This document shows positions 1-64,000 of a stretch of 64,000 nucleotides of DNA, in pieces. A program made the translations under genes and the position numbers. Source of the stretch: Clavulina sp. PMI_390 (taxonomy: Eukaryota > Basidiomycota > Agaricomycetes > Cantharellales > Hydnaceae). The stretch is taken from assembly GCA_015039315.1 (NCBI GenBank), contig WIDE01000065.1:93502-157501 (forward strand). Reading direction: 5' to 3'. The number at the start of each line of letters is the position of its first letter. Position 1 is the stretch's first letter. The notes below the pieces were generated by a model, which ran no database searches, was not told where the DNA came from, and saw only the letters and a program-made list of their open reading frames with translations.

Positions 1-1264
1 TTGGAGGTCTTCGCCGTGAAGGACGATTAAGACATTGGGTTTGAGCTCAACGGAATAAAATAGCATACTTTTGAAGGGGTAGGGGAGGCTTCGTCTGAGG
101 TGGGTTCCCATTCTTCGCTTTGTTCATCATAAGCCAAGGTTGTAGGAAACGAGAACAGTGCTGAGAGCCATTGATCTTCCATATACAACGAGTCAAATAG
201 CCGGATCCTGTCATTGCCTTCTGCTTTGTTTGCTGGCGGGGGCAGCAGTACGGTTGGTGGAACGCTTGTACGCAAGCCACACGCAGTCATCAAACGGCAA
301 GCAGCGCTGACGGTGATGAAGCTTTCTTCTAGTCGTCGGTTCTTCGCGAGATAGTAGCCAAGAAGAGTGCTGGCCCATAGGAAGTGTGGGATGCGATCTG
401 CAAGCATGAGAGCCTGGTTCAAAAAGAAGCGACTGCGCTCAAGGAAGTAGGGCTCTAGTTGCGCAAGGGGGCCTCCGATAATGTTGCATGCGGCGAGATA
501 GCATGCATTCAGCAGACAGGGATGGATCGCTTTAGGGTGGGAAGGGGGAAGGGAGAGGCATTGGAGAAAGTAGGGGAGGTCCATGTTGAAATAGTTCTGG
601 AATCTATGTGGTAGGAAGAGGCATATGCTTCACACGTCGGATGGGGATGAATGTCAGGAATAGTCTGTAGGAGGCGATCGGACGCACAGATATCGTGACA
701 TAGGGAGTGGAACCTCCTCTCCGATTGACCATTGAAAAGATTTCAGATGAAGCTCTACAGCTCTCCTCTCGATGACTCCCTCCAACCCACCGCTCTCCAT
801 TGGTTGTCTATCCACTGGCTCCCTGTCCTTATACCAAAGGTATATCGACAGCAAGGATGTGTCTGAATGTGTGGGAATTTTCGTTTTGGGGTCACCCAAG
901 TCCATGATGCGTTCTCGTAGTCTGGTCGATGTTATGAGTAGTTCATGCTTTGATGAAAGCATGAGCTTGTTCACTTCTAGTTGTAGCCTCAGTATTCGGG
1001 CTTGCATAAGGTCGGCCACTGGACGACGAGTTGCCCGACTGGAGAAATAAGCGCATTCCTTCTGAAGTCGTAGGCATCGAGAGCACTCAGGTTTCACTCC
1101 ATCGCATTTCTAGAGTTGCAGGAACGCCCCATCGAATCGAAGAGAAAAAGTAATGTTGGATGTGGATAATGAGAAGTTGGACAGCAAGGAAACAATCATC
1201 TTTGCACACATACCAGCTTTTGTCCTCGACATTGGGCGCAAGCAGAGCCCTTCCCGAGATTCAT
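1..1264 (-). CDS. Zn(II)2Cys6 fungal transcription factor, copy 1 (partial, 3' end outside window)
   Basis: A nuclear DNA-binding regulator of the Gal4-type family. Exons read as 1264-1214, 1109-688 and 627-69, with a GTATGC donor at 68 leading off the window. The zinc cluster is split by the first intron and reads CAQCRGQKLKC then DGVKPECSRC then LRLQKEC, giving the CX2CX6CX6CX2CX6C spacing. A leucine-rich linker (about residues 50-90) follows, then the start of the fungal regulatory domain (LPYFLQCLSLPPSHPK, ALMLADRIPHFLW, CRLMTACGL). It is a close paralogue of the gene at 11453-13553, with introns at the same places, and it faces the opposite way. The start at 1264 gives MNLGKGSAC directly before the cluster, matching the short N-terminus of the paralogue. 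Its target is unknown; divergence from the ABCC transporter next door suggests, but does not prove, a link. Confidence 0.85.
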
Positions 1265-2019
1265 AGCTCATCAGTGATATTATGCGTCACTGAAGAGGTA
1301 GAAGCGTCAGAAGGTCAATGACTCGTGGGGCTTTCTCGGCGATTATTGACCGTTGCACTTGGCGGCGAAGCTTAATCTCGATACATTCCAAATACCGCGA
1401 GGTTGGCCCGAGATGGAGCACTGGACAACATTTGAACACGTTGTTTTGGCAACTTTAGGCGTTGCTACCCAGTGGAGGTGGGCGAAATGTGGAGTAGGTC
1501 CGACGCACTGGTTTACCTTTGCCTCCGCACATGTCCAAACGGCGTGAGCCCCCTAAATGTGATGGGTAGAAGCCAGAAACCTGAGATATTAGCTCCCTCC
1601 ATTTCTGTGGTCGAAATCATCTTGTCGACAGGGTGTAGGTTGGATGAGGACTCCTGTCATCCCTTGCCATTCTGTGACTGCGGTCATTGATTACCCGAAG
1701 CAATAGCAAAATGAGAGAGGCAGCATCGAATTTTCAATCTAGATTTTGACACAATGGACCCGCGGGGAGGGTAAATCAAAATCGGAGGCAGGTAAACCCT
1801 GAACACCATGTGCTCGCAAACTCGGCTGAGCGATAAAAGCTGATGCAGTTTATTTGGGCGGAAAGAAGCGTGGGAATGCATGCCCACCATTCCTCGGACG
1901 ACTATAAATAATCAAGCGATTGATCGCGTGTATCTGTTCTTTTACCTCGTAGAACCATTAGGCGCTCTTACGTCTATCTAGGGGTGCGCTCTGCTGTCTA
2001 TCGCCGTATCTTTGCAGTA
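1265..2019. promoter_or_regulatory. Divergent intergenic region between regulator copy 1 and the ABCC transporter
   Basis: About 750 bp between two divergent starts with no convincing coding potential. TATAAATA at 1903-1910 lies about 110 bp before the transporter ATG. A CCGCGG palindrome lies at 1760-1765, the everted-CGG form that some Zn2Cys6 dimers bind. Short open frames here lack codon or splice support. Confidence 0.5.
1903..1910 (+). promoter_or_regulatory. Putative TATA box of the ABCC transporter gene
   Basis: TATAAATA lies about 110 bp upstream of the transporter ATG. The position suits a fungal core promoter. No transcript evidence is available from sequence alone. Confidence 0.4.
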
Positions 2020-5000
2020 ATGGGTCCTCAGTTGCCTCTCTCGAGGCTGAGGATTGCTGAACTAGCTGCCAGCGACAAGTGAGCGACTTCCCAAGTTTCT
2101 GCCATGAAGCGGTGCACTAATGTTACCATTATAGCTTCTGGTTCGACACACGCACCATTCCGGTGTATGTTGCGATTGGGTCACTCCTTGTGATAATTCG
2201 CCATTCTGCTGCCCAGCTCTTCCGTCGTCGCGAAGGATTCGATAAAGCTGACGAGGAGCGTCCTAGCGTTTGGCTTCGAATCCGCGCTTCTGCTACGTCG
2301 TTTGGACTCTATCTCTTCCTTCTGAGGGCTCTTCGTGTCTTGTCTTGCATCGCCCTTCTCGTTCTGTCAATCCATTCTCTCACCGTACAAGATCCCGATG
2401 TGTCTCACGCCAACGAACCCTATCGTCGCTCCACTACGATAGCTGAATGTGTCTTCTTTGTGAGTTCCTACCTCTAAAATGTAGACTACTTACTGATGAT
2501 GGTATTAGGCCTACACGACATGTGTGTCCATTGGTACGCTTGTGTTGCCTACACAGCCGAGGCATATTGCCATAAGGCACGCGTTTCTCTTGCTCCTGGC
2601 GGAATTTGGGGTGTACTTTTATCGGGACCTGTATCCCTTGTGCACATACACAAGGCAGCCGTTGGATATTGCCGAAGGAAAGGGACTCTGGATTAGATTA
2701 GCTATATTGGCATTTGCATCCTTGATAATTCCATTGGTGGCCCCTCGTGAATATATTCCAATCGATCCGAAAGTGCGTCAAAACACACAAGACGCCGCAC
2801 AGGACGTCGCAAATACTCAGCTGAACCCTCCCATAGAATCCCAATGACCCGAATTCGGAGCAGACGGCGTCGGTGTTGTCCAAGATTTCTTTCTCCTTTA
2901 TGGATCGCCTGGTCTACCTCGGGTACAAGCACCCCCACGTTCCATTCGACCTCCTCCCTAGTCTCTGTGATTATGATCGCGGGGCATACCTCAACGAACG
3001 CGGCCGCGATTACATTCGGCCTTCCTTGGCAAAGAAGCGGCACTCTTTTGTATGGAGGCTGTTGGTGTTGTTCCGTAAGTCATTTATTTCTCAATTGAGT
3101 CATCCCTCGCTCTTCTGTGCCAAGGCTAAATACGTTGAACAGGTGCCGAATTTCTCGTTCTTATTGCATGCACGATTAGCCGCGCAATCTTCGGATTCCT
3201 CGCTCCAGTCTCTCTTAATAGAATTTTAAGCTATATTGAGACTGATGGGAAAGGTGCGACTATTCGCCCATGGTACGCTAGCCGATAGTCACAATTCAAC
3301 TATATCACTGACTTTACGATCAGGGTTTGGATCATCGTATTCTTCTCGGCTCCTGTATTATCTTCAATATTCTTCCAGCTCTACATCTTCGGTTCTGTAA
3401 GTCATATAGCTCCTCGTTCTCAAGTTTGCTCTAAACTTTGTTGTTGGGTTCATAGACCCATCTCCTGGTTCAAGTGGAATCTACCGTCACGCAAGCGGTG
3501 TTCGAGCATGCTCTACGCATCCGTATGAAGACCACGCCGACCGAAGATAGTGCCGCCGCGGCCGCGGCTCCTAAGCGAGAGAGCCCTAAAGGGGGCAAAG
3601 CGAGGAATATGGAGGGGAAAATTAACAATCTGATTTCTTCGGACCTCGAGAACATTGTCAACACTCGAGATGTCATTCAGCTGCTGTTCTACTCTCCCCT
3701 ACAGGCCATCATGGGCATCGCGTTCCTCTGGACGTTGCTAGGATGGAGGTACGCCGCCCATGCTTGCTAATGTGAAAACCTCAATTGCTAATATCAAGCT
3801 CAATGTCCGCATTTAGTGCCCTCGTTGGTTTGGCCGTTATGGTTCTTGGTATGTACGTGCCCGGAAAGATCGCTGCGCGTATCCATGCCATCCAAGTCCT
3901 TCAGTCCAAAGCCGTAAGCCTCATTTTACTCGATTCACCATTCACACTCACATCGCCCTCAATTTTTCAGACCGATGCTCGGGTACAATACGTCACAGAG
4001 AGTGAGTGGTGTTTTCAAACCTTTTACCAATCCGTCGAGTCATCCTCATTCTCATCATATCCCGCGAGCAGCGTTGAGCGTCGTCCGCCTGATCAAGATG
4101 TTTGGTTATGAAACCAAGATGGAGGAACAGATTGCTGAGAAACGTGAAGCTGAGATCAAGCTTGTAAAGAGGAGATACAACGTGGGCGTTGTTAACGCAG
4201 TATACAAGTGCGTCGGCCTGGGTGACTTTGATATCCAAGCCTTGCTGATTTCCTCCCACAGCTGGCTCCTCCCCGTCTTCACTAGTCCGTCACTGTCGTC
4301 GCCTTACCATCGTAGCTCCCCGCACTCATAATTTCCCTCCAGTGTTAATCACGTTCTTCATCTATACGTACTACATGGGGAAACCTCTCACTGGTACGTG
4401 GCCTTGGCCGTTTGCTTGTTTCAAATAATGACAGTCGCTGACCATGTGCTGTTGCAGCTTCGACGGTCAGCCTAAGGCATCATTCTTCTTCTCTTCTAGT
4501 ACTCAAATACCATCCATCAGGTGTTCTCTTCTGTTGCGGTCTTCGATGCATTGCGTCAAGAGGTCAGTCCACCGTACATCTGCTGTCAATCCGTCGATTA
4601 ACTGACGTTGGGGTGGCCCTGGTAGTTGGCTCGGCTCAACTGGATGCTGCCGGGCTTCATAGCCGGCAAAGTCAGTATGGATCGTTTGGATGGTCGGTCC
4701 ACAGCCACACATTTGTTAAACAGAGTTTCTGACTTTATCATCACCTTCATGACGCAGAATTCTTCTACGAGGTACGCATCCCGACTTCTGATGACAACAA
4801 TAACTAGCTGACATATCATTCAAGACCGAAGTATTGGACAGATTTGCTGAGAATGAGAACGAGAACGACACGGTGGAAAGCTTCCTCCCTCCAGTCGCGG
4901 ACCCAGATGCTCTCGGTTTCCATAATGCTGTGTTCGCCTGGGATAATTCGGCAGATTCAGCATCAGGAAGTGCTCCTGCTACCCCTATGACCTCTTCGAG

Positions 5001-8000
5001 CACCCCTGGCTCTGGCGGCTCACGTCGTTTCCGCCTTCAGGTTCCAGGCGATTTGTACTTTGAACCTGGAGTCCTGAACCTGATTCTGGGCCCGACGGGT
5101 TCTGGGAAGACCTCCATGCTGTTGGCTTTGTTGGGAGAGATGCATTTTGTTCCCTCTGGGCCCGACTCGTGGTATAATCTTCCAAGGCATAATGGAGTCT
5201 CCTATGCTGCACAGTCGCCTTGGGTGTTGAACCGGACGATCAAGGTCAGTTATTGTCATCCCGAAGAACCTTAGCATAGTGATTTCACTTACTAGCTGAG
5301 TCTTTAGGACAACATCCTTTTCGGAGAGGAGTACGATGAGGACCGGTACAAAACAGGTTCGTGTTAAATTTTGCTGCCCAGATTATTAGCTGCTGAAGGC
5401 AAGAGGCACGACTAGTCCTTTCGCAATGTGCGCTGGAGCCCGACCTAGAATTATTCCAGGTCAGTTTCGCCTGCTCTTCCTTGGGAGGGGGTATAGTACT
5501 CTAACCCATACGGTCATTTGATAGGCCGGAGATGAAACAGAAGTGCGTTCTTGCTGTTCCTTTCTCGACAAGGGGATAGACTCATAGCGTTTTCCGTGAT
5601 CCTTAGGTTGGAGAAAAGGGTTTGACTTTGAGGCAAGCCATCTGATTTTCCCTATATCACATGCTCTCATGATAAAATGCGACTTAGTGGCGGCCAGAAA
5701 GCTCGTATCAGTCTCGCTCGAGCCGTATACTCCAAGGTTTGTGATGCTTGCTTGCATTCCAGCATAACCAGATGTTTAACAACTCCATAGGCCCAAATCG
5801 TGCTCCTCGATGATGTCCTTTCTGCCCTAGATGTACACACCGCCCGTTCGATTGTTCAAAAATGCTTCGCGGGTAGTTTGCTGAAAGGACGCACTGTGGT
5901 TCTTGTAACCCACAACATCGCCCTGGCCGCCAAACACGCAAAATACTTTGTGACGATTGCTGCGGATGGGACCATCTCAAGTAGCAATTATCTAGCGGAT
6001 GCGCTCAAAGAAGATGACGTGCGGGCGGAGCTTGTTGAGAATGCTGAAGCCGTCAAAAAAGCAGATACAGCTGTTGACGGCTCAGCCCTGTTGCCCACCA
6101 AGACAGAGGTACCGAAGGCTAGCGGCAAGCTAATTGTGGCAGAAGAGGTGGCTCTTGGTCGGGTTACTACACGATCCCGTACGTACCCTGTGCCTCCCTT
6201 ATAGCTGATGACGCTGACATTCTGCCTTAGTGATGCTCTTCCTCTCCAATGTTGGAAATCCCGCGTTCTGGGCCACTTGGTGGGGTCTCAACTTGATCAA
6301 TGAAACTTTTGTTGTGTGAGTTCCTCCATCTCACGTGTCTCGGTTATGCCGCTGATGCAACCCGTTACAATGATTGGGGCTTAGGATCCTGACTTGGTGG
6401 TTGGGTATGTGGGCCTTGGCTTATCAGGAGGCGAAGGACCCCTCTGAGGTTTCTGTACCATTGTGAGCTGCCGCGTTATCATGCTACGACTCCACCGAAG
6501 TCTAATACTCTATTACAGCTACATGAGTCGCTACCTTGGGATAATCTTGATTTCTCTTGTCAACTATGGTTAGTCTATTGCTTCATCGCGTGGTAGCCGC
6601 ACTGACGAGCGATTTGTAGTCGCTGTAAGCCTCAAGGATATCTATTCTGTTTGACTCGGCGTTCACACCCCTTCGCCTCTCTAGATCTGGCTATTCTTCA
6701 TCCAAGGTGTCACTCGCGCGGCTGTTAAAATTCACAGCCTCCTGGTGAAATCGATTCTCAGCAGCACCTTAAGGTTCTTGGACACTACTCCCACTGGTCG
6801 CATCGTTTCCCGCTTCACGCAGGATACTCAGACTGTGGATCGGCAAATGTCGAATCATGTTCAGGTTTTGACATCGCTCACTTCAGGGATCATTCTCAAG
6901 CTCGCCACGATTGTCTTCTTCACCCCAATATATCTCGCTCCAGGGTTGTTCCTAGCGATTCTAGCGTTTATAGTCGGGCGAATCTATATGGCGGCTCAGT
7001 TATCTGTGAAAAGGTGAGGACTTGCTGGTGAAAATGGATGATGGCTGCTAATGACAACTGCAGAGAGCGGAGCAATCGTCGATCCCCCGTCTTCTCGACG
7101 TTCGGTGCCGCTATTGGTGGACTCACCAGCATAAGGGCATACGGTGCTCAAGCAGCGTTTCAGAAGGATCTTCTGCAGCTTGTTGATGATTATATGAGGT
7201 CTTCGCGTGGATTCTTTAACCTCAACAGGTATGCTCTTATGCTTCGTTTTTGTTCTTCACTAACACTTCCTTCTTAGATGGATAGGGGTTAGAATCGACT
7301 TCATGGGCGCCATTTTTTCGACCAGTCTCGCTATGTGAGCCGGGCAATTCTCCTCAGTATTATATGCAACTTGCTCTTACTTTCTTTTTAGTCATCTTAT
7401 GTACTATGTGAAGTCGACCAATGCATCCATCACCGGCCTCCAGTTGAGCCAAGCAATCACATTCTCTGGTTTGCTGTTGTGGTGGTACGCCCATATTAAT
7501 ATATATTTACTATAATAAACCCACTATCTCTCACATATCTTTGCTTCGCTAGGGTGCGGTTTGCTAACGATGCGGAGGTGTCTGGTAAGCCTTGGAGTTT
7601 ATTCTTCTTAGAAGAAAGAAGATCCTAAGCTTTGTGTGTAGCAAACAGTCTGGAGCGAATCCAAGGTTATCTTGACATTGACCACGAGGCGCCTCCTTCG
7701 GCTGAGGGTGTCCCACCCGCGGCTTGGCCAACCAGTGGAAATCTCGTTGTGAAAGACTTGTCTGCTCGGTACTCTGCTGATGGCCCTGAAGTCCTACACA
7801 AGCTTTCCTTTACAATAAAGTCAGGGGAGAAGGTTGGCGTTGTTGGTAGAACCGGTTCTGGGAAGTCATCCTTGACCCTCAGCTTACTTCGTTTGATCCC
7901 CACCGAGGGTGATGTGCTTTATGACGACCGCAATACTGGCACGATGAACCTAGAAGACCTGCGAAAGGCCGTGACCATCATTCCACAACAGCCAGAACTC

Positions 8001-8615
8001 CTTGTGAGTCCAGAAGAATACTTCTCGTTTCACGAATGACCACTGATCGAATCATTCATTGCCTAAAGTCTGGAACAATCCGACAAAACCTCGATCCTTT
8101 TAGTGCTCACGACGACGCCGCGTTGAATGATGCCCTGCGGTCTGCTGGATTATTCAGCCTCCAAGCTGAGCTCCCCGAGGACCAGCGCATCACCCTAGAC
8201 TCCAAGGTGGGAAGCGGCGGCGAAAACTTCTCCCTTGGACAGCGCCAGATCATTGCCTTGGCTCGGGCCCTCGTCCGAAGGAGCAAGGTTCTCATCCTCG
8301 ATGAGGCCACGGCATCATTAGGTTTGTCCCAATGCCTCACCCCACACCTCACCAAGTCTAATGTACATCGCAGATCATGCGACGGATAACCTTGTCCAAG
8401 AGACTCTCAAGACGGATTTCAAGGACGCGACGCTCATCACCGTTGCCCATCGCCTGCAAACTATCATGAATTCAGACAAGATCATGGTCCTAGATGCTGG
8501 CAATATCGTTGAGTATGACTCGCCAAAACATTTGCTCGATGTTCCGGGAGGATCTTTCAAAGCTCTTGTCGATGGAAGTGGCGACAGTGAGAATCTGTAC
8601 AAGATGGCAGCTTAG
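2020..8615 (+). CDS. ABCC-type (MRP/multidrug-resistance-associated) ABC transporter
   Basis: A full-size ATP-driven exporter, likely in the plasma or vacuolar membrane. The start ATG at 2020 gives [18 protein letters not shown], spliced to [11 protein letters not shown]. An N-terminal membrane region (three or more hydrophobic segments up to about 2750) is followed by [12 protein letters not shown], typical of fungal ABCC linkers, then the first transmembrane domain. NBD1 has Walker [10 protein letters not shown] (about 5090), signature [17 protein letters not shown] (about 5690) and Walker B with D-loop [12 protein letters not shown]. The second membrane domain spans roughly 6230-7560. NBD2 has Walker [10 protein letters not shown] (about 7850), a variant signature [15 protein letters not shown], Walker [13 protein letters not shown] and the H-loop ITVAHRLQ. 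The D-loop is completed across an intron at about 8321-8373. At least 15 short introns, no frame break seen. Substrate unknown; family members export glutathione conjugates, toxins or metabolites. Confidence 0.93.
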
Positions 8616-9141
8616 GCCACATGAATCATTCGTCAATGGCCCAAGGGACTTTTCAAATTTGATGCTTATGGACATTACAAAAATAAAATATTCAACACGT
8701 GTTGCAATCATAGCTACATGACTCGGTGGAATAGCATGTTCCTGCTGCTACCTAATTATAAGGAACATTCTTCATGAAATATCATATCCGGCGCTCGATG
8801 GAGCATCGATTCGATGGCTTCCTCGTGCCCAGGGGGCAAAGGCTACCACAATACTAGTCTAAAATGAAGGACAACGGGCTTTCGGAGAAAGAGTCGAGTC
8901 CGCTACGAGTGAGCTTCAGATTACGCCTCAGAAGACGGTGAGACTTGGACAGAATACAATGAATAACACCCCCACCCTCGTAGTGAGAGGATGAGAACGT
9001 TGTCCAAGGCGACACTGGAAGCGAGAGAAACCTGGAGATCTGCTGGCCTTGCAAATATCTTCCCCCACGCAGTTCTTGAGGTCATGGGGCTGAAATTGGC
9101 TTCGTAGTGTAGAATGAATGGTTGACGAACAATATAGATAT
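8616..9141. other. Intergenic, convergent 3' ends of the transporter and F-box genes
   Basis: Non-coding stretch between two converging genes. AATAAAATA near 8683 could serve in 3' processing of the transporter transcript. An open minus-strand frame at 8854-9054 could be an extra 3' exon of the F-box gene, but I see no splice pair that clearly joins it. Confidence 0.35.
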
Positions 9142-10760
9142 TCAAGTACAACGAATCACCATAACAGTCCATTCCTTCCCTACGGTATTCGTAGAGAAAA
9201 GCCACGAACCCGATCGTGCACAAACCCCTCCACAACCCCAGGTATTAGGACGGACACCAATGTCTGAGTTGTGGGTTGGCACAGTCAACAGGATTTGCTT
9301 TGTATACAGCGAATGCTCCTCGCGAGCATGTGGTATGGCAGCAAGCTGAAGCTGCTTATGGTTCGGACCGACTCTGGCTTCCCTCGTGGAATCGAGGCTG
9401 GTCACCAGCTGAAAATGAAGCGCGGGAGCCTCACTCCATGCGGGAACTGAGTACTCGTTCCACCGCCAGGGTTCACTGCTCAGCGGCAGATCATAGCAGG
9501 CCCCATGATCGGATATGGCTAGTATTCTTGAGAAGGTGTACTGATTCGTGAGGAACGAGACCCGAACAGCAGTAACCATCTCCTGCTCTGAGACTCGGAC
9601 CTTCCCCAGAGCATATATCTCGTACGACATGCGCTCCCAGAATTCACCATCGCTATCGTCCGCGACTCCGGAAATGTAAAATGTCCCAGCGTGGGTTTGC
9701 GTCGTTGGTCCAGCCATAAAGTGCAAGGTAAGGCAATTCTCATTCACCTCGCCACGAACTCGTACGATGGCTCCACCAAAGGTCACGATGAACGTTTCAA
9801 AGGAGCTGACAGTTGGAGGATTCACTGGATAGCTGAGAGTCTCGTCATCACGCGAGTCCCACAAAATTACTTTTTCCCCACTTGCGGGGCAAATCACCGC
9901 CCAGCGACCCGACAACCAACGGTTGGATCCTGGGTAATTGCTCCAGGTTGTCGTGCAGCCTGTTTCATGGAAAGATGGGAGAGATTGTTTAGAGGACCTC
10001 AACTCTACTGTCATCAGCTTGGAAGAATAACTGCCAGGATGGTGAATGGTCAGTGCTCAGTGATACGAAAAATATGGAGTAGGCGACGTACTTTTGATCC
10101 CTCGAAGTGCCAATATGGATGATGCAGTAAGATGATTGTGAGGCCGGGTCATGTATTATCTTCTCCAAATGGACATATGAGTCCAAGTGAGGCGGTGGCT
10201 CAAGTTGGAAAGTCGCAACGGGAAGTTGAGCGTCTTCAACAACTCCTTTGGCAGTGCAGGCATCCCAGCACAACAGATGTGATGCTGCTCCAAAGCGGGT
10301 ATTCGTAGCGAGGGCGACTATCCATCGACCACCAGGGGTCTGTCGCATAGACCGGTGCTGGAGAGTGAGACCAGGGTCAAAGCCGAGCTGAAATTGGGTT
10401 CGCTCGCTTTGCAGCGGAGGCAGCCAATGATTCGGATGAGTGGCTCGTGCGATCCTCTCCTTGCGGGTAGCTAGTTGAACGAGCGCGGGCAGCTCTTGAG
10501 AGATAAAGTCATCGGGGAGAGGCAAGCCCTCGTCTCGCAGTAGGTGGCGGCAGTACGTTGACCAGAAAGGCTTCGAAAGTCCAATCGATTGGCGAAATCT
10601 GCTAGAGGTCTAAAAATCAGGGAGTAAGTTAGTTAGCGTTCATTCTGATTTGATGGGGACGGGTGTGGTTGACCCAAGACAACCGAATCATACTGATGAC
10701 GTCAAGATGTTCCGTGATACACAAAAGCAGCTCAGGAGGGAGATCTTCCAACAGAACCAT
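9142..10760 (-). CDS. F-box protein with an unclassified beta-rich C-terminal region
   Basis: A likely substrate adaptor for an SCF ubiquitin ligase. Exons read as 10760-10674, 10609-10092 and 10030-9142. The N-terminus MVLLEDLPPELLLCITEHLD spliced to LSWTSSRFRQSIGLSKPFW is a standard F-box (residues about 4-45), followed by YCRHLLRDEGLPLP as in many basidiomycete F-box proteins. The first intron has a weak GTCAAC donor, but joining there restores the F-box frame exactly. The second intron (10031-10091) has GTACGT, an internal CTGAC and CAG. The remaining 400 or so residues contain repeated tryptophan-bearing strands (GGRWIVALAT, LSGRWAVICP) suggestive of a propeller-like fold, without clear WD repeats. 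The target is unknown, and the exact 3' end is less certain than the start. Confidence 0.75.
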
Positions 10761-11452
10761 GACCTTGAATGTTCGGGGGATGTAAAGTGTACAATCCAAT
10801 CGTTTTCTGTGAATGTTGAACGAGCGTGCTGATCAGTGCTGCGTGACACGAGTCACAACATGGGGCTAGAAGCGAGACCGTGCTGAGCATTCAGCAACGT
10901 CTTACACAATGATATCACTTTCATTCTCATACCCACAGCGCATAGCAGCTGGTGAATAAGCCATGAGCACTAAATGAGATGCGATAACAATAGCAGGAGG
11001 CATTCGGGTTGTCTCCCTTGACCGACGGCGTTGTGAGCCCTTGTGTGTGCCAGAAAGTAACTTGGTCATCTCAATGTCCTGCGGGATCCCGAACTGGCCG
11101 TGCTCTTGCAGGCTGGAAATTAATACCCGCCGCCCCTGGCAATTTGAATCACTCCAAGGTCCCAGGGCGCGCGGCGGCGAACGTCATGCCGGAGCGACCT
11201 TGGTTGCCAGGTTCTGAACCAGTGATTCTTTTTTTTCGCGAAACTCCTGACATATGGGGCGCTAGTTTGTGGGGTTTAGGATACGCGAATTCGGTATAAG
11301 AATGACCGACTCCCCGATCGACTTCATTGAACAATTTGGACACCTCGGTGCCGCGGCGCGGGGCGCGGCAACGCCACATGGGGGTGTCGATCCTTTCTGG
11401 AGTTCCCGCCTCCACTGGCAAACGCAGCAGTTTTTCGCCGACGACGTCTATC
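10761..11452. other. Divergent intergenic region between the F-box gene and regulator copy 2
   Basis: About 690 bp with no gene I can support. A short plus-strand frame at 11009-11299 and others near it lack splice context and family resemblance. The region should carry the promoters of both flanking genes. Confidence 0.4.
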
Positions 11453-13553
11453 ATGACTGACAAGCCTCTGAGCACCAGCGCCAAGAAGGGCGTTGCTTGC
11501 ATGCAATGCCATGGACATAAAGTGGTGCGCCTGCCAGCATGTTCTCACAGTGGCAACACACACTTATACACTCAACGTGCACCGATTTTCCCTCTTGGAT
11601 TCCCTATACCTCCAGAAATGCGATGGCGCAAAACCTGTCTGTTCGCGCTGCCAGCGTCTCCATAAGGACTGTGCTTATCCTACAGGTGTGATAAAACGCC
11701 GCCCAAAAACGGACATCTTGCAAGCTCGCATACTGGAACTACAACTTGAGGTGCACAGAATGACGGTAATATCAAAACACGATTTATACATGGCAACAGC
11801 TAGGCTACAAGAACGCCTCAAGTTCCTGGGGGCCCATCGATTGGATCGCCTTGAGTCGACGAGCTCAGGCTTGTCCTGGTTAGCTGTTTTCCCCCTTTCT
11901 GGGCAGGATGGACGCATAGGGGGGTATTCACTTAGGCAAGAGCGATCGAGACAACTCATCCAGCGAGCGGCGGTAGAACACTATGTCGATTCTTTTCAGT
12001 GGTCACCTGGAGAGGAAGTGCCACTTCAGATGTCCCAGTTCCTGTAGGTCCCATAGCTCCCTTGTCACCATAAGCGAGGCTAACTGGGGTTGATTATACA
12101 AAGCATCAGTATTTTTCTACCATATCGTTTACAGCACCATTTCTACATGGATGCGACCTACTTTCTTCAGTGCTTTTCCCTCCCCCCCTCTCACCCCGAA
12201 TCCATCCACCCATGCTTGCTACACGCATGCTACCTTGCTGCATGTAACATTGTTGGCGGCCGCTTGTCAGCGTTTGAGCCTTATTTCCTCGAGCGTTGTC
12301 GTTTCTACCTCAACCAGGCTCTGATGCTCGCCGATCGCTTGCCTCACTTTCTTTGGACAAGCACACTTCTTGGCTACTATTTCGCACGAAATCGGCGATT
12401 AGAGGAAAGCTTCGCTATGGTTAGCGCTGCATGTCGATTAGCTACAGCATGTGGCTTCTCCACGACTATGGAGAACTCCAGTGGACTGTTGGCCCCACCA
12501 GCGAGCAAGGCCGAAGCGATCGACCGTATCTGGTTATTTCACTCCATATACATGGCAGATCAATCGTTAACAGCTCTATTCCCGTTCCCGCCGACGCTTG
12601 TTTGCGACGAAGAATGGGGTCCCGCTTCTGAGGACGACTCCAAGAAATATTCATGGTTCAAGGTTCACTCTTTCATTGCATTCCAATGGATTAGGCTTCT
12701 GAAGAAATGCTATCCTTCAAGATGCCTATGACAGAGCAGGAGGAACTATCTGGTCTTTGGCGATCAGACATTCATTTGAGAGCGTCTATCATGCAGATCT
12801 TCCGACTGGTGAACCAGTTTTCACTCTCCGTGAACGGTGAATCATCTTATCCTCTCTCAGAAAGACTTGTACTAATGACCGTATATTCGTTTCTTAGCTC
12901 GTGGGTATCGAGGGCATGAGGACATGTATCGTTCCCTGAGAGCCCAGATAAAATATCACGACGAAAAGATTTTGCCGCTATCGAGCAAGGAGGCCCTCGA
13001 ACGTCCCGATGAAACGGCCACTATCAATCCGCACCTCCTTCTTACCCACCTCACACTTTTAGGGAGTGCCCTGATCCTATACAGCTTGCGGGCACGGGAA
13101 GACGCAGAAGCAAGGCGCGAAATGCTTAGATGCGCTGTTGCCCTCGAGCACATTTGCCGGAAACTTCGGGAGCATCAGGATCTCCACAGTATCCAGTGTT
13201 CAATCGTCTCGGTGGTGAGTTGTTCTTCTGACCATCTTAGCCACCGATCAATTAGCTCAACTTGGACCAGCTTCATATGATGAACGCTGCCCGGATATTT
13301 GCTCAAGAGCTGCAAGGATCTAAATCTGAGGAAAATCATCGACTTTTGGCCGACTACTGTCGCTCAATTGAATCGCTGCTGGATGTGATGGATGCTGTAA
13401 CGGTGATATACCCAGCATGGGGTAGCTACTCTACCATCTTCGTTCCCTCGCAATAATGGTACTGACGAATATTGCCCTCGCATTCTCTTAGTGGATACTC
13501 CAGCCTCACTCAAGACTATGCTCATTACCGCTGTCGAGGGTATAGCAGACTGA
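11453..13553 (+). CDS. Zn(II)2Cys6 fungal transcription factor, copy 2 (complete)
   Basis: A Gal4-type nuclear regulator, paralogue of the partial gene at the left edge. The start at 11453 gives MTDKPLSTSAKKG and exon 1 ends at 11524. Exon 2 (11616-12043) completes the cluster: CMQCHGHKVKC then DGAKPVCSRC then QRLHKDC. Exon 3 starts at 12104 with ISIFLPYRLQ and contains the regulatory-domain stretch with FLQCFSLPPSHPE and ALMLADRLPHFLW. Later exons include YRSLRAQIKYHDEKILPLSS and MMNAARIFAQELQGSK. A last intron with donor in AWG|GTAGCT joins VDTPASLK and ends EGIAD at a TGA at 13551-13553. The fungal transcription factor middle homology region is divergent but recognisable. Introns match the copy-1 gene where both are visible. 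Confidence 0.85.
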
Positions 13554-14265
13554 TTTCAGCAATTCACCCTCCAATACATTTGTACCCTTTTGATGCGGGT
13601 GAGCACATGTTCCCAACTCTAGCTCTATCATTGGCTAACCATTTGAGAAGAACAATTACCATCATTTCGCGCACCATATTCATTGATGAGGGGCCCTTCT
13701 ACAATATGACCCCTTCACTCATCATATATACATTCCAATGTAGCTTTATGTATCTGATGCTGTATATCAGGCCTAACAATCCCAACACTTCGATACCCCA
13801 CTATTGACCTCCACGTTTACTGTCGACCTACTGCTTTGGGCCGTTCTTTCTACGTTCTCTCTCGTGAGGCCGTAATGTTAAGCACTAGTCTGATATTTGG
13901 ATCCCAATAAAGCAGGATTGGCGTGCACAACTTTACCAAAGGCCTGTGGTACAAAACCTACACTCTGGACATGTAATGTAGTGTTATATCCAGCTCGTTC
14001 TGAAACGTTACTTTACGATCTATTGTATTGTTTTCGAAGCGGTGGGTCGAAAGCTACAGAGTGAATACAGTGGAGCAAGCAGTGCAATAATGACATGGTC
14101 CAGAGAGCAAATCTGGCTGGATGGCTCGCAAAAACATAGCATGAGCAAAACAGACGACGCATCATATCAGATATATAAAATGAAGGGTGAAGTGAAGCTC
14201 GTTCTGATCATGTAGCGTAGATTGTTGCAATACGGAGAGGGAAGAAGGAGTCATGGGGGATGTTG
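13554..14265. other. Intergenic, convergent 3' ends of regulator copy 2 and exportin-T
   Basis: About 710 bp, AT-richer than its neighbours, with no coding signal I trust. An open frame over 13472-13807 overlaps the true last exon of the regulator in another frame and was not accepted. Confidence 0.4.
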
Positions 14266-17200
14266 CTACTTGCCCATCTGGCGTTTGACGAAGGCTGTCC
14301 AGTATTTCTTGAAATTTGCGGTGTCGAGCTGAACGAGCTGTTCAATGAACCCTCCTATAGCTTCTTGAGGCCAGCCTTTCGATGGCAAGAAAACATTGCT
14401 GAAGAAGTCTAGCGATTCTTGACCACGAGCTTTCCGCGTGGAGACGATCAATGTGCCCACTTCGCCCAAAACCTATTCCATGCCAAATACAATTTTGTGA
14501 GTGACCGAGTGACGGCAGAGAGACGATTGCGCCTACCAACGAGGTCTGTCCGTCCTTGATATTGAAGCCAGGTTGGTTCGGCAGGTCGAAAGCAAGCGGG
14601 ATGAGACGCTCGTAGATGAAAGACTCATATCCAGGAATCGAATAATAAGTCTCTGCTTCTAGACCTTTCGCTGCTCGATCCGCCGCAGTAGCTTCGAATT
14701 GCGCAGGCGTCTTGCCAAAGTGGGTTGTGAATCGGGCAAGCAAGGTCCAAGCAACCCTCTGTGATCCTGGGTCAGAGGTGTCGACTGCACAACTGAGGAC
14801 GAGCTGGCAGATGGGGTCTACGAGTCCTTTGTTATCTGGAATACCGGAAAAGGAGCATCCAATCTTCAATAATAAATACACAAAATGATTCTAGGGAGGT
14901 ACTCACGGTCTGACATGAAAACGATAAAGAGCTTCCCGGACATGATCGAAACAAGTACTTCCAGGTATGCTCTCTTGGTCAACAGAATTTCCCGCTTTGC
15001 GTCGGTGCCATCCATTGGCTGAGCGAGAAGGTTGGCGATGTGGTGGTACAGTGGAGCGATCAGCTGGTTCAGGACGTCGAAGATCTCGAACTACAGGTAA
15101 AGTTTGGTGAGAAGGCAGCAGAAGTTGAGGCCGCAATTGTGGCGTGTACCTGTAACCGATGCACGATAAGACCAAGGAAATTGATGAAATCTGCTAGTTC
15201 TTCTGACTTCATGTTTGGTAATGTTGCAGCCATCAGAGGAGGGATGAATCTCGCAATCACTGGTCCAGAAGAGGCAATGATGCGAGAGAAGGCAAAGCGA
15301 GCCTTTTGTGTGGTCAAGCAAGTCAAAGCGAATGAGCATGGGAATTTCTGGTATTGAAGGTCAAAGAGGTGACTTACGGCATCCCGAACAATCTTGTACT
15401 CGCTCATGCGGGTAAGCGAGACCAGAATGCCATCAGCAACCCCCTCAAAGGTCGGGACCCATGCCGGCGTGGGGTGTCCTGGGGGCGTTGGAACAGGTGC
15501 ATCTGGGAAACCTTTCGATATGTTACCCAAGGCACGGATGAGATGGTGGACTCTGAGAACGGGGAGGACGTCTTGTGGCCCGATCATCTGAACTTGAAGA
15601 GTTTCTTGTAGTGACGTAAGGAGCGGAGTGGTCAAAGCCTATGAACAGCGCTGTTTTGTGAATAGGCGTTGCTGGCGAGGAACATGGCGACGCACCTGAA
15701 GCAATGAGACCTGCTCGCCGGGAGAGTTGTGCATCAACGCAAGGAGTGTTCCGACAGTCTCAAACAAATAGATCTGGCTATCAAACAGCGTCGCTGTGTT
15801 GACTGCCGCTTCTAGAATATCGTCTTGTGGAGAATCATCCTCTGGCAGCTCGACATTGAGGATGAGTAGATCGCCGATATTACTGAGGATGGTGGTGATG
15901 AACTCCTGAGGAATTTCTTGACGAATGTCACGAATGAACCGATGGAAGAGGTAGAAGAGTCTGCCACGCAAGTTTTCTTGTTCATTATGGATCCCCCTGC
16001 GCGACAGTGTTCACAATATTAGCGAATGAGCTCTAGGTGAGGGACAGATGCATTGTTGCTAGGCGGTGTGCTCACTTTGTCCCAATAAAGGCGCTCAAGA
16101 CGGGGCTGATGCATTCCTTCCTTGTCTTGAAGAAATCTCCATACCTGCCAACCGTCTCGAAGAACTGCCCAACAACGAGAGAATGTGGGTGGGCAAAGAC
16201 GTTTGACTGGATGAGTGCCATGAGCATGTCGCCGTGGGGTGTGAGCGGGAACTCCGCGTAGTTCACTTTGGGCTTTTTCGAGTTGGGAAGTGGAGCTTTG
16301 AGTTCGCGGGCCACTTCTGGAGGGATTTGTACAAAGGAGGGGATACCTGAGAACAGATAAGTACAGTAAGTATATGAAGCTAAGAATGCTGCTAGTAGAT
16401 ATCGTGGACTTACCCTTGACGCCTTTTTGAAGCTCGCCGTATAGATATACTACGAAGACAGCCAGCTCTACATCTTGCCACGAGATATTATTTCCTGACT
16501 GATAGGCCTGTAATGTATTCATGACGAGGGTCTGAGCATATCCGTTGACAAGGTCATCATTGATGTTGAGAATGTGCTCCAGGAAGGTTCGAAGATCCTA
16601 GAATGTCAAACCTATGATGAATACGCATTCGATAGTGTATAGGCTAATACCCACTTTGCGCATTTGATCAAACTCCTGGCGATAGTCGTCGTCCTCAAGA
16701 TCCTCTTCGCTGACTTCGGGGTCCCATTTCATTTTTTGGAGCGAAACCTCCAGGAGAGATGATAGGAACTGCGCTTTTTCCGGAGTCATATAGGTGTGGG
16801 GACTTGCTTTCTTGGCGCGCTTGAACTGGGAGGCACGCGTCAGCTTTGCTCAATCTTCTGAGAGCAACAAAATAACTTACGCCACCGAGAACTGTGCTTA
16901 TCAAGACGTGGACCGTAGTCGATACGGCGTCCCATTCATCGGCAAGGAAGCGCACGATAATCGGGAGGAGATCGTTGAGCAGCTGTTGCGCGTTGGCTTG
17001 CAGCTCTGGTCCAAGGTTGGCCTGATCGCGAATGGTAAGATCGACCAATCCATATAGCACAAAGAACAGTAAAGGGGAGACTTACATCTTCAATCAACTT
17101 GCAAAGCTCGAGGCCCAGCCCATTGGCGACCTTACCCAAGCTTTCCCGGAATAAGTGCTGATCGTCTTGGCCGCGCGTCTGTTCCTCAAGCGTTGTGAGG

Positions 17201-18346
17201 ACCTCTCGTAATGATAATACCCGAAGGAGATGGAGCTTGTCTTGCGGCTCCTTTAGCCCCTTATTGACCATTCGCAGGAAAGCATTGGCCGTTTCGACTC
17301 GGATGGTCTGGGCTGGGTCAGAAAGAAGACGGAAGAGGAGAGGGAGGGTATCTGGGGTCACAGTGAAGTTGATGTTGATCCATGCTAGGTGAAAAGAAGT
17401 CGTTAATTGTGCTCTCTGGTGGGCATCAACGGAAGAAGCTCACGAATTAAGCTAGCAAAGGCCTTGACAGCTAGTGCAATGAGTTCTTCCATCGCTCCCG
17501 CATTTCCGCTCTCGGCACGATTCCGAATCGCAACCAGGTGTGCCTCGTTATCGGAAATGATCGTAAGGACAGCTTCACTGATTGTTTTTGACTCCCGATC
17601 ACGAATGTGATCCCTCACAGCCCCGTCGCGTCTATGCCTGTCCTCGCTGAACTCCCGGGCGCCTTTGAGCAAGCTGTCGGCGATTTCTGCAGATATTTCT
17701 GATAGAGTACGAAGGAATAATGTTGATACTTGAGGGTTGAAGGAGCTGGCTGACTGAGATGATTCTGCTGTGACCATTTGGAGGAGCTCGTAGAAGTTGG
17801 TGAAAAAGTTGGGCCATTGGTCGGGGTATGATGAGATTAGAAGTAGTGATAGCGTATGAGAGAACTTGTTGCGAATGACTAGACGCATGGATCGGGCGAG
17901 GAATTGCGTCAGTCTGGAGGATATTCGGGATGATCATTCATGGTGCACTGACATGGCGCTTTTGCTTCAGCAGAGCCCAAGGCATATTCTGCTCTAATAT
18001 ACGTGTGGAATGCATCTCTGAGCGTCGCGACAGTGTTTGCATCCAGTGGATCGGAGCTGGCAGGCACGGCAATAGCCTTTAATAGAGCAGTGGGCAAAAT
18101 TTTGGGTATGGACACATACCTGAGGTTGAGCAAATCATCGAGGATTTGGAGAGCGAAAGCCCTGATTTGAGGATCATGGACATGTGATCCGTCGGGCCTG
18201 GAGTCGACGAAAAGATTCAGAGCCATCTGCCATGACTGTTGGGGCGAGTTGCGGACAGTGTTCAGATACTCGATGGCTTGGCCCTGAAGCTCCCGATTCT
18301 GTGTCGGATCAGACACGATCGCGATCGCAGACAACAACTGTTCCAT
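14266..18346 (-). CDS. LOS1: Exportin-T (tRNA nuclear export receptor, Los1/XPOT family)
   Basis: A karyopherin-beta family receptor that carries mature tRNA from nucleus to cytoplasm with RanGTP. The start chosen is the ATG at 18344-18346, giving MEQLLSAIAIVSDPTQN followed by LQGQAIEYLNTVRNSPQQ, the usual exportin-T N-terminus. Consecutive exons encode HEAT-type helices, including RNKFSHTLSLLLISSYPDQWPNFF (Xpo1-like domain, about 17.8 kb), then LLFRLLSDPAQTIRVETANAFL. The last exon (14266 to about 14470) ends FVKRQMGK. About 14 short introns; the spliced length is near 1,000 residues, as expected. Expression is likely constitutive. It is divergent from the cullin gene with a 464-bp spacer. 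Confidence 0.85.
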
Positions 18347-18810
18347 GCCGACTATTTGGATAGCTGCCAAGAGTGTACGAGTGCTTTTAGGTCCGGCGCG
18401 CGAGCGACACGCTCAGGCGAGTCAAAAGGCAAAGGTCGCGTGAGTGCAGTGATCGCTACGGGTTTCCCAGCTCTGAGACTTTTTGTTTGTGTGGGACCGG
18501 TTTATGTGGACAAAAACGCCAAAATCGTGGTAGAATGCGAGGAGATGAACAGTTTCCGCAAGCGGCGGGCGATGGTCGATGCGGGATCTGCCGCCGGGGC
18601 CGCATCGCATTGGCAAGCCGTGCCATTGCATTTGTGACTTGTGGTGTCAGCTCCTTGGTTTCCTCCCACCACCATCAGATTCCCTGAGCGTCTTGATTAC
18701 ACGAAGGAAACTCTTGCTGCTATCTCCCACGTTCTCTGCGCTACGAAACGTCGCGCTACTCGTTTCCAGCAAGCCTCGTGTCCTGCTTCACGTCCAAATA
18801 ACGATCGACC
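18347..18810. promoter_or_regulatory. Divergent promoter region of exportin-T and CUL3
   Basis: 464 bp between divergent starts. Open frames occur on both strands but have no family resemblance. It probably holds both core promoters and 5' UTRs. No clear TATA box. Confidence 0.45.
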
Positions 18811-21800
18811 ATGTCTGGTACGCACTAGCGCGTTGTCAGTGGATCTGATCCTATTTAACGGTGTATATAGCTCCCATTCGTCGAGGGAAGGGTAGAATAG
18901 TAAGTAATATCAACTAAATACTTGACTTGTGTGTGCCAACTCTGCTTCCGCTCCCAGAAACCCCCACGAACAGTATGAGTTCCGTGCTACCATTACTCAA
19001 TATACCACTCATAAGACATCATGACTAATAGCTCATCGCACCCGAGTCACGAAACCAAGAAACATGGCGTCAGCTCGCAGAGAATATCCAGGAGATCCAG
19101 AATCACAATGCCTTCAAGCTCTCGTTTGAAGAGAATTACCGGTTTGCGTACAACATGGTGTCAACAAAACAGGGCAAGACTCTCTACGAAGGAACGAAAT
19201 CCCTCATCGTGGCTAACCTCGAGAAGCTTGCTCAAAAGTTCATCGTCCCTACGTTCCCTATGGGAAGTAACGCAGAAGGGGATGCCATGCAGGATGCGAC
19301 ACAGGGCGAACAGTTACTCAAGGCATTTAGACACGTGTGGGACGATCATACAAGCAGCATGTCTAAATTGAAAGATATCCTGAAGTACATGGTGCGTATT
19401 TGCTTCCGTTGGATGATCGGGTCCATCCCCTGTTCTCGATCTTGGGCGATATCCCTATGCCAAGGCCCAAGTATTTATGCTTTATTAATTCTACCCTAGG
19501 ACCGTGTGCATTGTCCAGCAGTTGGCGTGCCGCAAATTCTCGACGCTGGTCTACAACTCTTTATCGACCACATTATCCGTTCCCCTACCCTTCCCATCCG
19601 GCAACACATGCTATCTGCCATCCTTCGCCAACTACGGCTCGAGCGTGATGGCTATCCTGTCAACCGCTCGGCGATCAAAGAGGCCATCGAGGTTTATCGG
19701 AACCTCAACGATCAAGGGGATAGCAGCGCGAATGCAAGCGTGTTCAAGAAGGAGCTCGAGCCCAGCATCTTCCGCGAGACTGACAGCTACTACAAGGAGG
19801 AGGGAAATACTTTGATCGCATCATGTAATGCTCCAGAATATCTGCAGCGAGTGAGTCGCGGCTTCGGGCTGGTATACTAGCCATTTCTGCTATCCTTCTG
19901 ATATCGATCAAATCGTGCTAGGTGGAAGGACGTCTCCAGTCCGAGTCGCAGCGTTGTTCCCTCTATTTCCGCCTCAGCACTACTACCCCCATCCTTACCT
20001 CGCTCAAAGCCAATCTCCTTGCCCCATCTCATCTCGAAGCAGTTCTCTCCATGCCAGGCTCTGGGTTGGACAACATGATTGATGCTAACCAGCTGGACGA
20101 CCTGGGACGCCTGTACGAACTATTTGCGCTCGTGGAGGAAGGTATGCCAAGCTTGAAGCGCAAATTGAGGGAGAGCATCGGGGAGAGGGGAAAGCAGGTC
20201 AATCAGGCAGAGGGTTCACTCGTGGGAGTAGACGGGAATGCCAACGCGGCGGGTGATGGTGACGCGGATGGTGCTGCTGCTGCGGCAGGCCCTACGAATG
20301 CAGGTGCACCCAACGCGAAGAAGACTCTGGATGCAGCCCTGAAGTGGGTTCAGGACGTCCTGGATCTTAAGGATATCTTCGACAAGGTGTTGAGAATCTG
20401 CTTCAAGGACGATAAGGGGATTCAGATTGCTATGAATGAGGTGAGCTTAGTGTTATTCGGTTCAGGGTTCATGAATTGATTTTGGTGTCCTTTCGTGTAG
20501 GCATTCGAAACGTTCATTAATCAACATCCTAAAGCTCCGGAGTTCATCTCACTGTTCATTGACGAGAACCTCAAGAAGGGCTTGAAAGGGGTATGCACAA
20601 CATTTCTACTTCTCTCGGTCCGATACCCGCAACATGTCTAACCTTATTGCACACTCCCCTTAATCACTTCCCACAACTACAGAAAACCGATGATGAGATC
20701 GAGCTGGTCCTCGAAAAGACAATCACTGTCTTCCGCTTTATTACTGACAAAGATGTTTTCGAGCGCTACTACAAGGCTCACCTTGCCAAGCGACTCCTGC
20801 AGAATCGTTCTGTTAGTGACGATGCAGAAAAGGGTATGCTCGCAAAGTTGAAGGTCGAGTGTGGCTTCCAGTTCACGCAAAAACTGGAGGGTATGTTCAA
20901 CGACATGAAGATGTCGGAAGACATGGGACGGGATTGGAAGGGCTGGCTGGAAAGGACTGGTGTCGTGAGTCTCTGCCCTCACTAGCATTGATTGGCAAAA
21001 GTGCAACTATTGACATACAATTTATACTTCGTTAGGAACCTCCGCCCATCGACTTATCCGTCCAGGTCCTTACCTCGACTTTCTGGCCGTTCTCTTCGCA
21101 TGTTCCATCGCCGTGCACATTTTCCCCGTCCATGCTTGCCTCCACTGCTGTCTTTGAGCGATTCTACTTGTCGCGACACTCTGGGCGGCGGCTTTCGTGG
21201 CAGCCTTCGCATGGAAATGCAGATGTACGTGTTGCATTCAAGAAGAGGAGCCATGACTTGAACGTGAGCACGTATGCACTTGTGATCTTGCTCCTCTTTG
21301 AGGACCTGGGATCGGACGAGAAGCTGGGGTATCGGGTAAGGATCCCATGCACCTTTTTGTCGTAGTACTGGGAGCTAAACCTCTAGGGATACAGGACATC
21401 AAACTTGCGACAGATATCCCTGACGGCGAGCTCATGCGCAACCTTCAATCCCTCGCGTGTGCAAAGTTCAAGATCCTCAAGAAGCATCCTCCTGGACGCG
21501 ACGTGGCATTCGAAGATCAGTTCTCATTCAATGCGGACTTTTCGGCGCCCATGCAGAAGATCAAGATATCGACTGTGAGCGCCAAGGTCTCGGTGGAGAG
21601 TAGCGAGGAGAGTAGGGAGACCAAGGATCGCGTGGATGAGGAGCGAAGGTTCCAGATGGAGGTAAGCCAACAGAGCACGTCCAGGTTCCCTTGGCACTAA
21701 GTTCCGAAATCTCTCAAATTTCAGGCATGCATCGTCCGTGTGATGAAGGATCGTAAACGGATGACGCATAACGACCTCCTTAACGAGGTAACGAAGCAAC

Positions 21801-22043
21801 TGACACATCGCTTCTTGCCGAACCCGCTGGAGATCAAGAAGCGGATAGAGGCACTGCTCGACGTGGGTGATCACAAGACTATTTCTGCTGAGTAAATTTT
21901 CTGACGCGCCAAAAAAAAATTGTAGAGAGAGTATCTGGACCGAGGGGAAGACAAACGATCCTACATTTACGTCGTAAGTCGCTACAGTCCTCTTCAAGTC
22001 ATGACGAATTATAAACCAGAGACATCCTCAAACACAGGCATGA
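18811..22043 (+). CDS. CUL3: Cullin, CUL3 type (ubiquitin ligase scaffold)
   Basis: Scaffold of a cullin-RING ligase that binds BTB adaptors at its N-terminus and Rbx1 at its C-terminus. The first exon is tiny (MS plus one base), and after an intron the N-terminus reads [10 protein letters not shown], then KPPRT, then [19 protein letters not shown]. Cullin repeats continue through [16 protein letters not shown], the [13 protein letters not shown] region and the cullin homology hallmark [14 protein letters not shown]. The winged-helix end contains the neddylation site [17 protein letters not shown] and ends [17 protein letters not shown], where the last two codons come from a final exon at 22038-22043. 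An Ala/Gly/Asp-rich insert (about 20200-20330) interrupts the repeats. About 12 introns and no break seen. Confidence 0.92.
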
Positions 22044-22317
22044 GTACCGCGTCCCCTGTAGTTTATCTATTTAGCTCTCTCTATGTAATTTTTTTTCTGA
22101 CACGGGTCAAGTTGGGGGAAAAGCATGTTTGGTTCGCGCGCTTCGGGGCAACAGAAAACTACAACAACCCCCACCTTTGAACACACCGACAAGGGAGTTG
22201 CGCGCGTTGAGGGCGACCACGACAAGCCAGCAATAACGAGCAAGCTCCGATAGAGACCTCAAGAGTGTCGGGCAGCGACCTCGACAGCGACGAGGGCAAC
22301 TCGCTCATTGATTGGAC

Positions 22318-25224
22318 ATGCTTGCAGCGAGCCAACGACCTCCTAACCTGAACACGAATCCGCCCCCCTTGTCGAGCTCGTACTCGTACTCGACCGCCAC
22401 AACAACAGCGACGGTTCCAGGGACCACGACGACGACGATTATGCCGCTGCAGCCACAGGCGACGCTGAAACGCAAGCGCCCGGCCACGACGCAGTACCGA
22501 TCAGAGACGACGGTGGACAGCGCTGGGCAGGTCCGTGAGGTCATCGTCATTGATGACGACTCGCCCACACCACAGCCTACCCATGCTGGCTCGCTCTCGC
22601 TCACGCCCGCCATCAACCATGGCACGAACGGCGTATCCTACGGCGGTGCTGGGGCTGGAGGAGCCCACCGCGGCTATCATGCCAATTCTGTCAGCACCCA
22701 CACCCACACCCACAGTGCCAGCGCGGCCGTCTCCAATGCCTATGGTAATGGCGTGCGCACGCGTGCGCAGGTAGCGGCCGAAGCGTCCGGAGGGGCATCC
22801 TCCTCGTCCTCCTCACGCGTTCCCGCCAACCCGCCGGCCGCCAAGCGCCGACGCAAGGAGTCAGGGACCATAGCGAGCTCCAGCAATGCTGTCCAGCAGG
22901 CGGGTCCATCTTCCGCGGGTAGCAACAGCGCTCTGCGACGAAAGGCCATTGCAGCCAAAGCCTACGAGGCAACTCCGACGCAGCCGTACACGAATGGGGT
23001 ATACAAGCACAGCGCGTCCTCTTCCCGTCGCGAGGTGCGTTTCGACTTGATCCTGTCATCCTAACATCCTTGCGTTTATTCAAACATTAACAAAATCTTC
23101 TTGTTCCATTTTCATCACTCTAGTCCAACGGATCGCACACATCAACCAAAGCGGGCCCTGAAACCTACGATGATAAGGAGGGGCATTACATTATTCGCGC
23201 AGGTGACGTGGTCGGCACTCCCCCAAGATGTGAGATTCTATTTGTCCCCACTTGTGTTTCCGGTTCATGTCGCTGATAAATGCTTCTGGCCCTTAGACCG
23301 CATTGTTCGCCTCCTTGGCCAAGGGACATTCGGAAAGGTGGTAGAGGCATATGACAACAACACCCGCGGCCTCGTCGCCGTCAAAATCATCCGATCCATC
23401 CCCAAATACCGCGACGCATCCAAAATCGAGGTTCGCGTGCTCAAAACCCTCAAACAGAATGATCCAACCAACAAGCAGTATGTGTCCCAATCCCGAGAAA
23501 TTTGCGCCTGTTTATGCGGCCAGAAATTACGCTATGACTCCAACTGACGTGTCCCATTTATCTTTCACAGCAAATGCATCCAATTGCTTGAATGGTTTGA
23601 CTTTCGGAATCATATCTGCATCGTCACAGAATTGCTCGGAAAATGCATATTCGACTTTCTTCGGGAAAACAACTTTGCCCCCTTTCCTCGACTTCATATT
23701 CAAGAGTTTGCTAGGCAAATCCTAACCAGCGTAGCTTGTGCGTCTTCATCTTCTTTATCCTGTTTGCCGACCGTAGCAAATACGCTGACATCGGCTCTTC
23801 TGCTTTTGTCATACCCGCCGCCGCTCGCTATCACGCGCACGAACAACAACGACGCACAGTCCTCCACGATCTCCACCTTGTTCACACGGATTTGAAACCC
23901 GAGAACATCCTCCTCGTTCATAATGATTACCGCATCACGACTGTGCCCGGTTCACTTTCGGGATCAAGGGTGAGTGCCTCCGTTCCTACCGTGTTGGGCC
24001 GCTTTTACCCGTTTCCAATGAGAACGAGTGTTGCTGTGGCTTGTGCGCAGTTTTCGCTCCACCCTTATTTTCGTTCCCTTGATTGTACGTTTACGTGGCT
24101 CCTCATGCTGATGATCGCTCCCCATTCTAGCGTAATCCTCCATCAACAAAGATGGTCCTCCTCAATACGGAAGTCCGACTAATCGATTTTGGGAGCGCAA
24201 CCTTCGAGAACGAGTATCATTCGTCCGTCGTGTCAACCCGGCACTATAGGGCACCGGAAATCATCCTTAGTGAGTCATTGCTGACAAACGATTTCACGCC
24301 GACCGTTTTCTCATTGACCTATCCTCATTGCCTCCCTATCCCATCCACCCGGCCACTCATTCGTGCGTGTGCGCTTCTTGCGTAACCCTCCGCCCATGGA
24401 ATGTGTACTGTGAACATTCTGAATGTTCGTCAAATGCTCCGCCTGCGAACATTCTGAATATTTCCACTTGGTTCATCTGGAATGTTCTCTTCGATCGTTT
24501 CGCCCTTCCCATTCTGCCACCGACCTCAACCCATGGTTCATGACCGTGTCTGATCCATTCTCTGCCCTACTTCATGTTCTGGCATGATCACGGCGACATT
24601 TACTCTTGCCATGCTGAATTGCATTGACATGTTGTCATCGTGGATGAATGTCACTCTGCGGATCCGCGCATCACCCACCCACTGGTCATCACCCTATGAA
24701 CTCAATCATTCCTAACTCTTATCGCAGACATGGGCTGGTCCTACCCATGCGATGCTTTCTCCTTGGGGTGTATCCTCGTCGAATTCTACACTGGCAACGC
24801 CTTATTCCAGACTCATGACAACCTTGAGCACCTTGCGATGATGGAGGCTGTCATGGGCCCCATGCCCGCCGCTTTTGCGCGCAAGGCAGCCAAGACCAAG
24901 CCTGAGTACTTCAACACCAACACGAATAGGCTCGATTGGCCTCCCAAGAGCAAGAAAGTGACAACGCAAAGTAAAAAGGAGGTCAAGGCGATGAAGGCTC
25001 TGGCAGTGAGTAGTCTTTACTTTTATGAGCTCGCATACCCACTCAACGGTTGCTCACTCGGACGCTTGTTTCCGCAGGATATCATTCCCCCTGCAGACTC
25101 GATCAATCTCCAATTCCAGGATCTCGTGCGGCGACTACTCGCTTTTGACCCAGCACAGCGATTAACGGTCCGTCAAGCCCTGGCGCACAAGTTCTTTGAC
25201 GAACGGATACCCCAAGAGATTTGA
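22318..25224 (+). CDS. CLK/LAMMER-family dual-specificity protein kinase
   Basis: A nuclear kinase of the LAMMER group (yeast Kns1, fission yeast Lkh1), which phosphorylates SR splicing factors and other nuclear proteins. The start is the ATG at 22318. A low-complexity N-terminus of about 240 residues contains basic KRKR and AKRRRK stretches (possible nuclear signals). The linker reads [21 protein letters not shown]. The kinase domain has the P-loop [12 protein letters not shown], catalytic loop HTDLKPEN, activation segment [25 protein letters not shown] (typical of CLK kinases, shown only to identify the segment boundaries), and the family signature [11 protein letters not shown], where the final Arg of LAMMER is Ala. 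The end is [10 protein letters not shown]. Introns of about 120 bp (23738-23861), 170 bp (about 23970-24130) and 458 bp (24270-24727) are unusually long for this window. Confidence 0.9.
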
Positions 25225-26426
25225 TGCGCTGCAGAATGTTTCTGCCGATAAAGATTGCCAATTTGTTTATTCCATCGATATTTGACAACGAGAGGGGCAC
25301 ATGCATGAATGTGCTATCTCTTGCTCTTTGCACCTCTGCCTTTGCCTCATGCGCCATATCTATATTGCACACCCCTCGAGCTCGAGCAACCCCCTCTGCT
25401 TGTCACGAACCCTCATGCCCTGAACCTGGCCATTCACATTCATAATCGCATCTGCATTCTCAGGCCCCCTTCTCCCCTGTGTGTAACACCCACCTATGAA
25501 CTTGAATTGCACCGATCCTGTCGATATATCATTCCATCCTGCCATTTGTCGAGCTCGCTCGACTAATTCGTGTTGTTTGTTGAATATCTCAACTCTACGC
25601 ACCCTACCCTGTCTGTCCCCAACCTACCCCATTTGACATTGCGTCTCACCCCACCCCATTACACTCCGCCACCCCTATTCCCGCAGTTGCATAGGATGCC
25701 CAATATATACACTCTCGTTCTCTATTCATATTTGACTTAGTACTTTCAATTTTTCACCCTTCCTTTTTTCCACTCCATCCTTTTTTCATGTCGTCCATCT
25801 TTGCTGTACTCCCTAGGTATAATCATATTTTACCCTCGCCGCACGCGTTTCCCATCAGGATGGGGTATACATGAATTTTGTTTTCCTAACTCTCCCTAGA
25901 TCGGCTGATATTACGGTTGTAATAAAGAAACTGTTCATACAGTCTGCTTAAGCTCGGGTGCTCGAGTGCTTGTGCTTCGTCGCGATATAATCACTGTACA
26001 TGTAGCGCTGAAGATCTTGAGGTGGGTATGGGCATGGCCCTCAAATGCTGTAGTGGATGTAATTGATTGCTGGGATACTACAATTGCTATGGTGAATGCT
26101 TGGCGATAATGCGTTCTTTGGGGCCTCACTACTCGTGTAACGCCTCAGGAGGCCTTCATCGTGTACTGGCCCCACCCCTGGGGAATAAACGAGCATAATT
26201 TCAGATGGGCTCAGTATGTAAGAACAATGGGGAGATGGGGACTTTCTGGGACGGCTGTACTGGCATACGTTCCATTCTGGATACCTACACGAACTCAAGT
26301 ATTACAACAAGTGATAGCGATGTGAATACATTTCTTTACAAAGCCGTAGGTTCCAGTATCTCGCACATCACTCTGACTCGACTATAACCACCCCTTTTGC
26401 TGCCTGACGAATGGCTGAGATCATTG
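25225..26426. other. 1.2-kb intergenic region, convergent 3' ends
   Basis: Pyrimidine-rich non-coding sequence between the LAMMER kinase and the first beta-lactamase-like hydrolase, which converge here. AATAAAGAAA near 25920 is a possible 3' processing signal. I see no gene; several open frames of 60-90 codons have no family resemblance. Confidence 0.4.
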
Positions 26427-28838
26427 TTAGAGGCGAGTGAAATACGCCTCCGATCTTTCCTCGACCGTCTCCCCTTTGAGCATAGGGACCCCTTGGCCGG
26501 AACCCCAGACTCCTCGAAGCCCAAGACCCTTCACAACCATTTCCTCGATGGTCGGGTCCGTACTAGCGATATCAAAGGTGATAGTCGCAGGCTCTAACCC
26601 AGGGTCCATATCCGTCAGAAGAGTAAAAGGCTCTTCATCCTGCATCGCTCCGGTTGTCTGGCCATTGGGGCCATGAGTCTGAAGAAAGTGCGAAGTGGTC
26701 TTGGTGGGTTCAATGAGCGTCCAGAACGTAACGTTAAAAGTGTTGTGGGCGTAGTGCGTGAACACAAAGTGCGATCCCCAGAGACGGGGAAAGTGAGTGA
26801 TGAGACGAGGACAAGGTGAGGGCTTGTTGAAGTATGGGAGGAACCCCGTAAGAACGTCCTTGCATGCTTCAGAGTTAGCGGAATCAATGTAGATAGGAGC
26901 GGAAGAGTTTGCATGGTTGGGAGGCAGGACACACAGCTCTGCCGTTCCATAGGCTGGATGAGTGAACTTCCCAGCCAGCCTTGAGACGGGTAGTGAAGGG
27001 GGAGGAGCTGATGAGCTCGGAGGTATGAGAGCTTCGGCTTCACTTCGTAGACTCGCCTCCGCCTTGCGGCGTATTCTATTCCATCGAACAGATGTATTAC
27101 CGATGAGTTGATGGAGAGAGTTTCTGCAAGGTAAGTCAACGGGCCCACCTCGTACTCCAGTCGATTTGTTTGAGGCCCAAATATTCCTCCGCGATACGGA
27201 ACTTGATTATCTCATTAGGATAACTGGCAGTCTCAGAGTTGCTGAGGATGATAATGCCCAAATCGTCGTCTGGAAACCGTGAAATCTGGGTCCTGAATCC
27301 TGGCGTTGCGCCACCATGCTCAATGAGCTAGACCAACGTCATAGAATCATCAGCAAGAAGGTTTTCTTCATGAGCGGTTAACTCGCCCGATGTCCCTGAT
27401 AATGTGTCATAATTTGCCCATGACCGTACATTGAAGGTCCAGTCTCGGGCCAGCTAGGTTGCCGGGAGTATATTGCATATCCTGAAGTGACATGCCGCAG
27501 AATACCTTCGGGCAGTACTGAAACATTTGTGGAGGGATTTCGTCCATTGAGAAGGAGGGCATGAACCCATGTTGCCTGACCAGAAAATAGAAACATTAGC
27601 ACACCTCTACGAAGCGAACGAACATACAGGCAGGAGGTGCGTACCAGATCCTCTGCATTGGCAATAATACCCCCTGCACCAGCGTTAGCCTTCGCCGTAA
27701 CGGGGTCGCACCAATAAGGGATTGGGTGATATTTGTTTCGTTGCCAGCCTATTCCATCGGTAACATTTAATGCATATGGCAAGAAGCCCTCCGCGAGCTC
27801 GCCACTTTGAAAGGCGGTGAGCGGATCAGACGTAGAGGATACCATCCCAATAGGGCGCATGATATGGCGCTCAACAAACTCAGGGAAAGAGAGGCCAGAG
27901 GTGAGTTCAACAATATATGCTGCAGTGATGTACATAACTATGATTGCGTTAGTTGAAACGTTAATTACTCTTACGCGGTATTGAAGGTACAGAGTTCTGG
28001 CAAAACTTACTGTTATTATATTGAAGGCTACCACCAACAAAGGTTCCAATGAATGGATTTAGCAAACTCGTCTTGAGAATCGGGAGATGATATCACATAC
28101 ACGTCTCGGAACTCTGCAGAAGCCTTTAGGTTCTCGACACTTAGAACCTGTTAACAGAGGTAAGGGGGATATGCAGGTATTGACTATTGATCATCAATAC
28201 TTACCACGTCCCGAGTGCTCTCTAGCGGATAATATGAAAGATCATGACGAGGGAGGCCAGTGCGGTGTGATAAAATATCAACTAGTGTACCGCGAGCTTC
28301 GAGGGCACGGTCCTGAGGATGCCATTCTGGGATTATGTCACGGACGCGAGTATTCCAGCCATCCACAAAGCTACCATTGTCCACAAGAAGTCCGACAGCC
28401 AAAGCTGTGAAGAGCTTCGTGTTGGATGCGATGTTAAACATTGTCTACAGGTTCGTCGAGATGCATTTGGGGCCTTAGACCGAGTCGGATCGTTATTCGG
28501 TCGGTCAAACTCGTACCTGTTGTGTTATCGGGCTCCCATCTCGATCGGATGCACCCCATCCTTTATATTCGCGTTTCCAAGCACCTGACGAGTCTTTGGA
28601 AACAACCGCAATGGATAGGCCCTGGAGTAGTTTTACTTAAGAGACGGACCCGTTGTGGACGTCGTGCCGGTCTGACCTGAATCCCCCAGTCCTCCAAAAC
28701 GGTGTTCACGAACTGGTCAAAGCCTTTGGAGCGGATACCAGTCGAAGTATATCCATTCCCAGTCCCCAAGGGGATCTGTGTAGCCAATGCAGTCGCATAT
28801 ACGAGGCTAGTGACCCAAACGCTCAGGAAGCGAAGCAT
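26427..28838 (-). CDS. Secreted beta-lactamase/PBP-fold serine hydrolase, tandem copy 1
   Basis: A member of the serine beta-lactamase-like (class C/esterase/D-aminopeptidase) superfamily. The start at 28838 gives MLRFLSVWVTSLVYATALA, a signal peptide. The nucleophile motif SxxK is SNTK in FNIASNTKLFTALAVG (about 28.4 kb). The second motif, Y-N-N, is split by an intron just before MYITAAYIVELTSGLSFPEF. A third motif, HGG, occurs in LIEHGGATPGFRTQ (about 27.3 kb). The C-terminal domain starts near LAGKFTHPAYGTAELCVLPPN and ends RSEAYFTRL. Seven or more short introns. It is about 70 percent identical in its best exon to the gene immediately upstream on the same strand. Substrate unknown: fungal relatives include lovastatin-type acyltransferases and carboxylesterases. 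Confidence 0.82.
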
Positions 28839-29050
28839 GACGCGTTTGGTCTTGTTGCAGACGTAAACATCGGGCAATCAGAATATGAGCTTCCTCGAAA
28901 TATTACACCTTTATGGGGATGCTCCGCGCAACGTTACCCCTTTACCATTTACAACAATTCTAACACTGACATTTGCTTGAAAGATACAAGGCAAATTACA
29001 TAAAACAACTTTCTTGTACATCGCAGACAAGGAGTCCAAGGCAAAGCCGC

Positions 29051-31418
29051 TTAGAGGCGATGGAAGTAAACCTCTGACCTTCCCTCCACTGTCTCTCCCG
29101 TGGGCATGGGGAGGCCATCACCAGAACCCCACAGACCTCGCCAGCCGAATCCTTTTACAGACGGCACAGATTCTCTCGAGACAGACGACGCTGAGCTCGT
29201 CTCGCTGATATCGAATGTCAATGTGGGGGGTTCCAGGCCTGGGTCCATCTCCCGTGGCACAACAAATGGCTCCCCCTCATTGGCATTCTGAGTCCTCTCC
29301 TGAGTTGGTAGCGAAACATTCTTGGATGGGTCGATGAGGCCAAAGAAGGTGATGTTGAACGTGTTGTGGGAATAGTGTGTGAACACGAAATGCGTGCCCC
29401 ATAAGCGAGGCAAATATGTCACAAGGCGTGGTAGTGGCTTGGATTCGTCATAGTAAGGAAGGAAGTTTTCCAGAACGCTCCTGCATGCTTCGGAATCAGT
29501 GTGTCCAGCGTGGATGAGAGATGAATCCGTATGATTTGGAGGGAGCACACAGAGCTCCGCTGTCCCATAAGCCGGATGACTGAACTTTCCTGCCAGCTTG
29601 GAGAGGGGTAACGATGGGGATGGGGCCGAGGGACTTGGTGGGATTAGACTGCTGGCTGTGCCTTGCAATTTCGCCGACACCAATTCTTGGTACCTATTTT
29701 GTCAGAGCGGACAGTGAGGTTAAGTCAAAACGCCGCGAAAACTGTTGGTCCCTACCTTGTGTTCCAATCGACTTCTTTCAAGCCTAAATATTCCTCTGCG
29801 ATGCGGAACTTGATGATTTCATTAGGAACGCTCGCAGTGTCCCCGTTACTCAAGAGGACGATTCCTAGGTTGTCGTCGGGGAAACGCGTGACTTGAGATT
29901 TGAATCCTGGTGTCGAACCACCATGTTCGATAAGCTGGGAACCAGAAGAGGTTATTTTGGGAATCTTTTTCCCACAGCAGATTACTCACCTGGTGGCCCT
30001 GGTAGTGTGACATGATTTGACCATGGCCGTAGAGCTGAGGCCCAGTCTCAGGCCAAGGGGAACGACGAGAGTATATCATATGCCCAGAAGTGACATGATC
30101 GATTGCCGCTTTAGGAATGACTGACTCATTGGTACCAGGGTTTTCGCCATTGAGGAGGAGGGTATGCACCCAAGTTGCCTACATAGATGTTAAGAGAAGA
30201 CTGTTCAGCAACCACAATTAGCGAGTGAGGGAATAGACAAACCATATCTTCTGCTGTAGAGATCAGCCCTCCTGCGCCGGCATTCGATCTCTCTGTAAGC
30301 GCATCACTCCAGTACGGGACCGGACGATACTTGTTGCGCTGCCAGCCATCGCCACCAGTGACATTCAGCTGATAGGGTAAGAAACCTTCCGCAAGCTTAC
30401 CAGTTCCCAGAGCTAGGGAGGGATCAAATGTGGATGAATCCATACCAAGCGGCTGCAGTATGTGCTTCACAACAAACTCGGGGAACGGTAGTCCGGAAGC
30501 GACTTCAACGATGTATGCCGCGGTGACATACATAACTACAACCACACGGTCGGTTTTCTGATGGTGCCTGCGAAGAGTAAAGACTCACTATTATTATATT
30601 GGAGACTGGAACCAAGGGAATGGACCCGGATTGCGGTTAGTGAGGCTGCCCGAAAAGGCTCGGAAAAGCAAATGTAGCATACGCTTCACGGAATTCAGCA
30701 GACGGTCGCAAACTTTCGACACTGGATACCTGTAGCTCAACATGAGGAGGGTTACGCGTGATTTTGGACCTGATAAGCTACTTACCACGTCCCGAATGTT
30801 CTCTTGAGGATGATACGACATGTCATGGCGGGGTAGTCCAGTGCGATGCGATAGTATATCCACCAATTTGGCGTGGAGCTTGAGATATTGATCTTGAGGC
30901 GGCCATTCTGGGAGCAAATCAAGGATTCGAGTATTCCATCCATCGGTGAAGGTGCCATTCTCAACGAGAAGTCCGATGGCCAAGGCAGTGAAGACTTTCG
31001 TGTTGGAAGCGATATTGAACAGTGTCTTCAGGAGATTCGTTAATGGATATCTTGCGCCAGTCGAGGGCTTCGTGTTGTGCACCGAATTCGTACCTGGGGT
31101 GTGACCGGGCTTCCGTGTCGATCAGATGCTCCCCAGCCTTTGTATTCGCGTTTCCAGGCACCCGTGGTGTCTTTAGAGACAACAGCTACCGAAAGGCCCT
31201 AAAGTTTGGGGGTTTGAGAAGTGTACGCATTTCTGAGATCAGCAAGGTCATACCTGGACCCCCCATTCTTGCATGACATTGTGGACAAACTGGTCCAGGC
31301 TCTCGGAATGGAGGCCTGGGCTAGGCTTATCGAATACAGCTTCTAGAGGTATTTGATGCGCATTTGTCGATGCAAGAAACAGGACCGAGGCCCAGACGTG
31401 CCAGAAGTGGAGCAGCAT
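29051..31418 (-). CDS. Secreted beta-lactamase/PBP-fold serine hydrolase, tandem copy 2
   Basis: Paralogue of the preceding hydrolase with the same architecture and intron layout. The start at 31418 gives MLLHFWHVWASVLFLASTNA, a signal peptide; an in-frame ATG 30 bases upstream (MSTTRPNASC) is possible but would bury the signal. Motifs: SNTK in FNIASNTKVFTALAIG (about 31.0 kb), YNN just before the intron preceding MYVTAAYIVEVASG (about 30.59 kb), and HGG about 29.9 kb. The C-terminal lipocalin-like domain is one long exon (29051-29683) ending GRSEVYFHRL. Two NxT/NxS sites fit a secreted glycoprotein. It is divergent from BUB1 with only 92 bp between the starts. Confidence 0.83.
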
Positions 31419-31510
31419 GCAGGACGCGTTTGGTCGTGTTGTGCTCATAAACACGGCCCAACTCGATCCCTCTGTTGAACCACCATCGTAGCCACCGTGG
31501 CTGGAGATAA

Positions 31511-34500
31511 ATGGCTGACCCACCAATCATCGATGGCTCTGTGCTAGAAAGGCAGAAAGAAAATATCGTCCCCTCCCGTGACGGTCGATCGGCCCTTGCA
31601 ATATCCCAAGTCTATTCCATGCCTCGTGCCCAGCGTGACAAGGAGTTGGCCGCAACTCATACCCGCTTTAGGGAACAGATTGAGGCCACGAAAGATAATG
31701 AAGATTTCGAAGATGATGAAGCTCTCGATCTATACTGTCAATATGTCGGTTGGATCATGGATAACTATCCTTCCGGATCGTCGACAGAAAGCGGTCTTCT
31801 GGGTGTACTGGAGGACGCAACGCGTCGGTTCGCTCAGGAACCCATCTACAAGAATGATCGAAGATACATTCGATTATGGATGGAATACGCCAATTTGATT
31901 GAGCAGTCAGATCGCGTCTATGCTTTCATGCTCGCGAACGAGATTGGCTGGGCATGGCCCCATGTGTATGAAGAATACGCTTTGATTCTAGAGCGGAACG
32001 GAAAGTGAGTCGGTGCTCAAATGTCCTCATTTATTCATCTGTGCAATGCTTCATCTTCTTTACTCTTCCTAGTCTATCGAAAGCCGATCAGATTTATCGG
32101 TTAGCGATCAACCGCCGAGTTAGCGGTTTGGCAAGCTTGAAGGCCCACTACAAAGAGTTCCAAGCACGTTGCGCCTCTCGACCGTCAGGGGTGGATGAAG
32201 ACCCAGTACCCCCTCCCGTCCAAGCTACATCACGCCCACCTCTCGGTGGCAGATCCGTGTTAGGAACTATCAATCCCCAACGCTCTCGGCAACCAGCACC
32301 CCAATCTCTTGTACCTCGTACCCCCGCAGCTCCGCCCTCTCGTTCAAATGCAGGGAAAATTGCTGTGTTTGTGGACGGTGGCGACTCGCAAGAGGATGCA
32401 CAATTAAACGAGTGGAGCACTCTCCAAACGCGTGGGGAAGCAATAAAGGAGAATACCGCCTCAAAAGTCGATGGTGCGTTACATCAACGGCCATTCGTTC
32501 CGAGGACTCCTAAGGTTATGATTCATCGCGATGAGGTGGGTTGTGGCACATCCCATCCATAGGATGATTGATGTATTAATGGCTCTCACTCAATAGCCCA
32601 CAACCCCCGCCGCTCCAGCGACGCCTCACGTCCCTGGTTCGACTCTTCGCCCCCAGGCTCCTTCAGGCCGTAGTGAGGTGGTGAAAGATCCGCTTCGCAA
32701 ATTTGGTTCAGAGTTCAAGTTCGACTTGGACCTCGGAACAATTGACCAATCTCAAAATTCTACCACAATACCCGCGACGGATGCTTCGCTCCCTCCGACA
32801 TCTAAGAAGCCCCAGAATGCGCCATCACTATCCTCTTCTACCTCTCGACCCCTCACAACAGTCTCGTCTAATGTCTCTCAGCCCGGATCATCTGAACAAC
32901 CTGCATCCACATCCACATCCACATCCACATCCATGCCCCAAGCCCCGGCCTCAGGTGCTCCTAGAATTCTTCCAAATGGCCTGAAATCTCTTGTAGGCCC
33001 TAAACCGAAGCCCGAGTTCATGGTCAAAGAGGGCAAACGCCCCGAAGTTGGCGCATTCGACCTTGAGATCGTGTGGCACAACGACGAGGAGTATCATCGC
33101 TGGGAGTACTGGGCTAAACAAGAAGGTCTTCTGGGAAAGGTCTGGGATCCACCACCCATTGAGGAAGATGATTCCGTTCCGCTGAAGGACGGTTCCGGGG
33201 CTGGTGCTAGGAAGAGTATGCGGAACCGCAGATCCACAAACGTTCGCTTTGCGGGCGGAAGTCCTACTACGAACACGAAAGCTGCTCTTGATGATGTATT
33301 TGGCATGTTCAACGAGACCGTCATGGTGGACGATCTCCTGCAAGATGGAGACGATGACGATGATAATGAAACACCTGCTTCACGTCCTCCAGTTCCGTCT
33401 ACCCCCGCGCCTCTTATCGCTCTAGGCGGCTCTATCAAGAGTGCTTCATTCACCCCTCTCGTGAGCCAGCCTACAAAACCTACTGCTCTTGCTACTACAA
33501 CACCTCGTTTCGAGGTTGCTCGTGATGAGAACGCACCTGCTCCGAAATCAGTTGCCAAAACTCCAGCCCCGAAGTTTTCCGTCTTTCAAGAGTCCAAGAC
33601 CCCCGGCCCATCAACTACGCCCGGTCTTGCCCCCAAATTTTCCGTCTTTAGTGACTCAAGAGCAGAAAATGCTGCAATCACCCCAGGTGTTCGATTGGGG
33701 TCGAGCGTCGCTCGTGATCCCGACCCTGCTCGAGCTACCGCCGTTTTCGGAGGCCCTTCAAAGACACCAACTGCGAAGTTTTCAGTCTTCCAGGAGGACG
33801 GCCAGGAGCAGATTCCCGTCACACCAGGGATGGGGTTGAGGACAAGTGCTGCACCGCTCGCGCTGAAGCCAGCATCTACAACATCCACAGTCTCCTCTCC
33901 CCCCGAAGAAGATTCTTTTGACGACGATGGGCCGATAGATAATATTCCAAGCTCTCCAGCTGGAGTTTTATCCTTAACCGCATCTACGAAGCCCAAGGAT
34001 CCCAAAACTAACCCCGGACCACCTCAAACTACCCCCCTTTCGTACCGCGACAGCCCTTCTGCCTCTGGGCTGAGAGCATCCGACAGCCGCCAACGTTTAG
34101 AATCGCCTCGGGGAGGAGACGTGTTTACGGACGATGTTGCTAGGGTGGAGGGGGAAGAATCACCTGCCCATGAATCCGAAGCAACGGCAGACAATCAAGA
34201 AGACGGTGATGCACAAGACGAAATTGATGAGGTTTCTGAGAACGAGGAAAATGATCCTTATGACTATATTCCTCCTCGGGAATACGAGATTCGCGGCGGT
34301 GTCGCTATCATGACTCCTATCACTGAGAGGACGCTTGAATACGAGACATCAAAAAGTATTCGCATTTCTCAAGGGTCTAGTCGTGACTCAATATCTCATG
34401 TGCTTGACGGACTAAACTCGAGCCCCTATGGACCTGGGAAACATTCCTCGGGGCGGCCTTCCCTTACGACTAACTTCCGGCGAAGGAGTAGCATTCGACC

Positions 34501-35818
34501 CAGACCATCCACCATTCGCGAGCACTCTGAGGAACACGAAGGCGGTGATGAAGCTGATGCTGGTATATCGGGTGCCACACCAGTGAATCCCTTCCTCCCA
34601 GAAATGATAGAGGGCATGATTGACGCCGTCTGGTCAAACCTTGATCTATCAAGGTATCGAGACTTCTCTGACAGGGAATCACAATATCTGGAGCGGTTTG
34701 AGAGCCATTCTAGAAAGCTGGCCAGATCGCAACTCTCTAAATCTCAACAGGATTCTCCCGCTCCTCTCGCCTTCACCCTTGGCGAAGAAGAGTACAACCT
34801 GATAGAGAAAATTGGGGAGGGAGGCTTTGGTGCCGTCTTCCTTGCTGAGGACCAATCCATCAAGGATCTGCTAGCAGATGATCCCGAAACTACTCAAGAA
34901 GGTTCCGAGCTTGTCGCTATCAAGGTCGTGAGGCCCAGTATGTTGTGGGAGTACGCCGTGCTCCATGTCCTCCGAAGCTCCCTACCTCCAGGCCCTATCT
35001 TAAGCAGCATTATCAGCCCTCATGCCTTTTACCATTTCAGCAACGAGTCCCACCTTCTCATGGAATATTCAAATCAGGGAACGTTGCTAGACGCTGTCAA
35101 CAACGCGTCCAAGATAGGCATCAGCACCCAGGATACCCATGGCATCGATGAACTGCTTATCATGTTTTTCGCCATCGAGCTGATCAAGATTATCAAATGC
35201 TTACATGGCGAACACTTCATCCATGGCGATTTGAAGATTGATAACTGCCTATTAAGGCTAGCTGACCCTGTGGAGATTCCTCTTGACACCATCTATGATC
35301 CAGAGGGCGAGGGCGGTTGGTCTGAGCGAGGCGTCAAGCTCATCGACTTTGGGCGCACGATCGATGCTGGTTTGTTCGATCCTGAGCAGACTTTCATCGG
35401 TAACTGGCCTACGGACGCTCGCGATTGTGTCGAGATGCGGGAAGGGAGGCCATGGACATATCAAACAGATTACGCCGGTCTTGCAGGAATCGTGTACTGC
35501 ATGATGTTCGGGAAGTACATCGAGACGGTCGCAGGGCCCACTACTGCCAAAGGGCGGCCCCGATACAAGCTCGCAACCCCACTCAAACGTTACTGGCAGA
35601 CGGAACTCTGGAGTCGGTTATTCGACGTCCTCCTAAACCCGACTTTGGCAAGGGAGGATGGTACGCTTCCCCTCGTTGATGAGCTCGCTGCCATTGAAGA
35701 TACTATGGCAAACTGGCTTGCAGCCAATTGCGAAAAGAAGGGGAAGAGTCTGAAGAAGATGCTTGGCCAAATGTATCAGTTCAGTAAGAATCGACGCTCG
35801 ACATCTGGGCGCAAGTAG
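31511..35818 (+). CDS. BUB1: Bub1-type spindle assembly checkpoint kinase with Mad3-like KEN boxes
   Basis: A kinetochore checkpoint protein of 1,392 residues in three exons (31511-32004, 32073-32535, 32597-35818). The N-terminal Mad3/Bub1 TPR region reads FEDDEALDLYCQYVGWI, RYIRLWMEYANL, then SKADQIYRLAINRRV. One KEN box lies at residues about 16-18 (ERQKENIV) and a second after the TPR in GEAIKENTAS. The middle is low complexity with TNTKAALDDVFGMFN, a motif conserved in fungal Bub1. Three FSVF-type repeats (PKFSVFQ, PKFSVFS, AKFSVFQ) sit at about residues 630-710. The kinase domain has GEGGFGAVF, VAIKVV, catalytic HGDLKIDN and DFGRTID. All catalytic residues are present. Having KEN boxes and kinase together resembles the unduplicated MadBub state. 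Confidence 0.93.
32905..32934. repeat. Hexanucleotide microsatellite (ATCCAC)n in BUB1
   Basis: Five units of ATCCAC, the last ending in T, inside BUB1 exon 3. They encode an alternating Ser-Thr tract in the disordered middle region. Length change by whole units keeps frame. Confidence 0.9.
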
Positions 35819-36089
35819 ATGGGTTCTGTTTTCATTTCCTGTGTTTTTTTTTTTTTTTATAAACCTCTTCCTTTGTATGCATATTGCCTCTTCACTATAT
35901 AATCTACGCCTTGTGTACGAGCATCTATCCCAACATCTTATCAGCCCTCGATCGGAATCGGCGAAACGAATTCAGTCGCGTGGGAAAGTCGGCCACAAAC
36001 AGCCCAATTTGACCCACCACCATTCAAATGGGCGCGTATCATTATTGTTACTTTCATGCTGAGGAGGTGTAGTGACACTGAGTCAGACG

Positions 36090-39000
36090 ATGTCGACGAC
36101 ATCGAGCCCAGTCAGCACTTTTGCTGTTTCTGAGACCCCGGGCGGTCATTCGGACCATCACCACTATGAGCCTCATCCATTGCGACGAGCAACAACTTTC
36201 GTCTCATCAGGAAGCGACGATGAGGAAGACGATGCCGCATTTCATGACACTGTCTCGGTCATAACTGGATCATCCGAATCGGTAGGTTCCAACTATACTC
36301 TTCTGCCTCAAGCCTTCGTAACCCCGCTTTTTTTTGCCATGGGTCCAGACTAGGGTCGATACGGACGAAAGTGACACTCTTGCCGAAGATTTGGAACGCT
36401 TAGACACGCACACTGAACTTTCTCGTGTTGTAGGTCAAGCCATAATCACTCGCTAACTAGGCACTGATCAGCATGAACCCGGGCCCCAATCATACTAGCA
36501 CGACTTCTTAGAGCCGGATGTCGACTCCGAAGGACCTGAACTAGAGTACCCAGCTGGACTACCAGGTCAGGTAGCACCGTCTATTTCCGGTTCAGAAGGG
36601 TCATCTATCGCACGCTCCGCAACCTATGCCACCACAGCGACAATAATTAGCTTCGGGGTACTGCAGCTCTCCTTGTCTGAGCTATGTGATTTGATCACCA
36701 TTCGCTCTTCGCTAGCCAACGCGGAAATCCTTTCTGTGGAATCTTATTCACAACGAGTGAACTTCATTACGCATCGCTTCCTTATTCTTCGCCTGCGAAG
36801 GCAGGGGAGGAAAGACGTTTACCTGAGACTGGATCGAAGGGCTGCTAGTGAAATAAGCCTAACGAAGCTGGTGTTTTCGGGAGGTCACACCGTAGCACGG
36901 GATGAGGTGAGTACGAGCAGCACTACTTGATTTTATAATAACCCCCAAAGCACACTTCCAGGCCAACCTCTCGCCGACGAAATCAAGATTGATTGAGAAA
37001 TCTGCAAAGGCCGAGAATCATCTCAGCTTTTCGGCTCCCAACTTTCCAAGGCTGGGAGAGCTCAAGCTGTTCTTGGACGTGATCCGGGAAGAGCTACTCC
37101 TTTACAAAGCTTGGCCGGTCAGTGTCTCTACCGGACTACTTTGTCGTCCTATAGCTGACGTGCCCGGTTCCAGGAAAATTGTTGGTTTTTCTGTTCGCTT
37201 GTGCAACAATACTTGGCGTCTTCAGTGTTTAGCACGTTTGACTTTGGTCATCTCATGCACACCACACTCGCGAAGCAAGTGCGGATGAAGGTTTACGAGC
37301 GAATTAGTCGAACATTCCACCAACCCCAGCTCCCAAGTGTGAGTTTCTCGTATTAGCCAATTGCGAAGATCGTGCTAACCTCTCTCATTCTAGATTACTA
37401 GAATTCTCGAAGCTCTGAAAGCTGCAAATGATGTACCTGAGTCTTTGACGAAGAATTTCACAAGTGTGATGGTAATGGTATTCTACTGAATCAGTAACAC
37501 TTCTTGCTCACCGCTGTCTTTGTACATAGAAATATTCCCTGAAGTACGATCAACAGCAGCTCGAGAATACTGACGGCAAACGGCCCGATGACGTCGGCTT
37601 TTTTGCTCCAGCGCTTTTGGAATTCAACCGGGAACTTGTTTCGGCTGGCAAACTTCGATGGGCGACTCTACTGGGCCCATACGCCATCCAGCTGCATCGC
37701 GATATTGTTGGGGGCCTCACCTTGGGTTGGAAGACGCTCCTGACAGAAGCGCTTTACGACTACTACCTAAACCTCCAAAAATGGTGGCGTATGGAGGAAG
37801 CGCAAGCTGCCATAGATGAGGCCGTGAAGCTACGAATGGAACGTTATTTGAAGAAGCCAGATCGTCATCGCGAGCGACTACTAGATTTCAAGATCGCCCA
37901 ATACACAACGCGCTCGTCTTCTCGAGATCCTGCCGGGGCGGTAGGCATGTCCAAGGACGCAATTCCACTTTGCGAGATGCTAAATCGCCAAGAGAATGGC
38001 AATAGAACCATTGTGCTTGGTCGTATTCATTGCCATCACGCTCAACACCTTGCTCTACTTCTTCGATTTGATGACGCGTGTCGTGAATACGAAATTGCCC
38101 TTCAATATCACCGGCTTCTTCTCACCCGCAACCCCAATAACTCGGACTATATCACAGCCGTTGCAGTGGACCTTTATTTCATGACTGATGCGCTAATGGG
38201 GGCTTTCCGACTAGAAGAAGCGCTGACCGCGATTAACGAGGCTCTCGAGCTTTGGGCAAAACGGTTTACTAGCGAAAATCCTCCGCCGCTCACCCTCAAG
38301 CTTGATAATACCAATACTCTGTCCCGAAAAGCCGATGTCTTGGGCAGGCTGCAGCGCTTCGACGAGGCATGCGTTGTAGATCTAGACGTTATCAAAGGGT
38401 ATCGGGAACTACCCCAATAACTCGGACTATATCACAGCCGTTGCAGTGGACCTTTATTTCATGACTGATGCGCTAATGGGGGCTTTCCGACTGGAGGAAG
38501 CGCTGACTGCGATCAACGAGGCACTCGAGCTTTGGGCAAAACGGTTTGCTAGCGAAAATCCTCCGCCGCTCACCCTCAAGCTTGATAATACCAATACTCT
38601 GTCCCGAAAAGCCGATGTCTTGGGCAGGCTGCAGCGCTTCGAGGAGGCATGCGTTGTAGATCTAGACGTTATCAAAGGGTATCGAGAACTATACTCCGCA
38701 GACCCCTTGAAACATCCAGAGGGTCAGATAGCGAGCGCCCAGGATGCATATGCTGACCACTTGTGGTCTTGCAGTCGCTTCCAGGATGCTGTGGACGCGT
38801 GGAATCAATCCCTCACTACTTCCTCTGCATTGGTCCAGAGACGGCTCGCTCAACTCGAGGAGGACTACGGGATGTGGCTCGCAGAATATTGTTTGGCCTT
38901 GAACCGGCGTAGGATCACCCTTGATCAAATGGCCGCTCGTGCAGACCAAGTCACCGTAGCGGAAACATGTAGCTCCAGTTTCCGCCAGGCACCCGCGCTT

Positions 39001-40065
39001 ATATCATCGCACTACATCCCTGATGTGGCGTTTTACTTGCGAGAATATGGGACAGCGCTGATGCATGTATCCCGATTAGCGGAAGCTTGTGTGGCGCTTG
39101 AAAAGTCAGAGAAGCTCTACCGTCAAATCCGTCACCTCAATCCTTACTTTCATGACAACAACCTCGCGGTGGCACTGCATGAGCATGCAGCAGCGCTGAT
39201 GAGTTCGGGCCAAAACGAGGAAGCGACCAAAACGGCTTCCGAAGCCGTATTCCTTGTACGGCCGCTATTTGTGTTAAACCCCGATAGGTTCAAACTTTTG
39301 CTTGCTCGAACCCTCTTACGATGCGGAGGAAGCCACATGTGGAATCGAGGCGATCCCAGCGCTGGTATGCAGCTCGTTCTTGAGTCGCTCGAACTCCTGC
39401 GCGAACGATATGCCACACACCGTTTCCCTACCAGCGCAGAGCTTGCAGGTGCTCTCTGGATAACAGCGCAGCTCGAGATTGCCGCGGGCAAAGTCGCTGA
39501 AGCCCGCGATCATTTCCAGGAGGCAATTGGGATCTACGAGCAAGATGGTCTTGTGGAAAGAGCTCGCGAGATGGTGGCGGCTGATGCTGAGAATAGATCA
39601 GCGCATTTAGCTGAAGTGCTCTATCGACTAGGCTGGTGCCTGCAATGGACGGGGCGCCATGATCTTGCCATTGAGCGTCTCCAAGAAGCGCACGACATCT
39701 ATCTTCGTCTTTCACTATCGTTACAGCCTTGGCATAAGCCTTCGCTAGCGAGGAGCGCACTGGCCTTGGCAGAATGTGCACTCAAAGTTGGTCGCCCTGT
39801 GGAGGGAGCTGAGCTCGGCCAGGAAGCGATGGCGTATTTCAAGGAACGGCAGCTAGTGAACCCAGGGACGAACGACGAGCTCGTCATCAAGAGCATCTGG
39901 GTGGTCGTACAGGCCTGTGCTGATCAACTAGAGTTCGCCCGTGCCAAAGAGTTGCTCGAGTCAGAGAAAGAGGCCTTAGAAAGACCGGTGCAATCACATA
40001 TGTACCCAGAGATTGCTGATGACATGGCTGCACTACGAGAAACTGTACGTCAATTATCCCAATGA
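36090..40065 (+). pseudogene. TPR-repeat protein, tandem copy 1, reading frame broken by a 280-bp duplication
   Basis: Large cytosolic-type protein of unknown function. An acidic, His-rich N-terminus (MSTTSSPVSTFAV, HSDHHHYEPHPL) leads to a conserved block with LSLSELCDLITIRSSLANAEIL and GRKDVYLRLDRRA (about 36.67-36.9 kb), then LGELKLFLDVIREELLLYKAWP and ENCWFFCS, then a long TPR array from about 37.7 kb. Its neighbour at 40574-44282 is an intact paralogue with the same order. At 38131-38690 a 280-bp segment occurs twice in tandem. Because 280 is not a multiple of three, the first frame ends at YRELPQ-stop (38420) and the rest (to 40065) continues in another frame. Called a pseudogene here; an assembly artefact joining two alleles is an equally serious possibility. 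Confidence 0.7.
38131..38690. repeat. 280-bp tandem direct duplication (two copies, about 97 percent identical)
   Basis: Copy 1 is 38131-38410 and copy 2 is 38411-38690, at an exact offset of 280. I count 8 differences. Six are synonymous in the TPR frame (for example CTA/CTG and GAA/GAG) and two change a residue (Thr/Ala and Asp/Glu). The paralogue at 40574-44282 has this segment once. Confidence 0.95.
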
Positions 40066-40573
40066 CGAGTTGGGTCGATTACCAGCCGCTGGTAATCATG
40101 CTATGTATTAGCTTGGAGCTGTAACAAATCATTGGCGGGTCAGATCAGCTTCATCAGCGACTGAGGTACAATGTGTTTATGCTGTGCTTCAGGTGATGGC
40201 GCTGATCGGTGCTCCGGAATTCGATGCAGCACGCAAGGCAGAGTATTGTGTAATCAAGGGTGTAGAAAGAGTGGGTGCTCTGTATCACTCGATTTTAGGG
40301 CAAGTTGACTGTTCTTATTTCGATCCTTAATATATACCCTGTAACCCATTTCTCCTTCTGCCTTTCGTATACTGGTGATATGAGCTCCCGCTATTTTTCG
40401 GGCATCTCTGAGCGAATCTCCGTGTGGTGATCGACCATCGGCAAACAATCTGAGCCACGTGGGAAAGTTTATGGAAAGCTGGCCATAAACAACCCAACTT
40501 GACTCATGTAAACGGGGCGCATTACCTGCTTCCGTGTTGAAGGAGAGAGGTAACACAACTCGGCTCAACTTCT
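40066..40573. other. Intergenic region between the two TPR paralogues
   Basis: About 500 bp without a gene. The last 110 bp match the region just upstream of copy 1 (see the shared promoter repeat). Nothing else recognised. Confidence 0.4.
40459..40530 (+). promoter_or_regulatory. Upstream block shared by the two TPR paralogues
   Basis: The stretch beginning CGTGGGAAAG and running through GGCCATAAACAACCCAA to TTGACTCA is repeated, with small changes, at 35979-36040 upstream of copy 1 (CGTGGGAAAG, GGCCACAAACAGCCCAA, TTGACCCA). Conservation of non-coding sequence shows that the tandem duplication carried the promoter, and the blocks may be regulatory elements. Confidence 0.5.
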
Positions 40574-43500
40574 ATGGCCACGAGCCCAACAAGCACCTTC
40601 CCCATTTTCGAAATCCCTGGGAGCCACTCTAACCACCACTACTATGAGCCTCACCCATTACAACAAGCGATCACTTTCGTACCCTCAGGAAGTGATGGTG
40701 AGGACGATGATGTGGACCCTAGCGATACCAACCCCAATCGCTCTGAATCTCCCCAATCGGTGTGTTTTTACTGCGCTGCTTCGTCGACGACCAAGTCTCA
40801 AGCCTCCCGAACAATACCTCTTGGTGTGGGAATAGTTGAGGATCGACAGAGACGAAAATGGCCCTCCCAACGACGATTCATGGATGCTGGATATACAGGC
40901 CGAGATATCTTGGATTGTAGGTTGAGCCGTAATAACCCACTGAGACGCACTAGCACTAACCAGTATCCATCCTTGCCCAACCGGCAGCGTGACTTCCTAG
41001 ATTCAGATGGTCATGACGTGGACTCTCAAGAACCTGACTTGGAATATCCGACCGGAGGTCTGGGTCGCGTGGTGCCACCAATGTCTAGGTCGGACACTGT
41101 GTCCATTACACGCTCCGCAACTTATGCTACTACGGCAACCGTGATCAGCTCAGGGGTACTACTGCTATCCCTATCTGAGCTTTGTGACTTGATCGATATC
41201 CGCTCTTCGCTTGCAAATGCGGATATACTCTCCGTAGAATGCTACGCACAACGAGTAAACTTGAACTTTGTGTTGCATCGGTTTCTTATCCTTCATTTGC
41301 GGAGGCAGGGAAGGAAGGATGTTTATCTAAGGATGGATCGAAGAGCTGACGGAGGAGTAAGTCTTCCAAAAATGATGCTTCAACGGGGCCAAACCGCAGC
41401 GCATGATGAGGTCGGTACACCTGAGTCTCCTTGAACTAAATGTAGCACTGACTTGCATGGTTAGGCCAATCTATCACCAACGAAATCAAGATTGATTGGA
41501 GCGACATCCAAGGCCGAGAATTGTCTGAGATTCGGTGGCTTCAAGTTTCCAAAGCTGGGAGAGCTCAAGTTACTTTTGGACGTGATTCGAGAAGAGCTGC
41601 TTTTTTACAAGACTTGGCCGGTCGGTAACTCACATATCTCAAAACCGCGCGAATAATAATTCAACAACAGGAGAACTGTTGGTTTTTCTGCTCACTTGTG
41701 CAACAACACCTAGCGTCCTCAGGCTTCAGTACATTCGAATTTGGGGGTCTTATGCACATCACACTTGCTAAGCAAGTGCGGATGAGAATCCATGAGCGAA
41801 TTCGTCTGATGTTTCACCAGCCACAGCCTCCAACCGTGAGTTTGCGGTATCAATGATGATGATGAGAACGATTTTGTGACGTTCATCTAGATCACGAGGA
41901 TTCTTAAATCTTTGAAAGCCGCAGACCAAATCCCTGACTCACTGACGAAGGAATTTGGGAATGTAATGGTAAGCTTGCTGAGCCTCCAGCCATATCTCAC
42001 CTTCCCTCACCCATAAATTCTTGAATTAGAAAGCATCTGTTAGATACGATCAGCAGCTGCTCGAAAGCAGCGACGGCAAGGCTCCCTCTGACCTGGGTTC
42101 CTTTGCTGAAGCACTTTCAAATTTCAACCGGCGGCTTGCTTCGGAGGGAAAGGGTAAATGGGCGATTCTGCTAGGCCCCTATACCATCCAGCTTCACCGC
42201 GACGTTCCCAAAAGCCGCACCTTGGATGTGAAAACGCCCCTGACGGAAGCGTTGTATGATTACTATTTGAATCTTCGGAAACGTTGTCGTATGGAGGAAG
42301 CAAAAGCTGCTATCGATGAAGCCGTGGTGCTCCGCACCGAGCTATACGTGAAGAAACCGGATCGTCATCGCGGACGGCTGCTAGAATTCAAGGTTGCCCA
42401 GTACACCACACGATCAGATTCCCGAGATCCTGCTGAGGCAGTGGGGGTGTCAAGAGATGCCATCCGGCTCGGCGAAATGCTGAACCGCCAAGAGAATGGG
42501 AATCGAGCACTCCTGTTGGGCCGAATCCATCGGCATCATGCTCAACACCTCTCCCAACTTCTTCGATTTGATGAAGCACGCCGCGAGTTCGAGGCTGCGC
42601 TTCAATATCATCGGCCACTCGCTCGTGGCTCCGACGACTTTGACAATGCCGCAGCTGTAGCGACAGATCTTTACTTCATGTCTGACGCACTCATGGGTGC
42701 ATCCCGACCAGAGGAAGCGCTTGTTGCTATTGAAGAGGCCCTGGAGATTTGGGATACAGAACTCGCTGATGACGGCTCTTCACGTTCGGGGCTGAAACTT
42801 GATTACACCAACGCGTTGTCTCGAAAAGCTGCTATATTGAATGACTTGCAACGCTTTGAAGAGGCGTGCGAGGTTGATGTGGACGTCATTGCTCGCCATC
42901 AAGATCTGCATAACGAATATCCCGTAACCTATCCGGGGGATCAAGTAGCGAGTGCCCAAGACGCTTATGGTGACCACCTGTGGTCATCTGGCCGTTTCAA
43001 GGACGCCATTGAAGCTTGGAATCAATCCCTCGCTACGTCCTCCCTCCTCAACGACAAGCGTCTCGCTCAGCTTGAGCAAAATCATGACCTTTGGCTCGAA
43101 AGATACTGCCTTTCCCTGAACCAGCGCAGGATCACACAAGGGAAATTAGCCGCAGTGCAGGACCAAATTGCTGCAGCAGAAAAATGTAGCACAAGTTTCC
43201 GAGAAGCCCCTGCGCGTATATCCTCGCATTACGCCATTGATCTTGCATCTTATTTGCGAGAGTATGGCACAGCACTTATGCATGTTTCTCGATCAGCGGA
43301 AGCAAGTGAGGTGCTTGAAAAGGCAGAGACTATTTACTGGAAAAATCGGCATCTAAATCCCTTCCTTCATGACGCCAATCTGTCGGAGGCGTTGTATCAG
43401 CACTCAATCGTGCTAGCAAATCTTGGGCAGCATGAAGACGCAACATTACTTGCCTCAGAAGCCGTATCTTTGATACGACCGTTATACACGCAATACCCTA

Positions 43501-44282
43501 ACACTTTCAAGCTCCAACTTGCGCTTCGGCTCTTGCGGTGTGGAGCAACCCAAATGTGGAGTCGAGGGAACCCTCGCACTGGTATAGAGCTCGCTCGCCA
43601 GTCGGTGAAACTCTTGCGCGAACTATATATCATACGTCCCTTACTAGTGAGCCCTGAGCTTGCCCGGGCTCTCTGGATAACGGCACAACTAGAGATTGCC
43701 TCAGGGAAAGACGTCGAAGCCCGAGATCACTTTGAGGAGGCGATTCGAATCTACGATTACGGCGGTCTCGTAGATCAAGCACGCGAAATGAGCGCTGCGG
43801 ATGCTGAAAATAGATCAGCACATCTGGCCGATGTGCTTTATCAGCTTGGATGGTGCCTGCAGCGGGTAAATTGCCACGATCTCGCTATTGAGGCTCTCCA
43901 AGAAGCTCAAGACATCTATCTTCGCCTCTCAATGTCGCTACAATCATGGCACCACCCTGCTCTGGCAAGGAGCGCACTCGCGTTGGCAGAGTGCGCACTT
44001 AAAGTCGGTCGGCCCGTCGAGGGAGTGGAACTTGGACAAGAAGCAATGTCAATCTTCAAAGAACAGCAGCTGGTGAACCCTGGGATATACGACGAACTGG
44101 TCATCAAGAGCATCTGGGTGACTGCTCAGGGATTCGTTGATCAGCTAGAGTTTTCCTGCGCAAAGGAGCTGCTCGAGTCGGAGAAAGAGGCTCTGGAAAG
44201 ACCAGTACAGTCACATATGTACCCGGAGATTGTTGACGACATGGTTGTACTGAGAGAAACTGTTGCTCAAATGCTCTCTTGA
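40574..44282 (+). CDS. TPR-repeat protein of unknown function, tandem copy 2 (intact)
   Basis: Paralogue of the preceding broken gene. The start at 40574 gives MATSPTSTFPIFEIPGSHSN. The conserved block VLLLSLSELCDLIDIRSSLANADIL then GRKDVYLRMDRRADGG occurs at about 41150-41370, followed by LGELKLLLDVIREELLFYKTWP, ENCWFFCSLVQQHLAS, then TPR arrays through one long exon (about 42036-44282). Repeated units such as RMEEAKAAIDEAV, RPEEALVAIEEALEIW and RFEEACEVDVDVI have the small-aromatic spacing of TPRs. Introns sit where they do in copy 1. No enzymatic motif or membrane segment is visible. Such TPR proteins are expanded in Agaricomycetes; a protein-interaction role is the only safe inference. 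Confidence 0.75.
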
Positions 44283-45186
44283 TTACTAGCTGAAGCTTGT
44301 AATCACGGGAAACCTTTTAGGCATTAGGGTAATTACACACGTAACGTTTACGCTGTACCTTATGCTCTAGCGCTGCCTAGAACTTTGAGCAAGACATAAA
44401 CTATCATGTAAATTTTGCTGCTGTAGAAGAGATTCGGACCAAATTCTACCCCGCTTGTCATGGTTTCGTCACGGAACTCTCGAATTGTGAGTCCTTAGCT
44501 TATGAGATCATTCCACTAAGAGTTGAATGCCCTATCAATTTCACAATACGAACCCAACGACAAACGAAGAGTAACGAGAATCAACAAACTAGCCGACTAC
44601 GAAACCCATGTTGTAGGAATCCGAACTGATCAACAATTGAAAGGGGGTTAGAGAGTGGAGGTGGGGAGTGGGGGTAGGGGGAGTAGGCATCTTGATCCGT
44701 CATCCGTGCTTGTCAATCATCATCCGTGAGGGAAGAAGAGGGTGAGGGGTAAGTGTAGGGAGGCTAGAGGAGAGGGTGAGAGCGTTCGAGTGAGGCAACG
44801 GAAAAAAGTGCATAAATGCATAAAAAGGCGGGGGAGATGAAGGGGAAAGAACAAAAAGGAAAATCGGAGAGTGATTGATCGATTGTGGGATTAGTGCCAT
44901 ATGCGATAAGAACCATACAGCTTAGGCATGTGTTTCTCGAGAGCATTACCCGCAGCTGCCAAGCTTTCAGGTCCAAACGCATTGATGGTTGATGTTGCAG
45001 ATTGGGTGCGAACGAAAAAAAGTCGAAGGAAAAAAGAGGGAAGAATGAGGCAGGATATGCCCACAGACTTCCCTAGCGCCTCACTAGGCTCTCAAGCGGG
45101 ATCGGAAGGAGGAGGATGGATGGAGTGATGGGGGCAAGGTGATTGATTAACTGGATGACGATGTCAAGAATGCAATCATGGTCGAC
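44283..45186. other. 0.9-kb intergenic region, convergent 3' ends
   Basis: Between the intact TPR gene and ataxin-2, which converge. From about 44640 to 45060 the plus strand is strongly purine-rich (runs of GGGAG, GAAGAAG, GGAGGAGG), so the ataxin-2 3' UTR would be pyrimidine-rich. No gene supported. Confidence 0.4.
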
Positions 45187-48100
45187 TTAGTGCCCCACCA
45201 TCGGACCAGGGCCTCCGGGACCCTGAGGTCCAGGTGGAGGTCCTCCGCCTTCGAATGGATGTGCTCCGGGGCCACCTTGAGGTACTGGTGGTTGAGGAGG
45301 CATCATCATGTACGGAACCGCATGAGGAACTGGATGAAAGAACATGCATTGTCAATACCGGAAGAAGAATGCAAGAGTCGGAGGAACAATGACCGTACGT
45401 TGAGGGCTCTGATGGAACGCATATGCATGCTGCTGCATTGGTGTCGGCGGCATTGATCCTCTTGGAGGAGCACCACCGTTCACATTGGGGGGATAGGCAC
45501 CTGGAGGTGGCGGCGACATGTATCCTTGTGGAGGGAGCCCGTTGGGTCCCATTGGTGGCGGTGACATGAAGGCTACGTGAGGCCGTTAGAACTTAGCCCA
45601 GCTGATGAAGGGAGTGAACAAGCCGAATGATGACACTCACGATGAGGGGCTCCCTGGTGAGGGAACTGAACATGCTGTACGAATGGCGACATGTACGCGC
45701 CAGGAGGCGCACCAGCTGGCATATGCATCATCGGCTGCCCAGGAACCTATCACGAGTCCAGCATATATCAGCATACAATCGCTGGAAGTATCCACCTATA
45801 AAAGCGACTTACAGCACCAGGGTAAGGATACGGGTAGTACATCATCTGATAAGGCGGCTGAGGCTGAGGAGGCTGCTGCTGCTGCTGTTGTTGCTGCTGT
45901 GACCTCGCCGCGGGATCCTCGTCGTAGGGTGGAGGAGCTCCCTGTGGTGTAGGCGGCTGGGGTGGGCCTCCTGGCTGCTGTTGCTGTGGCGGAGGCTGTT
46001 GGCCTGGAGGAGGGATATGTGGAGGCTGGTTTGGTAGTTGATGGGGCATAGGCATATTTTGGGGCATATTGGATGGTCCATTGTTTGTGTTGACGGTGGT
46101 GGGTGGGGGGAAGAGGGTAATGTATTTTTTGCCATTGTATGGCCAAGTTGGGGCTGCTCAGAGTAGGTTAGCGTCAGATAAGTAGCTACGACCTAGGAGC
46201 ATACCGATTGTGGGCGCTTCGGGAACTTTGTTGCGGAAGATATTGAACTCGTCCTTGATATGGACCGCAGGCGTCATCTTGATCACAACTTTGCCAAAGA
46301 ATGGATGATCCTATCGAAGATGGATTAGATCTCATAGGAAGCTCTGGCGAACGAGGGTCGAGCTTACTGCCACAGGCTTGGGTTCTTGCCGCACAGGCGC
46401 TGAGCTTGAAGGAGTACTAGTGGGAGGCGTACCAGAGGGTGATGAGGTACCCTAGAAATTAGGAAAATGATATGGGATCAGCATCAGGCCAAAACAGCTG
46501 CTCTCATCAGCAACTCACTGGCTTGAAGGCAGAAGCATTCGGGTTCGGCTTGAACGACGTAGCCTTGACATTCAGCTTGAACGCAGACGACGTCGTGCTG
46601 CTCGTCGGGCTATTCGGGACCTCCTCCGCAGGCGTAGTGAGGCCTCCTCCAGTTGACGTCGCGCTCGCAGTCCCATTCGTAGCACCACCATTCTTCGCGC
46701 CAGGACTCCCGCTCACCACAGGGCCGCTACTAGTGACCGTGGTCGTCGAGTCGGTCGTCGACGATCGCTTCCCCTTGAAGGGCGGGATCGCCTGAATCGA
46801 CAGCTTTTTCCACGGAGCACCAGTAGCAGGAGCCGTAGGCGCGCCACTAGCTGCTGCAGCAGCCTTGACGGCCAACTTGGCTGCAGCAGGTGATGCAGCA
46901 GCCACAGGGCCTTGAGGACGAGTCATGGTCGTCGTGTTGGTGATGCCCACTGAGGCAAGGGCGTTGCTGGAAGATGAGGATGCGCCTAGAGCAGCCTTGT
47001 TGGTCGCGGGTGTAGCAGTGGCGGATGTGATAGTGGGAGTGAGGCCAGCAGCCTTCATTGTCACAGTCGACGCGTTGGAGCCGATAGCACGAGCCTTGGA
47101 TGACTGGGCTTCACGCGCAGACTTCTCCATAAGCTCCTTTTGCTTCGATTCGTCCTTTGCCAAAATGGGAACCAGATCTTCTGGGATTGGGCGATTGAGC
47201 TGTTCATAATTGCATGCGTCAGGTGAGGTTGGGGAAGCAGATCGTGAAGTGAGTGGGGGTAGTGGAGGATACACGCATACCTTGAACTCCTGAGAGAACT
47301 TGAGTAGGTCCGCTAACCGGTTATCCTTCTCCTTCTTTACGATCTGCTGCTTCTTCTGGACCAACCTGTTCTTCTCACTAGTGACAAAGTCACGGAAGTT
47401 ATCCACAAGATCCTGAAACATATCATGAACCAGTTAGCTCACTCGACGAAGAGTCTAGATGCTGCAAACTAACCTTGGGCGCAGCACCGCCAGCAGTGGT
47501 AGGAGCGGCTGATGTGGCACCGTTCGTCGGCTTCTTGGCTGGCTCAGTGGGCGCGGCCACGGGAGGAGTGACAGAGACAGCCACAGGTGTGGTTGACGCT
47601 GGCGATTGCGACTGCGATGTAGAGAGCTTTGCGCGTGCTCCAGGAGGGACATAAGCCCCAGCGCCTCGCACGACAGTACTATACCTGGAGAAGTAGTACG
47701 GCGGTAGGGTACAGAGCGGAAGCAAAGTCAGGCATGCGATCGTGGAGAATGTCGAGTAAATTGTGACATTTGACGTACTTGTCTTCTTCGTTGACGCCGC
47801 TGTCATCAATCACTCCTCGCTCTTCAGCGATATGCGGGTTGCTCGACGATTGCTAAAAAAACACCCATCATTCCAAAGATAGAAATCAGCATCATGGACA
47901 GCAATATCACAAAGGCCCCCCATAGATGTCATGGGAAGAAAAAAAAGCAGACGAAAACACACCGAGTTAATCTCATTGGCGATCTGGTTCGCCTGTCGTT
48001 CGCGCTCCTTGTAGTCCGGCCGTGACCGATCGAGCTTGGTCGTATACAACTCCTCATCATAGTTCGTCGTGACGCCAAACAGCTGCTGGTTCGCCGAGAA

Positions 48101-49094
48101 CTGGTCCCATCCGCCAGTGCCCGTGCCCGCACCTCCACCAAACGTAATGTCGTCACCACGCCCAGAGGGAGTCGGGCCTTGGCCGCTCCCACCTGCGGGG
48201 GGCGCGCTGTCGGACCAGGCTTGCAGCTCGCGCTCGCGAATGGGCTTGCCGTTTTGTGAGATGTCGGTATCGGTACGGAATCCTGAAAATGCAAGGGAAT
48301 GCATATATAGTGGTCAGCCACAAAAAACCAAGAAATCATATCAAATTAAGATTGAGATCCACATCTACCCTGCACTGCACCACAGCAACAAAAGCAGGGA
48401 GCGCGGGAGAGGAATATATCTGATAACCAGAGCGGGGGGGCAGAAAGACGCACCTTTTGAGGGGCCTGATGGTGATGATGCATTCGTTCCGTTTGGTGCT
48501 AGAGGAGGGTCCGTCCTAGTCCAGTTGAGGAGTTGAACAGCGGGGAAGCGCATCGACTCTTTCTCTGGGATATTGGGAGCCGACAGGTCTCGATAGTTGC
48601 GTAGTGAGAATCCGCTCCCGTCAGCGTCGATCGAGTCGACAAAGCCGCTGTGCCTGGCGCCGTTGCGCGTCGTGACGATAACATATGAGCCCTGGAGGGT
48701 TGAAGCGGGGGAGAGGAGCGCGGTTCGGATTTACGGGGCAGTTAATGATATTGTTCAGAACAGATTGACACACAACATACCATGGCATTCTCGATTCCAT
48801 GGAGAGGACCTTGGTTAGGGTGCGAGTTGTAGTGCTGGCCATTGCCTCCGCCGGCGTTGTTGCGGTTGGCGTGATGAGATTGGACAAAGTTGGGAGGCCC
48901 GCCTCTCCATGCCCCGCGCCTACGAAATTTAGAGCACGACCGACCCCGCTGGTTAGGCACACCCACACACACTACCACTATGCACAGCATAACCTATCAG
49001 TGAAACGCACGAACCTATTAGGACCACCACCACCGCCGACAGATGGATTGCCGTCCTTGCGGCCTTTGTTGTTCTGCCTCGCAGCGACAGCCAT
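45187..49094 (-). CDS. PBP1: Ataxin-2/Pbp1 family RNA-metabolism protein
   Basis: A cytoplasmic mRNA regulator found in stress granules, which binds poly(A)-binding protein. The start at 49094 gives MAVAARQNNKGRKDGNPSVGG. The Sm-like ATX domain contains GSYVIVTTRNGARHSGFVDSI; the LsmAD domain contains WDQFSANQQLFGV then YDEELYTTKLDRSRPDYKERE. A coiled, charged segment follows (NFRDFVTSEKNRLVQKKQQ). Near 46519-46581 lies a PAM2 motif, LNVKATSFKP, followed by a second overlapping unit NPNASAFKP; PAM2 docks on the MLLE domain of PABP. The C-terminus has APTWPYNG, a Q9 tract, and a Pro/Gly/Met-rich end GPMVGH. About 14 introns. Sequence from about 46790 to 46090 has a relative inside the kinase gene at 56233-59966. 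Confidence 0.9.
45870..45900. repeat. CAG/CTG trinucleotide tract encoding polyglutamine in ataxin-2
   Basis: An interrupted run of GCTGCTGCTGTTGTTGCTG type on the plus strand encodes about nine Gln on the minus strand, directly before a Pro/Gln-rich segment. Confidence 0.85.
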
Positions 49095-49997
49095 GGCTAC
49101 CTAGCAGCGAGCAAGTGGACGATAAATGATGCCGACACAAAGTTTGGGTGTAAATGAGAAACGTGTGGGGGGTTGCGCGCAAAGCTGAATGCAGAGATGG
49201 CACAACAACAGAGGCAAGTCCTAGAGAGAAAAGCTGCGAGAGGGAGGAGGAGAGGCGGTTGTGGGCTCGTCGGCACAGGTCGGTATACACACAAAACAAA
49301 CTCGAACGCACACACACAACACACAGCGCTTGCACGAAGGAAAGGTGATCCCCCACAAGGAGACGAGGCTGACGCCCTAGTTGATAAGGGGGTGAAGAGA
49401 AAAGAATAACAAGACGACGTTGGCGCCGACGCCCGCAACGACCTGGTGTGGAAGTCTGGAGACTCTCTGTTGCCGCCAAATGGGATCGGATTTTGCCGGG
49501 CTCCTGTCAACGGGCGCAACCCAAAGACTTTTTGGCCGTTCCATTGCACATAGGGACATGAAGAAGTAGTATATTAACAACGGATAACTAGTCTACTTGT
49601 TGATCTACGAGTTCGCCCTCTAACACCCTTCCGATCCGACAGGGCGCGGGGGGAAATATAAAGTATTGCCTCGCGACATAACACGCCCAAATATATCCCC
49701 ATATTTTTGTGCGGGGGAGAGAGAAACGTTGCCAACAAGGATACCCTCTCCCACACGGATGTAACAAGGAAAGGCTGTCGGGGAAAGTGAGAGAGCGTCG
49801 GGGTTCCGCTACAGCTTCTCATTTGGGCTGCAGAAGAAGACCGGTTTACACAGGAAGACTTATCACGTGGAACCACTTCCGCCCACACAAAAGTCATTGT
49901 TGGCCGCAATTGCATCACAAGTCCAACGTCACGATGGACGAGCCAGTGTATATGTGGACGGAAGTGTGCGAGATGGATGTGTGCGTGGGAGAGGGGA
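49095..49997. other. 0.9-kb region upstream of ataxin-2 and downstream of Med22
   Basis: Contains the ataxin-2 promoter and the Med22 3' end. An AC-rich stretch at about 49300-49325 (ACGCACACACACAACACACA) is the only simple repeat. Several open frames on both strands have no family resemblance. Confidence 0.4.
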
Positions 49998-50683
49998 CTA
50001 TGAAGTCTCTTCATCCACAAGCGGCGTGTCGTCGGAATCGAACAGCGCGCCCCAATGCGACGCGACGGCCAACTTTGCGGCCTCTGTCTCTTCACGAATC
50101 ACGCGTAGATCTTTCGCCTTGCGCGTCGTAATCTCCTCTTCGTCAGTGAGGAGGTACATGAGCTTGAGAGAATGGGTGATCGTCAGAAGCGAGTCGGCAG
50201 CGAGAACCTATATAGCAAGATGGAGATCAGGCATGCACCAAACGAAGATATTGCCCTCAACGACTCACCATATTCTCAGCTAGTGCTTGAGCCTGAAAAG
50301 CATCATGCCGTGCATGATACTTGTCCTTAGGGACCTTGATCTTGTCCTCTTCATTCAGCGACTTGAGTCGATTCTCTTCCCTCTTCGACGGATCAGGCAT
50401 CTTCAACTACACCATCCCATCAAAAACCAGCCCATCTTCATTGCCTAAGCAGTGGCTCTGGATAACTCACCAGCGCAGTCTGTACAAGCGCAGTCATACC
50501 CGTCGCCAAACTCTTCACGTCATGGTCGACTCTCTTATGCCAGTCCTCCGTGATTTGTGCCAGATATTGCTCAGATGTTTGTTCTTGGGTAGAAGGGTTG
50601 ATGTTTCGTCTGATAAGCCCAGTGTCGAGCGGGCCACGACGAGAAACATCGCTTCGGAGGGGTCGTTGCTGCTGTTGTGACAT
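49998..50683 (-). CDS. MED22: Mediator complex subunit 22 (Med22/Srb6/Surf5)
   Basis: A subunit of the Mediator head module linking activators to RNA polymerase II. Three exons of about 71, 48 and 69 residues. Exon 1 starts MSQQQQRPLRSDVSRRG and contains EDWHKRVDHDVKSLATGMTAL, matching the Med22 N-terminal helix. Exon 2 (about 50269-50406) reads LKMPDPSKREENRLKSLNEE to DAFQAQALAENM. Exon 3 reads VLAADSLLTITHSLKLMYLL and ends VDEETS. Complete and in frame, with an expected length near 188 residues. It is head to head with kinase A; the starts are 118 bp apart, so the pair probably shares a bidirectional promoter. A partial second copy lies at 55072-55720. Confidence 0.85.
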
Positions 50684-50801
50684 TGTTCGAAGCGTGGGAA
50701 CATATAACAGACGCTGGACTTCGAGGCAGTACTCGTCATTGACCATAAACCTTGAGGCACCTCCAACCCGGAGCGACTCTCAGCTGAAGCTAAAAAAAAT
50801 C
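50684..50801. promoter_or_regulatory. Short bidirectional promoter between Med22 and kinase A
   Basis: Only 118 bp separate the two divergent starts. The equivalent gap at the duplicated pair (55721-56232) is 512 bp, and only the first dozen or so bases next to the Med22 start are clearly alike. Confidence 0.5.
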
Positions 50802-53800
50802 ATGGAAATAGATCAAGGGCTAGAAGGGAGCCTACATGATTGTGACACTACTTACCTCGCTTATCCGGAGTTGAGGGAGCATCTTCAGAGCCATCCATTT
50901 GTTGATGCTGTGTTGCACCTATTCTCTTGTGGAACTGGCGTGAAAGAAATTGAAAACTATTCTTCCTTCCGTTCGGGTGTCCTGGAGCTGTCGGAGCCCG
51001 AAATACAAAGTGTGGCGACCACTATACAGAATGTAAGAGCTATACATTCTCGATCTCCTTACCAACACGAATATTGATTCCGCATTGCGACTAGTGCATT
51101 GATGAGTGCAAGCTTTCTGACGCAGTGGCAGCCCTTAGGCTCCGACTTCTGCAAGATATATGTTCGCTGTCTGGTGTGATACCTAATATTTACTGGAGAA
51201 CTGGGGTGTCCAAAGGAAAACTCATTAACCATGGCGGCGAGGCTGATATCTACCGAGGTAAATATAGCGGATCCTCTGTGGCTATCCGGAAGTTTCGTGT
51301 CTCAGGGATACGCGGGCCGACGGGCAACGAGGGTAGATCTATACCACAGGTGTGGTGCTTGGAACGGACATCGCGAAGAAATTTTACTTACTTACAACCT
51401 TGTTCTAGCTTATAATCCGAGAAATTATTTCTCACTGGCAACTTCGACATCACAACGTTGTTGCCCTCTATGGAGTTTGCAGGTTCAAGGATGACTCTGC
51501 CACCAACGAGGAAGATTCTGATGAAGGTGATGACCCAACACCTGAGGGGTCACCTTCCATGGTGCTTCAATACGCCAAAAATCCTTCCGCGATGACATAT
51601 CTGAAGTCTCCTGATGGTTCTGGGTGTTTTCTTAAAGTGGTATGCCATTATTATTGTTGCGATCAGGGATATTATAGGACTAATCTCACGTTGGAAGGTG
51701 AGAGGCGTTGTCGATGGCCTTGTATATCTGCATTCCCGGACTCCCCCCGTTATTCATGGAGATCTTCATGATGTAGGTCGGCCAGTAGCATGTTCACCTG
51801 TTCACTATCTGACTACATGTCGGAATCAGGGGAATATTCTCATCACTGCTACAGGCGATGCACTCATATGTGACTTTGGTCTCTCGCGTATCCGACATGA
51901 CATCACTCGCACAAACACAGCAATTCATGAAGGTGGTCGCTCCAGATTCGTGGCTCCTGAGTTATCAAGTGGACCCAACCAATTCCGTAGCAATGAGGCT
52001 TCGGACGTCTACTCCCTTTCAATGACCATTTATTCTTTGGGAGTACATAAACCGCCCCTCTGGAACGTTGAGCACAATGCACAAGCTTCGAGGCTATTGG
52101 AAGCAGGAAAACGTCCAGGCTGCGAATCAGACTCTCAGTCTGCAGGCGATGTTGAGGAGTTTATCGGGCTCGACCTTGCCCGCAGCGTGAAGCTATGGTC
52201 GCTGTTGCGGCGGATGTGGGTGGATGCACCGTCAGAGCGAATCACTGCCAGTGAAGTCCGTGAAGAGCTGAGATTAAGCGGCTTATTTCCACACTCTCCT
52301 CCATTTCTTCCAGCTGACAGCCAGTCGCAAAACTCCCGTCTTGATCACCTCCCTCAACAGCATGGCCTCACTAGTCTTGATTCCTCTTCCCGTAGATCTG
52401 GTTCTCCCGCAGAAATTCAGACTCCCCACAACATTATCCCTCTGCGCAGTGAAGGAGGCGGCCATTTTTCCCCGCTTCACCAGATCCTTCTTAATACACT
52501 TCCTCAGCCCTCATCTCAATATACCCGGTACCACCCGCGTGCAGATGACCTAGGGAGAAATGGGGTCTTCAACAAATCCACCTTTGACCCACAAGATGTT
52601 CAGCAACGAAAGGGAGATCTAAGGGGCCTAGAGACTCGATTTGGTAACTTCTCGCTTGCTGCTGCAGGAAGTGTTACCTACGATCCTTCGCCCCCCATTA
52701 CATCGCCTCCGCTTTCCTCTATGTCTTCAGGACATCACGCGAAAGGCGTCAATTATATTCGAGGTGGTATTGGCCAGAATCTTCCAGTAAATTCCACAGT
52801 TCATCTTGGCCGGTTTTGTCCTGATGTGTTCTTTTATTTAGATGATTACAAGTCCCGTTTTCAGCCCTCATTACGCGCATAAAACTGCGGGAAACCACAT
52901 TTCTGGCATGAACGGGCATACAGCTGGCGCCGCTGCTGGGATCGGTGGTCGCGAAGGCCCGCCGCAAGTGCATATGCATCAAGAGCAGACGCCTATTCCT
53001 CCGAGCAATAATGCCGCTGCATCGACGTCAAATTCTAATCCCAATCCAATGTCTATTCAAAGTCAGACACCTTCCCAGCCAATCCAACCTGCTCTTCATA
53101 ACCGTTCGTCCTCGACGCATTTATCGCAGCGGTCAATGACGTTTCAGCCTGCGACGAACCACCCACTGACTTCTGTTACCGCCGACCCCGTTGTTACTAG
53201 TCGCGAACGCGAAGCTAGCCAAGAGCGCGAAGGTCCAGCGGACCGCTCTAATTCGGTGCCACGCTCTCCTTCTGTACAAGCCTCGGAACCGCCCTCGTCC
53301 CCCTGGTCGTTCGCCTCGGTCGCATCGACCCACCTGGACTTCCCTCCCCATAATGCTGCACCATCTATTTCAGATGGCGATGCCTCCCCAGCCACAAGCA
53401 AATGGGTCATCCAGCATGGTACCACTGGTGGTGCCAGTGGTGCTGGGAATACCACCGAGCGCCGAGACACTTTGCAAGATGTGAACGAACTAGTGTCGGA
53501 CATTGATTTGGTGAGGGAATCCATGAATGTGAGTGGCAGCATTAGTAGTGGTGCTAGCGAGGGGCCTAGACCAAACGGCCCGCCTTCTCCCTCGATTTCC
53601 GTGCAACACCCGAATCTCTGGCTCCCTGGCACGCACGGCGATGTTGGCTCGAAGATCGGTATTGGCGGTATATACTTTGATGGCATGATCCCTCGTGCCG
53701 ACTCGCCTATCAGCATGGCCTTTGAGGGGGCGCTCGCTGAGAAGCGCGAGCGCCCGGACCCTCATGCATTTGCGTTCAAGGCTCCTAGCGGCCCGGACCC

Positions 53801-54933
53801 GCCTACTAGTGCGTATAAGAGTGCTGGGCCCCAGGTGGCGAGTACTGATAGGGCAGCGGTGGAGCAGCTAAACGAGCATAAGCCATTCGAAACGTTCGGT
53901 CTCAGTGGAAATGCCCCAGCTTTCGCCCCGTCGGAGCAGAGCGCACAATATCAGTCAAGTCGGTTGGACAATAGTATTAGTACTGAGGCATGTTTAGCAC
54001 AGATTTTACTGGATACCTTGTCTGAAGTGCTGACGGCGGTGCTCCTAGATGGTGCGACCATCCCCATTTGAATCTGTTCCTTTCTCAGCTGCGCCAGGAC
54101 GTTTTGGCCCTCTTGGTCCAACCAGCGCTTATAGCCGTGCTACTTCCAATGCCCAGTCCTACGCACCCTCTTCGGTCGATGGCGGTATTTCCTATCCATT
54201 GACGAACGCGGGCTCTACCCTCGCAATCAAGCCACCGAGATTTCCCAACGGCCAAGGCCGCCATCGTGGCTCGATTTCCCTCGGCCCGGTCCTTGTTCTG
54301 GTGGGTCCTTTCAGCGGTGGCGCGAGTGTCTTTGGTGGGGGCTTGAGCTATCCCCCAATCCCAAATGCGCTTGCCCGACCTCCTTCCCCACGCAGCCACT
54401 CGAGAATGTCAAGCTATTCGTCCACCCGCTCGTTCCCTACAACGAGTCCGCCGAGCCCACTAACCCCGCCGTTCGGGTCAGATCCTATTACTAGTGGGCC
54501 GATGACCCACGGGATTGGCTTGTCGATCCCAGATGGAGCTAGGAACCCTCTCGGCAACGGAATAGGAAACGGCAACGTGGCTCCCGGTCCTAGGTCGGTT
54601 CCGAACGCTCTCGGGCTGTCTGGTCTACCTCAAATGGCGCACCAGCACAACCTATCTCAATCCTCCACCTCGTCGCAGTTCTCAGAGCCCTCGACGCCCA
54701 TCTCGTTCCAACCTCTCATTCGCGTGCTCGAGAAGCTCCCTGCACAGGGCCTGTTTGTACCTCTGCGTAGTGCGGTAGGCAGTGAGCTTCGCCAGGGCGA
54801 TCCTCATGTTTACGATAAGCTTGGAGGAGGGACCCGGAAGTTCAAGGAGAATGCTAGTGCAGCAGAACGTGCCGGACTAGTAGTGTTCATTGGAGGCAGC
54901 TTAGGCAAGGAGAAGATTTCACTAATCAAATGA
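50802..54933 (+). CDS. Kinase A: protein kinase fused to a LOTUS/OST-HTH-like tail, apparent frameshift
   Basis: Exons read as 50802-51032, 51095-51349, 51409-51639, 51698-51772, 51840-52796, then 52842 onward. An N-terminal helical region (YPELREHLQSHPFVDAVLHL) precedes a kinase domain: P-loop HGGEADIYRG, beta-3 VAIRKF (Arg, not Lys), IIREIISHW, HNVVALYGV, catalytic HGDLHDGN, CDFGLSRI, FVAPEL. After the C-lobe a Ser/Pro-rich tail of about 700 residues follows. It ends in FQPLIRVLEKLPAQGLFVPL, DPHVYDKLGGG, AAERAGLVVFIGGSLGKE, which resembles the LOTUS/OST-HTH domain ending fungal NYN-domain proteins; no NYN nuclease domain is present. The frame changes between about 53974 and 54049 and no GT-AG pair of suitable phase explains it, so the last 294 codons may not be expressed. 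Confidence 0.7.
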
Positions 54934-55071
54934 ACGAACGCGCCTAGAGATAACAGTAGGTATCATTGCCGAACCCCGCCAGCTCTAACAAATCCTAATT
55001 AGTTGCATATTTGCTCACTTGTCAGCACTAATATGAGTATTCCACGCCCAAGCAGCCCTCAGCCTCGCAGA
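54934..55071. other. Short gap between kinase A and the partial Med22 copy
   Basis: 138 bp between converging 3' ends. Nothing recognised. Confidence 0.3.
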
Positions 55072-55720
55072 TTATAGGTGCAATCCTGATTGCGTACATA
55101 GTGGATATGGTAATAATTTAATATTCGACGCAGTCCCGCATAATTTTGAAGTGCGAGGGCCTTTTTTCCGATGCTCAGTCTTTGCATTGCGAACTATGGG
55201 AAACGGAATCGCGGCATCTTCATCCACAGGCGGGGTCTCGTCACAAGCAAACAGTGCCTCCCAATGCGACGCAACAGCCGACTTGGCCGCCTTCATCTCC
55301 TCGCGAATGACTCGCAGTTCTTTGGCCTTGCATGTTGTGATTATCTCCTGGTCAGTGAGAAGGTACATGAGCTTGAGCGAGTGGGTGATCGTCAGAAGCG
55401 GGTCTGCAGTGAGGACCTGTGTATAGTTAGACCTGTAGCACGCGAAGATAATAATCTCGATCAAAACCAGCCCATCTTCATTGCCTCAGCAGTGGCTCTG
55501 GATAACTCACCAGCGCAGTCTGCACGAGCGCAGTCATACCCGTCGCCAAACTCTTCACGTCATGATCGACTCTCTTATGCCAGTCCTCCGTGATTTGTGT
55601 CAGATATTGCTCAGACGTTTGTTCTTGGGCAGAAGGGTTGACATTGCGTCTGATAAGTCCGGTGTCGAGCGGGCCACGACGGGAGACATCGCTTCGCAGA
55701 GGTCGTTGCTGTTGTGACAT
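55072..55720 (-). pseudogene. Partial Med22 copy lacking exon 2
   Basis: Exon 1 (55720-55511) and exon 3 (55416-55072) are very similar to Med22 at 49998-50683: MSQQQRPLRSDVSRRG, EDWHKRVDHDVKSLATGMTAL, then VLTADPLLTITHSLKLMYLL. The whole 48-residue middle exon is gone; a single 94-bp intron (55417-55510) carries the left part of old intron 1 and the right part of old intron 2. Both junctions are phase 0, so a 184-residue frame survives. The original stop is lost and the protein runs on about 43 residues past the conserved end. It lacks a central Med22 helix, so normal Mediator assembly is doubtful. A dominant interfering product is possible but speculative. Confidence 0.75.
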
Positions 55721-56232
55721 TGCTCGTAGCGTGGGAAAAGTAACCAAGTCTCGATTCTTCGCTCGATTCTGATAGCGCTGTCTCTTTTTGACGCGATGAT
55801 CATCTTACATGGACGGGAACTCATCAGGCGATCAAGTATGAGGCGCCATAGCTTGCAAATGTGGATGACATCGCTCGACCAAATCACTAAACTGGCTGGA
55901 GCCATGAGATTTGCATGTGTGCTAATCTTCTTGATCGCCAGCTGGTCCACCAGTCTCATCTTTCACCCCATTGAAGTTGATATATGGCTGCTCAAATTCA
56001 TCTATGAGCCAGCTCTGTTTTCTGGCGCAAATGCACCCCTTTGAGCCCCGTATTCAGCGAAGTATAGCTAGCAGAAGCTAAATTTTGCCCTCATAAGCAG
56101 CTACGACCAGGCAACTGCTGCCGCTCTTGTGACAGCGTTTTTCGCAAAGAAAATGTCACAGGTAATACATCTTGAGCACCGCCCACCGCCCACCAACTCT
56201 TAGCCAGGGTGATAGATAGATAACTCGCGCAA
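55721..56232. promoter_or_regulatory. Divergent region between the partial Med22 copy and kinase B
   Basis: 512 bp, about 400 bp longer than the matching spacer of the original pair, so sequence has been gained here or lost there. An open frame at 55796-56044 has a hydrophobic stretch but no splice or family support. No terminal inverted repeats noticed. Confidence 0.4.
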
Positions 56233-59200
56233 ATGGACCAAGCACCAGGAAAGCAGCATCATAGCCATGTCGACAACACTGTATATCCCTCTTATCAAGA
56301 GCTGAGGGAACATTTTCGGAGCCTTCAATTCGTTCATACTGTGTTGCACCGCCACTTCTTCCCCCGTGGAGCTCCCCACGAAGAAAGTGAGGGCTGTCGG
56401 TCCTACGAGTCCTTTCGTTCGGGTATTCTAAAGCTGTCAGAGCGCATTATACAGAGCGTTGTGACTGCTATGCAAAAGGTGCGGGCCATGCTTTATCGAT
56501 CGCGGCGCTAGTGCTAATACCACTTCCTACTCTGGAATTATTGGTATCTAATCCAGTGTATTGACAGCTGCAGGGTTTCCGCCGGGGTGACGGCTCTTCG
56601 GCTCCGGCTTCTGCAAGATATCTGTTCATTATCGGGCGTGATCCCGAAACCTTACTGGATGACCGGGGTATCCAAAAGAGGACTCATTGGTGGCGGCGCT
56701 GAGGCAAATATTTACCAAGGGAAGCACAATAGAGGGCCTGTAGTTATTCGGGAGTTTCGTGTTATGGGGAACGACGGATGGACGGGTGATGAGGTTAGAT
56801 CTATCCCACAGGTGCGGCCCTTGGGATAACATAGGTTTTGAGAAAGCAGATCGACCTAATCCCAAGTTATCTAGCTTATCATTCGGGAAATTATCTCCCA
56901 CTGGCAACTTCGACATCCCAACGTAGTTGGCCTCCTAGGAGTTTATAGAGTGAAGGATGACTCCGACAGCGAAGAAGATTCTCATGCAAATGATGTACCA
57001 CTCCCTGAGCGACCGCCTTGGATGGTGTTACAATACGCTAAGCATTCATCTGCACTGAAATATCTGAAGTCTCCTGACGGTGGGCGTTTTCTTGAGGTGG
57101 TATGTTGTCATTGCCATTGTTATTGCTGCGCTTAGGCGCGCTGTCGGACTAATGAATTATTGGAAAGGTGAAAGGCATTGTTGATGGTCTTGTTTATCTA
57201 CACTCCCGAACTCCCCCCGTTATTCATGGGGACCTTCATGATGTGGGTTGGTTGGCAACATGTTCTTTGAACAGCTATTGACCATTTTTTGGAACTAGCG
57301 GAACATCATCGTTACTGCTTCAGGTGATGCCCTCATATGTGACTTTGGTCTCTCGCGTATCCGACACGATATCACCCGCACACACACAATAATCCATGAA
57401 GGCGGTCGTCTCCGGTTTATTGCTCCAGAGTTATCAATGGGACCCATGCAGTTCCGTAGTAATGAGGCATCCGACATATACTCCCTTGCAATGACTATTT
57501 ATCGCCTAGGAGTACACAAATTGCCTCTCTGGAACATTGCAGACGATAGACAGGCTGTGAAGCTATTAGAAACTGGAATACGTCCAGGCTTCATATCAGA
57601 GTTGCAGCCTGTGAGTGAGGGCGAAAAGTTCATTGGACTTGATATTGCTTGCAATATGAAGCTATGGCTGCTACTACAGCAGATGTGGGTGCATGTGCCG
57701 ATGGAGCGGACCACCGCTAGTGCAGTCCGTGATCAGCTGATTTCAAGTGGATTGATTCCGGCTTCCCCTCCCCCAGTGACCCAAGTTTCCCCATTGCTTC
57801 CACCAGTTCATATGACAGAACAAGGCCTGGAAAAGGGGCCGCTTGACCCGCCACCCATCAGCTTGAACAAAGATAAATCTCTTTATCCTCCTCGCATTCC
57901 ACTTAGCGGCATGGCATTGCCGTTGGTCACTGGAGGCTCATCACGGTTCACCCCAAATCTGCGGGCCTCGGCCCCCCCTTTCAAGATAGAACGATCGTTG
58001 GCTGTTCAATTAACAACCGCAGCCGCTCGTGCTAGTGCTGGTGCCGTAACGGATGGAAGAGGAGAATTGACGCCTGGAGTGACAAATGGCAGCAAAGGTG
58101 GAACTCCGAGCGGAACATCCACCGCTGTGCCACTGTCCGCCTCTGCAGATGGGATCCCAAACAGCTCAAAAATTGACACGAAATTGTCTGAGTTCAAACT
58201 GAATGTCACTGCTATGTCGTTCGAGCCAAACCCAAATGCTCCGGTTTCTCGGCCGAAACTGAAGGCTTCTGCTTTCAAGCTGAACCTGGATGCGCCTACT
58301 TTTCGACCAAAACCAAATATCCCAGATTTTGAGCCGAAACCCTATGCTCAGGGTTTCGAGCGGAACCCACATCCTTCTACTTTGGGGCCGAACTCATACA
58401 ATCTCACCTCTGAACACAACCCATATGCTCTTCCTTCCGAGCCAAACCTTGACAATTATGCTTTTGACCCGAACCCATATGCTCCGGCTCTTGAGCCAAG
58501 CCCATACACTGATGCTTTTGTGCCCAACCTAGAAACTCCTACGTTCGAGCCAAACCCACCATATTCTCCCACTTTTGAGCTGAACCCATACACACCTACC
58601 TTCGAGCCCATATCATATACTCCTGCTCTCGAGCCGAGACCATACACAAATGCTTTTGAGCCCGACCTAGGTACTCCTACGCCTGAGCCAAACCCACCAT
58701 ATTCTCTCGATTTCGAGCCGAGCCCATATTCTTCTGCTCTTGTGCCAAGCCTGGACAATTCTGGTTTGGGGCCAAACACATACCCTCCGGGTTTTGAGCC
58801 CGACCCATATGATCCTGCCTTTGAACCAAACCTAAAAAATTTTGCTTTCGAGCTGAGTCCAGAGGCCCCTACATTCAAGCCAAACCCATATGCTACTCCT
58901 TTTGAGCCAAACCCAAAAGGTTCTGCTTCCAAGCTGAACTCAACTGCTCCTGCTTTATCATCGAACCTAGAAGCCACTGTTTTCAAGCTGAACCCATACG
59001 CTCGTAATTTTGAGCCGAAATCAGACGGCTCTGTCAATGCTGATAGGTCCAAATCAGATGCTCCTCCTGTTTTCGAGCCAAGTCTAGATGCTCCTGCTTT
59101 CGAGCCAAGCCCATACACTGCTACCTTCAAGCCAAACCCATATGCTCTTACTTTCCAGCCGCGCCCATACGCCGATGTTTTTGGGCAGAATCTAGGTGTT

Positions 59201-59966
59201 CCAACGTCTGAGCCAAATCCACCATACACTCCTAATTGCGAGCTGAACCAATATTCCACTCCTTTTGGGTCGAACTTAGACAATTCCGCTTTTGAGATGA
59301 GTCCATACCCTCCAATTTTTGAGCCAGACCTAAATGCTCGCCCTCTCGAGCCGAGCCGACGTGCTTCGTACTTTGAGCTGAACCCAAATGCTCCTGCTTT
59401 TAAGCCAAACATAGGTCCTCCTGCTTCTAAATTGAACCCAAATGCTCCTATATTCAGCTTAGGTCTGGCTACTTCTACTCGCAGACCGAACCCAATTGCC
59501 CCCACTTTCAAGCTGAACCCAAATGCTTCTGCTTTCAAAGTAGTAAGCCAATGGAATGCCTTTTCGCGTTTTCGTCTTTGTTCAGTGATTGGCTTTGTAT
59601 TCCTCGTATTTTCTAGGGCATATTGCCACCCGATGGCACCTCTTCCGGCCCAGCCGTTGTGAGGCAGGAGCTCAAGCCTGTGATGGTGGGCCCCGCTCTT
59701 GCTTGGTCTTCACATCGCTACATCGGAATTGATTCGTCCTTGATAGAGTCATCCATTCTTTGGCAAGACGGTGGTCAAGATGACTCCTGAGGTCTATATT
59801 AAGTATGATTTTAATACCTTCCGCAGCAAAGTTCCCAAAGCGTGCACGATTGGTACGTCCTTTGCTTGAGCATTCAGTTGTGATCCTAACGCAAAACGAC
59901 TCGTAAATAGCTCCAACTTGGCCCTATAGTGGGCAGACATATGCCCTCTCGCCTTTTGTAACGTAG
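56233..59966 (+). CDS. Kinase B: protein kinase fused to an ataxin-2 C-terminal half with a giant PAM2-like array
   Basis: Eight exons: 56233-56478, 56557-56811, 56875-57099, 57168-57242, 57299-59542, 59617-59685, 59747-59852, 59911-59966; in frame throughout, 1,091 residues. Residues 1-120 are a helical region shared with kinase A. The kinase domain has GGGAEANIYQG, beta-3 VVIREF (Arg for Lys), IIREIISHW, HPNVVGLLGVY, HGDLHDRN, CDFGLSRI, FIAPEL. From about 57960 the protein aligns with ataxin-2 (PPFK then RS, EVPNS/GIPNS, FKLNVTAMSFEP). Nearly 48 nine-residue units related to PAM2 follow (58192-59542), then VVRQELKPV, HPFFGKTVVKMTP, FNTFRSKVPKA and APTWPYSG as in ataxin-2, stopping before the polyQ region. 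The three tail introns sit exactly where ataxin-2 has them. Confidence 0.85.
58192..59542 (+). repeat. 27-bp coding repeat array, about 48 PAM2-like units
   Basis: A near-continuous string of 9-residue units with consensus (N/S)P(Y/N)xPxFEP. At least four keep every PAM2 hallmark (Leu, Asn, Ala, Phe, Pro): LNVTAMSFEP, LNLDAPTFRP, LNPYARNFEP and LNPNAPAFKP. Others lack the Leu or the final Pro. A higher-order repeat is visible: PYTDAF...NLETPT...NPPYSPTFEL, PYTNAF...DLGTPT...NPPYSLDFEP and PYADVF...NLGVPT...NPPYTPNCEL. One irregular unit (KSDGSVNADRSKSDAPPVFEP region, about 59020-59075) interrupts it. Confidence 0.9.
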
Positions 59967-60132
59967 TGAACCCTATCAAGGTGAATCCCGACAGTAGATC
60001 TCTAAGGTTATCATTTAGCGTGCCAGTACCGAGTCAAATGTGACGAACAGATAATGACTTTTCCCTCATGAATGGCCAAGACAATGACAGCCATGACGAG
60101 TGCTTTATTATGGACAAATGATAATATAATAG

Positions 60133-60938
60133 TTAAACAGGCATCTCGCTCGGTGGCTCGTCCATTCCCACCACGGTCTCAACCCATCCCAGCGGTGAAT
60201 CCGCGTCCGCCTGAATTTGTCGCTGCCTCCTCAAGTCCTCCACCAGAATCTCGACTAACCTCGACTTTCTCTCCTTGTCCTTCTCTCCGTCACCACCACT
60301 CTCATGAACCTTCGTCTCCTTCGGCTCCGCGTCCAACAACGCGCTTGCTTTGGTAGGGTGCACAAGCGGCTTGATTGCACTCGCCAACTGGTCCGGCTCC
60401 GCAATCCCGAGCTGTTCCGCCAGCTCAGCGATTCGGTTCTCGAGCTGCTCCCCAGCGGTGCCGGGCTTAGACTCGAATTCTGTACCGCTGCCGAAGGGAA
60501 TCACAGATTCTGGGGGACGGTTACCGTCAGTGGGAGGAGGAGCGCCGCGGGAGGACGAGGTGCCGATGACGAGGTTCCACCATCCGCCTGCTTCCGTCTT
60601 CCTGGGGGCGGCAAAGAATATGATAGAGCATGGAGGTGGTGAATGGATTGTCAGCAACCAATGTTGATAGTACTGAAGCCACTCTGAACATATTACAGCT
60701 TGTGGAGGCGAGGACAAGACCGAAGAAAAGGATGGCGACGTACTTACCACTGATTCACGATGTACGCATAATAAAGAAGATATAATAGCATTGCGCCCGA
60801 TATCGAGTAGATAACAGTGCTGAACGATGTACGCTCAAGAGGAAGAGCTACGTCATGGCGAACGGCCTTGCCCTTGCGAGGGTCAGGGAGTTCGGCAGAA
60901 GAATTCTCGTTGATTTTGTTAGAGACTTTGGTCGACAT
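60133..60938 (-). CDS. Small single-pass membrane protein of unknown function
   Basis: Two exons, 60938-60748 and 60601-60133, with a 146-bp intron; the splice restores NQWKTEAGGWWNLVIG. An N-terminal polar stretch (MSTKVSNKINENSSAELPDP) precedes one transmembrane helix, VIYSISGAMLLYLLYYAYIV (residues about 41-60). A Pro/Gly-rich loop and a helical segment ENRIAELAEQLGIAEPDQLA follow, then a highly charged region (GGDGEKDKERKSRLVEILVEDL), and the protein ends EPPSEMPV. About 220 residues. I do not recognise the family. The single anchor and charged helical C-terminus would suit an organelle-membrane adaptor, but there is no direct evidence. Confidence 0.65.
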
Positions 60939-62877
60939 CGTATGTGAGGGTAGGCTCGGACGGCTATTTACTGCTTTGGGTTGGTGGGGGAAGGAGTGAG
61001 GCGTGTAAGCGCAGAGGTGACGTTGGTATTATAGGATGAGCCCACTCGAGTGACGTCATTGGGTCGACCCCGTCTTTGATGGAGCTTCCTCGGGTCAAGT
61101 TGCAAATATTGCACACGTTGCCGCCTTGGTACGTCAGGGTTAGAAATTTCATGGCATGAATACGAATTGATATGTTTTAAGCGAGTGTCGCGCCGATGAG
61201 GTCGCCGATTCATGTGGCGCGCCTCTTGACCCAGAGCGTGAGCGTGCACATGCACACACGACAGGGGATGAATTAGGTTACGGGCGATCAGAGCCTACTA
61301 TGTGAAACGTAGCTACCTTAGGTTCAGCCTAGGAGCCGTACAGAAAGTGCGACCCCTCCAACGGCTTACGGAGAACTGCCTATATTGGCTGAGAGTAAGC
61401 AAAGACAACCGGCCTTTGGACCTACATCACCGAAAGCTGGGACTTGGTCTGCCACCAGTGTGATATGGTCTATAACTACGCTTCAGGGCATGGAGTTTGG
61501 GTGATAAATCCGAACTAGCAAGCAAGCGAGTGTGCCAAGCGAGCTGCAGACTATTCAGAACTCGTTCGTCCCTTTGTAACGAGAAATGGAAGCCAAGACT
61601 TGGATTATTCACGAGGAACTCCATCAAACGAGATCAACACCAGTTGGTCAGGAGGGAAATATGATCATATGAGCGGGAAGGTCTATGGTAGTCAGAGCAG
61701 CATTTGAGTTTTGACATGTTGAACTCGTGAGCTTAATCTGAAGGCTTTATCACTAAAATTTCCTGGGGGAAATTCTGCGGATCAAACCTGGACACCGCGA
61801 AACATATCAATCAAATCTTTCTCTGCATTGACAGTCATGGTGGCAGCGTGGGAGCAAGCGTCGTGCGAAATTATGCGTTTGGACCTCAACAAAAGACCAG
61901 GTTGATCATCCAGCAGTGCTTTCCTCAGTCAACAGAACCCGATTACGTGTACGATGATACGTATTCGATGCCTTGGGCGTAACGGCTTTGCTCAGATCAT
62001 CGCAGTCCTATTTGAAAGCTATGAACGCATCAGCTCGTCAATCACCCTACCGGTTCTCCGCCATGCTATCTTCGGCCCCTGAAAATACTGAATACTATGT
62101 ATTGCGCGGGACCCAAGGATATAGAAGTCCGACGTCGAGACCGTGGGCGAAACATGTGTAGTTCGTTGGTGCCCTGATACAAACTCGACCCACCGTGTCG
62201 CATAACGTAAACGCCCTAAAGAGCATCAGCTTCTGGCCATCAATCGGGAATTCTGATTCGTTACTGTAAGGACGGTTATCAAGCATGTTAGGCTGGTGGC
62301 TGAAACGCCACAGCGGCATTTGCTGGTGAGTGATGACAGGCACCAGGGCCCGCAGCAGATATCTACGCCTAATCACTGATTAAATTTACCGCCGGCGGGC
62401 TCAGTATACATCGACTGTCTTGTTGAATCATAAATTGCCTTGCCCTTCCCTGGTTCCATCTTCTACAGTTTCATGCTGAAACCGAGTCCCATCCCTTTGT
62501 TGCTTCCTATATGCAGGAGGGCCAGAGCCGCTCGTATCTGCCCAAATCGAGACTATTGTTAATTTCATGCAAGGGCTAGAGCAGAGAAGTGGCAGCGAGC
62601 TTTTTCGCTAGAACTCGTCAAGATGCAGGGTCCAGAAAAAACTGAGTCACACAAATCGCCAAGCGGATCGTCGATAACCGAAGAGGAGCTACCACCCGAC
62701 TCCGAATTCATTCCCTTACTCGGGTCGTGCCTCATTCCTCATCGTCCTCCCGTTTGGCCTTGTTTCTCGTTCCCTTTCTCCAAGAACACCATCCTTCCTC
62801 CTTTCGTTCCTTGATCACCCTCACTGTAGTCTCTCTTTAAATAGTCGTGACTTGTGCTCGTCTTAAAGACTTGCAAT
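60939..62877. other. 1.9-kb intergenic region
   Basis: Between divergent starts of the small membrane protein and the WSC gene. Several open frames of 60-95 codons (for example 62095-62376, minus) have no splice context. A CCGCCGGCGG palindrome lies near 62390. No transposon ends, tRNA or tandem repeat recognised. TTTAAATAG near 62836 could be a TATA-like element for the WSC gene. Confidence 0.4.
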
Positions 62878-64000
62878 ATGGTCGCGTCTTCCGTCCTTCT
62901 CGTTCCTTTTTTCGCTGCTGCCTTGGTCTTGGGTCGCCCTTCACGGTGAGCATTGCTCCCACTCCCAATCATACTGAAATTCTGACCCCCCTTCTCCCCG
63001 ATAGCATCAAGAACAATGTCCGCGCAGGCCTACCTCTCCAAGACGTGCCTGACAAACGTGCAACTCGCGCGCCTGCACCAGTCAAATCTTATGGCACCTG
63101 GACGTACTACGGCTGCACATTGGACAACCTCTCCAGCGGCGATGGCCTGATCCTTAGCACGGGCGCGTCCAGCTCCATGACCCCCCAACTCTGTATGGAC
63201 ACGTGCAATGCGTATGGCTACGCCCTGGCCGGCTTGGAACGTGGCAACACCTGTTACTGCGGAAATACTCTCGCTAGCGGAACGGTCAAGTCCATCAACC
63301 CCGTTTGCACCACTACATGCACTGGTTAGTATCACATCCTTGCTTATACCCTCGAATTCCACACACCTCGCTAATGCTCCTCCCTAAAAGGTAACTCGGC
63401 CCTGACGTGCGGTGGCTCGTCTTCGTTAGATGTGTACACCCACCCCAAGCCCTGTGGTCCAGCGACTACGACGTTCACCACGACATACACTACCTCCCGT
63501 CCCGTCGCATCGCTCTACACGACCACTCTCTCCAGTTTCAACACGTACACAAGCTCCCGCGCGGTAAATGTCTCCTCGCCCACCAGCACCACCGTAGCTG
63601 TGTCATATAACTACACTACTAGTGTTACGGTCGCCGTTGGTACGGCTTCGACCGCCGTCGTCCCTGTAACGACGAGCACTACCGTGGTGGGCAGTGCCAC
63701 ACGCACAACCAGCGTTTATGCGTTGGAGACGGATACGACGAGCGTGGAGGTACCATACGAGGTCCCCTCGACATCGTATCTTGGTATCACGACGTCGACA
63801 GAAGTGCTAGTTCCAACCACCGAGACGGTCTCAACCAATGTTGTGCAGACCAGTGACTTCACCGAGGTTGCAGGTACAAGCACCATCCCTACCTCGGTTC
63901 TGTCGACCGCCATGGTGGCGACTGTTACCACTAGCACGTTTGCCACCACGTCTACTAGCGCAAGAACGTTCGGGTACCAGTCTTACACGCTCTCTATCTA
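62878..64000 (+). CDS. Secreted WSC-domain protein with a Ser/Thr-rich stalk (partial at right edge)
   Basis: A likely cell-wall or surface glycoprotein. Exons 62878-62945, 63005-63324 and 63391 to the end. A signal peptide, MVASSVLLVPFFAAALVLG, is split from the mature part by a short intron. A WSC domain at residues about 40-125 has the expected cysteines: YYGCTLDNL, QLCMDTCNAYGYALAGLE, NTCYCGN, PVCTTTCTG, LTCGG. From about 63480 a Thr/Ser/Val-rich stretch (TTTFTTTYTTS, VTVAVGTASTAVVPV) resembles the O-glycosylated stalk of WSC sensors or GPI-type wall proteins. The C-terminus is outside, so whether it ends in a transmembrane segment, GPI site or more WSC repeats is unknown. WSC domains bind carbohydrate. 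Confidence 0.85.

What the first reader, a model, noticed from the sequence alone, without database searches (positions are those of the whole stretch)
56233..59966. Protein kinase fused to the C-terminal half of ataxin-2, with the PAM2 segment expanded to about 48 units
Seen directly: one in-frame spliced gene runs from a kinase domain (HGDLHDRN, DFG) into sequence that aligns with the neighbouring ataxin-2 on both sides of a repeat array. Ataxin-2 has two overlapping PAM2-type units here; this gene has about 48. PAM2 is known to bind the MLLE domain of poly(A)-binding protein. Inference: a multivalent PABP-binding (or PABP-mimicking) kinase-like protein, possibly condensing with mRNPs. I know of no described protein of this layout.
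Basis: partly seen in the sequence, partly recalled or inferred. Interest (0 to 1): 0.92.

Follow-up and report, generated by a model that had tools for sequence, protein, structure and literature searches.

The report
Kinase fused to ataxin-2 PAM2 array
A coral-fungus gene joins a kinase-like domain to a piece of the mRNA regulator ataxin-2 whose poly(A)-binding-protein docking motif has multiplied to 49 copies, many of them decayed, and it belongs to a small family of kinases that carry different borrowed tails.

Summary
NCBI holds the same protein from Clavulina sp. PMI_390. I count 49 units of about nine residues, but "48 PAM2 motifs" overstates it: 5 have all canonical anchors, 3 more fit the leucine-less eRF3 PAM2-C form, 12-15 pass looser rules. 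Pfam PAM2 exceeds its cut-off only near the C-terminal end (1 of 10 tiles). Stops are avoided and the Phe-x-Pro-Asn core looks constrained; PAM2's alanine drifts. The kinase evolves under constraint (pairwise dN/dS 0.21-0.34), but the ATP-anchoring lysine is arginine in nine of nine close paralogues, so it may be a pseudokinase. New here: paralogues carry different tails: Zn2Cys6 (two), a Skn7-like receiver, the tail of an NYN protein, and this array. Best reading: a kinase-like module addressed to poly(A) mRNPs by a partly functional multivalent PAM2 tail. I had no expression or binding data.

The parts
56233..59966 (+). Fusion gene, 8 exons: 56233-56478, 56557-56811, 56875-57099, 57168-57242, 57299-59542, 59617-59685, 59747-59852, 59911-59966
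   Evidence: GT-AG introns and open frame; NCBI P0001 equals the model from M80 (start 56470) and sets the exon 5 end at 59542
56677..57727 (+). TKL-like kinase domain, introns included (aa 123-410); beta-3 Lys is Arg (VVIREF); HGDLHDRN, DFG, APE kept
   Evidence: Pfam PF00069 1.3e-22; AlphaFold: 20 of 34 ten-residue blocks of P0001 11-350 at pLDDT 80 or more; PDB matches include TNNI3K, RIPK2, CTR1, B-Raf
57965..58192 (+). Linker derived from ataxin-2 (secure from about 58070; the start is my alignment)
   Evidence: 49% aa identity to the window's ataxin-2 over 63 aa, protein aa 525-586, which runs into the first array units; dN/dS about 0.37 for linker plus the first 16 array residues
58193..59539 (+). 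Array of 49 units of about 9 aa (27 bp), consensus F-E-P-N-P-Y-A-P-A; 5 canonical PAM2 and 3 strict eRF3 PAM2-C-like sites
   Evidence: Segmentation, motif counts, codon and stop tests, Pfam PAM2, PSSM; 82.8% nt to ataxin-2 over 64 bp at its start
59617..59966 (+). Ataxin-2-derived C-terminal exons 6-8 (HPFFGK...APTWPY), intron positions and phases as in ataxin-2
   Evidence: 80.7% nt over 114 bp at exon 7; aa identity 0.68 and dN/dS about 0.33 for exons 7-8
45187..49094 (-). Complete ataxin-2 (Pbp1) gene, source of the tail; two overlapping PAM2 units FKLNVKATSFKPNPNASAFKP
   Evidence: 14-exon model, 942 aa, identical to NCBI P0002; LsmAD 1.3e-28, SM-ATX 16.9 bits, below its cut-off of 29.8
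50802..54933 (+). Sister kinase gene (copy A) with a different captured tail, from an NYN-domain gene on contig C244; in frame across the intron 52787-52841; a later splice (about 54.0 kb) is not settled
   Evidence: Tree 96/96; tail 82-89% nt to C244; frame and splice options; NYN PF01936 in the donor ORF

Best explanation
A real, constrained protein-coding gene made in the Clavulina lineage by joining a duplicated TKL-like kinase gene to a duplicated 3' part of the neighbouring ataxin-2 gene, followed by 27-bp amplification of its two overlapping PAM2 units. The kinase fold (perhaps a pseudokinase, with ATP binding altered by Lys-to-Arg in beta-3) is the effector or scaffold; the long tail, predicted disordered, is its address. 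Some 8 to 15 of the 49 units, of the canonical and of the eRF3 PAM2-C form, should dock MLLE of the fungus's poly(A)-binding protein, each with micromolar affinity if they behave as eRF3 does, and with higher avidity together, so that the protein collects on poly(A) tails. Sharing of residues caps occupancy at roughly 10-12 sites under the looser rules. Shown: gene structure, origin, array, conservation pattern. Inferred: expression, MLLE binding, mRNP recruitment, kinase state.
For: Kinase and array share one exon, and NCBI holds the same protein. The array is flanked by ataxin-2 exons with conserved intron positions. PAM2 model hits above cut-off near the C-terminal end. 14 windows score 8 bits or more against 0.10 in shuffles; 15 relaxed sites, at most 12 not overlapping. 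Constraint on columns 1, 3, 4 together (Phe, Pro, Asn; 0.006), the residues that eRF3 PAM2-C uses in place of Leu (PMC2854688, parts 1-2 of 4 read). The genome has one MLLE hit, in a gene that reads like PABP by eye, with KITGMLLE intact. Kinase dN/dS 0.21 against C86 (pairwise, not branch-specific). Everything after the kinase has pLDDT around 30 and no predicted secondary structure, although the array had no real relatives in the 13-row alignment.
Against: Ala7, called invariant in PAM2, is kept in 21 of 49 units and evolves as if neutral (0.67). Column 3 alone is not significantly constrained (0.19), and the set 1, 3, 4 was chosen after inspection. Codon-position diversity is nearly equal (0.45, 0.42, 0.455) and all-column amino-acid diversity is no lower than neutral (0.35). 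Only 1 array window scores like a real ataxin-2 unit; 7 of 10 tiles have no PAM2 hit and 1 of 10 passes the cut-off. No homologue in another species among 7988 scored candidates. No expression or binding data. [quoted passage not shown]
Confidence: 0.45

Rival explanations
1. The tail is mostly drifting: a captured disordered segment kept open because the exons after it need the frame, with PAM2 function lost in most units and PABP binding weak or incidental. The kinase module does the work.
For: Neutral-looking diversity over most columns and at Ala7; only 1 window at ataxin-2 level; only 5 of 49 canonical motifs; no PAM2 hit in 7 of 10 tiles.
Against: Phe/Pro/Asn constraint (0.006 for columns 1, 3, 4, chosen after seeing the data; 0.023 for the PAM2-defined set 1, 3, 4, 7). 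PAM2-like sites far above shuffle.
Confidence: 0.35
2. The array acts as a sticker-rich disordered scaffold: Phe and Tyr at about 9-residue spacing (57 aromatics in 449 aa, net charge -16) drive condensation whether or not MLLE binds, with ataxin-2 ancestry only historical.
For: Composition 20.5% Pro, 12.7% Phe+Tyr; Tyr at column 6 in 21 of 49 units, absent from the ataxin-2 units; predicted disorder.
Against: Column 6 shows no excess constraint. Asn4 constraint (0.038) suggests a motif, not aromatics alone.
Confidence: 0.12
3. A PABP sink: the tail titrates MLLE and so competes with ataxin-2, eRF3 and PAN3, changing translation termination or deadenylation when the gene is induced.
For: Same motif class; overlapping PAM2 raises affinity (1.3 uM for the eRF3 pair against 3.9 and 3.1 uM singly, PMC2854688).
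Against: I have no regulatory or expression evidence; the idea does not need the conserved kinase.
Confidence: 0.08
4. Annotation or assembly artefact, or an unexpressed pseudogene.
For: Single strain; no transcript seen here; NCBI and I disagree on the start codon.
Against: One contig and about 30% divergence of units from their consensus, so a collapsed or misjoined repeat is unlikely; no stops or frameshifts; low kinase dN/dS.
Confidence: 0.05

Closest known systems
eRF3/GSPT1 overlapping PAM2-N/PAM2-C (PMC2854688)
   Same: Overlapping 9-residue register; F1-x-P3-N4...A7...F10-x-P12 without Leu; Phe shared between neighbours
   Different: Two units, not 49; GTPase, not kinase; Ala7 kept there, often lost here
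Ataxin-2 / Pbp1
   Same: Direct ancestor of the tail: linker, two-unit PAM2, C-terminal exons and introns
   Different: Fusion lacks LSm and LsmAD; 49 units, against one or two in 117 of 120 listed ataxin-2 proteins by the same regex (that regex finds 11 in the fusion)
PAN3 (PMC4158885, passages)
   Same: Pseudokinase fold plus PAM2 in one chain
   Different: PAM2 and zinc finger N-terminal of the pseudokinase, with coiled coil and CTD; the kinase part here resembles TKL kinases, and PAN3 is not among the 60 PDB rows shown (of 884)
Upa2 of Ustilago maydis (PMC9249222, passages)
   Same: Multi-PAM2 fungal scaffold (four motifs)
   Different: Dimerising scaffold of endosomal mRNA transport, four motifs only; no kinase domain is mentioned in the passages seen
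Reported fungal ataxin-2 chimeras (PMC12898128, passages and section 2.18 seen)
   Same: Ataxin-2 joined to other domains, including a SCYL1-like inactive-kinase-related part in Aspergillus felis
   Different: Those add domains to ataxin-2 orthologues and the authors favour readthrough; here a genomic copy of the 3' part is joined to a kinase

Membership tests
PAM2-containing protein | Pfam PF07145 above cut-off | tested here: met
   aa 959-990 28.8 bits against 20; of ten 45-aa tiles over the array one passes (23.9), two score 15.9 and 7.3, seven give nothing; full-length queries of fusion and of ataxin-2 gave no PAM2 hit
PAM2-containing protein | L3 (or F1+P3), N/S4, A7, F10, P12 | tested here: met
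   Canonical 5 and strict eRF3 type 3 of 49 units; the other units fail at least one anchor
PAM2-containing protein | Binds MLLE | not testable with these tools
   An MLLE with KITGMLLE exists in the genome
Ataxin-2 / Pbp1 orthologue | LSm and LsmAD domains | tested here: not met
   No hit in the fusion; the neighbouring gene has LsmAD and a below-cut-off SM-ATX
PAN3 | PAN3-type pseudokinase, coiled coil and CTD | tested here: not met
   Nearest structures shown by sequence and fold are TNNI3K, RIPK2, CTR1, B-Raf and others, not PAN3 (60 of 884 rows, 50 of 1972); order of parts reversed
Active protein kinase | Beta-3 (VAIK) lysine | tested here: not met
   Arg in 9 of 9 close paralogues (8, C112); activity itself not testable here
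Active protein kinase | HxD...N and DFG | tested here: met
   HGDLHDRN and DFG in the fusion; also in copy A (HGDLHDGN) and P0003

The most novel reading that the evidence does not exclude
Clavulina has a clade of TKL-like, possibly inactive, kinases in which one constant module is repeatedly given new C-terminal addresses copied from the fungus's own regulators: ataxin-2 (amplified into a 49-unit PAM2 array), an NYN-domain protein, a Skn7-like receiver and Zn2Cys6 factors. This would be an evolving set of plug-in signalling adaptors, comparable in logic (recalled) to integrated domains of plant immune receptors, with the PAM2 array the most multivalent PABP ligand that I know of.
Probability: 0.35. 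Interest if true: 0.85.

Novelty: new variant of a known kind. Interest (0 to 1): 0.72.

Why it matters
It is a natural test of how many PAM2 motifs a protein can use: a gradient of intact, Leu-less and decayed units in one chain, in the same overlapping register as eRF3. It also catches domain capture in progress: two sister kinases (96/96 support) carry different tails, and for three members an identified or likely source gene lies in the same genome (ataxin-2, the C244 NYN gene, and more tentatively a Skn7-like gene). If the tails steer the kinase module, the family makes the question of how new signalling connections arise directly testable.

Tried and rejected
Considered and dropped: (1) all 48-49 units as PAM2: rejected by motif counts, PSSM and Pfam tiles. 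(2) PABP mimicry: the Pfam scan of the fusion listed only kinase-type families and TCAD9. (3) PAN3 membership. (4) Frameshift at exon 1: an apparent phase problem went away once the acceptor before CIDSC was used, as in copy A and in NCBI's model. (5) A first neutral simulation from a consensus root was unsuited to consensus identity, because the simulated tips drift away from the root; replaced by per-column diversity tests. (6) Openness as proof of coding: one antisense frame has only 3 stops, so I compared all six frames with simulation; that frame is also low (0.008 fully neutral, 0.054 when + stops are lethal), so openness is supporting, not decisive. (7) A regex for the C-terminal ataxin-2 motif matched 20 of 119 ataxin-2 proteins and not the fusion; too narrow, not used. 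(8) Other tails: C53 gave no Pfam family beyond kinases at E 0.1; C251b was only read by eye; the tail of C251a was not examined, and its kinase C-lobe was missed by my script, so its row in the tree lacks that part. (9) Similar arrays: none outside this genome among 7988 scored candidates and only ataxin-2 within it. (10) A first ataxin-2 model had a one-base exon error, mended.

I also corrected the place of the 64-bp match: it spans the start of the array, not the linker.
Full report
What is there. The window is contig C264:93502-157501 of a 39.4-Mb, 301-contig genome. Two NCBI proteins identical to genes of the window name it Clavulina sp. PMI_390, a genus of Cantharellales. The gene at 56233-59966 has eight exons with GT-AG introns. 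NCBI's P0001 (1012 aa) equals residues 80-1091 of the model with exon 5 ending at 59542. Kinase C-lobe, linker and the whole array lie in exon 5, so the fusion needs no splicing assumption.

Origin. The window's ataxin-2 gene lies on the other strand (49094..45187, 14 exons, 942 aa, identical to NCBI P0002). Fusion and ataxin-2 match at DNA level at the start of the array (82.8% over 64 bp), at its last units (90.6% over 32 bp) and after it (80.7% over 114 bp); at protein level the match reaches back into the linker (49% over 63 aa). Intron positions and phases after the array agree. The fusion lacks LSm and LsmAD. The kinase part is the sister of copy A at 50802 (support 96/96); both copies lie beside a duplicated reverse-strand fragment (92.4% over 278 bp).

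The array. An iterative segmentation gives 49 units, 45 of them nine residues long, consensus FEPNPYAPA. In PAM2 numbering as refined in PMC2854688 (parts 1-2 of 4 read), Phe is both position 10 of one unit and position 1 of the next. The consensus F-x-P-N-x-x-A-x-x-F-x-P is the Leu-less PAM2-C form of eRF3, in which Phe1 and Pro3 fill the Leu pocket. Counts: canonical set 5, strict PAM2-C 3, relaxed sets 12 and 15, of which at most 10 and 12 do not overlap, with shuffled means of 0.5 or less; the regex that finds 2 in the window's ataxin-2 finds 11. A PSSM from 111 first and 78 second ataxin-2 units gives 14 windows of 8 bits or more (shuffle mean 0.10; 3 in 54,587 aa of 59 other kinases), but only 1 at the 5% level of ataxin-2 units; 9 of the 14 lie in the first five or last six units. 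Pfam PAM2: 28.8 bits for aa 959-990, 9.5 for aa 566-605, ataxin-2's own piece 19.3, a Coniferiporia one 21.3. Tiled exactly, ten 45-aa pieces give 23.9, 15.9 and 7.3 bits in three and nothing in seven. Full-length queries gave no PAM2 hit for either protein, so absence in long queries says little.

How unusual. Of 120 listed ataxin-2 proteins (256 hits, the window's own included; Agaricomycete-like where named, some from unnamed metagenomes), the regex finds two units in 75, one in 42, none in 2 and three in 1. The array has no relative among 7988 scored candidates apart from itself and its ataxin-2, and none other was found in its genome. The highest number in papers seen here is four, in Upa2 (PMC9249222, passages).

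Selection. Codon-position diversity among units is 0.45, 0.42 and 0.455, close to neutral. Against tree-based neutral simulations with lethal stops, the nonsynonymous positions of column 1 (Phe) give 0.027, column 3 (Pro) 0.19, column 4 (Asn) 0.038; columns 1, 3, 4 together 0.006 (chosen after inspection); columns 1, 3, 4, 7 together 0.023; column 7 (Ala) alone 0.67; all columns' amino-acid diversity 0.35. Zero stops in frame: 7 of 1000 runs along the tree, 16 of 1000 on terminal branches. Other frames hold 22, 24, 16, 3 and 27 stops; the frame with 3 is a caution. So the array is kept open and its Phe-x-Pro-Asn core looks held, while PAM2's alanine is not.

The kinase. Pfam Pkinase 1.3e-22. 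AlphaFold (mean pLDDT 47.9, pTM 0.43, 13-row alignment) gives a kinase fold at about P0001 15-345, with 20 of 34 ten-residue blocks at 80 or more, and no structure after it; low confidence in the array may partly reflect its lack of relatives. PDB matches by sequence and fold include TNNI3K, RIPK2, CTR1 and B-Raf. Pairwise dN/dS is 0.34 against copy A, 0.21 against C86 and 0.24 against C53 (kappa 2). The VAIK lysine is Arg in nine of nine close paralogues (8, C112) and in one outside them (C137; the pattern matched nothing in three further loci), while P0005 and P0007 from other fungi keep Lys. HGDLHDRN and DFG are kept. I call the catalytic state open.

The wider pattern. Nine N-lobe hits with E of 1e-8 or better define the close set (150 of 227 candidates scored), one clade against three outgroup rows (100/99; three inner forks are open, one outgroup row is long, and the C251a row lacks its C-lobe). 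Tails: C86/P0003 and C301 Zn2Cys6 (21.6 and 21.7 bits, cut-off 21; C301 after a splice I chose); C112 a complete receiver domain (90.2 bits, spliced by me), resembling a gene on the same contig that I take for Skn7 (47% over 91 aa; name recalled); copy A the 3' part of an NYN gene on C244 (82-89% nt; NYN 26.5 bits, cut-off 24.2), in frame across its first junction intron, with a later splice not settled; the fusion, ataxin-2. C264:937 is cut by the contig end, C53 and C251b show no recognised tail, C251a was not examined. dS between copy A's tail and its donor (about 0.35) is below dS between the two sister kinases (about 0.70), which suggests that this capture is the younger event; dS of the ataxin-2 pieces is 0.63-1.09.

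Reading. Most likely the tail recruits the kinase module to poly(A)-bound PABP by avidity of some 8-15 usable units; the genome's MLLE hit keeps KITGMLLE. Expression, binding and activity are not shown. The main rival is that most of the tail drifts and PABP binding is incidental. The searches made in the held paper library listed no account of such a protein; a 2026 survey of ataxin-2 chimeras (PMC12898128, passages and section 2.18) lists other fusions.

Noticed in passing
window 50802-54933 (+): Sister kinase gene joined to the 3' part of an NYN-domain gene whose source copy is on contig C244 (82-89% nt identity).
   Followed up: partly
L025 (C112:1079000-1084500): Paralogous kinase fused in frame to a complete response-regulator receiver domain (90 bits, spliced by me).
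   Followed up: partly
L026 and L027: Two paralogous kinases with C-terminal Zn2Cys6 clusters just above Pfam's cut-off.
   Followed up: partly
L054 (C63:43500-47500): More distant kinase with a long same-exon tail that looks F-box/LRR-like by eye.
   Followed up: no
window 38131-38691: 280-bp tandem duplication, 97% identical, inside a TPR gene; not a multiple of three, and the reading frame breaks there.
   Followed up: no
window 58456-59709 (-): Long open antisense frame (417 aa) under the array.
   Followed up: partly
window 50438-50779 and 55478-55804 (-): Duplicated reverse-strand gene fragments (Med22-like by recall; no Pfam hit at E 0.001) upstream of both kinases.
   Followed up: no
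P0064 (Botryobasidium botryosum ataxin-2): A third PAM2 hit next to the usual two, perhaps a first step of the same kind of expansion.
   Followed up: no
ataxin-2 set (P0002, P0062-P0180): Two overlapping PAM2 units in 75 of 120; PMC4105795 (passages seen) describes the overlap for plants and for eRF3.
   Followed up: partly
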